Shown here one piece after another: positions 1-64,000 of a DNA stretch of 64,000 nucleotides; within the stretch, counting starts at the first letter, position 1; every line of letters begins with the position of its first letter. Source of the DNA: Sphingomonas sp. GTDB lineage: Bacteria > Pseudomonadota > Alphaproteobacteria > Sphingomonadales > Sphingomonadaceae. The stretch spans positions 1-64,000 of the forward strand of contig NZ_JANYEK010000206.1 in assembly GCF_025363195.1 (NCBI RefSeq). The letters are read 5' to 3'. A program made the position numbers and the translations under genes. The notes beneath the pieces were generated by a model, which was given only the letters and a program-made list of their open reading frames with translations, was not told the DNA's origin and searched no databases.

Positions 1-651
1 GCGGACTTCGTGCGCCACCATTTCCCGACGATCTACGAGAAGTTGATCAGCCTCGGCATCGACATGACGAAGGCGCCGATCCCGGTCGTGCCGGCCCAGC
101 ATTATACCTGCGGCGGCATCGTCATCGATCTCGACGGCAAGACCGATCTGCCGGGCCTGTACGCGGCGGGCGAATGCAGCGAGAGCGGGCTACACGGCGC
201 CAACCGCCTGGCCAGCAATTCGCTGCTCGAATGCTTCGTGTTCGGGGAAAGTGCCGCCAAGAACATCATCGCCTGTTGGGACGACCTGCCCGCGCCGCCG
301 CCGATCCGCCCGTGGGACGAAAGCCGCGTCGCGGATTCGGACGAAGAAGTGGTGATCAAGCAGAACTGGACCGAAATCCGCCGCTTCATGTGGAATTATG
401 TCGGCATCGTGCGCACGACCAAGCGGCTGGAACGCGCGCAGCACCGCATCCGCCTGCTGACCGATGAAGTGAACGATTATTATGGCCATTTCCGCGTCAC
501 GCCGGACCTGATCGAACTGCGCAACCTGCTGCAGACCGCCGAACTGATCGTGTTGAGCGCACTGCACCGCCACGAAAGTCGCGGGCTGCATTACACGCTC
601 GATTACCCCAGGACGCTGGACGAGGCGGTGGACACGATCCTGGTGCCCTGA
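1..651 (+). CDS. nadB: L-aspartate oxidase, C-terminal part (5' end outside window)
   Basis: Frame open from base 1; [45 protein letters not shown] is typical of NadB/SdhA-family flavoproteins. Confidence 0.93.
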
Positions 652-702
652 GACTTTATTGGTGCCCCAAGACTTTTGGCGTTGCACTCCTCGACCAAGC
701 AT

Positions 703-799
703 CCGTCATTCCCGCGCAGGCAGGAATCCATATCGGATGACGTCTCGACTCCAAGCTGACGTTTCAGATTATGGATCCCCGCCTGCGCGGGAATGACGG
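703..799. repeat. REP/MITE-like intergenic inverted repeat
   Basis: Left arm CCGTCATTCCCGCGCAGGCAGGAATCCATA (703-732), right arm TATGGATCCCCGCCTGCGCGGGAATGACGG (770-799); imperfect ~30 bp inverted repeat. Confidence 0.8.
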
Positions 800-995
800 A
801 ATTCTATCCCGTGGACCGGGGGCTAAAAATACATTCGGCGCAAGAAGGGGCGCGCACAAAATTCCCTGAACGGCGTCAAACGGTTACCGCTGATTCAATC
901 CACCGCAGGTCAGGCGCGGTTCATCGCAGACTTCCTATAATGGTATTTTTCGGGGATTTTCCTCGGCTAGGCTCGGTCGTGCGGGGATACGAAGC

Positions 996-2099
996 ATGAC
1001 ATTGGCTATTTTCACGGCGGACAGGAACAGCGCGCGCCGCGCGGTGGCCGCGCTGACGTTCGCGGCGATGCTCGGGTCGTGCTCTTATGGCAGCCCGAAA
1101 CAGGTGGCAGCGTCGCTGCCTCCGCCGACCTATCAGCTGATCGTGCCGGTGCCGCCGCGCGCGCCCAAGCCGGTCCCGGCGCCACAGGGGCTGATCGCCC
1201 ACGTCACCGCGCTCAGGGAAAATTTCCGTGGCAAGGTCGGCATTGCAGTGCGCAGCATCGATCAGGGCTGGACGGTCGACACCAACGGCGACATCCGCCT
1301 GCCACAGCAAAGCGTGAGCAAATTGTGGGTCGCGATGACCGTGCTCGATTTCCGCGATTCCGGGCGCCTGAAACTCGAGGATGCGGTGACGATTCGCCGC
1401 GAGGACCTGACGGTGTTCCACCAGCCGGTCGCCGCCCTGGTCAAGGGCGATGGCTACACCACGACGGTGGGCGACCTGTTGCAACGCGCGCTGACGATGA
1501 GCGACAACACCTGCAACGACCGGCTGCTGCAATATGTCGGTGGTCCCGGCGCGGTACGGGCGTTCATCGCGCGCAAGAATCTCGGCGATATCCGTTTCGG
1601 CCCCGGCGAACGGCTGCTGCAGAGCGCGACTGCCGGGCTCGACTGGAGGCCGGAATACGCCTTTGGCAACGCCTTCAATCGCGCGCGCGACCGACTGTCG
1701 AAAACCGACCGGATCGCTGCGTTCGACCGCTACGTGTCCAATCCGCCCGACGGCGCGGCACCGACTGCGATCGCCGGCGCATTGGCCAAGTTGAAGCAGG
1801 GCGAATTACTCTCCACCAGTTCGACCGAGTATCTCATCGGCACGATGGAATCGTCGAAGACCGGCAAGCAGCGGATGCACGGTGCGGTGCCGCCGGGCTG
1901 GAGCTTCGGCCACAAGACCGGCACGGGGCAGGATCTTGCCGGGCGCACCGCGGGCTATAACGATGTCGGCGTGCTGATCGCGCCGGACGGGCGCAGCTAT
2001 TCGCTGGCGGTGATGATCGGTGACACGCCGCGCCCGATCCCCGAGCGGCAGGCCTTGATGCAGGCGGTGGTCGCGGCCGTGGTGATGAACCACGGTTGA
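996..2099 (+). CDS. class A beta-lactamase-like serine hydrolase, putative lipoprotein
   Basis: SVSK (SxxK), MSDN (SDN) and HKTG (KTG) motifs in order; lipobox-like LGSC near the N-terminus. Confidence 0.85.
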   Translation: MTLAIFTADRNSARRAVAALTFAAMLGSCSYGSPKQVAASLPPPTYQLIVPVPPRAPKPVPAPQGLIAHVTALRENFRGKVGIAVRSIDQGWTVDTNGDIRLPQQSVSKLWVAMTVLDFRDSGRLKLEDAVTIRREDLTVFHQPVAALVKGDGYTTTVGDLLQRALTMSDNTCNDRLLQYVGGPGAVRAFIARKNLGDIRFGPGERLLQSATAGLDWRPEYAFGNAFNRARDRLSKTDRIAAFDRYVSNPPDGAAPTAIAGALAKLKQGELLSTSSTEYLIGTMESSKTGKQRMHGAVPPGWSFGHKTGTGQDLAGRTAGYNDVGVLIAPDGRSYSLAVMIGDTPRPIPERQALMQAVVAAVVMNHG

Positions 2100-2183
2100 C
2101 GATATTCGCCGTCGTCCGGTCAGATTGAGAATAGCGTCAGTAACGGGCTTGGGGCCGGGCCAAGTCGCTGCTATCCCCCGCCT

Positions 2184-4970
2184 ATGCCGCATCTCTATCT
2201 TGTCGACGGTTCGGGCTATATCTTCCGTGCCTATCACCGCCTGCCGCCGCTGACCAACAAGCATGGCGAGCCGGTGGGGGCCGTCTATGGCTATACGACG
2301 ATGCTGTGGAAGCTGGTCGACGAGCTTCACGCGGCCGACGGTCCGACGCATATGGCGGTGATTCTCGACAAGTCGTCGAAGACCTTCCGCAACGACCTGT
2401 ACGATAAATACAAGGCGCACCGCCCGCCACCGCCCGAGGATCTGGTGCCGCAATTCCCAATGATCCGCGATGCCACACGTGCGTTCAGCCTGCCGTGCAT
2501 CGAAACCGAGGGGCTGGAGGCGGACGACATCATCGCCTGCTATTCCAAGGCCGCGCTGGCACAGGGCTGGCAAGTGACGATCGTCTCATCGGACAAGGAT
2601 CTGATGCAACTGATCGAACCCGGGCTCGATCTGTACGACACGATGAACAACCGCCGGCTCGGGGCTGAGCATGTCGCGGAGAAGTTCTTCGGCATCGTGC
2701 CCACGCAACTGGGCGATGTGCTGGCCTTGATGGGGGACAGCGTCGATAACGTGCCGGGTGTGCCGGGCGTGGGGCCGAAGACCGCAGCCAAGCTGATCCT
2801 CGAACATGGCGACCTCGAATCCGTGCTGGCGGCCGCCCCGGCTATGAAGCTGGGCAAGCTGCGCGACAATCTGATCGAGCATGCCGAGATGGCGCGACTG
2901 TCGCGCGTGCTGGTCGATCTGAAATGCGACGTGGCGCTGCCCGAACCGCTCGACGATCTGATGTTGCAGGGCATTCCCGATGCCCCGTTGCGCGCGTTCC
3001 TCGAGCATCATGGTTTCAAGTCGCTGCTCGCCAAACTCTCGGCGGTGGCCGATGCGCCGGTCGCCGCGCCGCATTCCGACCCCGGCCTGATCGTCGTGCC
3101 GCAGGAGGAAGACCCGCCCTGCGCGCATGACGAGTATGAGACGGTGGTGGACGAGGCTGCGCTCGACCGCTGGATCCAGATCGCGCGGCATCAGGGCTGG
3201 ATCGCGATCGATACCGAGACGACCGGCGTGGATGCGACCCGCGCCGAGCTGGTCGGGGTGAGCATGGCGCTGCACCCCAACCTCGCCTGCTACGTCCCGC
3301 TCGCGCATGGCGGCACGGACATGTTCGCCGAGGTTCCGGTGCAACTCGATCGCACAGTGGCGCTGGCGAAGTTGAAGACCCTGTTCGAGGATCCGAGCGT
3401 CCTGAAGATCGGCCACAATCTCAAATACGACATGATCGTACTGGGCCGGTGTGGGCTGGACATCGCGCCGTTCGACGACACGATCGTGATGAGCTTCGAT
3501 CTCGATGCGGGCTTGCACGGCCATGGCATGGACGAACTCGCCGCGACGCACCTGTCGCACAGCTGTATCGCGTTCAAGGATGTGGTCGGCACCGGCAAGT
3601 CGCAGCGCAGTTTCGCCGAGATCGATCTCAAGGCCGCGACGCGCTATGCCGCCGAGGATGCCGATGTGACGCTCCGGTTGTGGCGGCGCTTCAAGCCGCG
3701 TCTGGCGGGCGAGGCGGCGACACGCGTGTACGAGATGGTTGACCGCCCGTTGGTCCCGGTCATCGCACAGATGGAGCGACATGGCATCAAGGTCGACGCG
3801 GCCAAGCTGTCGGCGCTGTCGACCGCGTTCGCGCATCAGATGGGCGCGCTGGAAGTCGAGATCCACGCACTGGCGGGCGGTGCCTTCACGATCGGATCGC
3901 CGAAGCAATTGGGCGACGTGCTGTTCGAACGGATGGGCATCAAGGGCGGCCGCAAGGGCAAGTCCGGCGTGTATTCCACCGATGTCACCGAGCTTGAGCG
4001 CATCGCGGCGGGCCAGGGTGTGGACGGGGACTCGCCGGGCCAGGATATTGCGCGCAAGGTGCTGGACTGGCGGCAATTGTCGAAGCTGAAATCCACCTAT
4101 ACCGATGCGTTGCAGGCGCAGATCAACCCGGCGACGGGGCGTGTGCATACGTCGTACAGCCTGACCGGTGCGCAGACCGGGCGGCTGTCCTCGACCGATC
4201 CCAATCTGCAGAACATCCCGATCCGCACCGAGACCGGACGACAGATTCGCGAGGCCTTCGTCGCGGAACCGGGCAATGTTCTGCTCGCCGCCGATTATTC
4301 GCAGATCGAGTTGCGCCTCGCCGCGCACATGGCCGACGTCCCCGCGCTGAAACAGGCGTTCGCCAACGGCGACGATATCCACAGCCTCACCGCGCAGGAA
4401 TTGTTCGGCGAGGTCAACCGCGACACGCGCGGGCGGGCCAAGACGATCAACTTCGCAATCCTCTACGGCATCAGCCGCTGGGGTCTCGCCGGGCGGCTCG
4501 ACGTGACGGCGGACGAGGCGCAGGCGATGATCGACCGCTATTTCGAACGCTTCCCCGGCATTCGCAACTATATCGCCTCAACGACCGAATTCGTCCGCGA
4601 AAAGGGCTACACGCTCACGCTGTTCGGGCGAAAGACGCACTTTTCGCGGATCAATTCCAAAATCCAGCACGAACGCCAAGGCGCCGAACGCGCCGCGATC
4701 AACGCGCCGATCCAGGGGACGAGCGCGGACATCATCAAGCGCGCGATGGTGCGGATGGGGCCGGCCTTGCTGGATGCGGACCTGCCCAACGTGCGCATGC
4801 TGCTGCAAGTGCACGACGAACTTGTCTTCGAACTGCCCGCGGGTGACGTGGCGGCGGCAAAACCGGTAATCGAACGTGTGATGGCCACCGCGTCCGAACC
4901 TTTCGTGAAGCTGGACGTGCCACTGGGAATCGAGATCGGTACGGGCCTTAGCTGGGGCGCGGCGCATTGA
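2184..4970 (+). CDS. polA: DNA polymerase I
   Basis: 928 aa with 5'-nuclease, 3'-5' exonuclease and polymerase motifs (DYSQIELRLAAH, QVHDELVFE). Confidence 0.98.
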   Translation: MPHLYLVDGSGYIFRAYHRLPPLTNKHGEPVGAVYGYTTMLWKLVDELHAADGPTHMAVILDKSSKTFRNDLYDKYKAHRPPPPEDLVPQFPMIRDATRAFSLPCIETEGLEADDIIACYSKAALAQGWQVTIVSSDKDLMQLIEPGLDLYDTMNNRRLGAEHVAEKFFGIVPTQLGDVLALMGDSVDNVPGVPGVGPKTAAKLILEHGDLESVLAAAPAMKLGKLRDNLIEHAEMARLSRVLVDLKCDVALPEPLDDLMLQGIPDAPLRAFLEHHGFKSLLAKLSAVADAPVAAPHSDPGLIVVPQEEDPPCAHDEYETVVDEAALDRWIQIARHQGWIAIDTETTGVDATRAELVGVSMALHPNLACYVPLAHGGTDMFAEVPVQLDRTVALAKLKTLFEDPSVLKIGHNLKYDMIVLGRCGLDIAPFDDTIVMSFDLDAGLHGHGMDELAATHLSHSCIAFKDVVGTGKSQRSFAEIDLKAATRYAAEDADVTLRLWRRFKPRLAGEAATRVYEMVDRPLVPVIAQMERHGIKVDAAKLSALSTAFAHQMGALEVEIHALAGGAFTIGSPKQLGDVLFERMGIKGGRKGKSGVYSTDVTELERIAAGQGVDGDSPGQDIARKVLDWRQLSKLKSTYTDALQAQINPATGRVHTSYSLTGAQTGRLSSTDPNLQNIPIRTETGRQIREAFVAEPGNVLLAADYSQIELRLAAHMADVPALKQAFANGDDIHSLTAQELFGEVNRDTRGRAKTINFAILYGISRWGLAGRLDVTADEAQAMIDRYFERFPGIRNYIASTTEFVREKGYTLTLFGRKTHFSRINSKIQHERQGAERAAINAPIQGTSADIIKRAMVRMGPALLDADLPNVRMLLQVHDELVFELPAGDVAAAKPVIERVMATASEPFVKLDVPLGIEIGTGLSWGAAH

Positions 4971-5003
4971 GCTACGCGCCAGCCCAGACCCTCCCGTTCG
5001 GGA

Positions 5004-6548
5004 TTGATTCGGATCGGACCGGGCAGCCACGTTTTGCCTGATTCAACCGCCGCCACCTCCGGCACGGATGAACTGAACGCGCTCGCCAAGGGCGGACGCA
5101 CGAACATCATCGGCTTCTTGATGCGCCTCGTCGCGCGGCTGCCGTTCCTGTTCATCGCCGGGCGCATCTATGGCCCGGATCAGGTCGGGCGGTTCGCACT
5201 GGCCGTCGTGGTGGTCGAACTCGCCGCATTGATCGCCACGTCGGGGCTGAAACGCGGCCTCGCCCAGGCGCTGTCGGAAAGCGAACGCCCGGCGGTGTGC
5301 GTGGTGTGGGATGCGATGGCGGTAGCGTTGATCGCCTCGCTGATCGCCAGCGCGGTGCTCGTCATGGTCCCGGGCGTGATGTACCCGAACAGCGCGATTC
5401 GCGGCATGGACCGCTGGTTGGCGCTGATCGTCTTCGCCACGGCTTGGTCGGACATCAGCCTGGCCGCTCTGGCCTATCGCCGTAACGTGAAGGCGACCGT
5501 CACGGCGCGCGCGGTGATCGAGCCGTGGACGATCAGCATCGCGGCCTGGGCATTTTCCTATTACTCGCTGCGCGACGGGCTGGTCCTGTCGTACATCGTC
5601 TCGATGTCGGCGGCGTTGATCGCCTCGTTGATCCCGTTCATCCGCAGTTATGGCCTGCCTTATGGCTGGCACCCGCGCCCGAGCATCCTGATCGACCTCG
5701 CCCGGCGCAACGTGCCGCTGGCCGGGGCCGACGCGATCGAATGGGGCACGCGCAACGTCGATCGCTTCATCCTGGGGGTGATGTTCGAACCCAAGATCGT
5801 CGGCATCTATTACATGGCACAACAGGTCGCCTCGATTCCGGGCAAGCTCAAGACCAGTTTCGATCCCATCCTCGGCCCCGTCGTTACCACCGCATTGGCG
5901 CGCGACGACAAGCAGGCGGTGGCGGCGCAGATCCGGCAGGTCGGTTTCTGGATCATGGCGGCGCAGGTCGGGTTGGCCTTGATGGGATCGATCCCTGGAG
6001 AAGCCGTGATGGGCATCGTCGGGCCGCAATTCGTCGCGGGCACGGCGGCGTTGGGTTTCCTGCTCACCGCCGAAGCCGCGGCCTCGACCGGCGCGGTGTC
6101 CGAAAGCGCGCTCGTCTATATCGCGCGGTTCCGCAACCTGGCGATCTCGGCCGGCATGCTGTGTTTCCAGATCACACTCAGCTTCGGGTTGATCTTCGCG
6201 CTGCGCGGCGTCGGCTGGCCGGTGAATTTCCAGGCGGCGGGGCCGGCGGTTGCGCTCCTGCTGTCGGTCGGCCTGACCTCGATCATCAAGTCCAGCCTGC
6301 TATCGCACCTGCTGAAGGCGCGCGTCGCGGGCTGGCGTTGGCCGATGTTATGGGGTGCGCTGGCGGCGATGTTCGTAGGCGGTGTCTTCCTATCTTTGCC
6401 GAGGCAGTATGAATGGGCGGAGGTGGTGTTCGGCATCCCGGCGATCGCCGCCACCTATCTGTTCGTGCTGTTCAAATGGGCGATGACCCCGGCGGACCGG
6501 GCATTGTTCAAATCGATGCCGAAAGAGGGTGAGATGGCGGCGGCCTGA
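5004..6548 (+). CDS. polysaccharide/lipopolysaccharide flippase-like membrane protein (start may be TTG at 5034)
   Basis: Multi-TM protein resembling MOP/Wzx-type oligosaccharide flippases. Confidence 0.8.
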   Translation: MIRIGPGSHVLPDSTAATSGTDELNALAKGGRTNIIGFLMRLVARLPFLFIAGRIYGPDQVGRFALAVVVVELAALIATSGLKRGLAQALSESERPAVCVVWDAMAVALIASLIASAVLVMVPGVMYPNSAIRGMDRWLALIVFATAWSDISLAALAYRRNVKATVTARAVIEPWTISIAAWAFSYYSLRDGLVLSYIVSMSAALIASLIPFIRSYGLPYGWHPRPSILIDLARRNVPLAGADAIEWGTRNVDRFILGVMFEPKIVGIYYMAQQVASIPGKLKTSFDPILGPVVTTALARDDKQAVAAQIRQVGFWIMAAQVGLALMGSIPGEAVMGIVGPQFVAGTAALGFLLTAEAAASTGAVSESALVYIARFRNLAISAGMLCFQITLSFGLIFALRGVGWPVNFQAAGPAVALLLSVGLTSIIKSSLLSHLLKARVAGWRWPMLWGALAAMFVGGVFLSLPRQYEWAEVVFGIPAIAATYLFVLFKWAMTPADRALFKSMPKEGEMAAA

Positions 6549-6561
6549 CTTGCTTCCCTAA

Positions 6562-6665
6562 GGAAGATTGTTTCGCACAATGCCGCGAAGCCACGAAAGA
6601 AAAAAGGGGCGGCCTTCCCAAACTTCTTTTCGTCGCTGCGTGGCTTTGTGTGACACAATCTTTCT
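6562..6665. repeat. long imperfect inverted repeat between the convergent flippase and purH genes
   Basis: GGAAGATTGTTTCGCACAATGCCGCGAAGCCACGAAAGAA matched by the reverse complement of TTCTTTTCGTCGCTGCGTGGCTTTGTGTGACACAATCTTTC; opposite-strand reads give [10 protein letters not shown] / [10 protein letters not shown]. Confidence 0.75.
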
Positions 6666-6692
6666 GGGGCTACGCCGCCAGATCGCCCCCGA

Positions 6693-8258
6693 TCAGTGCC
6701 GGAAGTGGCGCATGCCGGTGAAGACCATCGCCAGCCCCGCCGCATCCGCCGCCGCGATCACCTCATCGTCGCGGATCGATCCCCCAGGCTGGATCACCGC
6801 CGTCGCTCCCGCCTCGACCGCCGCGAGCAGGCCGTCGGCGAAGGGGAAGAAGGCATCCGAGGCGACCGCCGACCCGATCGTACGGGTCTCAGCCCAACCG
6901 GCCTTCTCGGCCGCGTCCTTCGCCTTCCACGCGGCGATGCGCGCGGATTCGAGCCGGTTCATCTGCCCCGCGCCGATCCCGGCGGTGCTGCCGCCCTTGG
7001 CATAGACGATCGCGTTCGATTTGACGTGCTTGGCCACCGTCCAGGCGAAGCGGCAATCGGCCAGTTCCCGTTCGGTGGGGCCGCGCTTCGTCACCACCTT
7101 CAGCTCAGACGGCGTGCCATTGTCCCGGGTCTGAAGCAGCCAGCCGCCGGTGATCGACTTGGCGAGCAACCCGGGCCGCGCGGCATCGGGCAGATCGCCG
7201 GTGAGCAGCAGGCGCAAATTCTTCTTCGCCGCAAAGATCGCCAACGCGTCTTCGTCGGCATCAGGCGCGATCACGACTTCCGTGAAGATGCCCGTGATTG
7301 CGCGCGCCGTCGCCGCATCCAGCGGGCGGTTCAGCGCGATGATGCCGCCGAAGGCCGACACCGTGTCGCAGGCGAACGCGGCCTCATACGCCTCGGCCAA
7401 CGTCGCGGCGGTGGCGACGCCGCAGGGGTTGGCATGCTTGACGATCACGACGCTGGGATCGGCGCCCTTGAATTCGCTGACCAGATCGAGCGCAGCATCC
7501 GCATCGTTGAAATTGTTATAGCTCAATTCCTTGCCCTGCACCTGCCGCGCCTGGCCGATGCCGCGCGCCGCCGGGCCGGTGGCGGTGTAGAACGCCGCCG
7601 CCTGGTGCGGATTCTCGCCATAACGGAGCGCCTGACCATGCTTCAGCGTCAGCGGCAGGATGTCGGGGAAGGATTCACCCTGATCGGCAAAGGCGAACCA
7701 TTGTGCGATCATGCCGTCATAGGCGGCGGTCGCGGCATAGGCCTTGGCGGCGAGCTTGCGACGTTGGTCCAGCGTGGTCGTCCCATCCGTCAGCAAAGCA
7801 TAATCCGCCGGATCGGTGACGATCGCGACGAAGGCGTGGTTCTTCGCCGCCGAGCGAATCATCGACGGGCCCCCGATATCGATATTCTCGATGATCTCGG
7901 GCCGGTCCGCGCCCTTGGCCACGGTCGCTGCGAACGGGTAAAGATTGACCACCACCAGATCGATCGCACCGATATCATGCGCGTTCATCGCCGCGACATG
8001 ATCGGGATTGTCACGCACCGCGAGCAGGCCACCATGGACGATCGGGTGCAATGTCTTGACGCGCCCGTCCATCATCTCGGGAAAACCGGTCAGGTCGCTG
8101 ATGTCGCGCACCTCGAGGCCAGCATCGCGCAAGGCCTTCGCCGTGCCGCCGGTCGAGACAAGGTCCACGCCCTTTGCCGCCAACGCCTGGCCGAGGTCGA
8201 CGATGCCGGTCTTGTCGGACACCGACAATAACGCGCGGCGGATGGGGATGGTCGTCAT
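6693..8258 (-). CDS. purH: bifunctional AICAR formyltransferase / IMP cyclohydrolase
   Basis: [26 protein letters not shown] start at 8258; full-length PurH motifs. Confidence 0.97.
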
Positions 8259-8320
8259 CGGGTTCCAGTCGTGCTTGGATCCGGACGGCGGCTGATCCGG
8301 ACGGGCTGCGCTTTGCCCGT

Positions 8321-10063
8321 TCAGTTCGCCCGCTTCAAGACCCAGCTGATGCTTGCGCCACCCGCAGGGGATTCGCCGGTGACGACGAGCTGCTGGGTGG
8401 AGACCGGGCGACCATCGGGGTCGATCCACAAACTGTCCTCTATCCCCAGCGTCCCGCCCCGGCAGCGATATTGCCACAACGTACCGCCGGGCATGCGCAG
8501 CAACGCGGCCATGCCGTCGGCGGTGGGCGAGACCTGCAAGCCTTTGCCGAGGTGGAAGCGCAGCGCGAACGGCGTGGCCGCCGCGCTCTTGCGGCGCTTG
8601 CCGGCGGGGAGCAGCATATCCTCGCCCCGCAATTCACGCCCGTCGCTGCCGAGCACGAGCTGTCGACGATGCACGAAACCGTAGCGCCGGGCATAACCGT
8701 CATGGCTCGCCTCGATCCGGCTGGAATTCTCCGACTCCTGACGGGTCAATTCGACCTCGGCCACACCGCGCCCGAGCGTGCCATCGGCATGGATCGCCGT
8801 CGAATTGCTGTCGCCGACGATCAACGTCGAATGCGCCGCCGTGGTGCGCAAGCCATCGGCGAGGTCGGGCAGCAATTCCGCCACCGCCGCCCGCGCGCCG
8901 CCGCAATTGACCACCAACCGGTGTGGCCCGTCCGACATCTCGAACGCCAGGGTCGAGGCGCATCCGCCCTCGACCAGCCGGGCGACCGGCGGGGGCGCTG
9001 CATCGATAATGACGACAGCCGAGCCCGCCGACAGCCGCTGATAGCCCCAGTCGCGTGCCTGCCGTAAGGGCCGCGCGCGGATCCCCGTGGCCTCGACGAT
9101 CTGCGCCAGTATCTCTGCCGCGACCGGGCCGCCGCCCTGCCAGCTCGAAAGTCCGCGATCGCCCAGACACACGCCGAGCAACGCCGGCACCATCCGCCCC
9201 AGCGCGTCGTACACAGCGGCGGGCGCACCCAAGCGGCGCGATTCATAGGTTTCGCGCAGCATCGTCAGCAGCATGATGATGTCGAGTTGCGCGGCTGGCG
9301 AACGCGCCACGCTGCCGCCATCCTCGAACACCGATTGCGCGATGGCACGGTTGAGCGCCGCCTCCATGCCCACACGACGGGCATCGCCGCCGGCGATCAA
9401 CAGTCCGGCCGCGCACACGCCGCACATCGCGGCGATGCGCGGTGCACCGGGTGCCATTTTCTCGGCACCGCGATCGATATGCCGTGCGCCCCGCGCCAGC
9501 GTGTTGAGCACGCTGCTGCGATAGACCAGATCGGCGGAGGACAGAATCAAAGGCGCATGCGACGTCCAGAACAGGATGCGTCGGCCCCACAGATCGGCGC
9601 GCCAGGCGGGTTCGGTCACCTTGTCGGCATGCACAGCGAGCCAGCCGCGCATCACCTGTTCGGCGATCGGAGATCCTTGTGCGCGCGTCGCCACGGTCGA
9701 CAGGTCGCGCAGCCAGGCGAAGCTATGAAGATATCCGACGAAGGGGCGCGACTGCACCGCCTTGCGATCGAACAGCGCATCCAATGCATGGACCTCGCCC
9801 CGGAACGACATTTGCCCGGCGAGCAGCGCCCGCCCACGCGCCACATCGCCGATAAAGGGATCATCGGGCACGGCGATCAGCTTCAGCGGATGGCGGCCCT
9901 TCAACTTCAGACCGTGGATCGGCGTGCGCCAGGTCAGGCGATGGAAGCGTTCGGAGATGCGTTCCGCCAGCGACAGCCCGGTATCGCCGCCCAGCCGGAT
10001 CAGCCGCTTGCCCTCGTCGATACCGTCCCGTTCGCCCCGCTCCCGTTCGCCCATCGCGCTCAC
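8321..10063 (-). CDS. heparinase II/III family protein
   Basis: 580 aa; [19 protein letters not shown] and C-terminal beta-sandwich-like region; heparinase II/III-like. Confidence 0.8.
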
Positions 10064-10752
10064 CCGGCGGCTATTCCCGTCTTCAGACCGGCGATGTTCG
10101 CGGCATAGGCATCGGGGCCACCCCGGAAGGTCGCGGTGCCCGCCACCAGCACATCCGCCCCGGCGGCGATGGCGCGGGACGCGGTATTGTGGTCGATCCC
10201 GCCATCGACTTCGAGGTCGATATCGAATCCCCCGGCATCGACCATCTTGCGGATCGCGGCGATCTTCGTCAGCTGGCTTTCGATGAAGCTCTGCCCACCG
10301 AACCCGGGATTGACGCTCATCACCAGCACCAGATCGACCATGTCGAGCAGGTAATCCAGCGCCTTGGCCGGGGTCTGCGGCGTTAGCACCACGCCCGCGC
10401 GCTTGCCCATCGATCGGATGTGCTGGAGGCTACGATGCGTGTGCGGCCCGGCCTCGACATGCACGCTGATCGTGTCCGCACCGGCACTCGCAAAATCCTC
10501 GAGGAACGCATCGACCGGGGCGATCATCAAATGCACGTCGATCGGCTTGGCGGTGTGCGGGCGGATCGCCTTCACCACCATCGGCCCCATCGTGATGTTG
10601 GGGACGAAATGGCCGTCCATCACATCGACATGGATCCAGTCCGCCCCGGCGGCGTCGATCGCGCGGACCTCCTCGCCCAGGCGCGCGAAATCGGCGGAGA
10701 GGATCGAAGGGGCGATCCGAACCGGGCGTTTGAGTGGAAGAGTTGCGGCCAT
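10060..10752 (-). CDS. rpe: ribulose-phosphate 3-epimerase
   Basis: [47 protein letters not shown]. Confidence 0.98.
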
Positions 10753-10792
10753 GCAGGCGTCTCTAGCATGGCTGACTCATGCCGCAAGTCGC

Positions 10793-12085
10793 TCAACCGG
10801 TGCGTTTGAGCCTGACGATGAAAAACCCGTCCAGCCCGCCGACATCCCCAAGCATTCCCGGCAAGGTACGCAAGTAACCATCCGCATGCGGGGCAAGTCC
10901 CGGTGGCAATTCCTCCTGCCGCACCGGATCGACCGAATAATCTGGGCGGGTCGCCAGAAATCGGCGCAACTGCTCCTCGCCCTCGGCGGGTTCGAGCGAG
11001 CAGGTCGCATAGACCAGGATCCCGCCCGGTTTCACCCAATTCGCGGCGCGGGCAAACAGCCGCTCCTGCAGCGCGGCCATCTCCGAAATGATCGACGGGC
11101 GCACGCGGTACAAGACGTCGGGGTGGCGGCGGAAGATGCCGGTCGCGCTGCACGGCGCGTCCAGCAGCACGGCATCGGCGGGCGCGGCGGGTTTCCACAG
11201 CAGGGCATCGGCGGTGATGATCTCCGCCGACAGCTTCGTCCGCGCGAGATTGTCGGTCAGCCGTTCGAGCCTGGTCGGCGAATTGTCGAGTGCGGTGACG
11301 GCCCAGCCAGCGGCGGCGAGCTGCATCGTCTTGCCACCTGGCGCGGCGCAGATATCGATCGCGGTGCCAGTACCGCCATGCCGGTTGGGACCGATCAGGC
11401 GCGCGGGGAGCGATGCGGCGATGTCCTGCACCCACCATGCGCCTTCTTCGAACCCCGGCATTTCGGGTACGTGGCCACCGGGCAGCCGAACATGGCCCGG
11501 CATCAGCGTCGTGCCGCCGAGCTGTTCCGCCCAGTCTGCGGTACGCTCGGGGTCGGCCAGCGTCAGGTCGAGCGGCGGCGGCGCGGCGATGGCATGTTCG
11601 GCGCCCTCGATGCCGTCATCGCCCCACGCCGCGTGCCAGCGGATCGCGGTCGCATCCGGCAAGGTCGGGATTTCTGGCAGCGCATCGCCGCGCCGCGACA
11701 GCGTGCCGAACACGCCGTGGACCAGCTTGCGCGGACCACCCTCGACGAGCGGCAATACGGTGGCGATCGCGGCGTGCGACGGCGTGCCGAGCGCCAGCGT
11801 CTGCACCAGGGCGATGCGCAAGGCGAACCGCGCCTTGGCATCCTCCGGCAGGGGGCGCGCAGTGGCCGAATCGATCAGCGCATCGAGATCGGGCAGGCGC
11901 CGCAGCGTTTCCGCCGCAATGGCGCGGGCCAACGCACGATCGTCGGCGCGCTCGATTCCCGCCGTGGCGCGGTCGAGTGCGGATTCCAGCGGCAGGCCCT
12001 GGCGCAACACGGCATCGAGCAGGCGGAGCGCCGCGCGCCGCGCAGGCACACCGGGGGGATCGGCGGAATAGGTTTGTGGGGACAT
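10793..12085 (-). CDS. rsmB: RsmB/NOP family 16S rRNA m5C methyltransferase
   Basis: NusB-like N-terminus; DICAAPGGKTMQLA, LLDAPCSATGIFRRHPD, YATCSLEPAEGEEQ. Confidence 0.95.
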   Translation of the reverse strand: MSPQTYSADPPGVPARRAALRLLDAVLRQGLPLESALDRATAGIERADDRALARAIAAETLRRLPDLDALIDSATARPLPEDAKARFALRIALVQTLALGTPSHAAIATVLPLVEGGPRKLVHGVFGTLSRRGDALPEIPTLPDATAIRWHAAWGDDGIEGAEHAIAAPPPLDLTLADPERTADWAEQLGGTTLMPGHVRLPGGHVPEMPGFEEGAWWVQDIAASLPARLIGPNRHGGTGTAIDICAAPGGKTMQLAAAGWAVTALDNSPTRLERLTDNLARTKLSAEIITADALLWKPAAPADAVLLDAPCSATGIFRRHPDVLYRVRPSIISEMAALQERLFARAANWVKPGGILVYATCSLEPAEGEEQLRRFLATRPDYSVDPVRQEELPPGLAPHADGYLRTLPGMLGDVGGLDGFFIVRLKRTG

Positions 12086-12180
12086 CGCGCAGCCATTGGT
12101 CAGCCGGGGCAGGATGTAAAGCCGGACGGGTTGCAGCCGGAGGGCCGAGCACCGATGTTAAGCTGTAAAGGAAGCAGAAT

Positions 12181-12345
12181 ATGGCCGAACGCCCCCCGCA
12201 TGTGAAACCGCCGGCCTATCTGTCGAAAAGCCCGCCTGTGCCGGAACCCGAGGCGACGCCCCACCCGGCCAGCGAAGACCCGCTGGGCCGCGACCCGACC
12301 CGATACGGCGATTGGGAATTGAAGGGCATCGCGGTCGATTTTTGA
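12181..12345 (+). CDS. DUF1674 / SDHAF4-like small protein (54 aa)
   Basis: Read directly (absent from the ORF track): MAERPPHVKPPAYLSKSPPVPEPEATPHPASEDPLGRDPTRYGDWELKGIAVDF*; C-terminal GRDPTRYGDWExKGxxxDF signature. Confidence 0.9.
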   Translation: MAERPPHVKPPAYLSKSPPVPEPEATPHPASEDPLGRDPTRYGDWELKGIAVDF

Positions 12346-12379
12346 ACCGGGGGCGGAACGATCGGCGGGCGGGCGCGTC

Positions 12380-14257
12380 GTGGCGAGCGTGACCATCCGC
12401 ACTTTTCTGGCCGGCCAGCGGCTCTCCCGGGTCGTCGGGGGCAGCGCCGCTTTGGTTGCGATGCTGCTGATCCTGCTCGCCGCCTTTCCGTGGGGCGTGC
12501 TGAAATCCACGATAGAGGCGCGGCTAAGCACAAGGTTCGGGCGAACGGTGACGATCGGATCGGTCGCGCGACTCGACGCCTTCTCCTTTTCACCGACGGT
12601 CGCGATCCGTGACGTGCGCGTGCCGCAGCCGGGATGGGCGGGGAAGGGCGATCTGGCGCGGATCGCGCAGGCTGAGGTGAAGTTTGGCGTGTTTCCGTTG
12701 TTGGTCGGTCGGTTCAGCCCGGAGTCGATCAAGCTCAGCGGCCTGCATCTCGCTTTGGTCCGCACCGCCGACAAGCACGAGAACTGGAATGACGGCGAAG
12801 ACGGTAGCGGATCAGGCGGATCGCCGCCCAGGATCACCGGCCTGACGATCGCCGATTCCACCATCAGCTATCAAGATGCCAAGGCCGAGCGCAGCTTTAC
12901 CGTTGCGGTTACCGCCGATTCGGCACGCGGGCTGCGCGCGAACGGCACCGGCATGGTGCGGGGAGCGCCGGTAAAGGTGTCCTTCAGCGGTGCGGCAGTC
13001 GAAGATATGGCGGGCAGGCCCTGGCCTTTCCATGCGATCGTCGACGGACCGGCGATCGGCATGGAGGTGCGCGGCACGGCCGATGCACCGCTCGACCTGC
13101 ACGCCATGACGCTGGATGTTACCGCGCACGCCAGCGACCTGAAGATGCTCGACGGGATCATCGAAGCCGGGTTGTTCGGCACGCAACCGGTGCGGCTGAA
13201 GGCGCATGTCCGCCGCGATGCGCCCGACTGGAAGATCACCGCTTTGTCCGGGACGATCGGACAATCGGACCTGACCGGTAAACTCGATGTCGAGAAAAAT
13301 GACGGTCGGACGAAACTGACCGGTGACGTGGTGTTCGGTACGTTGAATTTCGACGACCTCTCTACCGATTCGGGGCTCGCGAAAGGGCGCGCGCTGGAAC
13401 GGGCGATTGGACCCCGCCTGATACCCGACACGCGGATCAACATCGCGAAGATCGACAAGACGGATGGAATCATCACCGTCTTGGCAAAGCGGATCGTCAG
13501 CAGCGAGGGCAGTTCGGCGATCACTGCACTCAACGGCACCGTGAAGCTAGACCACCAATTGCTGGTCTTTTCCCCACTCCGGATCGCGTTGCGGACCGGG
13601 GCGATGGTCGGAACGGTACGGGTCGATCAGCGCGGCGGTAAGCCCGAGCCGCTGGTGACGATCGACCTGTCCTTGCGCGACAGCAATATCGTTGCGCTGA
13701 CCGGGGGGTCGGGCGCGATCGATGGGCGGGTCGATGGGCGCGCGACGTTGATCGGCACGGGCAGCACGATCCGCGAGATCGTCGGCCGCTCCAACGGCCG
13801 GATCGGGGTATTCGCCCGCAACGGCTCGCTACCGGCCAGGATCGCGGCGCTGATCGGTTTCGATGCCGGGCGCGCCCTGACCACCAAGGACGACAAGCGC
13901 GCCGGATTGCGCTGCATCGCGCTTCGGCTGGATATGCGAAACGGGTCCGGAGCGATCGATCCGCTGGTCATAGACACCAGCGAGAGCCAGTCCAATGGGG
14001 AGGGCAGTATCTCCTTCCCATCGGAGACGCTCGCGATCCGCCTGACCGGCGCGCCCAAGCGGAATAGCGTGTTGCGCCTGCCGGGATCGGTGATCGTAAG
14101 CGGCACGATCATCCAGCCCGATATCGTCGTGCCGCCGGAGGTCAAATCGGTCGGCAACATCTTCAGGGCGATCGGTCGCGCCATTTCCGGCAACCAGGCC
14201 CCCACCGCCGGGAATGCCGATTGCGCGGCCTTATCGACCCGCGCCCTGGGACGCTGA
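12380..14257 (+). CDS. AsmA family protein
   Basis: N-terminal TM, large AsmA-like domain (RFGRTVTIGSVARLDAFSFSPTVAIRDVRVPQPGWAG). Confidence 0.85.
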   Translation: MASVTIRTFLAGQRLSRVVGGSAALVAMLLILLAAFPWGVLKSTIEARLSTRFGRTVTIGSVARLDAFSFSPTVAIRDVRVPQPGWAGKGDLARIAQAEVKFGVFPLLVGRFSPESIKLSGLHLALVRTADKHENWNDGEDGSGSGGSPPRITGLTIADSTISYQDAKAERSFTVAVTADSARGLRANGTGMVRGAPVKVSFSGAAVEDMAGRPWPFHAIVDGPAIGMEVRGTADAPLDLHAMTLDVTAHASDLKMLDGIIEAGLFGTQPVRLKAHVRRDAPDWKITALSGTIGQSDLTGKLDVEKNDGRTKLTGDVVFGTLNFDDLSTDSGLAKGRALERAIGPRLIPDTRINIAKIDKTDGIITVLAKRIVSSEGSSAITALNGTVKLDHQLLVFSPLRIALRTGAMVGTVRVDQRGGKPEPLVTIDLSLRDSNIVALTGGSGAIDGRVDGRATLIGTGSTIREIVGRSNGRIGVFARNGSLPARIAALIGFDAGRALTTKDDKRAGLRCIALRLDMRNGSGAIDPLVIDTSESQSNGEGSISFPSETLAIRLTGAPKRNSVLRLPGSVIVSGTIIQPDIVVPPEVKSVGNIFRAIGRAISGNQAPTAGNADCAALSTRALGR

Positions 14258-14272
14258 TCCCTTAAAACCCGT

Positions 14273-15250
14273 TTATTCGACCTCGCGCGTCAGCGGGCGT
14301 GCCAGCAGCGCACCCACGACATCGCGCACATCCGCGCCATCGAGCAACGCACACACCGCCTCGCTGACCGGCATATCGACTCCGGCTTCGCGCGCCGCCT
14401 CGCGCAGGACCGGCGCGGTGAAGGCCCCTTCCGCCACGGTGCGGCGATCCGCCATCAGTTCGGCCGCCGCACGACCCTGGCCAAGCCCGACGCCGAGCGA
14501 GAAATTGCGCGAACTGGTCGAGGAACAGGTCAGAACCAGATCGCCCAGGCCCGACAGGCCTGCCAGCGTCTCCGCGCGCGCGCCACGCGCCAGCCCGAAG
14601 CGCGTCATCTCGGCGAACCCGCGCGCGATCAACGCGGCGCGGGCATTCTGACCCAGCCCCGCGCCCTCGACCACGCCGCAGGCGATGGCGAGCACGTTCT
14701 TCACCGCGCCGCCGATCTCTGCGCCGACCACATCGCTGGAGGCATAGGTCCGGAATGCCGGACCCGCGAGCCGTGCGGCCAGCCGCGCCCCCAAAGCCTC
14801 GTCCTCACACGCCAACGTCACCGCGGTCGGCTGCCCGGCGGCCACCTCATGTGCGAAGGTCGGGCCGGACAGCACGGCGATCGGCGCGTCGGGCTGAACC
14901 GCCCGGGCGACCTCGCCGACGAGCAGGCGCGTACCCGACTCGATGCCCTTGGCGCACAACACCAACGGCGTCGTGCCGATCCGTATCGCGCCCAGCACGC
15001 TGCGGACATGCTGCGCAGGGGCGACGACGAGCAATGCATCGCAACCGACCAGCTCCCCCAGATCGCCGGTTGCACGGATCGTCGCGGGCAGTGGCACGGC
15101 GGAGAGGAACATAGTGTTCAGGTGGGTGGCGTTGATCGAGGCGACCACCTCCTCCTCGCGTGCCCAGAGCAAGACGTCGCGCCCGCCCCGCGCCGCGACC
15201 TGCGCCAGCGCCGTACCCCAGGCGCCGCCGCCGATGACGCCTATTTTCAT
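14273..15250 (-). CDS. gpsA: NAD(P)H-dependent glycerol-3-phosphate dehydrogenase
   Basis: [23 protein letters not shown] start at 15250; 4-bp overlap with the tsaD stop. Confidence 0.96.
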
Positions 15251-16281
15251 GCCTTCACCCCCGCACCGCGCACCGCCTCCGCCGCCGGATCGAGCGGCCA
15301 GCGCGGGCGGGCGGCGATATCGAGCGGGTCGGTGAGCCCCTTGGCGAAGCGCTCCGCCCCGGCCCAGGCGATCATCGCGGCATTGTCGGTACACAGCCAC
15401 AAAGGCGGCGCGACGAAGCGCAGGCTGTTGTCCATCGCGAGCTTTTGCAGGGCATTCCGCACCGCCTGGTTGGCTGCGACGCCGCCCGCCACGACCAGGG
15501 CCGTCGCCCCATCGGCCCGCTCCAGCCCGCGCGTCGTGCGATCGATCAGGCAATCGACCACGGCCTGCTGGAACGATGCGGCGATGTCCTCCGCGCTATG
15601 TTGCCGCGCATCGACAGCGCGCGACACCGCGCTCTTCAACCCGGCGAAGGAGAAATGCGGCTCCGCCGATCCCTTTAGCGGACGCGGCAGCGCCACGGCG
15701 AGCGGATTGCCCAAAGCCGCCGCGCGCTCCACCGCCGGGCCACCGGGAAAGCCCAGGCCGAGCAGCTTCGCCGTCTTGTCGAACGCCTCACCCGCCGCAT
15801 CGTCGATCGTCGTGGCGAGGCGGCGATACGCCCCGACGCCCTCGACCAGCAGCAGCTGGCAATGCCCGCCCGAGACGAGCAGCAGCAGATAGGGGAAATC
15901 GAGATCGGGATCGGTCAGGCGCGGGGACAGCGCATGGCCTTCGAGATGGTTGACCGCGATCAGCGGCTTGCCCGCCGCATGCGCCAGCGCCTTGCCGGTA
16001 ACGAGGCCGACCATCACCCCGCCGATCAGCCCAGGACCCGCCGTCGCGGCGATCGCGTCGACCTCGGCCAGTGTCACCCCGGCATCGGACAGCGCCTCCT
16101 CGATCAGCGGCATCAGCGCCTCGACATGCGCGCGCGCGGCGATTTCCGGCACGACCCCGCCGAATGGGCGATGGGCCGCCTCCTGCCCCGCGAGACGGTG
16201 CGCCAGAATAATACGTTCGCTCGTCACCAATGCGGCGGCGGTTTCGTCGCAGGAGGATTCGAGACCGAGAATGAGTGCCAT
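15247..16281 (-). CDS. tsaD: tRNA N6-threonylcarbamoyladenosine biosynthesis protein
   Basis: [19 protein letters not shown]...; NHLEGH motif. Confidence 0.97.
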
Positions 16282-16338
16282 CGCGCCGCTCTAACCGTTT
16301 GCCCCGAACTTGTCGAAAGGCGGCACTTCTTCTAGCGC

Positions 16339-17265
16339 GTGACCACAATGGCCCAACCTTTCCGCCTCGGCACGCGTGGATCGCCGCTCGCACTAACCCA
16401 GGCGGGGATGGTGCGGGACGCGCTGTACGCCGCGCACGGCTGGAGCGACACTGCGGTCGAGATCGTGCCGATCCGCACCACCGGGGACCGGGTGCAGGAT
16501 CGCGAGCTGGCCGAGATCGGCGGCAAGGCGTTGTGGACCAAGGAACTCGACCGCGCGCTGCTGGATGGCGAGATCGATTGCGCGGTGCATTCGATGAAGG
16601 ATGTCGAGACGATGCGCCCGGCCGAGATCGCGATCGTCGCGATGCTGCCACGTGCCGATGTACGCGACCGGCTGATCGGGGCGGAAAGCATCGCCGCGAT
16701 TCGGTCGGGCGGCGTCGTCGGTACCAGTTCGCCCCGGCGCGGCGCGCAGCTACTGCGCGCGCGCCCCGACCTGAGAATCGTGCTGTTCCGCGGCAATGTC
16801 GATACGCGGTTGACCAAGCTGGCGGCGGGCGACGTGGATGCGACGCTGCTGGCGGCGGCGGGGCTCGATCGGCTCGGGCGGCACGACGTCGGCGTGGGAA
16901 TTCCACTGGAGGTCATGCTGCCCGCTCCGGCACAGGCCGCGGTGGGGATCGAGACGCGGGCCGATGACATGCGGGCGCGGAGCCTGATCGGCGCGATCGA
17001 TCATCTTCCCACGCGAACTTGCGTGCTGGTAGAACGCGCGTTGCTCGCTGCACTCAAGGCGGATTGCCATTCGCCGGTCGCCGCCTTGGCCGCGATCGCG
17101 GGCGGAAGCTTGACGTTGCGCGCCGAGTTGCTCGCCGAGGATGGCAGCTTGTTCGTCGCAGGCGAAATGCGCGGACCGATCGACGACGACGGACTGGCCG
17201 AACGGCTGGCGCGCGATCTGTTCGACCGCGCGCCGCCTGCGGTCAGGGCGCTATTTTCCGCATGA
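16339..17265 (+). CDS. hemC: hydroxymethylbilane synthase
   Basis: FRLGTRGSPLALTQAGMV, SSPRRGAQLLRARPDL, KADCHSPVAA. Confidence 0.97.
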   Translation: MTTMAQPFRLGTRGSPLALTQAGMVRDALYAAHGWSDTAVEIVPIRTTGDRVQDRELAEIGGKALWTKELDRALLDGEIDCAVHSMKDVETMRPAEIAIVAMLPRADVRDRLIGAESIAAIRSGGVVGTSSPRRGAQLLRARPDLRIVLFRGNVDTRLTKLAAGDVDATLLAAAGLDRLGRHDVGVGIPLEVMLPAPAQAAVGIETRADDMRARSLIGAIDHLPTRTCVLVERALLAALKADCHSPVAALAAIAGGSLTLRAELLAEDGSLFVAGEMRGPIDDDGLAERLARDLFDRAPPAVRALFSA

Positions 17266-17924
17266 GCCGCGCGCTGGCGGTGCTGCGGCCGGAGCCGGGC
17301 AACGCCGCCACGGCCGCGCGCATCACGACGCTCGGGCTGACCGCCCTGTGCCTGCCGCTGTTCGAGGTTGCGCCGCTCGACTGGGCACAGCCTGATCCCG
17401 CCGCGCACGATGCCTTGATCCTGACCAGCGCCAATACCTTGCGGCACGGCGGCGTAAAGCTGGCCGAACTCCGATCGCTGCCGGTCTTCGCCGTCGGTGC
17501 GACAACGGCGGACGCGGCGAAACTGGCCGGGTTTCAGGTCATCGCGATCGGCGATGGCGATGCCGCCGCGGTGGTCGCTAAAGCCGAAGCGCAAGGCATT
17601 TCCCGCGCTTTGTATCTCGGCGGGCGCGACCGGATGGTCTCCACCGGCGGAATCGTGGCAGCCACGATCCCGGTCTATGCCAGCATCGTCCTGCCGATCC
17701 GGCCCGAACAGATCTCGACTGCGCGCGGCAGCGTGGCGTTGCTGCATTCCATCAGGGCCGCGCAGGTTTTCGGCGACCTGGTCCAGGATCGGGCCGAGTA
17801 TCGGATCGCCGCGCTCAGCCTCGCAATCCTGCACGCCGCAGGGCCGGGATGGAACCGCGCCGTCTGCGCCACCGCCCCGACCGACGACGCCTTGCTGGCC
17901 GCCGCCGCGACGCTCGCCGATTGA
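17262..17924 (+). CDS. hemD: uroporphyrinogen-III synthase
   Basis: MSRALAVLRPEPGNAATAARITTLGL; follows hemC with ATGA overlap. Confidence 0.9.
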   Translation: MSRALAVLRPEPGNAATAARITTLGLTALCLPLFEVAPLDWAQPDPAAHDALILTSANTLRHGGVKLAELRSLPVFAVGATTADAAKLAGFQVIAIGDGDAAAVVAKAEAQGISRALYLGGRDRMVSTGGIVAATIPVYASIVLPIRPEQISTARGSVALLHSIRAAQVFGDLVQDRAEYRIAALSLAILHAAGPGWNRAVCATAPTDDALLAAAATLAD

Positions 17925-17955
17925 CCGGCTCGCCAGACGCAGGGATAAGGCCGGT

Positions 17956-18855
17956 ATGAGCGATTTTACGCCGACCCCGCTGGTGGCACCGGCCCTTTCA
18001 GGTATCTCGGCCAGACCCCGCGTCCGGTGGCCGGCGATCATCGCCGCATCGGCTTTCCTACTCGGTTTGGGCGCGATGGCGTTGGGGTTGCATTATTGGA
18101 GCGCGTGGTTTCCGAGCCAGGCCGTCGCGCCGATGGTCGCTACGAAAGGCCAGCTGCCCGTGGTGGTGGTGCCCGCCGGGGGGAGCACCATACCGGGCGC
18201 CGCCGCTCCGGTGATCGACCTGAACGAGCTGTCGAAGCGCGAGGCCGCATTGGCCGGTCGGCTCGGCGAACTCGAACAGCGCACCGCACGCGTCGGCAAC
18301 GATGCGCAGGCGGCATCAGGCTATGCGACGCGCGCCGAGGGGATGATGGTCGCTTTCGCCGCGCGTCGCGCGCTCGATCGCGGGCTTGGCCTCGGCTATG
18401 TCGAGGATCAGTTGCGCAGCCGGTTCGGGGCGACCCAGCCGCACGCCGTCGCCGCAATCCTGCAGGCCGCGCGCGAACCCGTGACGATCGCCGAATTGCG
18501 CGCCGGGCTGGACGGAATCGGCACCGAACTGGTCACCGGACAGGCGAGCACCGGCTGGCTCCGCAGCCTGCGCCGCGAACTGGGCAATCTGATCGTCATC
18601 CACCGCGCCGATACGCCCTCGCCGCTGCCGGTCGATCGCCTCGCCCGCGCCAAGCAGATGCTGGAGACGAACAAAGTGGACGGCGCGCTGGCCGAAGTCG
18701 CGCGCATGCCCGGTGCCCCGCAAGCGGTGCGCTGGACCGCCGCCGCCCGCCGCTATCTCGGCGCGCGCCAGGCGCTGGACACGATCGAGGCCGCGGCGAT
18801 CACCGGCCAGACGAACCCGACCGACATTCCCGGCGCCGCCGCCCCGACGACCTGA
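17956..18855 (+). CDS. mitofilin/Mic60-like membrane protein of the hem cluster
   Basis: N-terminal TM helix, predicted coiled-coil, C-terminal FAARRALDRGLGLGYVEDQLRSRFGATQPHAVAAI; position after hemCD as for alphaproteobacterial Mic60-like genes. Confidence 0.65.
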   Translation: MSDFTPTPLVAPALSGISARPRVRWPAIIAASAFLLGLGAMALGLHYWSAWFPSQAVAPMVATKGQLPVVVVPAGGSTIPGAAAPVIDLNELSKREAALAGRLGELEQRTARVGNDAQAASGYATRAEGMMVAFAARRALDRGLGLGYVEDQLRSRFGATQPHAVAAILQAAREPVTIAELRAGLDGIGTELVTGQASTGWLRSLRRELGNLIVIHRADTPSPLPVDRLARAKQMLETNKVDGALAEVARMPGAPQAVRWTAAARRYLGARQALDTIEAAAITGQTNPTDIPGAAAPTT

Positions 18856-18923
18856 TCCGCCGCGCTCCAGGTCATGGCAGCTGAAGGTATCGCCTTACTC
18901 AAAGCGGACCTTCGCCTAACCCA

Positions 18924-18950
18924 CCGCGTCCAGACACGCGGATCGTTTTA
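18924..18950 (+). terminator. candidate intrinsic terminator after the Mic60-like gene
   Basis: CCGCGT-ccagac-ACGCGG stem followed by ATCGTTTTA; weak U tract. Confidence 0.4.
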
Positions 18951-19748
18951 CGCCGACAGCCGCGCGATCATTGCCATCGCACCAGCCGGCGCGCGGACCT
19001 TCGCGCCGTTGATGAAGAACACGAACGTGTCACGGGCCACCTTGTCCGGTTTGGCGGGGTCGGCATAAGGCAGGCCGTCGGGCGCGCCACCCGCTGCCCA
19101 ATCCCGCGCGCGCACCGTCCAAAGATCGAGTTCGGCGTCGGGATAGCCCGTCATCACGTCCTCTCGCGCATTTTCCAGCCGGGCATAGACGAAATCGCCC
19201 GTCACATCCGCCAGTGCGGGATGATCGGTCGAATCGGCATAGACGATCGCCACACCCGCCGCCCGCGCCATCGCTGCGAATTCCGGCACTGCGAACGATT
19301 CGTGGCGCACATGCACGGCGTGCCGCAACGCGATGCCGTCCTGCTGTGCCGGCAATAATTTCAGGAACGCCCCGAAATCCTGCGGATCGAATTTCTTGGT
19401 CGCCATGAACTGCCACAGGATCGGACCCAGCTTGTCGCCCAGTTCGGTGATGCCTTGCCCGAGGAATTTGCCGATCGATTCGCCCGCCTCGGCCAGCACC
19501 TTGCGATTGGTGCAGTATCGTGATGCCTTCAGCGCGAAGACGAACCCGTACGGCGCGGTCTTGCCCCAGCTGGCGAAGGTCGCGGGTTTCTGGCTGCTGT
19601 AATAGGTGCCGTTGACCTCGATCGCGGTCATCGCGCGGCTGGCATATTCCAGCTCGCGCTTCTGGGCCAAACCTTCGGGAAAAAAGGTGCCGCGCCACGG
19701 TTCGAAGGTCCAGCCGCCGATGCCGACGCGAATCATTGGGTTCGTCAT
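18948..19748 (-). CDS. DUF72 domain-containing protein
   Basis: IRVGIGGWTFEPWRGTFFPEGLAQKRELEYASRAMTAIEVNGTYYS is DUF72/YecE-like. Confidence 0.92.
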   Translation of the reverse strand: MTNPMIRVGIGGWTFEPWRGTFFPEGLAQKRELEYASRAMTAIEVNGTYYSSQKPATFASWGKTAPYGFVFALKASRYCTNRKVLAEAGESIGKFLGQGITELGDKLGPILWQFMATKKFDPQDFGAFLKLLPAQQDGIALRHAVHVRHESFAVPEFAAMARAAGVAIVYADSTDHPALADVTGDFVYARLENAREDVMTGYPDAELDLWTVRARDWAAGGAPDGLPYADPAKPDKVARDTFVFFINGAKVRAPAGAMAMIARLSA

Positions 19749-19794
19749 CGGGGTAGTATAGCCGGCAAAACCATGCCGTCGAACGCGCGCGCCG

Positions 19795-21012
19795 CTAGAC
19801 CATCATGCCCTGCAACAGCTTGGGCACCTCGCCGCTTTCGCCCCGTGCCTCGGCCATGAAGCGATCTTTCAGCGCCGGCAGTTTCTGCACCGTCGACAGG
19901 CCGAACCGGCGTGCCGCGTTCGCGGTCTTGCCGGGAATGCCGAACAGGCGCTGCAAGCCGTCTGTCGCGATCGACACCATCAGCGTGTCGAGACTGCGCC
20001 AGCGCTGGTAGCGCGCGAGCAAGGCCGGATCGCCAAGATCCAGGCCCAGACGCTTGCCCTCGACCAGCACCTCGACCAACGTCGCCACGTCCCGAAACCC
20101 CACGTTCACGCCTTGCCCGGCGATCGGATGGATGCCGTGTGCCGCATCGCCGACCAGCGCGAGCCGGTTCGACACGATCTGCGCCGCGTGGTGGAAGCCG
20201 AGCGGATAGCTCGACCGACCCCCGAGTGGCCCGAGCGCGCCCAGGAACCCGCCCATCTTCTTCCCCGCCTCCGCCAGGAACCCACGCTCCGACAGCTTCA
20301 GCATCCCCGGCGCTTCCGCGCGGCTTACCGACCAGACGATCGCCGAGCGATGCCCATCCGCATCGTCGTTGAGCGGCAGGATCGCGAACGGACCCTGCGG
20401 ATAGAAGATCTCGAAGGCGATGTTTTCATGGGTATGTTCGTGGTGCAGCGACGTGACGATCGCGGCGTGATCGTACGTCCAGCGCGCGGTGCGGATACCC
20501 GCCGCATCGCGGGTCGGCGAATTGCGCCCCTCCGCCGCGATCAGCAACGGCGCGGTGATCGTCGCGCCCGAATCGAGGATGGCCGTCACGCCGTGTTCGC
20601 CGCGTTCGACCGAGACGGCCCGCGTCTTCATGCGCAGATCGACGCCCGGGGCCGCCACCGCCGCTGCATATAGCGCCCCGCGCAACAGCCGATTCTCGAA
20701 CATATGCCCCAGCGCGCCATCCTCCGCGCCCGGTTCGAAATCGAGCGCACCCGGCTCCAGCCCGTCACTGACCCGGATCCCCGCGATCGGGCAACCCTGA
20801 CCGGTCAGCCGATCCAGGACCCCGATCGCGCCGAGCATCCGGTACGGCGCGCTGGCGATTGCCGAGGCGCGTCCGTCGAACCCGGCGGCGAGAATCACTT
20901 CGGGATCGGCGATATCGACGACGATCGCGCGCAGCCCATGCGTATCGAGCGCTACGGCGAGTGCGCTGCCGACCAGTCCGCCGCCGAGAATGATGACATC
21001 TGCTGTTTCCAT
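19795..21012 (-). CDS. UbiH/UbiF/COQ6 family FAD-dependent monooxygenase
   Basis: METADVIILGGGLVGSALAVALDTHG (start 21012), LVGDAAHGIHPIAGQGVNVGFRDV. Confidence 0.93.
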   Translation of the reverse strand: METADVIILGGGLVGSALAVALDTHGLRAIVVDIADPEVILAAGFDGRASAIASAPYRMLGAIGVLDRLTGQGCPIAGIRVSDGLEPGALDFEPGAEDGALGHMFENRLLRGALYAAAVAAPGVDLRMKTRAVSVERGEHGVTAILDSGATITAPLLIAAEGRNSPTRDAAGIRTARWTYDHAAIVTSLHHEHTHENIAFEIFYPQGPFAILPLNDDADGHRSAIVWSVSRAEAPGMLKLSERGFLAEAGKKMGGFLGALGPLGGRSSYPLGFHHAAQIVSNRLALVGDAAHGIHPIAGQGVNVGFRDVATLVEVLVEGKRLGLDLGDPALLARYQRWRSLDTLMVSIATDGLQRLFGIPGKTANAARRFGLSTVQKLPALKDRFMAEARGESGEVPKLLQGMMV

Positions 21013-21181
21013 ACGCCCGACTCTAATACCGCATGCGGCCCCTGCCAATGCACTGCACCAGCATCGCGTCAGCATTGCATCAGCACTGCGCCAGCACCGC
21101 TCCGCCCCACGCCATCTTGACGCCGGACTCCCGAACGCGGATAATTTCGGGAACGAACAGCGGACAGACGGGGACAAGATC

Positions 21182-23503
21182 ATGGCGAGCCGGGCTCGAC
21201 CAGCGCTGTGGCGCGAGACGGTGAAGGCGGGGGCGGTGCGCAGCGGTGCCTTGCTGAGCGCGCTCGCCTTGTTCGTCGCAACCATCGTGATGGTGGTGGC
21301 GCTGGCCAGCTATCATTCCGGCGATCCGTCGCTGAACACCGCGGCAGGCGGCCCGGCGGAGAATTGGCTCGGCCTGCCCGGCGCGTGGTTCGCCGATCTC
21401 GCTTTGACCCTGTTCGGCTGGACGGTTTTGCTGCTGTTGCCGATCGCACCGATCGTCGCGCTCCGGCTGTGGCGGAACGAGCCGGCCGGGCGTTGGCTGC
21501 GCATGGTGATCGGCGGCACGATCGGCGCGGCGTTGATCGGTACGGCGGTGTCGTTCGTCGCTGCTTCGTCGGTGCTGGCTTTGCCCGCCGGATGGGGCGG
21601 CGTGCTGGGCCTGGGGCTGGCCGAGGGGTTGCGCTGGGGCGTCGGTTTCATCGGCGATCCGGTGGCGGTGTTGTGGACCGGGCGTGGCATCGGCCTGCTC
21701 GCGGGGCTGGTCGGCGCGATCGTCTGGGCACGCAGCCTGCAGGTTGCCTTGTCCCGCCCGCGCCTCCCACGTCTCGCCTTCCGCGCGGGATCGGCAGCGG
21801 CCTATATCGAGGGCGACGACGCGCTCGACGACATCGATCGACCGGTAAAGGAACCGCGCCGCAAGCCCACGCCCGAGCCGCGCGCCGTCGCGATGCCCGA
21901 TGCCCGCCCCGGCCCCGTGATCGCCGATCGCACCAACGCTCCCTCGATCGCCAAGCCCAAAGCGAAGCAGGAACAGCTCGACCTGCGCGACAATAATTAT
22001 CGCCTGCCCTCGATCGACCTGCTCATCCCCGCGCCACCAGCACCCGGCGCGGCGATCGACAAGGCCTCGCTGGAGCGCAATGCGCGGCTGCTCGAATCGG
22101 TGCTCGACGATTTCCACGTCAAGGGATCGATCGTCGAAGTGCGCCCCGGACCGGTCGTCACGATGTACGAACTGGAACCCGCCAGCGGGATCAAGGCCAG
22201 CCGCGTGATCCAGCTCGCCGACGATATCGCCCGCAATATGAGCGCCATTTCCGCGCGCGTCGCGACGATTCCGGGCCGGACCGTGATCGGCATCGAGTTG
22301 CCCAACATCCGACGCGAGACGGTCGGCCTGCACGAATTGATCGGTTCGCAGACGTTCGAGGATCAATCCGCCTCGCTGCCGCTGGTGCTGGGCAAGAATA
22401 TCGCGGGTGATCCTGTCATCGCCGATCTGGCCCCGATGCCGCATCTGCTCGTCGCGGGCACCACCGGATCGGGCAAATCGGTCGGGCTCAACTGTATGAT
22501 CCTGTCGTTGCTCTACCGCCTGACGCCGGACCAGTGCCGCATGATCATGATCGACCCGAAGATGCTGGAACTCAGCATGTACGACGATATCCCGCATCTG
22601 TTGTCGCCGGTCGTCACCGATCCGGCCAAGTCGGTGCGGGCGCTCAAATGGGCGGTCGAGCAGATGGAGGATCGCTATCGCCAGATGTCGTCGGTCGGCG
22701 TACGCAGTCTCGCCAGCTTCAACGACAAGGTCCGCGCTGCCAAGACCAAGGGCCAGCCGCTCGGCCGCAAGGTCCAGACCGGTTACGATCCCGATACGCG
22801 CCAGCCGATCTATGAGGAGGAGACGCTGGACTTCCAGGTGCTGCCCCAGATCGTGGTGATCGTCGACGAGCTCGCCGATCTGATGATGACGGCGGGCAAG
22901 GAGGTTGAATTCCTCATCCAGCGGTTGGCACAAAAGGCGCGCGCGGCGGGCATCCACCTGATCATGGCGACGCAGCGGCCCTCGGTCGACGTCATCACCG
23001 GCGTCATCAAGGCGAACCTGCCGACGCGCATCAGCTTCCATGTCACCTCGAAGATCGATTCGCGCACGATTCTGGGCGAACAGGGTGCGGAACAGCTGCT
23101 GGGCAAGGGCGACATGCTGTATATGCCCGGCGGCAAGGGCACGGTGCGCGTGCACGGCCCGTTCGTCAGCGACGACGAGGTGCGCGCGGTGGCGGATCAC
23201 TGGCGCGGGCAGGGTAAGCCGGATTATATCCAGTCCGTCACCGAGGAACCCGAGGATGGTTTCGCGCTCGATGGCGCGCCGGACGGCGAGGATTCGGCCG
23301 AGGACCAGCAATATCGCAACGCCATCCAGCTGGTGGTGGAAAGCCAGAAGGCCTCGACCAGTTGGCTCCAGCGGCAGCTCCGCATCGGCTATAACAGCGC
23401 CGCCCGGCTGATCGAGCGGATGGAAAAGGACGGCATCGTGGGGCGACCCGACCATGTCGGGCGCCGCGAGGTGTTGCGCGACCGCGATGGGAACCCGCTT
23501 TAG
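21182..23503 (+). CDS. ftsK: FtsK/SpoIIIE DNA translocase
   Basis: N-terminal TM helices, LLVAGTTGSGKSVGLNCMI Walker A, C-terminal gamma winged helix. Confidence 0.97.
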   Translation: MASRARPALWRETVKAGAVRSGALLSALALFVATIVMVVALASYHSGDPSLNTAAGGPAENWLGLPGAWFADLALTLFGWTVLLLLPIAPIVALRLWRNEPAGRWLRMVIGGTIGAALIGTAVSFVAASSVLALPAGWGGVLGLGLAEGLRWGVGFIGDPVAVLWTGRGIGLLAGLVGAIVWARSLQVALSRPRLPRLAFRAGSAAAYIEGDDALDDIDRPVKEPRRKPTPEPRAVAMPDARPGPVIADRTNAPSIAKPKAKQEQLDLRDNNYRLPSIDLLIPAPPAPGAAIDKASLERNARLLESVLDDFHVKGSIVEVRPGPVVTMYELEPASGIKASRVIQLADDIARNMSAISARVATIPGRTVIGIELPNIRRETVGLHELIGSQTFEDQSASLPLVLGKNIAGDPVIADLAPMPHLLVAGTTGSGKSVGLNCMILSLLYRLTPDQCRMIMIDPKMLELSMYDDIPHLLSPVVTDPAKSVRALKWAVEQMEDRYRQMSSVGVRSLASFNDKVRAAKTKGQPLGRKVQTGYDPDTRQPIYEEETLDFQVLPQIVVIVDELADLMMTAGKEVEFLIQRLAQKARAAGIHLIMATQRPSVDVITGVIKANLPTRISFHVTSKIDSRTILGEQGAEQLLGKGDMLYMPGGKGTVRVHGPFVSDDEVRAVADHWRGQGKPDYIQSVTEEPEDGFALDGAPDGEDSAEDQQYRNAIQLVVESQKASTSWLQRQLRIGYNSAARLIERMEKDGIVGRPDHVGRREVLRDRDGNPL

Positions 23504-23571
23504 CCCGAACGGTTCAGAACGGGTTCAAGGCCGCATGGGCATAAAGGCGGTCCGTTTTCAGGAGACTTTGC

Positions 23572-24180
23572 GTGAATTTCCGTTTTCTCTCCGCGCTGGC
23601 GCTTGCGCCGGTGCTGGTCGCCGCGGTCGCGCCGGGCGATCTCGGCCTGGTCCAGACGCACCTGCAAGCGGTGCAGACCATGACCGCGAGCTTCACGCAG
23701 ACCGACCGGCTCGGCAAGGTGCTGACCGGCACCCTGACGCTGAAGAAGCCGGGCATGATCCGCTTCCAATATGAAAAGGGCGTGCCGATCCTGATCGTCG
23801 GTGACGGCAAAGCCCTGTGGTTCCTGGATTATTCGGTCGGGCAGAAGCAACGCTGGCCGATCGGCAATTCGCCGCTCGGCGTCCTGCTCGATCCCTCGCG
23901 CGACATGACCAAGGTCGCGCATGTCGTGCCCGGTGGCGATCCGCGCATCATCTCGGTCGAGGCTGCCGACCCCAAGCATCCCGAATATGGCCGCATAACG
24001 TTGGTCTTCGTGCGCAATGCCACGGCACCCGGCGGGCTGATGTTGCAGGGCTGGGTGGCGCTCGACGCGCAGAACAATCGCACCACGCTCCGCCTGTCCG
24101 GGCAACGTTTCAACGCGCCCGTCGGCGACGAAATGTTCCGTTGGCGCGATCCGCAGCGCAATTCCGGCCCACACAAATAA
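23572..24180 (+). CDS. lolA: outer-membrane lipoprotein carrier protein
   Basis: Signal peptide; VQTMTASFTQTDRLGKVLTGTLTLKKPGMIRFQYEKG. Confidence 0.9.
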   Translation: MNFRFLSALALAPVLVAAVAPGDLGLVQTHLQAVQTMTASFTQTDRLGKVLTGTLTLKKPGMIRFQYEKGVPILIVGDGKALWFLDYSVGQKQRWPIGNSPLGVLLDPSRDMTKVAHVVPGGDPRIISVEAADPKHPEYGRITLVFVRNATAPGGLMLQGWVALDAQNNRTTLRLSGQRFNAPVGDEMFRWRDPQRNSGPHK

Positions 24181-24189
24181 TCCATTCAT

Positions 24190-24346
24190 ATTGGCGACAG
24201 GTTTGCTGTCCTAAAGGCGGTCTTGCGGATGCGGAGCGGTTCGGGATTTCCCCCCTGTTACCCGGATAAGGCTCTCATCCCGCCTGCGTGACGAACGCCA
24301 GGTCGGCCCTCGCTCCATGCCCCCGGAGCGGGGGCCTTTCCTTTTG
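24190..24346 (+). ncRNA. candidate structured small RNA (possibly 6S-like) between lolA and xthA
   Basis: ~235 bp gap without a convincing ORF; pairings GGAGCG/CGCTCC, GGAT-N9-ATCC and GCGT-N5-ACGC, ending at an intrinsic terminator. Family identity not established. Confidence 0.45.
24319..24345 (+). terminator. Rho-independent terminator
   Basis: GCCCCCG-GAG-CGGGGGC stem followed by CTTTCCTTTT. Confidence 0.8.
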
Positions 24347-24414
24347 CGTGGATAGGCTTTGCCGCGGCGCGCTTGAGGGTGACTAATTCTCCCCAACCTT
24401 CTAGGTCCCTGCTC

Positions 24415-25197
24415 GTGAAGATCGTTTCCTGGAACATCAACTCGGTCCGTTTCCGCATCGAGATCGTCGAGCGCTTCCTAAAAGAGGCGCAGCCCGACAT
24501 TTTGTGCTTGCAGGAAACCAAGGTGATCGACGGCGATTTCCCCGCCGCCCCGTTCCGTGCGCTCGGCTATGATCAGATCATCCTGCACGGGCAGAAGATG
24601 CACCACGGCGTGGCGATCCTGTCGCGCATTCCGCTGATCGAGGACGATCGCTACGATTGGCAGGCCAATATGGAGGCGCGGCATGTTGGCGTGCGGCTGC
24701 CCAATGGCGTGCGACTGGATAACGTCTATGTGCCGGCCGGCGGCGACGTGCCGGACCGCGATGCGAACCCGAAATTCGGCCAGAAGCTGGATTTTGTCGA
24801 ACGCATGACGCGTTGGTCGCAGGAGTTGACCACGCCGACGATCGTCACCGGCGATTTCAACATCGCACCGCTCGAATCGGACGTGTGGAGCCACAAGCAG
24901 TTACAGAATGTGGTTAGCCATACCGCAATCGAAATCGAGGCGCTGAACCGGCTGAAGGATTCGAACTCCTGGGTCGATCTCGGTCGGCATTTTTATCCGG
25001 CACCGGCGCGACTGCATACATGGTGGAGTTATCGCTCGACCGATTTCACCGCCAATGATCGTGGGCGGCGGCTCGACCATATGTGGGCCAGCGCCGATGT
25101 CGCGGCGCAGGCGGTTTCGCATACGGTGTTCGAGGATTGCCGGTCGTGGCTGAAGCCCTCCGATCACATCCCGATCATGACAGAGTTCGCGTTTTGA
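24415..25197 (+). CDS. xthA: exodeoxyribonuclease III
   Basis: GTG start; [36 protein letters not shown]. Confidence 0.96.
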
Positions 25198-26255
25198 ACG
25201 ACGCCCATAAAGCCGCGCTCGCTATCGATGCGCTGCGGCGTGGCTGGCCGATCGCGATCGACGGTGCAGACGGCTCGCTCGCCTTGTTGCCGATCGAGAC
25301 GGCCGATCCGGTCCGGCTGGCGTCGTTCGATCCTGTGGGGGGCGCCCCCGTCCTGCTGTCCGCCGGGCGCGCGGTGACGCTGAAGCTTGCCAACCAGATC
25401 GAGGCGGCTGTGCCCGATGCCCCGGTGCTGGTCGAGCGCGTGGCATGGCTCGATTTTGCCACGGCGACGGCGTTGGCCGATCCACAATTCGATCTCAGCA
25501 CACCGCTGAAAGGCCCGTTCCGGGCGATCTGCCTGGCCGAGCGCGATGCCGGGGCGGCGGCGCTGCGGCTGGCGCGGATCGGCGGAATGCTGCCCGCTTT
25601 CTTCGCGATCCCCGGCGGCACCGCCGACCTGACGCTGCACGTCGACGATATTGCCGCGCATGAGGACGCCGGACGCCTCACCATCGCCACCCGCGCACGC
25701 CTGCCGGTGCGCGGCGCGGAGGAGGCCGAAATCGTCGCCTTCCGCACGCCGGAAATGCCGGGCGAACACATCGCCTTGCTCATCGGCACCCCGAACGGTG
25801 CGCCGCCGTTGGTGCGCTTGCACAGCGAATGCCTGACCGGCGACATGCTCGGCAGCCTGAAGTGCGATTGCGGGCCGCAACTGGAAGCGGCCATCGCTGC
25901 AATCTCCGACAGCGGCTGGGGCATCCTGTTATATCTGCGACAGGAGGGGCGCGGGATCGGGCTGATCAACAAATTGCGCGCTTATGCGCTGCAGGATCAG
26001 GGTTTCGACACGGTCGATGCCAATACGCGGCTCGGCTTTGCGGTCGATTCGCGCAATTTCCACGTCGCGGCGCGGATGCTGGACCTGCTCGGGCACCGCG
26101 CGGTGCGGTTGCTGACCAACAATCTCGACAAGGTCGCACAACTCGAAGATGCGGGGATCAAGGTGGTCGAGCGCGTGCCGCACATCCTGCCCGCCAATCG
26201 CTTCAACGAGAAATATCTCGCCACCAAGCGCGACCGCACCGGGCATCAATTCTAG
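25194..26255 (+). CDS. ribA: GTP cyclohydrolase II
   Basis: [48 protein letters not shown] start overlapping the xthA stop. Confidence 0.94.
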
Positions 26256-26914
26256 GCGACCAGAAGCGCCACCTCGTCGAAGCTGCCGGCGATGTCTTGC
26301 ACGCCGGTCGCGCGCAACCGGTCAGCATGGTCGGGCGCGCAGTGACTCCCACCGACGAACCCGATGACATGGCCGCCCGACGCCACCGCGCCCGTCGCGC
26401 CGACCGGTGAATCCTCAACGATCGCGCACATTGCGATATCCACGCCGAGAGCGTTCGCGGCATGAAGATACACATCAGGCGCGGGCTTGCCCCGAGCGAC
26501 ATGTTCGCGCCCGGAAAAGATCATCGTGCCGAACCGGTCGCGCAGGCCGATATGGTCGAGATGGCGGCCGATCCACGCCGAGGAGCTCGACGAAGCGATC
26601 GCGACCGGCAGGCCAGCGGGCAAACCCCGCACGAATGCGACCGCGCCGGCCACCGCATCGATTCCCGCCGCCATCACGCGCGCGTCCTCGGCCTTGCGCG
26701 CGGTGTGGAAATCGTGCGGCAGCGTGCGACCGATCCATGCCTCGACCGCGCCGATAAAGTCCGCCCCCGCCAGACCCATGAACTTTGCCATCGATTGCTC
26801 GGTCGTCGTTGGATGGCCGATGCCGGTGAGATAGGCGGCGATCTGGCGATTGCCGACCAGTTCGCTCTCGATCAACACACCGTCGAAATCGAAGATGATC
26901 GCGGCAAACTTCAT
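26252..26914 (-). CDS. HAD-IA family hydrolase / phosphatase
   Basis: [54 protein letters not shown]. Confidence 0.92.
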
Positions 26915-27615
26915 GCGCGTGTTCCGAACAAAGCGGTACCGACACGAACATGCGTCGCGCCGATCATCACCGCCGTCTCGAAATCGCCCGACATACCCAT
27001 ACTCAACCCCGCCAGCCCCGATTCGCCCGCCAGTTTGGCGAGCAAGGCGAAATAGGGTGCCGCTTCGGTATCGGCGGGCGGAATCGCCATCAGCCCGGCA
27101 ATCGCCAGGCCCGCCTCGCGCGCCGCCGCCAGCAATGCAGGCAGATCATGGATCGCACAGCCGCCCTTCTGTTCCTCCGCCCCGATATTGACCTGGATGA
27201 AACACGCAGGTCGTTTGCCGACGCGTTCCATCGCCTTGCCCAGTGCCGTGACCAGCGATGGCCGGTCCACCGAATGGATAACATCGAACAGCGCCACCGC
27301 GTCTTCTGCCTTGTTCGACTGGAGCTGCCCGATCAGATGCAGCACCGAATCGGGATAAGCCTCCCGCAGCGCCGGCCATTTCCCTTCCGCCTCCGCCACG
27401 CGATTCTCGCCGAAGTCGCGCTGCCCCGCGGCGAGCAGGGGCAGGATCGCCTCCGCACTTTGCGTCTTGGACACCGCGATCAACTTCACATCCTCGGGTT
27501 TGCGTGACGCCAGGCCGGCAGCATGGGCGATCGCCTGATGAACGGTTTGAAGCGCGGTTGCTGGGCCGGTTGCGGGGCCGGTTGCGGGGCCAGTTGCGGG
27601 ATCGTGTGCGGACAT
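26911..27615 (-). CDS. YggS family PLP-binding homeostasis protein
   Basis: KLIAVSKTQSAEAILPLLAAGQRDFGENRVAEAEGKW; likely start MSAHDPATG at 27615. Confidence 0.93.
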   Translation of the reverse strand: MSAHDPATGPATGPATGPATALQTVHQAIAHAAGLASRKPEDVKLIAVSKTQSAEAILPLLAAGQRDFGENRVAEAEGKWPALREAYPDSVLHLIGQLQSNKAEDAVALFDVIHSVDRPSLVTALGKAMERVGKRPACFIQVNIGAEEQKGGCAIHDLPALLAAAREAGLAIAGLMAIPPADTEAAPYFALLAKLAGESGLAGLSMGMSGDFETAVMIGATHVRVGTALFGTRA

Positions 27616-27637
27616 CGGCGCTGCTATAGGCAGGCCC

Positions 27638-28180
27638 GTGCCACGCCGCCACCCCAGCAAATTGCCGCCTCTGTGGCTGATGACCGACGAGCGGATGGGC
27701 GATGACCTCTGGTGCGCGCTGCAGACGCTGCCGCCGGGGTCGGGCGTGATCTTTCGCCATCACGCGACGCCTTTGGCCGAACGCCGCGTGCTGTTCGCCA
27801 AGGTCGGAAAAATCGCACGGGCGAGACGGCTCCTGTTGGTTCGAGCCGGACCAGTTCGGCTCGGGCGAGAACAGGGGGTACATGGCAAGGGCGCAATTCG
27901 TCCCGGCGAGATCCGGACCTGGCCAGCCCATACTCGAAAGGAGGCGCTGACCGGCATAAACGCCGGTGCCGACCTGCTGTTCGTTTCACCGATCTTTGCC
28001 ACCCGGTCGCATCCCGGCGCAGCGGCATCAGGCCCGGTGCGGGCGGCCATCAGGATTTGTGGGTTGACCACGCCCGCCATTGCGCTCGGCGGGATGACGG
28101 CACGACGTTATCGTCGGCTCAGGCCCTTTGGGTTTCACGGTTGGGCGGCGATCGATGCGTGGATCGTCCCACGCGGCTGA
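27638..28180 (+). CDS. ThiE/TenI-like thiamine phosphate synthase family protein
   Basis: PLWLMTDERMGDDLWCALQTLPPGSGVIFRHHATPLAERR; GADLLFVSPIFATRSHPGA; PAIALGGM. Confidence 0.8.
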   Translation: MPRRHPSKLPPLWLMTDERMGDDLWCALQTLPPGSGVIFRHHATPLAERRVLFAKVGKIARARRLLLVRAGPVRLGREQGVHGKGAIRPGEIRTWPAHTRKEALTGINAGADLLFVSPIFATRSHPGAAASGPVRAAIRICGLTTPAIALGGMTARRYRRLRPFGFHGWAAIDAWIVPRG

Positions 28181-28183
28181 CCG

Positions 28184-28909
28184 TCAGAAGCGGAACGCGG
28201 TTCCGATATAGACCGCCTGGCTGTCGAGCCGGCTGTCATCTTTCAAACGCTCGAGCCGATCCCGCTCGCTCTTGTAGCGCACGCCCGCCGTCACATCGAG
28301 GTTGCGGGTGAGCGCATACGATCCGCCGACATCAAGCGCATAATTCGGCGCTTCCTCGACCAGCTTCGGCGCACCGGCGAGCGGGCGATCGGAAATCGCC
28401 TTCACCTGACCGCTGAACCGCTTGCCGGTGTAGCTGAGGCCAAGGTCCATACGCTCGCGGCTGCCCGGCAGACCAGCCATATCGACCCGCGCCACGTCGC
28501 TCGACAAGGCGAAGCGCTTCCAGCCGACCGCTACGCCAAGATTATAGGCGATCGGCGCAAGATTAAGCTGCGGTGCGGCCACCAGCGCCGCCGTGCCATT
28601 GCGTTCAGCGTACAAAGCGCTGCGCGTCAAGCGGGCGCGCACCGCCACCGTCACGGCATGGCTGCCGGCATGGCGCGATTCGGAGGGCGTGAAGCTGAAC
28701 CCGGCCGAGTCGAGCCCACCGCGAGCGAACACCGCCGCGAGCCGGGGATCAGCCGACGCCGGAGTGAACGATCCTGCGCTGCGCGTGAAATTCACACGCT
28801 TTTCCGTGTGGTTGGCGTTATCCGGTGCCCCGATCGCCGGTGCCACGGCGATGCCGAGGGCAACCAGGGCCCCCACAGCAATACCGGCAATCGTGCGACC
28901 AGCGACCAC
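28184..28909 (-). CDS. putative outer-membrane beta-barrel protein
   Basis: Signal peptide, amphipathic repeats, C-terminal aromatic residue (YIGTAFRF*). Confidence 0.6.
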   Translation of the reverse strand: MVAGRTIAGIAVGALVALGIAVAPAIGAPDNANHTEKRVNFTRSAGSFTPASADPRLAAVFARGGLDSAGFSFTPSESRHAGSHAVTVAVRARLTRSALYAERNGTAALVAAPQLNLAPIAYNLGVAVGWKRFALSSDVARVDMAGLPGSRERMDLGLSYTGKRFSGQVKAISDRPLAGAPKLVEEAPNYALDVGGSYALTRNLDVTAGVRYKSERDRLERLKDDSRLDSQAVYIGTAFRF

Positions 28910-29140
28910 GTATATGTCCTCGAAGCAGTGCCATACGCACCACGTTCACTGAACCGCGCCTATCACGTTTCGATCCATCGTCGCCATCGATGGAATCACT
29001 TTCTGTATGAGTGTTGCAATCGGCCCACAGGCAAGGGCCCGCACACCTCTTGCATCGTCTCGCGTGCCTGCTGCCTTGCGGCAGGCGCGAGACCATCTAT
29101 AGATGCCCATCCTAATAGTATTTTACCCAGGAACCTGCCG

Positions 29141-29608
29141 ATGATCCGCCTTCCGGCCCTGAACAAGAATTCCGCCAAGGCGCTTGCGCTTGTCGCGGCT
29201 TTCGCCGTCCCGCTTGCGCTGGGCGCCTGCGGTCGGGGCGACAAGATGCGGGTGAAGACGGACCTGGCTGCGTCCAAGGTGACGACAATCGGCGTCAATG
29301 CCTATCTGTGGCGCGCCAGCCTCGACACGTTGAGCTTCATGCCGCTCGTACAGACCGATTCCAACGGCGGCGTGATCGTCACCGATTGGTATATCAACCC
29401 GGCGATCGCGACCGAGCGCGTCAAGGTGACGGTGACGATTCTCGATCAGGACCTGCGCGCCGATGGCCTTCGCGTCGCCGCGCTGCGTGAGGTGAACCAG
29501 AACGGCCAGTGGGTCGCCGCCCCCGTCAAGGCCGCCACGGTCCAGAAACTGGAAGATGCGATCCTGACGCGTGCACGAGATTTGCGCCGCGCCGCCGTCG
29601 CCGGATAA
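29141..29608 (+). CDS. DUF3576 domain lipoprotein
   Basis: Lipobox [43 protein letters not shown]. Confidence 0.85.
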
Positions 29609-29621
29609 GAAAGACAGACTT

Positions 29622-32174
29622 ATGGCGTCGCGCTTCAATGCCTTGAAGGCGGACGCAGGCTGGCAGAAAGTGTGGGACGAAAACCGCACCTTCGCCGCGC
29701 GCGACGATTCGCCCAAGCCGCGTTCCTATGTGCTCGAAATGTTTCCCTACCCGTCCGGGCGGATTCACATGGGGCATGTGCGCAATTACACCATGGGCGA
29801 CGTGCTGGCGCGCTATCGTCGCATGATCGGGCATGAAGTGCTCCACCCGATGGGATGGGATGCCTTTGGTATGCCGGCGGAAAACGCCGCGATGGAAAAG
29901 GGCGTGCACCCCGGCGCCTGGACCCGCGCCAACATCCGTACGATGAAGGCGCAGTTGAAGCGTCTCGGCTTCGCGCTCGACTGGACGCGCGAACTCGCCA
30001 CCTGCGAGCCGGAATATTACGGGCACGAACAGGCCTTGTTCCTCGATCTGTTCAAGGCGGGGCTGGTCTATCGCAAGGAATCGGCGGTCAATTGGGATCC
30101 GGTCGACATGACCGTTTTGGCCAATGAACAGGTGATCGACGGGCGCGGGTGGCGTTCGGGTGCCCTGGTCGAACGGCGCAAGCTGTCGCAATGGTTCCTG
30201 AAGATCACCGATTTCGCCGACGAGCTGCTCGACGGTTTGGGGGCGCTCGAGCATTGGCCCGACAAGGTCAAGCTGATGCAGGAAAACTGGATCGGCCGCA
30301 GCCAGGGCCTGACTTTCTCGTTCAAGCTTTCCGAAGGCGGAACGGTCGACGTGTTCACCACCCGCCCGGACACAATCTTCGGGTCGAGCTTCGTCGCGGT
30401 CGCTGCCGATCACCCGATCGCGCGCAAGCTGGCCGAGACGAACGCGGATGCCGCCGCGTTCATCGCATTGTGCAAACGTGGCGGCACCACCGCGGCCGAG
30501 TTGGAAACACAGGAAAAGCTGGGCTTCGACACCGGCCTGCGCGCGGCGCACCCATTCGATTCCGAATGGGGCCTGCCGGTCTACATCGCGAACTTCGTCC
30601 TGATGGACTATGGCACCGGCGCGGTGTTCGGCGTGCCGGCGCATGACCAGCGCGATCTCGATTTCGCGCGCAAATACAATTTGCCCGTCAAACGCGTCGT
30701 CTCCGACGGCGACGTCGAGGATCCGGTGTTCGTCGGCAACACGGCCTATACCGGCCCCGGCAGTGTGGTGAATTCGCACTTTCTCGACGGCATGGATGTC
30801 GAGGATGCCAAGCGCATCGTCATCCAGCGTGCGGAAGGCGAGGGTTGGGGCAAGGGATCGACCGTGTTCCGCCTGCGCGACTGGGGCGTCAGCCGCCAGC
30901 GGTATTGGGGCACACCGATCCCGATCATCCATTGCGACGCCTGCGGTGCGGTGCCGGTACCGCGCGAGCAACTGCCGGTGGTGTTGCCCGAGGATGTGAC
31001 GTTCGACGTGCCGGGCAACCCGCTCGATCGTCAGGCCGAATGGAACCAGGTCGATTGCCCGAGCTGCGGCAAACCGGCGCGACGCGAGACCGACACGCTC
31101 GATACGTTCGTCAATTCATCGTGGTATTTCATCCGCTTCGCCAGCCAGCCAGATGATAGACCGTTCGACCGGGAGATCGCCGAGAAATGGTTGCCGGTCG
31201 GGCAATATATCGGCGGGGTCGAGCATGCGATCCTGCATCTCCTCTACGCGCGCTTCTGGACGCGCGCACTGAAGCATATCGGGCAGCTCGATGTGGCGGA
31301 ACCGTTCGCCGGGCTGTTCACGCAGGGGATGGTGACGCACGAGACGTATTCCTTCCCGCCGCCGGCAGAAGGGCATGGTCCGATCTGGGTGTCGACGGAC
31401 GACATCGAGCGGCGTGACGGCGGCGTGTTCCAGCGCGTCACTGGCCGTGAAGTGACGGTCGGTCGTGTCGAAAAGATGTCCAAGACCAAGAAGAACACGA
31501 TCGATCCCGAACCGATCGTCGATCAATATGGTGCGGACGCAGTACGCTGGTTCATGCTGTCGGATTCGCCCCCCGAGCGCGATCTGCCGTGGAGCGAATC
31601 GGGCATCGACGGGTCGTGGCGCTTCATCCAGCGCCTGTGGCGGTTGTTCGATGGTGCGGCGGAAACGGGCGATGAGGAAGCCCGCGCGTCGGAGCAGGGT
31701 GCCAACATCGCACTCGACCGCAAGCTGCACCAGACCATCGCCGGCATCGCCACCGATATCGAGGCTTTGTCGTTCAACAAGGCCGTCGCCAAGCTTTACG
31801 AACTGACCGGCGCAATCGAGAAAGCGGGTCCATCCGCCTCACGCAGTGCAGCGATCGCCACGCTGATGCGGCTCGTCGCGCCGATGGCACCGCATCTGGC
31901 CGAGGAAGCCTGGGCCGCCGCAGGGCAATCCGGGCTGATCGCCGATGCGCCCTGGCCGGAGGTCGACCCAGCCCTGCTGATCGAGGACGAAGTGACGATC
32001 GCGTTGCAGGTCAACGGCAAATTGCGCGACACGGTAAAGGTCGCCAAGGGCACTCCGAAGGACGTTATCGAGGCGCTGGCGCTGGCCAATCCCAACGTGC
32101 AGCGCATCCTCGATGGCGTGACACCGAAAAAGATCGTTGTCGTGCCCGATCGTCTGGTAAACCTCGTCGCATGA
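29622..32174 (+). CDS. leuS: leucyl-tRNA synthetase
   Basis: [34 protein letters not shown]. Confidence 0.98.
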
Positions 32175-32677
32175 AGCCTCTTGCCAGCCTTGTTCTTGCG
32201 GCCCTGCTGTCCGGCTGCGGCCTGCAACCGCTGTATAGCGGCGGCGGATCGGGTGCGGTGGCGACATCGTTGACGCGGATCGAGGTCGCCCCGATCGAGG
32301 GCAAATCGGGCTGGCTGATGGTCAATGCGTTGACCGATCGTTTATCCGCAGGGAAAACAACGCCACTCTACCGGCTCGAAGTAAAGCTGGACGACAAGAT
32401 CAGCGGTCTCGGCGTGCGCAGCGATGACAGCGTCTCGCGCGAACGCAGGACATTGCGCGCGCGATATCAGCTGATCGACCTCGCCAATGGTGCGGTTTTG
32501 CTCGATGCGACGGCCGGGTCCGACGCGGGAATCGATGTGGTCGGTTCGGAATATGCCACGATTGCCGCCGAAAACAGCGCCTTGGAGCGTCTTTCAGGAA
32601 TCGTTGCCGACCAGATGGTCTCACGCATTGCCCTGTACACAAGGCGAACGACGCCCGCCCTTACCGCGCGCCCGTGA
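32171..32677 (+). CDS. lptE: LPS assembly lipoprotein LptE
   Basis: Lipobox [11 protein letters not shown]; position between leuS and holA. Confidence 0.88.
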
Positions 32678-33687
32678 AGGCTAACGCCAACCAGATTCGC
32701 GCGGCGATCGATGCGGCCAGCCCAGATATCCGATTATTCCTGCTCCACGGGCCCGACGAAGCCGGTGCGCAGGACCTCGCGGTCCGGCTGGCGCGCAAGA
32801 TGGGGCCGGAGGCGGAACGGGTCGATCTCGAACCCTCGACGTTGAAATCGAATCCTGGTCGGTTGGCCGATGAGGCTGCGTCGCTGTCGTTGTTCGGCGG
32901 GGCGCGGCACATCCGCATTTCTGGCGCGGGCGAGGAGTGTCTCGAAGCCTTCACTCTGCTGCTCGACACCGAGCGCGCGGGCAATCCCGTGGTCGCGATC
33001 GCACCGTCGCTCAAAGGCACGGCCAAGACGGTGAAGCTGGCGCAGGGCTCACCTCGCGCGATGGCGTTCGCCTGCTACGTACCGGAAGGGGTGGAGGCGG
33101 ACAAGATCGTCTCGACCATCGCGCGCGAGCTTGGAATGCGCACCACCGGTGACACCGCCACCAGAATCGCGGCGGCGAGCGGCGGCGACCGAGCGGTGAT
33201 GACGCGCGAATTGGAGAAATTGTCGCTCTATCTCGATGCCGCACCGGATCGTCCGCGAGAAATCGACGATGCGACGATCGATGCGATCGGCGCCGACTTG
33301 GGCGATGCGGAAATCAACCGCGCGATCGACGCCGCCATCGACGGCCAGCCCGATGCAGTCGGTGCCGAGCTTGCCCGACTGGACGAAGCCGGCGTCTCAC
33401 CGATTCCGGTCTTGCGCCAACTTGCTCGTCGATTGATGACGCTGGCGGAGTTACGCGCGCAAGTCGATGCCGGGGCAGGCGTTGCGCAGGTCACGGATGG
33501 CATATTCTTTCGCGAAAAGGCCATAACCGCCCGCGCGTTGCGCCATTGGCGTAGTGACAAACTCGCCGAAGCGATCGGCAGGGTCCGTCACGCAGAGCGC
33601 GCCATGATGGGTTCCGCAACCGCCGGGGCGGTGCTCGCCCAAGCGGCCATCGTCGCGGTAGGAAGAATGGCGGCTCGGCAACGCTAG
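32674..33687 (+). CDS. holA: DNA polymerase III subunit delta
   Basis: [32 protein letters not shown]; location downstream of lptE. Confidence 0.93.
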   Translation: MKANANQIRAAIDAASPDIRLFLLHGPDEAGAQDLAVRLARKMGPEAERVDLEPSTLKSNPGRLADEAASLSLFGGARHIRISGAGEECLEAFTLLLDTERAGNPVVAIAPSLKGTAKTVKLAQGSPRAMAFACYVPEGVEADKIVSTIARELGMRTTGDTATRIAAASGGDRAVMTRELEKLSLYLDAAPDRPREIDDATIDAIGADLGDAEINRAIDAAIDGQPDAVGAELARLDEAGVSPIPVLRQLARRLMTLAELRAQVDAGAGVAQVTDGIFFREKAITARALRHWRSDKLAEAIGRVRHAERAMMGSATAGAVLAQAAIVAVGRMAARQR

Positions 33688-33704
33688 CGAAAACCGGAAA
33701 GTGG

Positions 33705-34608
33705 CTAAATCCGCTCTCCACTAAGTCTTTGACAAATCATATCTAATTGATCGAGCGTGGCATAATTCAAGGTCAGGGTGCCACCCTTGGCGCTATGGGC
33801 GATGCGCACGGACAGTCCGAGCAAATCGGCCAGTTGATGCTCCAGCGCCGCGAGATCGGCGTCTCGACCGCCATCACCGCCCGACCGCGCGCGCTGGTCC
33901 GGTTTGGCGGCGCGTGCGAGACGCTCGGCTTCGCGCACCGACAGACCCTTGGCGACAATCTGATCTGCCAAAGCTTCGACATCCGGCGCACCGATCAACG
34001 CGCGAGCATGCCCCATCGTCAACTCGCCGGTAACAACGCGCTCCTGCACGGGCCGCGGCAGATCGAGCAAGCGCAGCAAATTAGCGATATGGCTGCGCGA
34101 TTTGTGAACGAGCTTTCCCAACACCTCCTGGGTATGGCCAAAATCATCGATCAGACGGTGATAGGCCTCTGCTTCTTCGATCGCGTTGAGATCTTGACGC
34201 TGGATATTCTCGACCAACGCAACTTCGAGCGTCTCGGCATCATTAAAATCTCGAACGATTACCGGGACTTCATGCAAACGCGCCCGCTGTGCCGCGCGCC
34301 AGCGGCGTTCACCTGCAACAATCTGATAGCCCTTGCCGTGCGGCCGCACGACGATGGGCTGGATCAGCCCACGCGCTGCAATCGACGTTGCAAGTTCCTC
34401 GAGCGCCGCCTCATCGAAATGGCGCCTGGGCTGACCCGGATGCGGACTGAGCGATCCCACCGGCAGGGTGCGTAAGCCAGCCGACACCGTTTCGCCGGTA
34501 CCAACCGGTTCTTCTCGCGCCATATCGCCCAGCAAGGCATTGAGGCCTCGGCCCAGGCCAGAGCGGGGCTTGGGACGAGGAGTATCGGGAGCAAGAGGTT
34601 CGGTCATG
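33705..34608 (-). CDS. parB: chromosome partitioning protein ParB
   Basis: RSGLGRGLNALLGD, IAARGLIQPIVVRPHGKGYQIVAGERRWRAAQ, helix-turn-helix. Confidence 0.98.
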
Positions 34609-35395
34609 CAGCCTTCGCGGATGGAGGGGGCGATTTCGGCAATCGAACAAGCAACTCTCGAGCAAGCGCGATATAGGCTTCCGATCCCGAGCAACGATAA
34701 TCGTAGATCAATGCCGGCAGCCCATGACTGGGGGCTTCGGACAGTCGCACATTACGTGGAATGACCGTCTCGAACACCACCCGCCCAAGTACCGCACGAA
34801 CATCCGCAGACACCTGGTCTGTCAGCCGATTGCGCCGATCGTACATGGTCAGCGCAACGCCGAGGATCGAAAGGCCGGGATTGAACCGCTCGCGAATGCG
34901 CTCAACCGTCCCGAGCAACTGGCTCAACCCCTCCAGTGCGAAAAATTCGCATTGCAGCGGGACCAGCAAGGAATTTGCCGCAACCATGGCATTCAGGGTG
35001 AGCAGTCCGAGCGATGGCGGACAATCGATCAACGCCACATCCCAGCGATCTTCACAGCGCTCGAGCGCGCGATTGAGACGATGGGTCCGCTCCTGATACT
35101 CGACCAGTTCGATCTCTGCGCCGGAGAGATCCGCCGTCGCCGGAACGATATCCAGCTTGGGCACGCAGGTCGGGACGGCCGCTTCCGTTACCGGCATCTC
35201 CCCGAGCAGCACATCGTAGATGGACTTCTCTCGATCGGCCCGATTGATGCCGAGACCGGTCGAAGCGTTTCCCTGTGGGTCCATGTCAATGACGAGCACG
35301 CGCATGCCCGTCGCAGCCAATGCTGTGCCGAGGTTGATGGCGGTCGTCGTCTTGCCGACCCCGCCCTTCTGGTTTGCTACCGCTATGACATTCAT
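34604..35395 (-). CDS. parA: chromosome partitioning ATPase ParA
   Basis: [30 protein letters not shown] deviant Walker A. Confidence 0.98.
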   Translation of the reverse strand: MNVIAVANQKGGVGKTTTAINLGTALAATGMRVLVIDMDPQGNASTGLGINRADREKSIYDVLLGEMPVTEAAVPTCVPKLDIVPATADLSGAEIELVEYQERTHRLNRALERCEDRWDVALIDCPPSLGLLTLNAMVAANSLLVPLQCEFFALEGLSQLLGTVERIRERFNPGLSILGVALTMYDRRNRLTDQVSADVRAVLGRVVFETVIPRNVRLSEAPSHGLPALIYDYRCSGSEAYIALARELLVRLPKSPPPSAKAA

Positions 35396-36006
35396 CGACG
35401 TGCTATCCCGCTGGCAATAACGATGAGCGATGTTGGATCGGTTATGCTCTGTTCCACGTGGAACGTACCATGCCATGACCGTTGGGCATGCGCCACCTCT
35501 TCCCGCGCACTTCGCCCCTTCGGCAAGATCCACAGCGTGTCAGAATGCGAAATATGAAATGCCGCTTCCAACACTGTCGAAACGGGCGACACCGCCCGGG
35601 CGGAAATCGTCCCGGCCGTCACCCTCGCTGTTTCAATCTTGCTGGCGATGATGGATATCTTTGCGGAGAAACCCAAACGCTCTGCGGCGTCCTTGAGGAA
35701 TTCGACCCGACGACGTCGAGGTTCCACGAGGATGGTGGGCTTTCCGCTCAAAAGTGCCGTGACCATCCCAGGAAATCCAGCGCCGGTGCCTATATCGACC
35801 CAAGCTTCTGGTCTGCTTGTCGCAAACTGTAACAACTGGGCAGAGTCGACGATGTGGCGCGACCAAATCGAGGGCAGGGTGGACGCTGAGACGAGATTCT
35901 GGCGCAACGCCTCTTTCTCGACCATCTGCGCGAACTCGGCCAACAACTTCGACGCCTGATCGCCAAATCGCTCTCCGACCCAGCGCTTCGCTTCATCCTC
36001 GGTCAA
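35392..36006 (-). CDS. rsmG: 16S rRNA (guanine-N7)-methyltransferase
   Basis: [31 protein letters not shown]; gidB position. Confidence 0.97.
35451..35464. promoter_or_regulatory. parS-like centromere site (inside the 3' end of rsmG)
   Basis: Perfect 14-bp palindrome GTTCCACGTGGAAC next to parAB. Confidence 0.9.
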
Positions 36007-37829
36007 GCAACCACTCGCTTTGCATGCAGCATTATAGCGGTCAGCGCAGCCGGAGTTATACCCCTGATCCGGCCCGCCGATCCCAAAGTAGCGGGGTTTG
36101 CGGTCGTCAATCGCTCGATCATCTCATTGGACAAGCCTGGTATGGCGGTAAAATCGAGCGTAGCCGGCAACACGATCGAATCGTTCGACCGCAGCCGCGC
36201 AATGTCTTCGTTCTGACGTGCCACATAGGGGGCGTACCGCGCATCCTCTGCTGCCTCGGCGAGCAGGGCAGGATTGCACCGGCCGACGAGATCCGGTGCG
36301 ATCTGATCGATCGATACACTTCCGAGCCTCAGCCATTCGGCCCCGGTACGCGTGTCAGTTCCTTGCATCCCCAAAGACTTTATCGAAACCGGTGCGCGGA
36401 GTCGGTGGGCTATTTCGTCCAACACGCGGCGACGGTCCGCATATCGCCGCGCGCGTTCGTTCCCCACGCATCCGATCGCCTCCGCCAACGCGCCGAGCCG
36501 GGTTTCTGCATTGTCAGCACGCAACCGCAATCGATACTCCGCCCGGGCGGTCAGCATACGATATGGCTCAGTGACACCCTGCAGCACAAGATCATCGATC
36601 ATCACGCCGAGATAGCTTGATGCCCGATCGAGAACGAGGTGTGCGATATCAAGGGCCCGCGCGGCAGCGTTGAGCCCGGCAACCAACCCTTGGCCCGCCG
36701 CTTCCTCATACCCGGTCGTGCCATTGATTTGTCCCGCGCAGAATACACCGGGCATCGCTCGAACTTCGAGCGTCGGTTTGAGTGCGCGTGGATCTAAATG
36801 GTCATATTCCACAGCGTAACCCGGCACCGCAATATGGGCATGTTCCAATCCCGGAATGGATTGGATCATCGCTTCCTGCACATCGGTGGGCAACGACGTG
36901 GAGATGCCGTTGGGATAGACTAGCGGATCATCAAGCCCTTCAGGTTCCAAGAAAATCTGATGCCCATCGCGATCCCCGAAGCGGTGGATCTTGTCCTCGA
37001 TGGATGGACAATATCGCGGCCCGACGCCGGCGATGTCCCCTCCGAACAGCGGAGATCTGTGCAAGGAAGCGCGAATGATGTCATGTGTTTGGGCGGTCGT
37101 TCGGGTGATCGAACAGAATAATTGCGGGAGCGGCCGTCCAGAGGAAGCAGGTGACATCGTCCATGCTTCGGCATCGCTACCTTGTTGATCCAACCCGGCC
37201 CAATCAATAGTTCGACCATCGAGGCGGGGTGGCGTGCCGGTCTTCAACCGTGCCATCGGAAGTTTTGCTTCCACAAGCTGTTGCGCCAAAACGGTAGCTG
37301 CGGCCTCGCCGATCCTGCCCCCAGTCAGTCGCTCTTCACCACGAAACATCCGCGCGCCGAGAAAAGTGCCGGTCGCCAACACGATGGTGGGGGATTTCAG
37401 CCATCTTCCATCCCCGAGAGTAATTCCAGATACGGCGTTTGCGGCATCAAACGTGAGCGCGATCGCTTCCCCTTCGACAACATCCAATCCCGGCTGGAGC
37501 GCGATCATTTCCTGTATGGCGGCAGCATAGAGTTTGCGGTCGGCTTGAACACGTGGACCTTGTACCGCGCTGCCCTTGCTGCGGTTGAGCATACGGTAAT
37601 GGATGCCGGCGAGATCGGTGGCGCGTGCAATCAGCCCGTCGAATGCATCAACTTCGCGCACCAGATGGCCCTTACCCAACCCGCCGATCGCCGGATTGCA
37701 CGACATGAAGCCGATCTTGGTAGCGTCGAACGTCAACAGGGCGGTGCGCGCGCCGCGTCGGGCTGCCGCCGCTGCCGCTTCTGTGCCCGCGTGACCGCCA
37801 CCGACAACGATGACATCGAATTTCATCAT
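36003..37829 (-). CDS. mnmG: tRNA uridine-5-carboxymethylaminomethyl modification enzyme
   Basis: [24 protein letters not shown]; GidA family. Confidence 0.98.
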
Positions 37830-37867
37830 GGGCCTCGCTACGGAGTCCGGTCCACCAAGTCAAAAGC

Positions 37868-37881
37868 GTTCCACGTGGAAC
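37868..37881. promoter_or_regulatory. parS-like centromere site (mnmE-mnmG junction)
   Basis: Second perfect GTTCCACGTGGAAC palindrome. Confidence 0.9.
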
Positions 37882-37882
37882 A

Positions 37883-39166
37883 TCACTTTCCGATGCAAAA
37901 CGCACCGAACAGGGTGTCGAGCATCGCCTCGGTATCGGTATGTCCGGTGATGTGATCAAGCGCGATACGCGCTGTGCGAAGATTTTCCCCGATAATCAGC
38001 ACGTCGGATGACTGGCACGCCATCGCGATCATTTCCGAACATTGTCGGGCGAGATTCCGCTGTCGACGGTTCAACGCCACCTCGTCGAGTCGTGGCACCA
38101 GCGATTTCGTGCGCTGTTCGATCGCTGCCCACAGATCGACCAAGCCGTCTCCATTCTTCGCGGAAACACTAATCACCGGGCCGGGGGGTAGCGTTTCACG
38201 CCCAGTCTGATCTGCACGCGGGTGAAGCCACAGCGCTCCCTGGGGACCTTCCTTATCTCCCAGCCAAAGTATAATGTCGGCATCGTCCATCGCCCGCTGG
38301 GCGCGGAGGATCCCGATTGCCTCAATCGGGTCGTCCGTCACTTCGGCTAGTCCTGCGGTGTCAGTAAGGAGATAGGCTAGTCCGTTGCGACTGACCGGAA
38401 CATCGATCCGATCACGCGTCGTGCCGGCAATCGGTGAGACGATCGCAGCCTCGCGGTCCGCCATGGCGTTGAACAAGGTCGATTTTCCACTATTGGGCGG
38501 CCCGGCCAACACGACATGGATGCCGTTACGAAGGCGCTCCACCGGCGGCTGATCGAGCACCATATCGATGTCCCGCGCCAATTCGGCGGCTTTCGCAACG
38601 ATCTCGCGCAATGCGAGCGGCGCGACGTCATCCTCGTCGGAAAAATCCAGCTCGGCTTCGACGCGCGCGGACAATGTCAGCAATTTCGCGGACCAACCCT
38701 CGACCCTTCGTCGCACACCGCCATCGGCTGCGGACATTGCGGCACGGCGCTGTGTCTCCGTTTCCGCCGAGAGTAGGTCGCCCAGGCCTTCGGCTTCGGT
38801 AAGATCGATCCGCCCGGCGATCAGCGCACGGCGGGTAAATTCGCCCGGCTCCGCGGCGCGCAAACCCGGCAGCGTTCCGAGCACGCGATCGACCGCTGCA
38901 ATCACGGCCCGGCCACCATGCAGATGCAGTTCGACCAGATCCTCCCCGGTGGCGGTTGCCGGACCACGAAAAACCAAGACCAATGCCGAATCAAGGATGC
39001 TGCCATCGACGGGATCGCGCAACGTCCGCAACGCCGCCCGCCGTTCTACCGGCAATGTCCCAGCCAACACTTTCGCCGCTGCCAGCGCTCCATTCCCACT
39101 GATCCGCATCACGGCAATTGCCGCAGGCGGGGCACCACTCGATACCGCGAAGATCGTCGCCATCAC
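37883..39166 (-). CDS. mnmE: tRNA modification GTPase
   Basis: VLAGPPNSGKSTLFNAMADREAAIVSPIAGTTRD; C-terminal FCIGK. Confidence 0.98.
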   Translation of the reverse strand: MMATIFAVSSGAPPAAIAVMRISGNGALAAAKVLAGTLPVERRAALRTLRDPVDGSILDSALVLVFRGPATATGEDLVELHLHGGRAVIAAVDRVLGTLPGLRAAEPGEFTRRALIAGRIDLTEAEGLGDLLSAETETQRRAAMSAADGGVRRRVEGWSAKLLTLSARVEAELDFSDEDDVAPLALREIVAKAAELARDIDMVLDQPPVERLRNGIHVVLAGPPNSGKSTLFNAMADREAAIVSPIAGTTRDRIDVPVSRNGLAYLLTDTAGLAEVTDDPIEAIGILRAQRAMDDADIILWLGDKEGPQGALWLHPRADQTGRETLPPGPVISVSAKNGDGLVDLWAAIEQRTKSLVPRLDEVALNRRQRNLARQCSEMIAMACQSSDVLIIGENLRTARIALDHITGHTDTEAMLDTLFGAFCIGK

Positions 39167-39167
39167 G

Positions 39168-39401
39168 TCAGCCGGTCGGCTTGCCTGCGCTGTCGAACAT
39201 CTTGCGCCAGAAGTTCATGCCGGCATCTCCCATCGGCGCCCAGCTACGCACCATGCCGTCGAGCAGATCGGGCGACACGACGCCGTCCATGGCATCGGTC
39301 AGCGAGGCGATGTATTTCTCATGCACCGGCGTCAGATCGGGCAGACCCATCATCTGGCGGGCTTCGGCGGGCGTGCACTCGACTTCGACATTGAACTTCA
39401 T
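39168..39401 (-). CDS. DUF6489-like small conserved protein
   Basis: MKFNVEVECTPAEARQMMGLPDLTPVHEKYIASL... 77 aa; start at 39401 favoured. Confidence 0.75.
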   Translation of the reverse strand: MKFNVEVECTPAEARQMMGLPDLTPVHEKYIASLTDAMDGVVSPDLLDGMVRSWAPMGDAGMNFWRKMFDSAGKPTG

Positions 39402-39606
39402 GACCGCTTCTCCGCTTGAGCCACGGCGCAACCACGCATAGGCTTTGGTCTCATATGCGCGTGGCATCATCGAAATCGCAACATCCATCGGCACCACGCG
39501 TATTCCGAGAACCCGAACACTGATCGGGCCGAGCGCCATGATCTCGACCTTGCCAGAAACATCCCCGGCCGCATGACGAGCGGCGCTATTCCGAAGGACC
39601 ATCTCC

Positions 39607-40305
39607 GTGAGCACAACGGTCACCATCGATACAATCGACCATACCGGAAATTTTGCGGCTTATGTCGCCCAGCCAGCTGGAGAAGCCACCGCCGCAATCG
39701 TCGTCGTGCAGGAGATATTCGGTGTGAATGCGGGTATCCGCCGCAAATGCGACATGCTGGCCGAAGCGGGATATCTGGCGATCGCGCCCGACCTGTTCTG
39801 GCGGATCGAGCCAGGGATCGAACTCGACCCGGATATCTCGGCGGAGATGCAGCGTGGGCTCGCGCTATTGGGTCGGTTCGATCAGGACAAGGGTGTGGCC
39901 GATATCGAAGCAACCATCCGCGTCGCCCGTGCAAAGGTTGGCGGCGGCAAAGTCGGCGCGGTCGGCTATTGCCTCGGCGGACGACTGGCCTTCATGACCG
40001 CAGCCCGAACCGATGTTGATGCAAGCGTTGGCTATTACGGTGTCGGCATCGATGGGCTGCTCGGGGAGAAGCATGCGATCGCTCATCCGGTGCTGTTACA
40101 CGTTCCGGTCGAGGATCATTTTGTCGACAAGCAGACTCAGGCACGGATGCATGAGGGGCTGGACGACCACCCGAAGGTAACCTTGTATGATTATCCGGGC
40201 GAGGATCACGGTTTCGCGACCGAATTCGGAACACGACGGTCGGATGCCGCGGCGAAAGTGGCGGATCAGCGGACGAGCGAATTTTTTGCTCGATATCTTA
40301 GATAA
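39607..40305 (+). CDS. dienelactone hydrolase family protein
   Basis: VVVQEIFGVNAGIRRKCDMLAEAGYLAIAPDLFWR, GYCLGGRLAF, YDYPGEDHGF. Confidence 0.95.
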   Translation: MSTTVTIDTIDHTGNFAAYVAQPAGEATAAIVVVQEIFGVNAGIRRKCDMLAEAGYLAIAPDLFWRIEPGIELDPDISAEMQRGLALLGRFDQDKGVADIEATIRVARAKVGGGKVGAVGYCLGGRLAFMTAARTDVDASVGYYGVGIDGLLGEKHAIAHPVLLHVPVEDHFVDKQTQARMHEGLDDHPKVTLYDYPGEDHGFATEFGTRRSDAAAKVADQRTSEFFARYLR

Positions 40306-40372
40306 ATAGCCCAGATTCGCGTCGGTCGGAGTGTCTTCCTGAACTTAGGAACGACAGTCGATCGACGCCTTT

Positions 40373-41098
40373 CTATCCAGCGACCGCTCCCATGAGTGGG
40401 TGAACGTCGTGCCAGCCCTCGAAGATCATCTTGCCCGCGACATACAGGATGATGACCAGCCCGACCCACGCGATCCAGCGATAACGTTCGATATACTTGG
40501 CGATGACATTCGCCGCGACGCCCATCAACGCGACCGACAGGATCAGCCCGATCACCATGATGCCGGGATGCTCGCGTGCAGCACCGGCCACGGCAAGGAC
40601 GTTATCCAGGCTCATCGATACGTCGGCAACCGCAACTGCCCAAGCTGCAGCGATAAAACTCTTGGCCGGGCGGATACCGCTGGTTTCTCCGCCATCGACT
40701 TCGGGCGCGTGTCGGGGGCGCAGCTCGCGGTACATTTTCCAAGCTACCCACAGCAGCAGCAGCCCGCCACCGAGCACCAGGCCGAAATGCTTGAAGCTCT
40801 CGAGCCCGTACAGCACGGCCACGGCGAACACGATGCGCAGCACCAGAGCGGCGAGGATGCCGATGGCAATGACCTTCTTGCGCTGCTCGGACGGCAAACC
40901 GGCAGCAAGCGCGCCAACGATGATGGCATTATCGCCCGCGAGTGCAACATCCAGCAATACCACCGTGGCGAACGCCGTGAGCGCCGAAGCTGTGGCGATG
41001 TTGGCAAAATCGCTGACGATATGGCTCCACAGCCACGCCATGGACATCGGTTCGACGACTGGCGCGGCAGCGGCGGAAAGGACGGCGAGGAGGCTCAC
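40373..41098 (-). CDS. TerC family integral membrane protein
   Basis: LLDVALAGDNAIIVGALAAGLP, multi-TM, VADVSMSLDNVLAVAGAA; GTG start at 41098 overlaps the upstream stop. Confidence 0.9.
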   Translation of the reverse strand: MSLLAVLSAAAAPVVEPMSMAWLWSHIVSDFANIATASALTAFATVVLLDVALAGDNAIIVGALAAGLPSEQRKKVIAIGILAALVLRIVFAVAVLYGLESFKHFGLVLGGGLLLLWVAWKMYRELRPRHAPEVDGGETSGIRPAKSFIAAAWAVAVADVSMSLDNVLAVAGAAREHPGIMVIGLILSVALMGVAANVIAKYIERYRWIAWVGLVIILYVAGKMIFEGWHDVHPLMGAVAG

Positions 41099-41388
41099 AA
41101 GATCGACTCCGCGAAATAGGTGATCGTCGGCATCGGATCGTAGAAACAATGCAGCAGATCGCACCAGTTTTTATACCGATCCGACGTGCGAAAGCCATCC
41201 CGGTGAGATGCGATGTCCTCCCAGCCGACTGTTAGAAGGTAGCGGTCAGGGTGTTCAATGGCGGCGCGGACTTCGATCGAGACGAAACCAGGGGAGGCGG
41301 CGATCAGGGGACGAGCCTTTTGCAATGCGGCTTCGAAAGCAGTGGAGTGACCAGGACGAATGGTGAGCAGCGCCTGTTCGAGGATCAT
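41095..41388 (-). CDS. antibiotic biosynthesis monooxygenase-like protein
   Basis: MILEQALLTIRPGHSTAFEAALQKARPLIAASPGFVSIEV; ABM ferredoxin-like fold signature. Confidence 0.85.
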   Translation of the reverse strand: MILEQALLTIRPGHSTAFEAALQKARPLIAASPGFVSIEVRAAIEHPDRYLLTVGWEDIASHRDGFRTSDRYKNWCDLLHCFYDPMPTITYFAESIL

Positions 41389-41505
41389 TTGGCTGCATCC
41401 TCTGCTGGGGGCGGGCGTGGGCAAAGCCCTCGCCGTCGGTCGGGGCGCTGCCCCGCCGGCCGAACTTATGCGAGTCAGCCGGACATAGCCGGCTGCCGCA
41501 CTGCG

Positions 41506-42762
41506 CTACTGATTCATACTTTCGAAGAAATCCTCGTTGGTCTTCGAATCCTTCATCTTGTCGAGCAGGAATTCCATCGCATCGATCGTGCCCATCTGCA
41601 TGAGGATGCGCCGCAGCACCCACATCTTCGACAGCTTGACCTTGTCGACCAGCAGTTCGTCCTTGCGCGTACCGGACTTGCCCACGTCGAGCGCCGGGAA
41701 CACGCGCTTGTCCGCAACCTTGCGGTCGAGCACGATTTCCGAATTGCCCGTGCCCTTGAATTCCTCAAAGATCACTTCGTCCATGCGGCTGCCGGTATCG
41801 ATCAGCGCCGTCGCGATGATCGACAGCGAACCGCCTTCCTCGATATTGCGCGCGGCACCGAAGAAACGCTTCGGGCGCTGCAGGGCGTTCGCATCGACAC
41901 CGCCGGTCAATACCTTGCCCGACGAGGGCACGACGGTGTTGTAGGCGCGACCCAGGCGGGTGATCGAATCCAGCAGAATCACCACGTCCTTCTTGTGCTC
42001 GACCAGACGTTTGGCTTTTTCGATCACCATTTCGGCGACCTGCACGTGGCGCTGCGCCGGTTCGTCGAAGGTGGAGGACACGACCTCGCCCTTCACGCTG
42101 CGCTGCATGTCGGTGACCTCTTCCGGGCGTTCGTCGATCAGCAGCACGATCAGGAACACTTCGGGGTGATTCTCGGAAATAGCGCGCGCGATGTTCTGCA
42201 GCATCACCGTCTTACCGACCCGCGGCGGCGCGACGATGAGCGTGCGCTGACCCTTGCCCTGCGGCGAGACGATATCGATGACCCGCGCGGATTTGTCCTT
42301 CTGCGTTGGATCGAGCGTATCGAGCGTCAGCTTCGATTCGGGATAGAGAGGCGTCAGATTGTCGAAATTGACGCGGTGACGCACCGCCTCGGGATCGTCG
42401 AAATTGACTTGAGACGGCTTCACCAGCGCGAAATAGCGTTCGCCATCCTTCGGGCCGCGAATTTCACCTTCGACTGTATCGCCGGTGCGCAGGCCAAACT
42501 TGCGGACCTGATTGGGCGAGACGTAAATATCGTCGGGGCCGGCGAGGTAGTTGGATTGCGGCGACCGCAGAAAACCGAAGCCATCGGGCAGCACCTCGAT
42601 CGTGCCTTCGCCCATGATCATCTCACCCTCTTCGGCCTGGACCTTGAGGATCGCGAACATCAGATCCTGCTTACGCAAGGTCGACGCGCCTTCGACGCCG
42701 AGTTCCTCCGCCATGCTGACCAGTTCGGCAGGTTTCTTGTTCTTGAGATCTTTGAGATGCAT
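41506..42762 (-). CDS. rho: transcription termination factor Rho
   Basis: [53 protein letters not shown]. Confidence 0.98.
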
Positions 42763-42951
42763 GGGCTGCGTCCGGCTATTCTGGGGATCTGGGCATCGGG
42801 ATGTGCGCGAAGGAATCGGCGACGATGCGAGAGAGGATGTGACGCACCGGAGAAACCGTCTGCGCCGACAGTGAAGGGGCCTAAGAGAGGGGGACGTCCA
42901 AGTCAACCATGCGCGTTGGCGCAAGCGAACCGGAAAATACCGACCGCCGAA

Positions 42952-43416
42952 TTAGAACGGCTTCACCACCACAAGGATGACGATCAGCGTGACCAAAATC
43001 GCCGGCACTTCGTTCAGCATGCGCAATTGCTTGCCCGTCAATGTCGGCTTGCCCGCCGCGAGTTTCTTCGCATAGCCTACCGCCCAGCCGTGATACCCGG
43101 TCAAACCCAGCACGAAGAGCAACTTGCCGTGCAACCAGGCCTCAGCCCAGTGCTGGCCGATCGTCGCTAGCGCCAGCCCGAGCAGCCAGACGAAGATCAT
43201 CGCAGGAGTCAGGATGATCGCACGGATCTTACCCTCTCGGACGATCCATTCAGCGGCTTCGTCGACGCGGCCAGCGGCGAGCGCTTCCTGATGATAGACG
43301 AGATAGCGCGGCAGCATGAATAGCCCGGCCATCCAGAAAATTACGAAGATGATGTGCGCCGCGAGATACCAGTTATAGGCCACGGCCAGTCGCTCCCCAA
43401 GATCAATCGGCATCAT
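42952..43416 (-). CDS. hemJ: protoporphyrinogen oxidase HemJ
   Basis: AAHIIFVIFWMAGLFMLPRYLVYHQEA; next to hemE. Confidence 0.9.
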   Translation of the reverse strand: MMPIDLGERLAVAYNWYLAAHIIFVIFWMAGLFMLPRYLVYHQEALAAGRVDEAAEWIVREGKIRAIILTPAMIFVWLLGLALATIGQHWAEAWLHGKLLFVLGLTGYHGWAVGYAKKLAAGKPTLTGKQLRMLNEVPAILVTLIVILVVVKPF

Positions 43417-44465
43417 TTCATGCGCACCCGTGCCAACAACTGCTCGACATGGGCGATCGGCGTATCGGGCAGAATGCCGTGGCCCAGATTGAAGATATGC
43501 GGACGATCCGCGAACGCCGCAAGCACCCGGTCAATCGCATCGTCGAGCGCGGCACCTCCCGCGATCAGGGCCAGTGGATCGAGATTGCCCTGCACGGGCA
43601 TGCCTTCGGGAACGTGCGCGTTCGCCCATTCGGGATCGACCGTCTCATCCAGCCCGAGCGCATCGACCCCGGTTTCGCGGGCATAAGCCGGCAGCTTGCC
43701 GCCCGCGCCCTTGGGAAAGCCGATGATCGGCGTATCCGGATGCCGTGCCTTCAACCCCGCGACGATCGCGGCATTGGGCGCGATGACCCAGCGTTCGAAC
43801 TGCGCAGGGCTGAGCGATCCAGCCCAGCTGTCGAACAATTGCACCGCTTCCACGCCCGCATCAATCTGGCTGGAGAGATACGCGATCGTCAGCGCGGTGA
43901 TCGCATCGATAATCTCGGCGAACGCACTCGGGTCGGCGTAAGCGGCGCGGCGCGTTTCGCCTTGGTCCTTGCTGCCTTGCCCGGCGACCATATAGGTCGC
44001 GACCGTCCAGGGGCTGCCCGCAAAGCCCAGAAACGTCGTCGCCGGGGGCAGAGCAGCCGCCACCTTCGCGACGGTGGCGTATACCGGCTCCAGACGCCCC
44101 AATGCGGGTTGCAAACTCGCCAGCGTGGCATCGACCAACGCCGGCGCAAGACGCGGACCTTCCCCCACACCGAAACTCAGATCCTGCCCCATTGCCCAGG
44201 GCACCATCAGGATATCGGAAAACAGGATCGCACCGTCAAAGCCGAACCGGCGGATCGGCTGCAACGTCACCTCGGCCGCGGCCTCCGGATCAGTCGCCAG
44301 CGCGAGGAACCCGCCTTTGTCGGCGCGGAGTGCACGATATTCCGGCAGATAGCGTCCGGCCTGGCGCATCAGCCAGATCGGAGGGACCGCTTTCCGCTCA
44401 CCCTTCAATACGGCGAGCAGGGTCTTCGAAGCGGTTAGGGATTTCGATTCCGATGTTATCGACAA
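43413..44465 (-). CDS. hemE: uroporphyrinogen decarboxylase
   Basis: PPIWLMRQAGRYLPEYRALRA; FNLGHGILPDTP. Confidence 0.98.
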   Translation of the reverse strand: MSITSESKSLTASKTLLAVLKGERKAVPPIWLMRQAGRYLPEYRALRADKGGFLALATDPEAAAEVTLQPIRRFGFDGAILFSDILMVPWAMGQDLSFGVGEGPRLAPALVDATLASLQPALGRLEPVYATVAKVAAALPPATTFLGFAGSPWTVATYMVAGQGSKDQGETRRAAYADPSAFAEIIDAITALTIAYLSSQIDAGVEAVQLFDSWAGSLSPAQFERWVIAPNAAIVAGLKARHPDTPIIGFPKGAGGKLPAYARETGVDALGLDETVDPEWANAHVPEGMPVQGNLDPLALIAGGAALDDAIDRVLAAFADRPHIFNLGHGILPDTPIAHVEQLLARVRMK

Positions 44466-44759
44466 GCTGGCCGAGCCCTTACTTCTATAAAGATTAATAT
44501 CTTGAAAAGGTTGTAGCAGTTGTTGGCACGTTAAAGCCGGGGCTTATGCGTTCGTCCCCGAAATGCCAACAGCTTGACCGGACAGCGACCGCAGATCGCC
44601 TGCGATTCCCGTGTTTCATCCCCGTTATCCACAGGCTGTGGATAGAATGGTGCCCTCTGGACGGGAGTGTGGACAGAATCCGGTTTATCCCCGGCTTGGC
44701 GAGCGGCGCGGCTTGGCCTATCGATTCTGCCGATGTTGTCCACAGAGCTGTCCTGACCC
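44466..44759. other. oriC: candidate chromosomal replication origin (oriC)
   Basis: Divergent hemE/ppsR intergenic; perfect DnaA box TTATCCACA (44625-44633), near-boxes TGTGGATAG (44637-44645), TGTGGACAG (44668-44676), TTATCCCCG (44685-44693), TTGTCCACA (44736-44744); AT-rich stretch 44481-44510. Confidence 0.8.
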
Positions 44760-45596
44760 ATGCGACTGCACCTCCATCTGCTGTCGGATTCCACGGGCGA
44801 GACGCTGGAGAACATCGCCAAGGCGGCGCTGGCGCAATATGACGGGGTCGAGACGATCCGCCATTTCTGGCCGATGGTGCGTACCGAAGCGCATCTGGAA
44901 CGCATCCTGCAGGAAATCGCGCAGAATCCGGGACTGGTGATCTTTACCCTGGTCAACAGCGTGGCGCGCGCCACGTTGGAAACGCGGTGCCGCAAGCTCG
45001 GTCTGGCCGCGGTCGCGCCGCTCGATGCGGTCAACGATGCGCTGTCGGGTATGCTCGGGCAACAAGCCAAGGCACGACCCGGACGGCAGCATGTGCTGGA
45101 CGAAGCCTATTTCGATCGTGTCGATGCGATCCAGTTCACCATGGCGCATGACGACGGCATCGGCTGGGAGAATTGGGAGGAAGCGGATATCGTGCTGGCG
45201 GGCGTATCGCGCTCGTCCAAGACTCCGACCTCGATCTATCTCGCCAATCGCGGATACAAGACCGCAAACATCCCGATCGTTGTCGAATCTCCGCCGCCGG
45301 ATACGCTGTATCGGCTAAAAAACCCGTTGGTCGTCGGACTGACGACGAGTTCGGAACGGCTGATTCAGGTGCGGCGCAACCGCTTGCTGTCGCTCAACCA
45401 GGCGCCAAAAACCGCTTATGTCGATCACGACGCGGTTACGCGCGAAGTGGCGTTTGCGCGCCGTATGTTCGCCGACAATGGCTGGCCGGTGATCGACGTG
45501 ACGCGGCGATCGATCGAGGAAACGGCCGCGGCGATCATCGCCTTGTGCCAGGAACGACGCGGCGAGGCCGGTAGTGGCGCGGCAGACGACGAATGA
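44760..45596 (+). CDS. ppsR: PEP synthase regulatory kinase/phosphorylase (DUF299)
   Basis: LHLLSDSTGETLENIAKAAL, VLAGVSRSSKTPTSIYLANRG. Confidence 0.95.
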   Translation: MRLHLHLLSDSTGETLENIAKAALAQYDGVETIRHFWPMVRTEAHLERILQEIAQNPGLVIFTLVNSVARATLETRCRKLGLAAVAPLDAVNDALSGMLGQQAKARPGRQHVLDEAYFDRVDAIQFTMAHDDGIGWENWEEADIVLAGVSRSSKTPTSIYLANRGYKTANIPIVVESPPPDTLYRLKNPLVVGLTTSSERLIQVRRNRLLSLNQAPKTAYVDHDAVTREVAFARRMFADNGWPVIDVTRRSIEETAAAIIALCQERRGEAGSGAADDE

Positions 45597-46192
45597 GTAA
45601 CCTCAAGGTGATCTTGGCATCGCAGAGTGCCTCGCGCCGCGCAATGCTGGAGGCGGCGGGGGTTCCGTTCGCGGCCATGTCCGCCGGTGTCGACGAGGAA
45701 GCGGCGAAGGCGGGATTGCAGGGCCTCAATGCGCGTGATCTTGCCGATGCGTTGGCCGAGTTGAAAGCACTCAGGGTGTCGGGACGGGAACCGGACGCGC
45801 TGGTGCTGGGCAGCGATTCGGTCGTCGCGCTGGAGGATGGTACGTTGCTCGACAAGCCGGAAACGCGCGACCAGGCGGCCGAGCATTTGCGGATGATGTC
45901 GGGCAAGCGTCACGAACTGGTTAGCGCGGCGGTGATCGCGGAAGGGTGCAAGCCGATCTGGCGCGTGGTCGATCGCGCCAAGATGTATGTCCGACCCTTG
46001 TCGGACGCGTTCATCGAAACCTATCTCGATGCGGAATGGCCGCCGATTTCCGGCTGTGTCGGCTGCTACCGGATCGAAGGGCCCGGCGCGCAATTGTTTG
46101 CCCGGATCGAGGGGAGCCAGTTCACCGTGCTTGGTCTGCCGTTGCTGCCGGTGCTCGATTATCTGCGCGTGCGGGGAATATTGGCGTCATGA
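45593..46192 (+). CDS. maf: Maf-like nucleoside triphosphate pyrophosphatase
   Basis: VILASQSASRRAMLEAAGV; Maf family. Confidence 0.95.
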   Translation: MSNLKVILASQSASRRAMLEAAGVPFAAMSAGVDEEAAKAGLQGLNARDLADALAELKALRVSGREPDALVLGSDSVVALEDGTLLDKPETRDQAAEHLRMMSGKRHELVSAAVIAEGCKPIWRVVDRAKMYVRPLSDAFIETYLDAEWPPISGCVGCYRIEGPGAQLFARIEGSQFTVLGLPLLPVLDYLRVRGILAS

Positions 46193-47001
46193 CGAAAATC
46201 TATGCCGAAGTGATCGGTGATCCGATCGTCCATTCCAAATCGCCGCTGATCCATAACTTCTGGCTCGATGCGCTGGGGATCGATGCCGAGTATACAGCGA
46301 CACATGTCATACCCGACCAGCTCGCCGGTTTCTTCGAAGAGCGGAAGGGCGATCCGGCATGGCGGGGATGCAACATCACCATCCCGCACAAGCTCGCCGC
46401 GCTCGATCATGTCACAGATCCGGGCAGGGTGCGGGGGTCGATTGGAGCGATCAACACGGTCTTTCGAGGCGAAGACGGTGTCGTGATCGGCACCAACACG
46501 GATGCGGGCGGCTTTTATGCCCCGATCTCGGAGCTCGATCTTGCGGGCAAGCCGGTGGTGGTGATCGGCGCAGGCGGCGCGGCGCGCGCAGTTTTGTTTG
46601 CCCTGTCGCGGATCGGCGTCGGGCCGGTAACGATCCTCAACCGCAATGTGTTGAAGGGCGCGGGCTTGCTGTCGGCGTTTGGATTGAAGGGCCAGGCGGT
46701 GCCGCTGACCCACGCGATTCCGTCAGCGGCGTTGCTGGTCAACACCAGCGCGCTCGGTATGGCCGGGCAGCCGCCGCTCGAAATCGACCTCTCACCCTTG
46801 CCCGACGACGCACTGGTATATGATGTCGTCTACGCGCCGCTCGAAACCGGGCTGCTGGCGCAAGCGCGCGATCGGGATCTTGAAACGGTCGATGGGCTGG
46901 AAATGCTCGTCGGGCAGGCGGCGGTGGCGTTCGAACTGTTTTTCGGCGCCGAACCGCCACGCGACCGTGACGAGGAATTACGCGATCTGCTGACGGCATG
47001 A
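46189..47001 (+). CDS. aroE: shikimate dehydrogenase
   Basis: [34 protein letters not shown]. Confidence 0.97.
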
Positions 47002-47582
47002 TCATCCTCGGCCTGACTGGATCGATCGGCATGGGCAAATCGACCGTCGCGCAGATGTTTGCCGATCGCGGGGTGCCGGTGTTCGACGCCGACGCGACGG
47101 TCCATCAGCTGCAAGGCGAGAAGGGGCGGCTCGTTGCTGAAATCGAGGCGATGTTTCCCGGCACGACTGGGCCGCAGGGCGTGGATCGCGCCAAGCTCGG
47201 CGAGCGCGTGCTGAACGATACGCCGGCGCTGAAGCGACTCGAAGCACTGGTTCATCCGGCGGTTAGCGAGGAGCGGGTTGCCTTTCTCACCGATCATGAA
47301 GATGCCCCGCTGATTGTGTTCGATATCCCCTTGCTGTTCGAAACCGGGTGCGAGACGCGCGTCGACAAGGTCGCGGTGGTCAGTGCGGCGCCCGAGATCC
47401 AGCGTGCCCGCGTATTGGCCCGGCCCGGCATGACCCTGGCGCGATTCGAGTCGATCCTCGCGCGCCAAACCCCAGACGCCGACAAGCGCGCGCGTGCGGA
47501 CGTGGTGATTCCGACCGGCGGTTCGATCGACGAGACGCGTCGCGCGGTCGATGCGGTGATCGCTTGCACAGGGGCCGGATAG
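46998..47582 (+). CDS. coaE: dephospho-CoA kinase
   Basis: [32 protein letters not shown]. Confidence 0.98.
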
Positions 47583-47598
47583 CGACGATATCCGCACG

Positions 47599-48282
47599 AT
47601 GCGCGAGATCGTTTTCGACACCGAGACTACCGGCTTCAGTTTCAAGGATGGCGACCGGATGGTCGAGATCGGCTGTGTCGAGCTGGTCAACAAGGTCGAG
47701 ACCGGGCACACCTTCCACGCATATTTCCATCCCGAACGGACGATGCCGGCCGAGGCGCAACGCGTTCATGGGCTGAGCGACGTGTTCCTGTCGGACAAGC
47801 CGCTGTTTCACGCCCAGGTCGAGGCGTTGCTCGAATTTCTCGGTGATGCCCCGCTCGTCGCGCACAATGCGACGTTCGATTTCGGCTTTCTCAATGGCGA
47901 ACTGGTGCGATGCGGTCGGGCGGGGGTCGATCTGGCGCGGATGGTCGACACGATCGTGTTGGCGCGCGCCCGCCATCCCGGCGCGAAGCACAGCCTTGAT
48001 GCCTTGTGCAATCGATATGGCATCGATCGCAGCCACCGTGTGGTCCACGGTGCGTTGCTCGATGCGCAGCTGCTGTCCCAAGTCTATGTCGAATTGAGCG
48101 GTGGCCGACAGATCGGGCTTGGCCTGGTCAGCGAAGCGACGTCCGTGCAGGCGACGTTCCAGCCGGATGCGGCGCCGGCGCGGGTGCGACCGGCACGGAT
48201 CTTTTCAGCGTCCGACGCAGAACTGGCGCGTCATGCCGCCTTCGTCGCCAAGCTGACCAATCCGCTCTGGGGATCAATATAA
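47599..48282 (+). CDS. dnaQ: DNA polymerase III epsilon subunit
   Basis: MREIVFDTETTGFSFKDGDRMVEIGCVEL. Confidence 0.98.
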   Translation: MREIVFDTETTGFSFKDGDRMVEIGCVELVNKVETGHTFHAYFHPERTMPAEAQRVHGLSDVFLSDKPLFHAQVEALLEFLGDAPLVAHNATFDFGFLNGELVRCGRAGVDLARMVDTIVLARARHPGAKHSLDALCNRYGIDRSHRVVHGALLDAQLLSQVYVELSGGRQIGLGLVSEATSVQATFQPDAAPARVRPARIFSASDAELARHAAFVAKLTNPLWGSI

Positions 48283-48342
48283 TGGGGGCAGATAAGGGGG
48301 CCGTTTGAGCGGGGGCCGTGACGTCCGGTTGACGTCGTTGTC

Positions 48343-48376
48343 GGGCAAGCCCAACTTGGGTGGCCCCAATAAGGAG
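48343..48376 (+). promoter_or_regulatory. hairpin immediately upstream of the hpf ribosome-binding site
   Basis: GGGC-aag-CCCAA-c-TTGGG-tg-GCCC (48343-48366) then AAGGAG (48371-48376). Confidence 0.5.
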
Positions 48377-48382
48377 AATGCT

Positions 48383-48964
48383 ATGGAAATCCGGGTATCG
48401 GGCCATCAGATCGCCACTGGCGACGCGCTGAAAACCCATGTCGAGGATCGGCTCCAGGGCATCGCCATCAAATATTTCGCGCGCGCGATCTCTGCGCACG
48501 TCACCTTCGGAAAAGGGCCGCACGACAGCATCACCTGCGATATCGTCGCGCACGTGATGCACGGGCTGGTGCTGAAGGGTAAGAATGACGGGCGCGACGC
48601 ACATGTCGCGTTCGACGGCGTCGCCGACAAGATCGAGAAGCAATTGCGGCGGTACATGCGCCGCCTGAAGGATCGCAATGCCGGCCCGACCGTCTCCGCG
48701 CAGGAACAAGGGGCGCAGGACAATGCCGGCTATACCCTGTTTCAGGAGGCAGCAGAGGACAATGAGGTCGACGATCATCCGCTGATCATCGCCGAGACCC
48801 GCGTCGACGTGCCCGAATCGAGCGTGTCGGATGCCGTGATGATGCTCGATCTGCGCAACACCACCGCCTTGCTGTTCAAGAACAGCGGATCGGGCGCGTA
48901 CAACATGGTCTATCGCCGCGGCGACGGAACCATCGGTTGGGTCGAACCGCATCGCGCTGGCTGA
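48383..48964 (+). CDS. hpf: ribosome hibernation promoting factor (long form)
   Basis: MEIRVSGHQIATGDALKTHVEDRLQGIAIKYF; C-terminal long-HPF domain. Confidence 0.94.
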   Translation: MEIRVSGHQIATGDALKTHVEDRLQGIAIKYFARAISAHVTFGKGPHDSITCDIVAHVMHGLVLKGKNDGRDAHVAFDGVADKIEKQLRRYMRRLKDRNAGPTVSAQEQGAQDNAGYTLFQEAAEDNEVDDHPLIIAETRVDVPESSVSDAVMMLDLRNTTALLFKNSGSGAYNMVYRRGDGTIGWVEPHRAG

Positions 48965-49044
48965 TACCAGAGACCTATGCTGCGAACCCGTTCGGCGCTA
49001 GATGCGCCGGGCGGGTTGGCGGGAAAGGTTCGGGGCCGTAATTC

Positions 49045-49515
49045 ATGATGACCGATTTCAGCGATCTGTTGCTGCCCGATACCGTCGTCCAGGGTGTGGC
49101 AGCGGCCAGCAAGAAGATGGTGTTGCCGCAGCTTGCGAGTATCATCGCGGGTGCGCATCAGCTCGACGCCAAGATGGTGGGCGACGTGCTCAGCGCGCGG
49201 GAGAAGCTCGGTTCGACCGGCTTTGGCGGCGGGGTGGCGATACCGCACGGCAAGCTGCCCGGTTTGACCAAGGTCGTCGGGCTGTTCGCGCGGCTGGTGC
49301 AGGGGATCGATTTCCAGGCGATCGACGACCTGCCCGTCGATCTGATTTTCGTACTTCTTTCACCGGTCGATGCCGGGCCTGAGCATTTAAAAGCCCTGGC
49401 ACGCGTCTCCCGCAGGCTGCGGGATCGTGCTTTCGTGGCGAAGTTGCGTGGTGCGGGATCACCCGATGCGCTCTATGCGCTGCTGACGACCGACGAAGCG
49501 CGCGATGCCGCCTGA
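49045..49515 (+). CDS. ptsN: PTS IIA-like nitrogen regulatory protein
   Basis: STGFGGGVAIPHGKLPGL; adjacent to hpf. Confidence 0.95.
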   Translation: MMTDFSDLLLPDTVVQGVAAASKKMVLPQLASIIAGAHQLDAKMVGDVLSAREKLGSTGFGGGVAIPHGKLPGLTKVVGLFARLVQGIDFQAIDDLPVDLIFVLLSPVDAGPEHLKALARVSRRLRDRAFVAKLRGAGSPDALYALLTTDEARDAA

Positions 49516-49981
49516 GAAGGCAGCGGTCGCGATCGAGGGGGAACAGGCGCATTTTCGTGCGCTCGAAGCGCTTTATGCCGCCGCGCCGATCAACCGGCTG
49601 TTCGATTCTACCCTCGAAATCCCCGAGCCGGGCTTCGCGCGCATCCGCTTCCAGATCGACGAAAGATATTTTCATGCCGCCGGTGCGGCGCACGGCACCG
49701 GCTATTTCAAAATGCTCGACGACGCGGCTTTCTATGCCGCCAACAGTCTGGTGACCGACCGCTTCCTGCTGACCACGGCCTTCAACCTGCTGCTCACCAA
49801 GCCGCTGAAAGCCGGTCCGGTCGTCGCCGAAGGGCGCTGGATCAGCGGGCAGCGCCGCGTGTTCGTCGCCGAGGCGCGATTGATCGACGGCGAGGGGGAG
49901 GAAGCGGCGCGCGGCACGGGGACGTTCATGAAATCGCGCATCTCGCTCGCCGGGTTACCAGGATATCGCGCAGAACCGTGA
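49505..49981 (+). CDS. PaaI-family thioesterase
   Basis: HGTGYFKMLDDAAFYAANSLVTDRFLLTTAFNLLLTKPLKAG hotdog-fold pattern. Confidence 0.88.
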   Translation: MPPEKAAVAIEGEQAHFRALEALYAAAPINRLFDSTLEIPEPGFARIRFQIDERYFHAAGAAHGTGYFKMLDDAAFYAANSLVTDRFLLTTAFNLLLTKPLKAGPVVAEGRWISGQRRVFVAEARLIDGEGEEAARGTGTFMKSRISLAGLPGYRAEP

Positions 49982-50319
49982 CCGGGCGACTTCCCAGCGG
50001 CGTCTTAGTCAGCGCTTTGCTCAGGCGGGTCAACGATGCCGGCGGGATGGGGATGATGCTCGCGCGAGGTGAACCGCAGGCGGGCGCGATCCTGGTCATT
50101 GCCCTGCATAACAACTGCAATCCCCGCGGTTTGGAGCGTGGGATCGGGCCGGACGGGCAGGTCGGACTGATAATTTGGACGCCACAAGATGTGAACGATC
50201 TCACCGAGGTGACCGCATATTGGCAACGTCGGCGCCGTAACGATCCCGATCTGTGGGTGGTCGAGCTGGATATCCCATTTGCAGAACGGTTCGCCGCTGA
50301 AACGATCCTCGACGGTTGA
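49978..50319 (+). CDS. DUF1491 family protein
   Basis: LPSGVLVSALLRRVNDAGGMGMMLARGEPQAGAILV. Confidence 0.85.
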   Translation: MTGRLPSGVLVSALLRRVNDAGGMGMMLARGEPQAGAILVIALHNNCNPRGLERGIGPDGQVGLIIWTPQDVNDLTEVTAYWQRRRRNDPDLWVVELDIPFAERFAAETILDG

Positions 50320-50485
50320 CGTGCTGCACTGCACAATGCAGTTCATGGCGGTTATCAAAAGCGTTGCGTCGAGGCGGGTGCGATCCGAATCGATTACGCA
50401 GTCGGGGGGCACGCCCGGACGATCCCTCCACCATGGTGGGGACAAAGGTCGTTTCCGCGCACCAACCGCACAATATGAAGTTTGA

Positions 50486-51112
50486 ATGTCGTTTCTTCAA
50501 CGCGCCGCAACCTTTGCGGCGATGACCCTCGGAATCGCCAGCTTGGTGGGCGCCAGCGCGCCAGGCTTCGCCTTTCAAGGCAATCATGTGATCAACGCGG
50601 GCGATACCGGTATCGTTCCCGCAGTTGAGCAGATTACCGACACCGCTGCTACGCTCCCCGCTGCCCAGCCTGCTGTCATCGAGAGCGATGACGAAGAGGG
50701 GTATGAAAGTCTCTCTGCCGCGGTCGCTGATCAGGAAGCGCCCGCTGACATGGACCGTGACCTGACCTGTCTGGCCGGTGCGATCTATTTCGAATCGAAG
50801 GGTGAGCCCCTGTCCGGTCAGCTTGCGGTGGCTGAAGTTATCATCAACCGCGCCAAATCGGGCCGGTTCGACTCTTCTATCTGTGGCGTCGTCAAGCAGC
50901 GTGGGCAATTTTCGTTCGTGCGTGGCGGGCAGATCCCGGCCATCGCCAACAACCGCAATTATCGTACCGCCGTCGCCGTGGCGCAGGTCGCAATGGGTGA
51001 CGATTGGCAGAGCCCCGCTCCGGATGCGTTGTATTTCCACGCTCGCCGCGTTTCGCCGGGCTGGCGCATGCAGAAGATCGCATCGATCGGCAATCATGTG
51101 TTCTACCGCTGA
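50486..51112 (+). CDS. cell wall hydrolase (SleB-like)
   Basis: LAGAIYFESKGEPLSGQLAVAEVIINRAKSGRFDSSICGVVKQRGQFSFV. Confidence 0.93.
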   Translation: MSFLQRAATFAAMTLGIASLVGASAPGFAFQGNHVINAGDTGIVPAVEQITDTAATLPAAQPAVIESDDEEGYESLSAAVADQEAPADMDRDLTCLAGAIYFESKGEPLSGQLAVAEVIINRAKSGRFDSSICGVVKQRGQFSFVRGGQIPAIANNRNYRTAVAVAQVAMGDDWQSPAPDALYFHARRVSPGWRMQKIASIGNHVFYR

Positions 51113-51185
51113 GGCGGTAGGCCGGTACTAAGCCGATCTGAGCGGAAACGCTTTACCTGTTCGTGTAATGTTCTAAATCGGGTGG

Positions 51186-51686
51186 ATGCTTCAGCGTCCG
51201 CCCGATTCCTGCATTGATGCCCCCGGCTCCGTTTTGTGCGCCGTCGACGTTCGCCGGGGAACGACGCGGATGTTGTTGCGCCACGATCTGGTCGCGATGG
51301 CGGAGGTGCCGTTGGATGGTGGGCGCCGCGCCGACTTGATGGCGATCGACGCTCGCGGGCAGATCGTCATCGTCGAAATCAAGGTTTCGCGGGCGGATCT
51401 GCTCGGCGACGGCAAGTGGACGGAGTATCTCGGGTCCTGCGATCGTTTCTACTGGGCGATCCCGGCGGGTTTCGATGCGTCACCGCTCGATGGGCGAGCG
51501 TTCCTTCCCGAACGCACCGGGATTATCGTCGCCGATCGCTACGACGGAGCGATCGTGCGCGAGGCACATACGGAGCCTTTGCCGGCAGCGACACGCAAAC
51601 GGAGTACGCTTGCCTTTGCCAGGCGCGCGGGACGACGACTGATCGGCACGATCGATCCCGATGCGGACGGCGTCGCTTGGCCCTGA
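51186..51686 (+). CDS. mmcB: MmcB family DNA repair protein
   Basis: RADLMAIDARGQIVIVEIKVSRADLLGDGKWTEYLGSCDRFYWAIP. Confidence 0.9.
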   Translation: MLQRPPDSCIDAPGSVLCAVDVRRGTTRMLLRHDLVAMAEVPLDGGRRADLMAIDARGQIVIVEIKVSRADLLGDGKWTEYLGSCDRFYWAIPAGFDASPLDGRAFLPERTGIIVADRYDGAIVREAHTEPLPAATRKRSTLAFARRAGRRLIGTIDPDADGVAWP

Positions 51687-51690
51687 TATT

Positions 51691-52296
51691 CTAGAATTTA
51701 GGTCCGGCTACGACATTATGCCTCGCCTTGGGCGCGTCGGCGAGTTCCTTGGCGACGGCGGGGGAGCGCGTGTCCAGCCTGGCGTAATCGCGCGCCGACT
51801 GGCCGGAAAGCAGATCAGCTTGGTCGGGATCCGCGCCCGCGGTCAGCAGGGTGTGGATCATCGGCAGGTCACGACGGCGCACCGCAACGATCAGCGCGGT
51901 CTCGCCATTGGAATTGCCGTAATTGACGTTGGCTTTGCCCGCGATCAGCTTCTCGACCAGATCGTTGCGGCCACGGCTGGCGGCCAATACGATCGGCGCG
52001 GTGCCGGCATTGTCCCGGACATTGGGGTTGGCGCCGCGTTGCAGCAGATAGGCCAGATACGTAGCGCTGCCATTCTGGATAACGATGTGCAGTGCGGTCT
52101 CGCCGTTGCTCACCGATCGCGTGTTGACCACGGTCGTACCGGGTTTGTTGAGCAGTTCGTCGACATCGCTGCCCTTTTCGTTCTTCACCGCATCGAGGAA
52201 TTTATACCCCTCCGATTGCTGCTGCGCCGAGGCGAGACCCGGCATTGTAAAGATCAACGTTGCGGCGAGGGCGATACGGGCGAAGCGTGCGATCAT
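51691..52296 (-). CDS. ankyrin repeat protein with signal peptide
   Basis: Repeats such as GETALHIVIQNGSATYLAYLLQRGANPNVRDNAGTAPIVLAASRG. Confidence 0.92.
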   Translation of the reverse strand: MIARFARIALAATLIFTMPGLASAQQQSEGYKFLDAVKNEKGSDVDELLNKPGTTVVNTRSVSNGETALHIVIQNGSATYLAYLLQRGANPNVRDNAGTAPIVLAASRGRNDLVEKLIAGKANVNYGNSNGETALIVAVRRRDLPMIHTLLTAGADPDQADLLSGQSARDYARLDTRSPAVAKELADAPKARHNVVAGPKF

Positions 52297-52370
52297 CGTG
52301 ACGAGAACCTCGAGGGGTTTTACGGGGCAAATTTACGGGTCTGAACTTGCACCTTGGCCCTTAACAGATC

Positions 52371-52982
52371 ATGGCTGGCGATGCCATGAACGAGATCGCC
52401 CGTCTGGCTGCCGCGCTGCTGATCGCGTGTCTGCCCATCGCCTGTTCCAGCCCTGCTACGCCCGCCGCCAGCCCGCCGCTGGAAGGCGCGCGGATCGGCG
52501 GGCCGTTCGCGCTCACTGATCAGGACGGCAGAGCGGTGACCGAGCGCAGCCTGCTCGGCCAATATTCGATCATGTATTTCGGATACACGTTTTGTCCGGA
52601 CGTCTGCCCGGTCGATATGCAGAATATTGGGTCGGGGTTGCGCGATCTGGAAAAAAGCGATCCCGTGCTGGCGGCGAAGGTGGTGCCGGTGTTCGTCAGC
52701 GTCGATCCCGCGCGCGATAGGCCAAAGGTGCTCAAACAGTTCGTCGGCAATTTCCATCCGCGGATGATCGGCCTGACGGGCAGCCCGCAAGCTATCGCCG
52801 CGATCACCAAGGAATATGCCGTCTATTACAAAAAGGGTGAGGTCTCGCCCGACGGCGGTTACATGATGGACCATAGCCGAGTCGCCTATCTGATGAGCCC
52901 CGAAGGCAAGCCGCTCGCCTTGCTCCCGAGCGAGGGTACGCCGCAGGCTATCGCTACCGAACTGAAGCGCTGGGTCCATTGA
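52371..52982 (+). CDS. SCO family protein
   Basis: YFGYTFCPDVCPVDMQNIG CxxxC motif; lipobox. Confidence 0.94.
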   Translation: MAGDAMNEIARLAAALLIACLPIACSSPATPAASPPLEGARIGGPFALTDQDGRAVTERSLLGQYSIMYFGYTFCPDVCPVDMQNIGSGLRDLEKSDPVLAAKVVPVFVSVDPARDRPKVLKQFVGNFHPRMIGLTGSPQAIAAITKEYAVYYKKGEVSPDGGYMMDHSRVAYLMSPEGKPLALLPSEGTPQAIATELKRWVH

Positions 52983-53413
52983 GCGACACGTTCTGGGAGA
53001 CGAAGCGGCTCGAGGATCTTGATCGCGGGCAATGGGAGGCGTTGTGCGACGGGTGCGGCAAATGCTGCCTCCACAAGCTGGAGGATGAAGATACCGGCGA
53101 GCTGCTGACCACCAACGTGGCGTGCAAATTGCTCGATCGGCGCAGCGCACAATGTTCGAACTACAAACATCGCTTCGCGTTTGTCAGCGAATGCGTGCGG
53201 CTGACGCGCGATAACGTCCACGACATCGACTGGCTCCCCAGCACCTGCGCATACCGCCTGCGCCGCGCGGGCGAACCGCTGCCCGGTTGGCATTATCTGG
53301 TGTGCGGCGACCGCGAGGCGGTGCACCGCGTCGGGGAATCGGTACGCGGCTGGACGGTGTCGGAAGTCGATGCGGGCGAGCTGGAAAACCACATCGTCGA
53401 TCGGCAATTGTGA
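52979..53413 (+). CDS. YcgN family cysteine cluster protein
   Basis: WEALCDGCGKCCLHKLEDEDTGELLTTNVACKLLD. Confidence 0.95.
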   Translation: MSDTFWETKRLEDLDRGQWEALCDGCGKCCLHKLEDEDTGELLTTNVACKLLDRRSAQCSNYKHRFAFVSECVRLTRDNVHDIDWLPSTCAYRLRRAGEPLPGWHYLVCGDREAVHRVGESVRGWTVSEVDAGELENHIVDRQL

Positions 53414-54096
53414 CGCCCCGAATCGAACCCGAGATCGAGGTCGTGCGCAACGCCCGATCGCGGCGGGCAAAGCTGTCGGTCGATCCGGCTAGCGGCCGGG
53501 TACGCCTCACGCTGCCCCCGCGTGCGCCATTGAAAGCGGCCTTGCGCTGGGCGCGGGAGCACCAAGTCTGGATCGAGCGCCAGCGCGCGCGCCTGCCCGA
53601 AGCGCGACCTTTTATGCCGGGGGCCGTCCTGCCGGTCGACGATGTTGCGCTGTCGGTCGTTTGGGATCAGGCCGCGCCGCGACGGATAGTGCAGGCCTGT
53701 GGCGAGCTGCGGTGCGGTGGGCCGCTCGACGGGCTGTCGCGCCGGATCGAAACCTGGCTGAAGCGCGAGGCGCTGCGGATATTGAGCGCGGAGACGGCGG
53801 AATTCGCCGATAAAGCCGGTGTCTCCGTCGCCAAGGTGGCGATCGGCGATCCCAGGGGGCGATGGGGCAGTTGCACATCCTCCGGCGTGATCCGCTACAG
53901 CTGGCGATTGATCCTCGCCCCGGCGTTCGTCCGTCGATCGACGGTAGCGCATGAGATCGCGCACCGGGTGCACATGAACCACGGACCTGAGTTTCATGCC
54001 CTGGCCAATACGCTGACCGAAGGCCATCCGGACGAATCGCGCGCCTGGCTCCGGGCCAATGGCGCGGCGCTTCACTGGTTCGGCCGCGACTCCTGA
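53410..54096 (+). CDS. YgjP-like M48/SprT-type metallopeptidase
   Basis: WGSCTSSGVIRYSWRLILAPAFVRRSTVAHEIAHRVHMNHGPEFH. Confidence 0.93.
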   Translation: MTPRIEPEIEVVRNARSRRAKLSVDPASGRVRLTLPPRAPLKAALRWAREHQVWIERQRARLPEARPFMPGAVLPVDDVALSVVWDQAAPRRIVQACGELRCGGPLDGLSRRIETWLKREALRILSAETAEFADKAGVSVAKVAIGDPRGRWGSCTSSGVIRYSWRLILAPAFVRRSTVAHEIAHRVHMNHGPEFHALANTLTEGHPDESRAWLRANGAALHWFGRDS

Positions 54097-56240
54097 GCGC
54101 GGTCCGCCGGGCGCTCCGGTGGCGGCGGAGCGGAGCGTGGCGCGGTGTTGCGGCCAAGCACGCGATCCATCCACTGCTGGTCGAGTTTTTCGGTCTGTGG
54201 CGTCGTTGTCGTGGTGGTCGTGGTGCCCGGTTCCTTTGGTGGCACAGTCTTGGGATCGGTCCGGGGAACCGGGTTGCCGTCGGCATCGACCTGGGGATCA
54301 TCCTGCTGTGGCTGAGCGCCGGGATCGACCGGATTACCATCGGCGTCGACGAACAGGCCGTTATCGGGTCCGCCGAAATAGCTCTCCTGGTCCGGTTCGA
54401 GCTGCCATTCGGGTAAGGTTACCTTGGTGTCGAATTCCTCGACCGGGCGATTGGCGACGGCGGGCTTCATGAACGCGGCGAACGCCCGCGCGGGCGCGGT
54501 GCCGCCCTGCAAACCGGGGACGACCTTGGCATCGTCGCGGCCCATCCACACACCGGTCGTCAGCCCCGATGAAAAGCCGATGAACCAGCCGTCCTTGTTC
54601 GAGGTGGTCGTGCCAGTTTTACCTGCGACCGGGCGACCGATCTGCGCGGCCTTACCGGTGCCAGTGTTGACTGCGGTCTGGAGCAGGTCGGTCATCTGCG
54701 CCGCGACATAGGGCGCGACCAGCACCTGGCTGGTGTCGACCTTCTGCTGGTAGATCGTCTCGCCCTGCGCCGTCACCTTGGTGATGCCGTAGGGTGTTAC
54801 CGCCACGCCTTTGTTGGCGACGCTGGCAAAAGCGCGGGTCATGTCGATCAGGCGCACGTCGCTGGTGCCCAGCACCATGGCCGGATGCGTATCGATCGGC
54901 GTCGAGATGCCGAAGCGGCGCGCCATATCAGCAACCGTACCGAAGCCGATCTCCGCCCCGAGCTTGGCTGCGATGGTATTGACCGAATAGGCAAAGGCGG
55001 TTCGCAACGTCATTTCACCACGATTGGCGCCCGACGAATTGCGCGGACTCCAGCCATTGATCGTGACGGGTTCGTCGACCACCTTGTCCTCGACCTTGTG
55101 ACCCGCCTCCAATGCAGCAAGATAGACGAACAATTTCCAGGCCGAGCCCGGCTGGCGCACGGCCTGGGTCGCCCGATTATAGATCGAGCTGACATAATCG
55201 GTGCCGCCGACCATCGCGCGAACCGCGCCGTCCCGGTCGATCGACACCAAGGCACCCTGCGCATTCTTGGGCGCGTTGTTCTGGATCGCGGCGTCGGCGG
55301 CGCGCTGCATGTTGAGATCGAGCGTAGTCCACACGTCCAGCGGCCGGCTCGTTTCGTCGATCAGCACTTCGAGCTGCGGCAGCGCCCAATCGGTGAAATA
55401 GCGCACGCTGTTCTGCTTCGGCTCGGGCGCCAGCGTCACGCTTTTGGGGTCGGCGGCGGCGGCCTGGGCGGGCGTTATGGTGCCGGTCTCCGCCATCAAC
55501 TTGATGACGACGCCAGCGCGACCGATCGCGGCTTCGGCATCGGCGGTGGGCGAATAGCGCGACGGGGCCTTCACCAGCCCGGCGATCACTGCGGCTTCGT
55601 TGAGGCTAAGCTGATCGGCACCATGGCCGAAGAATTTGCGTGATGCGGCGTCGATGCCATACGCGCCGCCGCCGAAATAAACTTTGTTGAGGTACAGTTC
55701 GAGAATCTGGTCCTTGCTGAACTTGCGTTCCATCGCTAGCGCCAGGATCGCCTCGCGCACCTTGCGGCTGAGATCGTATTTGTTCGACAGGAAGATCGTG
55801 CGTGCCACCTGCTGCGTGATCGTAGACGCGCCCTGCAAACGCCGGCCGGTGCCGCGATTTTCGAAGGCCAGCTTCGCCGACCGCGCCAGGCCGATCGGAT
55901 CGACGCCGAGATGCGAGCGGAAGCGGCGATCCTCGACCGACACCATGGCATCGCGCATCACCGCCGGGATCTTGTCGTACGATAGCCATTCCCCGTAGCT
56001 CGGCCCGAGCGAGACGATCACCATGCCGTCGGCGGCATGAACGCGGATCATCTGGCCGTTGGGCGACGATTTCATCTCGTCGAAGCTCGGCAATTGCGCG
56101 CGCGCGACATAGACGGCGATCGCCAGACCGATCAGCGCAAGAACGCCGAGCCCGATCAGGACCTGAACGAGGCGCACGAAACGACGGCGCCACGGCGACC
56201 GGGTCTTGGAGCGGAATTGGGGGGAAGATGCGCGAGCCAT
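54072..56240 (-). CDS. penicillin-binding protein 1A family (transglycosylase/transpeptidase)
   Basis: VEDRRFRSHLGVDPIGLARS, STITQQVART, RQPGSAWKLFVYLAALE, GKTGTTTSNKDGWFIGFS. Confidence 0.96.
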   Translation of the reverse strand: MARASSPQFRSKTRSPWRRRFVRLVQVLIGLGVLALIGLAIAVYVARAQLPSFDEMKSSPNGQMIRVHAADGMVIVSLGPSYGEWLSYDKIPAVMRDAMVSVEDRRFRSHLGVDPIGLARSAKLAFENRGTGRRLQGASTITQQVARTIFLSNKYDLSRKVREAILALAMERKFSKDQILELYLNKVYFGGGAYGIDAASRKFFGHGADQLSLNEAAVIAGLVKAPSRYSPTADAEAAIGRAGVVIKLMAETGTITPAQAAAADPKSVTLAPEPKQNSVRYFTDWALPQLEVLIDETSRPLDVWTTLDLNMQRAADAAIQNNAPKNAQGALVSIDRDGAVRAMVGGTDYVSSIYNRATQAVRQPGSAWKLFVYLAALEAGHKVEDKVVDEPVTINGWSPRNSSGANRGEMTLRTAFAYSVNTIAAKLGAEIGFGTVADMARRFGISTPIDTHPAMVLGTSDVRLIDMTRAFASVANKGVAVTPYGITKVTAQGETIYQQKVDTSQVLVAPYVAAQMTDLLQTAVNTGTGKAAQIGRPVAGKTGTTTSNKDGWFIGFSSGLTTGVWMGRDDAKVVPGLQGGTAPARAFAAFMKPAVANRPVEEFDTKVTLPEWQLEPDQESYFGGPDNGLFVDADGNPVDPGAQPQQDDPQVDADGNPVPRTDPKTVPPKEPGTTTTTTTTPQTEKLDQQWMDRVLGRNTAPRSAPPPPERPADRAQESRPNQ

Positions 56241-56379
56241 GTGAAGCGCGGATACGGATAGGCGCTATACGCAGGCTGAACAAGCGCCAGAAATCGTGCG
56301 AAGGTTTGACGTCATCTTGGCCTGTCCCTTCAAGGGCGATCCGCCTCACTAGCCCGCATGTCGCCTTTGTTATGGTCCG

Positions 56380-57474
56380 TCAGCTGCGATCATGGCCGAT
56401 CCGGGTCGCGCGCGCGATGAGGTCCACCAGTATCGGCACATTCCGCGCCAGCGGGAGCAAGGCTTGTGTGATGTGCGGGCGTTCGGCGGCGCCGCGAATC
56501 CACCCGGCGAGACCGATCGGGCGGGCAAGATCGCGTGCGAGGCGATGCTGGAACGGGGCAGCGGCTGCGGAGCCACCGACGAGATAGGCGTCAGCGGCGC
56601 GGATTCCGCTGGCGATGGCGATGCCCATCCCTTCGCCCGCCAACGAAGGAATGACGCCAGCCTGATCGCCGAGCCGGAACAGGCCGGCTTCGCCGTTCCG
56701 CACGCGCCAACCATACGGCACGTTGGCGATGGCATCGATCCCGCCACCGATGCGATAGCCGAGCCGTTCGGCGAGCTGCGGACTTTCCGCAGCCAGCGCC
56801 GCGAGCAGTTTTTCGGGGTCACCCGCTTCGGTTAGGCGGGAGCGATGGACCGCCATGCACAAGTTCGCCGTACCATCTTCCTGTAGCACGATGCCGGCAT
56901 AGCCACGATCGAACAGATGCAGTTCGATCGCGTCGCCGATCAACCGGTCGAGCGCGGGGGCCGGGCCGAGACGCAGGCGCAAGCCGAGCGTCGGGTCCGC
57001 CCCGCGCGCCGCCTCGGGCCGGGCGAGGCCGCGCACATCATGCTTGCCGCTGGCGAGAAACAACGCCTCGGCTTGGAGCATCGTCCCATCCTGAAGTCGC
57101 GCCGCGCGACTGGTCGTTTCTCTTACGGTGACGCCCCGCTCGATCACCGCCCCGGCCTGTGCGGCGCGGGCGAGCAACAGCGTGTCGAGGTGGCGGCGCG
57201 ACACCCCGTGGGCCGGGCGGGGCAAGCGTGCCTCGGCCACGCTGTCGCCGGAGAACAGGCGGACCGTGGCCACGCGCGCCGGGCCTAGGGCTTCGGGTTC
57301 GATGCCCAGGGTGGCGAGCGATTCGAGTGTCCGCCAACTAAGGAAACCCCCGCAGATCGCATCGCCGGTTTCGCGGGTGCGCTCGATCAGCAGATGCGGC
57401 GCCTTTGCACTGGCGAGGCGGATCGCCGCGCTCGCCCCCGCCGGACCGCCGCCCAAGATCAAAGCGGGGATCAT
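56380..57474 (-). CDS. FAD-dependent oxidoreductase (geranylgeranyl reductase-like)
   Basis: MIPALILGGGPAGASAAIRLASAKAPHLLIERTRETGDAICGGFLSW; GDQAGVIPSLAGEGMGIAIASG. Confidence 0.88.
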   Translation of the reverse strand: MIPALILGGGPAGASAAIRLASAKAPHLLIERTRETGDAICGGFLSWRTLESLATLGIEPEALGPARVATVRLFSGDSVAEARLPRPAHGVSRRHLDTLLLARAAQAGAVIERGVTVRETTSRAARLQDGTMLQAEALFLASGKHDVRGLARPEAARGADPTLGLRLRLGPAPALDRLIGDAIELHLFDRGYAGIVLQEDGTANLCMAVHRSRLTEAGDPEKLLAALAAESPQLAERLGYRIGGGIDAIANVPYGWRVRNGEAGLFRLGDQAGVIPSLAGEGMGIAIASGIRAADAYLVGGSAAAAPFQHRLARDLARPIGLAGWIRGAAERPHITQALLPLARNVPILVDLIARATRIGHDRS

Positions 57475-58157
57475 CGAAGACGTTCGACGCAGAGACGGAA
57501 CGGGAAGTTTCTGGTTATTCGGGCCTGGGATATTCCCGCCTCGGCGAGGATCGGTGGCCATTCGCTCGGGCGATAGGATCGCGCGATCGACAGGGTGCCG
57601 TCGTGACGCACGATGCGGTGCCAATCGAATATCCGCGCCAGAATTGGAAAGCCCCAATGCGCGAAACGATGGCGATGCAGGTCGTTGACCAGCCAGCCCT
57701 TCGCCGCCTTGCGCTCCATGAAGCGCAGGAAGGCGACCAGCTGCTCCTGCGTCATATGATGCGCGACCAGGCTGCTGACGATGAAATCGAATGGGCCATC
57801 CTGATCTGCGTAATCGCCGGTGATCCAGCGGATCGGCAAGCCCGGCGGCGTGTGCGCACGCGCAGCGATTTCGCTGCGGGGGTTGAGATCCACGCCGACC
57901 AGTTCGGCGACGAGCCCTGTCCGTTCAGCCCAACGCGCGATGCGGCGCAGCATGTCGCCATCCCCAAAGCCGACATCAAGCAAGCGGAAGCCGGTCATGC
58001 CTTGCGTGCCGCGCTCAAGGAAATCGAGTGTTGGGCGCCCCGCCATCGTCACGACATTGACCTGGGCGAGATCGCCGACCACTGCGGCATAGGTTTCCGC
58101 GTCTAGATCGTCCGCGTCCATCAACTCTTCGGCGATGGCGCGCCGCGCGAGGTTCAT
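57471..58157 (-). CDS. class I SAM-dependent methyltransferase
   Basis: FRLLDVGFGDGDMLRRIARW; DFIVSSLVAHHMTQEQLVAFLRFM. Confidence 0.88.
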   Translation of the reverse strand: MNLARRAIAEELMDADDLDAETYAAVVGDLAQVNVVTMAGRPTLDFLERGTQGMTGFRLLDVGFGDGDMLRRIARWAERTGLVAELVGVDLNPRSEIAARAHTPPGLPIRWITGDYADQDGPFDFIVSSLVAHHMTQEQLVAFLRFMERKAAKGWLVNDLHRHRFAHWGFPILARIFDWHRIVRHDGTLSIARSYRPSEWPPILAEAGISQARITRNFPFRLCVERLR

Positions 58158-59236
58158 GATGCGCTCCGGAAACCGAAGCCCTCGGCGGCCAGGCCGGGGC
58201 CAAAGGCGAGCGCCACCCCGTCGCGGATCGGCGGACCTTCCAGCAGCCTGGCCAGCGCAAACATCAGGGTTGCGGACGACATATTGCCGTTTTCCGCCAG
58301 CACCGCGCGCGATGCCGTCAGTGCGTCGGGCGCGAGCTTCAGGCTGTGTTCGACGGCATCGAGGATCGAGCGTCCGCCGGCATGCACCGCCCAGCCGTCG
58401 ATCTCGCTCGGCGCGCGTCCGCCGGTCGCGGCACGCGCGAAATCGGGATCGGCGAGGCCAGCGGCAATCCGCGCGGGGACCTCGCCCGATAGGTGCATCG
58501 CGAAACCGCGATCGGTAATGTCCCAGCGAATCAGCGCGTCCGAATCCGGAAGCGTGGTGGCAAAAGGCTGGCCGAGGGCAAAGCCGACGGGTTCCGCAGT
58601 GACGATTCCCGCCGCCGCGCCGTCGCCGAATTGCAGCATGGCGAGCAGGGGTTCGATTGCAGGATTGTCCTGCAGATGCAGCGTGGAGAGTTCCACGCAC
58701 ACCACCAGCACGCGAGCCTCCGCGTCGGATCGAACGATGTGTCGCGCGCTGCGCAAAGCGGCGACCGCGGCATAGCAGCCCATGAACCCGACCAGCAGCC
58801 GTTCGACCGAGGGCGACAGGCCGATTCTCCGTGCGATGATCTGATCGACGCCCGGCGCGACAAAGCCGGTGCAGCTGGCGACCACCAGATGGGTGATGTC
58901 GCCAAGCGGGTATTGCGCGCGCAACGCATCGATCGCCGCGATCGCGAGATCGGGCGCGGCGGCGGCGTACAACTGCATCCGCTCGGCCGTGCCGGGCAGG
59001 ATTGCATCGGCATAGAATCCGCCCGAATCGACCGGCGATCCACCATCGTCACCGATCGGCAGGATCGACCAGCGATGCGCGATTCCCGCCCGGCCGGCCA
59101 TGCGATCGAACAACCGCGCCTCGCGCGGATCGGTCAGCCTGGCGCGCGCCCACCCGATAAAGGCGTGGTGGATATCGTGGCCGGGAACAGCCGTGCCGAC
59201 TGCGTTGAGATAGGATTGGGGGTAAGCAGGGGGCAA
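58154..59236 (-). CDS. type III polyketide synthase
   Basis: Catalytic triad context: ASCTGFVAPGVD (Cys), WAVHAGGRSILDAVE (His), LAENGNMSSATLMF (Asn). Confidence 0.94.
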   Translation of the reverse strand: MPPAYPQSYLNAVGTAVPGHDIHHAFIGWARARLTDPREARLFDRMAGRAGIAHRWSILPIGDDGGSPVDSGGFYADAILPGTAERMQLYAAAAPDLAIAAIDALRAQYPLGDITHLVVASCTGFVAPGVDQIIARRIGLSPSVERLLVGFMGCYAAVAALRSARHIVRSDAEARVLVVCVELSTLHLQDNPAIEPLLAMLQFGDGAAAGIVTAEPVGFALGQPFATTLPDSDALIRWDITDRGFAMHLSGEVPARIAAGLADPDFARAATGGRAPSEIDGWAVHAGGRSILDAVEHSLKLAPDALTASRAVLAENGNMSSATLMFALARLLEGPPIRDGVALAFGPGLAAEGFGFRSAS

Positions 59237-59450
59237 AAGCGGCTTTCAGAAGCGCAGGGTTGAGCCCCCGCGTCGATCGCTTAACGCTACTCCTTTGCAG
59301 ACGATCCGCCAGCGGGAATTTCGCGCGCGCCCCGGCGAAGGGTATAAGCCCCGATGATGCCAAGGAACGTGGTGCCCCACAGGGGACAAAGATGGGCACT
59401 TAGATCTTTGGAGAATTTCGGTTCGGCACGGCTGAAAGCGCGCCGCTAGT

Positions 59451-59846
59451 CTAACCGGCGACCGCATTTGTTACATATGTCCGCGCGTTCCCACCGGCAA
59501 TGGGTTGCGTCGATCTCACGATCACTATTGCTCCAACCGTCCACCGACCAATAGCGCGCCTCCAGCGCCCTTGGTTCGTTGCTCGGTCCCAGCGGCGATC
59601 GCCCTGCCTATGCATCGGAACGGTCCCGTAGCTCGTGAACGTCGTAAGCACGTCCGCATGCCCAAGGTTTTGCGACCACGCCTTCATGGCCTCGGCGGAA
59701 AGGTCCAGCGACATTCCGTAGTGCACCAGCATATCGCGTAGGCTGTGCGGATTGAAATAGGGCAAGCGCGCCTCCGCGAACGCCTTCAAACACGGTGCTA
59801 GATCACGTCGCACGGGAAATACCGCGGCGATGCTAACCTGATCTAT
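59451..59846 (-). pseudogene. 5'-truncated tyrosine recombinase/integrase remnant
   Basis: FNPHSLRDMLVHYG (HxxR) and WSQNLGHADVLTTFTSYG (LGH...Y); frame closed by a stop at 59847-59849 with no N-terminal domain. Confidence 0.8.
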
Positions 59847-59919
59847 TCACCGGCAGCGTTTCTCAGCCGATGGGTTAGCGCAGGCGTGGTGTAGTGGTGG
59901 GCAAGGCGCATGGGTCCGA

Positions 59920-61480
59920 AGCGCCTGTCTCATCGCGGGTTCACAGTTTGGGGCGGAGTTGATGGGCGGGGTTCGTTTGGCGGCCACTGCCGCATCGATC
60001 ATGGTCCCGTGGTGCGCAAGTTGAGCGCGATGGATCGGAACAGCGCGGCATCGGAACAGGCGCTTGCGAAGGCGATGCGGATGCGGCTGGTGGTTTCGAC
60101 GATGCGCGCGGCGACCTTGAGCAGCCGCAGGCGGATGGTCGCGAACTCGGCGGTGCGGAGCGTGGCGGTTGCGGGCATAGCGTGCCGCACGGCCCACATC
60201 AGCCAGTAGGCGGCGGTGTGAAGGATGAGCCGCATCTGATTGGCGTTGGCCGAGCAGCAGGAGGTTCGGTCGCTCTTCAGCTGCGTTTTATGCAGCTTGA
60301 TCAAGTTTTCCGCCTGGCCGCGGGCGCAGTAAAGCGTGTCATAGACCCGTTCAGCGCTGCCCTCGGCAAGCGAGGTGACAACGAGGCGGATGTCGAGGCC
60401 GAGGCTGCTCGCCTCGATGCGAGCAACGACGCGACGTTCGGTATTCCCCCAGGTTTTCGCAGCGTAGCGCGTCTCTGCGTAACGCCGTAGTTCGACCAGT
60501 CCCTGCAATGCCCGGTCGGTCGCGCAGGCATCGCCTTCCCGGACGATGACGGGATCGGCGTGGAGCGTGCGGTTGCCGGGCAGCCCGAAGATGTAGTCGA
60601 TGCCGTTCGCCTCGCACCAGGCCATCGGCTCTGGCCGACCGTAATGACCATCGCCGCGCAGCGTGATCCGGGTATCGGGCCAGTGGCGACGGATACGTCG
60701 CACGAGCCGGCGAACATGGCCGGCGACTTCCTTGCCCGACGGCGTTTTGCCGGTGCGCAGCAGCATCGCAACCGGCCGCCCGGTAGCGGTGTCGTAGACA
60801 TGGATCGGCAGGAAGCAACGCTCGCCGTAGTGCCCGTTCCAGAAGGAGAGCTGCTGCGCGCCGTGTACGACGTCGACGGTATCGTCGATGTCGAGCGTCA
60901 CCGCCGCAGGCGGCACCGGGTAGCTCGCGCAATAGAGGTCGACCAGCGTGCCGGTCAGACGGATCAACTCGCGCGTAGTCGGCGCGTTCTCCCACCGGCT
61001 CATCGTCGGCTGGCTGGCCAGCCCGAACGGATCACCCGGCAGTTTGCCGAGCGCCAGCTTGAACCCTGGATCATGCCGCAGGGTGTCGAGATCGTCGGCG
61101 TCTTCATACCCACACGAGATCGCCAGCATGCGGGCGCGCAAAATGTCGGCGACCCGGTGGATCACCCGACCCTGATCGCGCGGATCAGCGATGCAGGCGG
61201 CGAGCCGATCCGCGATCCTCAACCGCCGCTCGGCCTGTGCGAGCAGTAGCACGCCGCCGTCCGACGTCAGCCGACCGCCGTCGAACGCGGCGGTGATTTT
61301 TCGACCACGAATGGCTGGGAAGGTAAAGGAGAACCCGCTATCGTCAGCCATGGCGGTCGTGGCACTTTCTGTCTGGAGCAGAGGGATGGCGTAAGCACCC
61401 TTTCTCTACTCCAAACCAGAGACTTAGACCACGATCGCCACCACCAATTTGCGCTCCCGATGAATAATCCGGGCTAAGGA
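59920..61480 (-). mobile_element. IS1380-like insertion sequence (boundaries approximate)
   Basis: Contains the transposase; possible imperfect terminal repeats near TCATCGCGGGTTCACAGTTTGG (59930-) and the reverse complement of CCAATTTGCGCTCCCGATGA (to 61463). Target-site duplication not resolved. Confidence 0.6.
59999..61351 (-). CDS. IS1380 family transposase
   Basis: LTSDGGVLLLAQAERRL, LDIDDTVDVVHGAQQLSFWNGHYGERCFLPIHVYD, GRPEPMAWCEANGIDYIFGLPGN. Confidence 0.93.
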   Translation of the reverse strand: MADDSGFSFTFPAIRGRKITAAFDGGRLTSDGGVLLLAQAERRLRIADRLAACIADPRDQGRVIHRVADILRARMLAISCGYEDADDLDTLRHDPGFKLALGKLPGDPFGLASQPTMSRWENAPTTRELIRLTGTLVDLYCASYPVPPAAVTLDIDDTVDVVHGAQQLSFWNGHYGERCFLPIHVYDTATGRPVAMLLRTGKTPSGKEVAGHVRRLVRRIRRHWPDTRITLRGDGHYGRPEPMAWCEANGIDYIFGLPGNRTLHADPVIVREGDACATDRALQGLVELRRYAETRYAAKTWGNTERRVVARIEASSLGLDIRLVVTSLAEGSAERVYDTLYCARGQAENLIKLHKTQLKSDRTSCCSANANQMRLILHTAAYWLMWAVRHAMPATATLRTAEFATIRLRLLKVAARIVETTSRIRIAFASACSDAALFRSIALNLRTTGP

Positions 61481-61708
61481 CGTTTCGCCACTCCCCCGAC
61501 GAGTAGATCGGGCTCTTAGTAAGGGCGGTTTTACGGACGCAAATGCCTCCCCACAATGCCCAAGACCGGGTGATACGGTCCCACGCGGACACGATTGCGT
61601 TGGCTTCGTGTTATTTCTACGCCGAAGGCCCCCCGGCAAAAGATCGAGGAAGCGTCGTTCGAAGGCTGACCTTGACCGTCAACAGCGCAAATTCCTTGCA
61701 GCTGTGAC

Positions 61709-61730
61709 CCTGATGTGGTATCAGGATACC
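61709..61730. promoter_or_regulatory. nested/overlapping palindromes (operator-like) upstream of the RHH-like gene
   Basis: CCTGAT-gtggt-ATCAGG (61709-61725) overlapping GGTAT-cagg-ATACC (61717-61730). Confidence 0.5.
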
Positions 61731-61742
61731 CGTTGAACCGAG

Positions 61743-62099
61743 GTGTCTATGAAAACAAGCGTCCATGACAGCGTTGTAAAATTCAGGGTTAACGAAGCGC
61801 TGTTGGCACGCGCCGCGATCCGGGCACACAGCGAGGGCATGACCCTGTCTGAACTCGTCCGATCGGCTTCGGCCGTATCCTTTGGCGTGACGCGTTTCGT
61901 GATGACAACACCAGCCGGGGCGGGCGGATCGAACTGGTCGAAGAAGTTCTTTTCCTGCATCTTAACCCCCGAAACGCTGAATGAAGTGATCGGCGAAACC
62001 ATGTTGGAAAGCGTGCTGAACAACCGCGATTTGTGCGGCAACATCGCTGCGGTCGGCCTGAGCAACCAGATGGCTGAATTTAATCACGCAGCATCCTGA
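61743..62099 (+). CDS. orphan protein with ribbon-helix-helix-like N-terminus
   Basis: MKTSVHDSVVKFRVNEALLARAAIRAHSEGMTLSELVRSA resembles RHH/plasmid-type DNA-binding N-termini; remainder unrecognised. Confidence 0.55.
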   Translation: MSMKTSVHDSVVKFRVNEALLARAAIRAHSEGMTLSELVRSASAVSFGVTRFVMTTPAGAGGSNWSKKFFSCILTPETLNEVIGETMLESVLNNRDLCGNIAAVGLSNQMAEFNHAAS

Positions 62100-62417
62100 A
62101 GCTCACGGCGCAAAACCATTATCGCTCAGAACAAGGCCGCCAGCGATACGGCAAAAAGTCCATATAATTCAAGAGATGCAAAGTCCGAAAGCGATTCCAA
62201 GTTCGCTGCTGCTCAAGAGGCAACACGAAAGAACGAAGAGGCTCAGGCTGATGCGCAGGCTGCGAAGATGCGGCCTAATGGCAAAATGACAATCGATCAG
62301 GTGCCACAGAACGCGCGCTCAATCGTTAGTGCGCTTTTAGCTGGCAATCTAGGCATCATGCTCACCACGAAGATATAGCGCTATGCGTCGCTAAATCCAC
62401 CGCACCCACCCCAGAGC

Positions 62418-62448
62418 AAAAAGCCGCCACCCTTTCAGGCAGCGGCTT
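62418..62448 (-). terminator. Rho-independent terminator of the PEP-CTERM gene
   Basis: Minus strand AAGCCGC-N14-GCGGCTTTTTG, with inner CCT-GAA-AGG, 24 bp past the stop. Confidence 0.8.
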
Positions 62449-62471
62449 AGCGTTCATCGGGAGATGAAATG

Positions 62472-63092
62472 TTATGCGAAGCTGACGGTCGTCTTTACCT
62501 TGCGGCTGCGAGCGGCGGCACCGATCATGCCGAAGCCGAGAACCATAAGGCTCCAGGTGGCTGGCTCGGGGACGGCAGCAACAGCCGTATCGGCATAGGT
62601 CCGGAAGGCGTAATCGAAGGCCGGGAAAGACCCATAGCCTGGGTTGGCATAGGTTTGACCGAAGGCGTATGGATTATTGACACTTCCTGCGATCCCGTAA
62701 CCGCTCGTGCCGGTGAAAACGAGATAGTAGGTCTGGTTTGAAACGATCGAAGTGGGCGTAAACGAAACGTCGATCCATTGATTGTTCGCACTGTAATTAG
62801 CGCTGCCGCTCGCGAGCAAAGTTGCTCCGCTAACGTTGGGGAGGTTGGTGTAAAGCGCGATCGTCAGCGAACCGGGACCCGAACCAGCAGATGCCGTCAG
62901 GTAAACGCCAGCGCCGGTGATATTGGAGGCACTCTGGCGGAAGGACTGAGCCAGACCGGTCTGACTGAAGACTGCCATAGAGACGGTTGTGATCGTCTGC
63001 TGTTGGTCAATCGCGACTGCTGCGTTCGCAATTGCTGGTGCTGCAAATGCGTAAACGCCGGCCGCAAACATCATCTTCGTCATCATTTTCAT
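62472..63092 (-). CDS. PEP-CTERM sorting domain-containing exported protein
   Basis: N-terminal signal peptide; C-terminal VPEPATWSLMVLGFGMIGAAARSRKVKTTVSFA. Confidence 0.95.
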   Translation of the reverse strand: MKMMTKMMFAAGVYAFAAPAIANAAVAIDQQQTITTVSMAVFSQTGLAQSFRQSASNITGAGVYLTASAGSGPGSLTIALYTNLPNVSGATLLASGSANYSANNQWIDVSFTPTSIVSNQTYYLVFTGTSGYGIAGSVNNPYAFGQTYANPGYGSFPAFDYAFRTYADTAVAAVPEPATWSLMVLGFGMIGAAARSRKVKTTVSFA

Positions 63093-63131
63093 CGTATTTC
63101 CCCCACCCGCTTCAATGCGTTGCAATCCTCC

Positions 63132-63149
63132 AAGCAATCGTCATGCCAA
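63132..63149 (-). promoter_or_regulatory. sigma-54 (RpoN) -24/-12 promoter of the PEP-CTERM gene
   Basis: Minus strand TTGGCATGACGATTGCTT matches TGGCAYR-N4-TTGCW; ~40 bp upstream of the ATG. Confidence 0.75.
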
Positions 63150-63202
63150 CGGCTGTTTTCCTCGTCTATAATGGCGAACGACTATGAGCGGGGGGGGGAA
63201 TC

Positions 63203-63219
63203 TGTAAGAACATCTTACA
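63203..63219. promoter_or_regulatory. palindromic upstream activator-like site
   Basis: TGTAAGA-ACA-TCTTACA perfect 7-bp inverted repeat ~70 bp upstream of the -24 element. Confidence 0.6.
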
Positions 63220-63224
63220 ACCCA

Positions 63225-63866
63225 TTAACTACGTAACATCAGCCTCCGCGTTGGAAACACCGGGCCGCGAACGATCATCGAACTTTCGTCGTAAGGCCGC
63301 TGCAACGCGACCACATCGGCGAGCGTTCCGGTGAGCCATCTTTTATGATCATCGGCCTTAAGAATCGTGATCATGGCCTTCGGATGAATTGGCTCGACCA
63401 GCGGGTTCGCGTCACACGTCACCATCGCGAAACCGGTCCCGTCCTTCGTGTGCTGCCAGAACCCAGCAACGGCGAAGATCGGCTGGTCAGTGACCTGGAA
63501 CCACATCTCACCCTTCAGCTTCGGCTTGCCGTCGCCCAGATCGTGCTTGTCGGGCGTCCATTCGCAGAACTCGGTCAGCGGGATCAGGCAGCGGTGTTCG
63601 GGCTTCGACGCCAGCGCCTTCCACTGCGGCAGCGCCAGATTGCGGACATTGGTCATCGGCCAGGGCGCGGCTCCGCCGAGAACACCCCAGGACATCACGT
63701 CCAGGCCGGGCGCGCCGTTCTGTTGGCGAATGACATAGGCCCGGCTTTTGGGGCGCAGCTCAACGGGATCAAATCTGTTGTCGCGTGGCTTGTCGGTAAT
63801 CCAGCCAGCGCCAAACCGTTCGATCAGCGTCTCTGGCTCGCCCAGCATTCTCGCGCGGTTGCACAT
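63225..63866 (-). CDS. SOS response-associated peptidase (SRAP; YedK/HMCES family)
   Basis: MCN start (Cys2), RCLIPLTEFCEWTPDKH, FAVAGFWQH, HPKAMITIL. Confidence 0.95.
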   Translation of the reverse strand: MCNRARMLGEPETLIERFGAGWITDKPRDNRFDPVELRPKSRAYVIRQQNGAPGLDVMSWGVLGGAAPWPMTNVRNLALPQWKALASKPEHRCLIPLTEFCEWTPDKHDLGDGKPKLKGEMWFQVTDQPIFAVAGFWQHTKDGTGFAMVTCDANPLVEPIHPKAMITILKADDHKRWLTGTLADVVALQRPYDESSMIVRGPVFPTRRLMLRS

Positions 63867-64000
63867 CAGTTCGTTTTTTTCAACTTGCCAACGTCAAGGG
63901 TCAGCGCCTGCAGATTAACGACATGTGATTTGCCGCCGTTCTCGGACTATAGCCAGCCTTCCGTCTTGGAGCGGGGGTGAGATCGCGCAGCAAGCCGACG

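Follow-up and report, generated by a model that had tools for sequence, protein, structure and literature searches.

The locus

A gene for a 206-residue protein of the PEPxxWA-CTERM type is located on the minus strand of the 64-kb window, by which we mean the whole stretch of DNA that was analysed, and is preceded by a sigma-54 promoter element, a 17-bp palindrome and an SRAP-domain gene (Table 1). The protein has a signal-peptide-like segment at its N-terminus and carries the sorting signal PEPATWSLMVLGFGMIGAAARSRK at its C-terminus, the very end of which is PEPATWSLMVLGFGMIGAAARSRKVKTTVSFA. Both PF07589 and NF035944 score over their cut-offs, in agreement with the initial annotation, which had placed the promoter in front of a PEP-CTERM gene. 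The hairpin AAGCCGCTGCCTGAAAGGGTGGCGGCTT that follows the gene resembles an intrinsic terminator, and near-identical copies of it, 30-34 bp in length, follow several further PEP-CTERM genes located on separate contigs, suggesting that the window gene is transcribed as a single-gene unit.

The only close relative of the window protein in genome_contigs is encoded by a Phycisphaerales MAG (51% identity over 187 residues), and 400 genomes of the same bacterial family gave one weak match, leaving no orthologous gene in which conservation of the promoter could be traced. As the best public relative is in a Phycisphaerales MAG although family members have almost none, transfer of the mature domain between phyla is a possibility. 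Approximately 1.1 kb past the end of the PEP-CTERM gene is a DDE transposase gene (PF13701; 59999-61351). Further along, at 56380-59236, a chalcone-synthase-like type III polyketide synthase gene adjoins a FAD-binding oxidoreductase gene and a methyltransferase gene, the last named by reading, and together these likely make up a small polyketide cluster.

Table 1. Features at the PEP-CTERM locus, in window coordinates
Feature	Position	Strand	Remarks
Intrinsic-terminator-like hairpin AAGCCGCTGCCTGAAAGGGTGGCGGCTT and short T run	62421..62448	-	about 26 nt after the stop codon of the window gene
PEPxxWA-CTERM protein, 206 aa	62475..63092	-	PF07589 33.2 bits (cut-off 20.7); NF035944 47.6 bits (cut-off 35)
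Predicted transcription start	63122	-	from sigma-54 promoter geometry, 12 nt downstream of the -12 C (63134)
Sigma-54 -24/-12 promoter element TGGCATGACGATTGCT	63133..63148	-	GG 63147-63146, GC 63135-63134; exact consensus match
Upstream activator site, perfect 17-bp palindrome TGTAAGATGTTCTTACA	63203..63219	-	predicted PrsR binding site, centre near -89
SRAP-domain gene, 213 aa	63225..63866	-	PF02586 73.5 bits; directly upstream of promoter, stop codon ends 5 bp before palindrome

The sigma-54 element and the upstream palindrome

Direct reading of the minus strand from 63149 to 63132 gives TTGGCATGACGATTGCTT, and positions 63148-63133 fit TGGCAYR-N4-TTGCW with zero mismatches, as the initial annotation had noticed. 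This is the sole match in the 64-kb window, where none is expected, and not one of 100 dinucleotide shuffles contained a match. The geometry of sigma-54 promoters places the predicted start 30 nt upstream of the start codon (ATG at 63092), which agrees with the initial estimate of about 30 nt, and the ATG itself lies 40 nt past the end of the 16-bp element, inside the range published by Haft et al. 2006 (PMC1569441). No sigma-70-like site was found on the minus strand of the promoter region. The element can be regarded with near certainty as a genuine enhancer-dependent sigma-54 promoter, one that serves a gene for a surface-sorted protein.

The palindrome TGTAAGATGTTCTTACA lies 54 bp upstream of the -24 element and was absent from the initial annotation. 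When one mismatch is allowed it has no other match in the window, where 0.02 are expected, and its exact form, TGTAA-N7-TTACA, occurs 10 times in the 3.07 Mb draft genome, with all 10 copies at PEP-CTERM promoters of the set described below. Comparison of the window with a paralogous copy on C122 revealed that the palindrome (16 of 17 positions) and the -24/-12 element are conserved and that the spacer between them has diverged, a pattern that can be read as footprint-like evidence for both elements.

A set of matching promoters in the draft genome

Genome-wide statements here are built on pattern searches, family searches and the examination of individual contigs, and because the assembly is fragmented (a draft in 261 contigs, 88% complete, with 3% contamination), links between contigs are tentative. 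The initial annotation had recommended a genome scan for the same promoter upstream of other PEP-CTERM genes. Throughout the draft genome TGGCAYR-N4-TTGCW has 17 matches, versus 4 for the reversed control pattern. Eleven are in front of PEP-CTERM genes, three precede glnK or flagellar-type genes, names that were assigned by reading the sequence and not by family search, and three are apparently due to chance; both flagellar-type genes are on contig C159. Nine of the 11 PEP-CTERM genes are complete, one is split across overlapping contigs, with its 3' part and PEP-CTERM on C259 and the rest on C157 (546 bp overlap, 97.6%), and one, on C122, is represented only by its 5' end and is cut off after the signal peptide. 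The palindrome, scored as at least 10 of 12 consensus letters, is in front of all 11 PEP-CTERM sites and none of the six others (best 7-8 of 12); at the glnK and two flagellar-type sites it is missing, with a best score of 7 of 12.

Searching from the side of the proteins, we found that the PEPxxWA-CTERM cut-off is exceeded at 23 places in the genome, 21 of which have upstream DNA that could be tested (one via C157). The palindrome and -24/-12 element together precede 12 of these 21 genes, including two, on C13 and C241, in which the -24/-12 element is one or two letters off consensus. With the addition of the truncated C122 gene, the set therefore consists of at least 13 genes, which supports the earlier reading of the window gene as a probable member of an EPS/surface regulon. 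The distance from palindrome to TGG is tightly restricted, being 51, 52, 53 or 54 bp in two, seven, three and one of the 13 promoters, respectively, and the combined palindrome-plus-promoter score is 21-24 out of 24, whereas none of 1500 random stretches of 400 bp scored above 19. The full promoter is missing from the remaining 9 of 21 testable genes, so that the regulon takes in only part of the PEP-CTERM genes. Two further PEP-CTERM genes, at loci L019 and L031, have imperfect palindromes, TGTCGC..CGCTTACA, placed 42 bp ahead of weak -24/-12-like sequences without the GG; as their score of 19 out of 24 is at the edge of the random range, they were not counted. They may represent a weaker promoter class in which the activator site is one more helical turn closer, or may be due to chance.

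Spacing in relatives

In order to look beyond this genome, we used a strict search pattern consisting of the palindrome, a gap of 42-70 bp and the -24/-12 element. The pattern detects nine pairs in the present genome and one or two in each of 7 of 150 other genomes of the family, and across a phylum sample it added a single pair in one further genome (gap of 53 bp by coordinates). The strict palindrome certainly misses variant sites and is too narrow a probe for its absence in distant relatives to be read as absence of the regulon. In family members, each of the eight strict pairs stands before a PEP-CTERM-type gene, and the gaps, in what is a small sample, fall into two groups of 51-52 and 62-64 bp (loci L072-L080 and L139). 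The groups differ by roughly one turn of the helix, in keeping with an activator that has to face the polymerase.

SRAP remnants upstream of sibling promoters

The SRAP-domain gene next to the window promoter has counterparts at other members of the set. A frameshifted SRAP copy is found before the C122 promoter (L123:225-834), and degenerate SRAP fragments are located before the C176 and C66 promoters (L134:8085-8360 and L129:1566-1929, respectively). What appear to be the last codons of another SRAP gene, cut by the contig end, are also seen at the C106 promoter. DNA similarity between the loci covers the SRAP part and, for C122, continues across the promoter and on into the signal-peptide region; at the other SRAP-linked loci the mature proteins show no detectable similarity outside the sorting signal. 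This arrangement points to duplication as the way in which the promoter segments spread, carrying SRAP DNA with them; the SRAP copies would have decayed and the promoters been kept.

RpoN, exosortase A and two PrsK-PrsR pairs

A search for exosortase and prsKR loci had also been recommended in the initial annotation, and it returned one exosortase A and two PrsK-PrsR pairs, all over curated cut-offs. RpoN is encoded by one gene (TIGR02395, 390 bits, cut-off 277). The single exosortase A gene (TIGR03109, 325 bits, cut-off 208) is fused to an EpsI-like domain and lies within a run of XrtA-associated EPS genes encoding an amidotransferase, a glycosyltransferase, FemAB, a deacetylase and an ATPase; the protein is 59% identical to its counterpart in Sphingomonas parapaucimobilis, in which the XrtA gene neighbourhood matches, and on these grounds the organism is taken to be a sphingomonad. 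The two PrsR proteins score 680 and 634 bits (TIGR02915, cut-off 502.6), and each gene adjoins one of two prsK genes, which score 500 and 418 bits (TIGR02916, cut-off 300).

The initial annotation did not include a second pair. One pair, on C219, has an XrtA-system glycosyltransferase gene (EpsB_2) as its neighbour, and its PrsR resembles that of relatives, with 79% identity to the best. The other pair (L119) adjoins genes for a polysaccharide flippase and a PilZ-domain protein on contig C46, which is 6.7 kb long and has a G+C content of 59.8%, compared with about 64%. PrsR is over cut-off in 128 of 151 sampled genomes of the family, and two copies are present only in the genome described here. 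In a PrsR tree the C46 copy is on a long branch with weak support, and its position is unreliable. A plasmid origin for the C46 pair was considered and is unsupported, plasmid PrsR homologues being less than 54% identical. The two PrsR proteins of this genome are 64% identical, and their Fis-type recognition helices are nearly alike (SRPTLYDLLKSY and SRPMLYDLMNSY); therefore, both may bind.

Proposed mechanism and alternatives

The genome thus holds the DNA elements in fixed geometry, a defined set of target genes, and the genes for RpoN, PrsK, PrsR and XrtA. We consider it highly probable that the window site is a sigma-54 promoter of a PEP-CTERM regulon that is activated by PrsK-PrsR via the palindrome and whose product is processed by XrtA. 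In this model PrsK, a membrane kinase, would respond to some signal by phosphorylating PrsR, which is an AAA+ activator of the NtrC type. PrsR would then bind the palindrome TGTAAG-N5-CTTACA at about -89, on the same helix face as the promoter, and spend ATP to open the RpoN-RNA polymerase complex sitting on the -24/-12 element. The predicted product is a single-gene transcript for the PEP-CTERM protein, which would be exported, processed by exosortase A and joined to the cell surface or extracellular polymer layer along with about a dozen co-regulated proteins. We infer PrsR binding to the palindrome, the signal, the sorting and the surface role of the protein from the named families to which these components belong.

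It is important to consider whether the consensus match could be a coincidence, with the gene read from an ordinary sigma-70 promoter. Short consensus matches do arise by chance, and about 3 of the 17 genomic matches look to be of this kind. However, conservation of the two-part arrangement at 13 genes, failure of any shuffle to reproduce the site and the lack of a sigma-70-like site on the minus strand of the region make this explanation exceedingly improbable. A different activator could conceivably act on a genuine sigma-54 promoter via the palindrome, such as NtrC, a flagellar FlbD-like protein or another sigma-54 activator of this genome, given that at least five further genes match the PrsR model strongly, at scores under the cut-off, over the AAA+ region. 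Nevertheless, we regard this as very unlikely: within this genome the sigma-54 promoters of glnK and the flagellar genes are without the palindrome, the palindrome is tied to PEP-CTERM genes both here and in relatives, and Haft et al. 2006 (PMC1569441), in a comparison of species, found this paired motif together with PrsR.

If PrsR is the activator, which of the two proteins acts at the window promoter is a separate matter. The promoter might be served mainly by the divergent C46 pair, on its own branch, with the usual pair serving other genes, which would be a sub-case of activation by PrsK-PrsR. Among the 150 other genomes sampled from the family, a second PrsR over cut-off is never seen and there are at most two strict palindrome-promoter pairs per genome, compared with nine here; in addition, the C46 pair sits beside the flippase and PilZ genes in DNA of lower G+C. 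On the other hand, the recognition helices of both PrsR proteins are nearly alike, relatives with one PrsR have the same kind of site, and the C46 PrsR is on a long and weakly supported tree branch, so that we view a main role for the C46 pair as doubtful. A broader scenario is likewise put forward only tentatively, as a rather unlikely one: the second, divergent pair, at its lower-G+C polysaccharide locus, may have given rise to, or gained control of, an enlarged PEP-CTERM regulon, with promoters of one strict design (TGTAAG-N5-CTTACA, 52 +/- 2 bp, -24/-12) spread by duplication with an SRAP gene, and with the activator site kept whole helical turns from the promoter (51-54 bp here; 51-53 or 62-64 bp in relatives).

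Meaning of the probable PrsK-PrsR control at the window promoter, and comparison with known systems

Activation by PrsK-PrsR, the preferred explanation, is a type of control with a history. Haft et al. 2006 predicted a PEP-CTERM regulon from a two-part motif, one half of which is a sigma-54 site, co-occurring with PrsR, PrsK and a third protein, the TPR protein PrsT (TIGR02917) (PMC1569441). In that study motif 1 is 17 nt and ends in TTTACA, motif 2 has the sigma-54 GG/GC, the two precede single-gene PEP-CTERM operons with a mean spacing of 62.8 (SD 10.6, range 32-92), and 99 of 167 genes had a site (PMC1569441). More recently, Xia et al. 2023 reported that pepA of Aquincola tertiaricarbonis RN12 is RpoN1-dependent and mapped its start, in front of which are a TGGCAC/CTGCTT -24/-12 element and a predicted upstream enhancer (PMC9850573). 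The link of PEP-CTERM/exosortase systems to RpoN and PrsK/PrsR that the initial annotation mentioned was thus predicted in the first paper, and RpoN-dependence was demonstrated, in Aquincola, in the second. There has been little experimental follow-up of the 2006 PrsR/sigma-54 prediction, and none for alphaproteobacteria was found in the literature searched.

The present genome is attractive in this respect. It offers an unusually clean set of 13 near-identical two-part promoters with a clear palindrome and fixed spacing, and has built-in controls, namely the sigma-54 promoters of glnK and the flagellar genes, which have no palindrome, and the PEP-CTERM genes that have no such promoter. As a result, the PrsR binding site and the helical-phase rule are directly testable, and the second PrsK-PrsR pair raises the question of its purpose. 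Possibly new are the strict 51-54 bp spacing, the palindromic form, the helical-step spacing in relatives, the second PrsK-PrsR pair, the decaying SRAP copies and the very uniform regulon.

Against the published text description of motif 1, TGTAAGATGTTCTTACA is 17 nt long, ends in CTTACA, one letter off TTTACA, and has a gap of 54 to the second motif. Shared with the 2006 regulon are the 17-nt motif 1 with sigma-54 motif 2, single-gene PEP-CTERM operons, PrsK, PrsR, exosortase and a similar share of genes with a site (12 of 21 here versus 99 of 167). The differences are a spacing of 51-54 bp in all 13 cases rather than a mean of 62.8 and range of 32-92, a nearly perfect palindromic site in which CTTACA is commoner than TTTACA, and two PrsK-PrsR pairs. 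Aquincola pepA is similar in being a PEP-CTERM gene with a sigma-54 -24/-12 element and an upstream enhancer, predicted in both cases, but it belongs to a betaproteobacterium with a floc phenotype and its RpoN-dependence has been measured, whereas that of the window gene is a prediction. The glnK-amtB promoter of the same genome, of the NtrC-type sigma-54 class, has the same -24/-12 element (TGGCACGGCGATTGCT) but is without the TGTAAG-N5-CTTACA palindrome, and a different activator is expected there. Since every defining feature that was tested is present, the window promoter is assigned to the PEP-CTERM regulon of Haft et al. 2006; its type of control was already predicted at that time, and the promoter adds a clean new case to a known kind of system without defining another.
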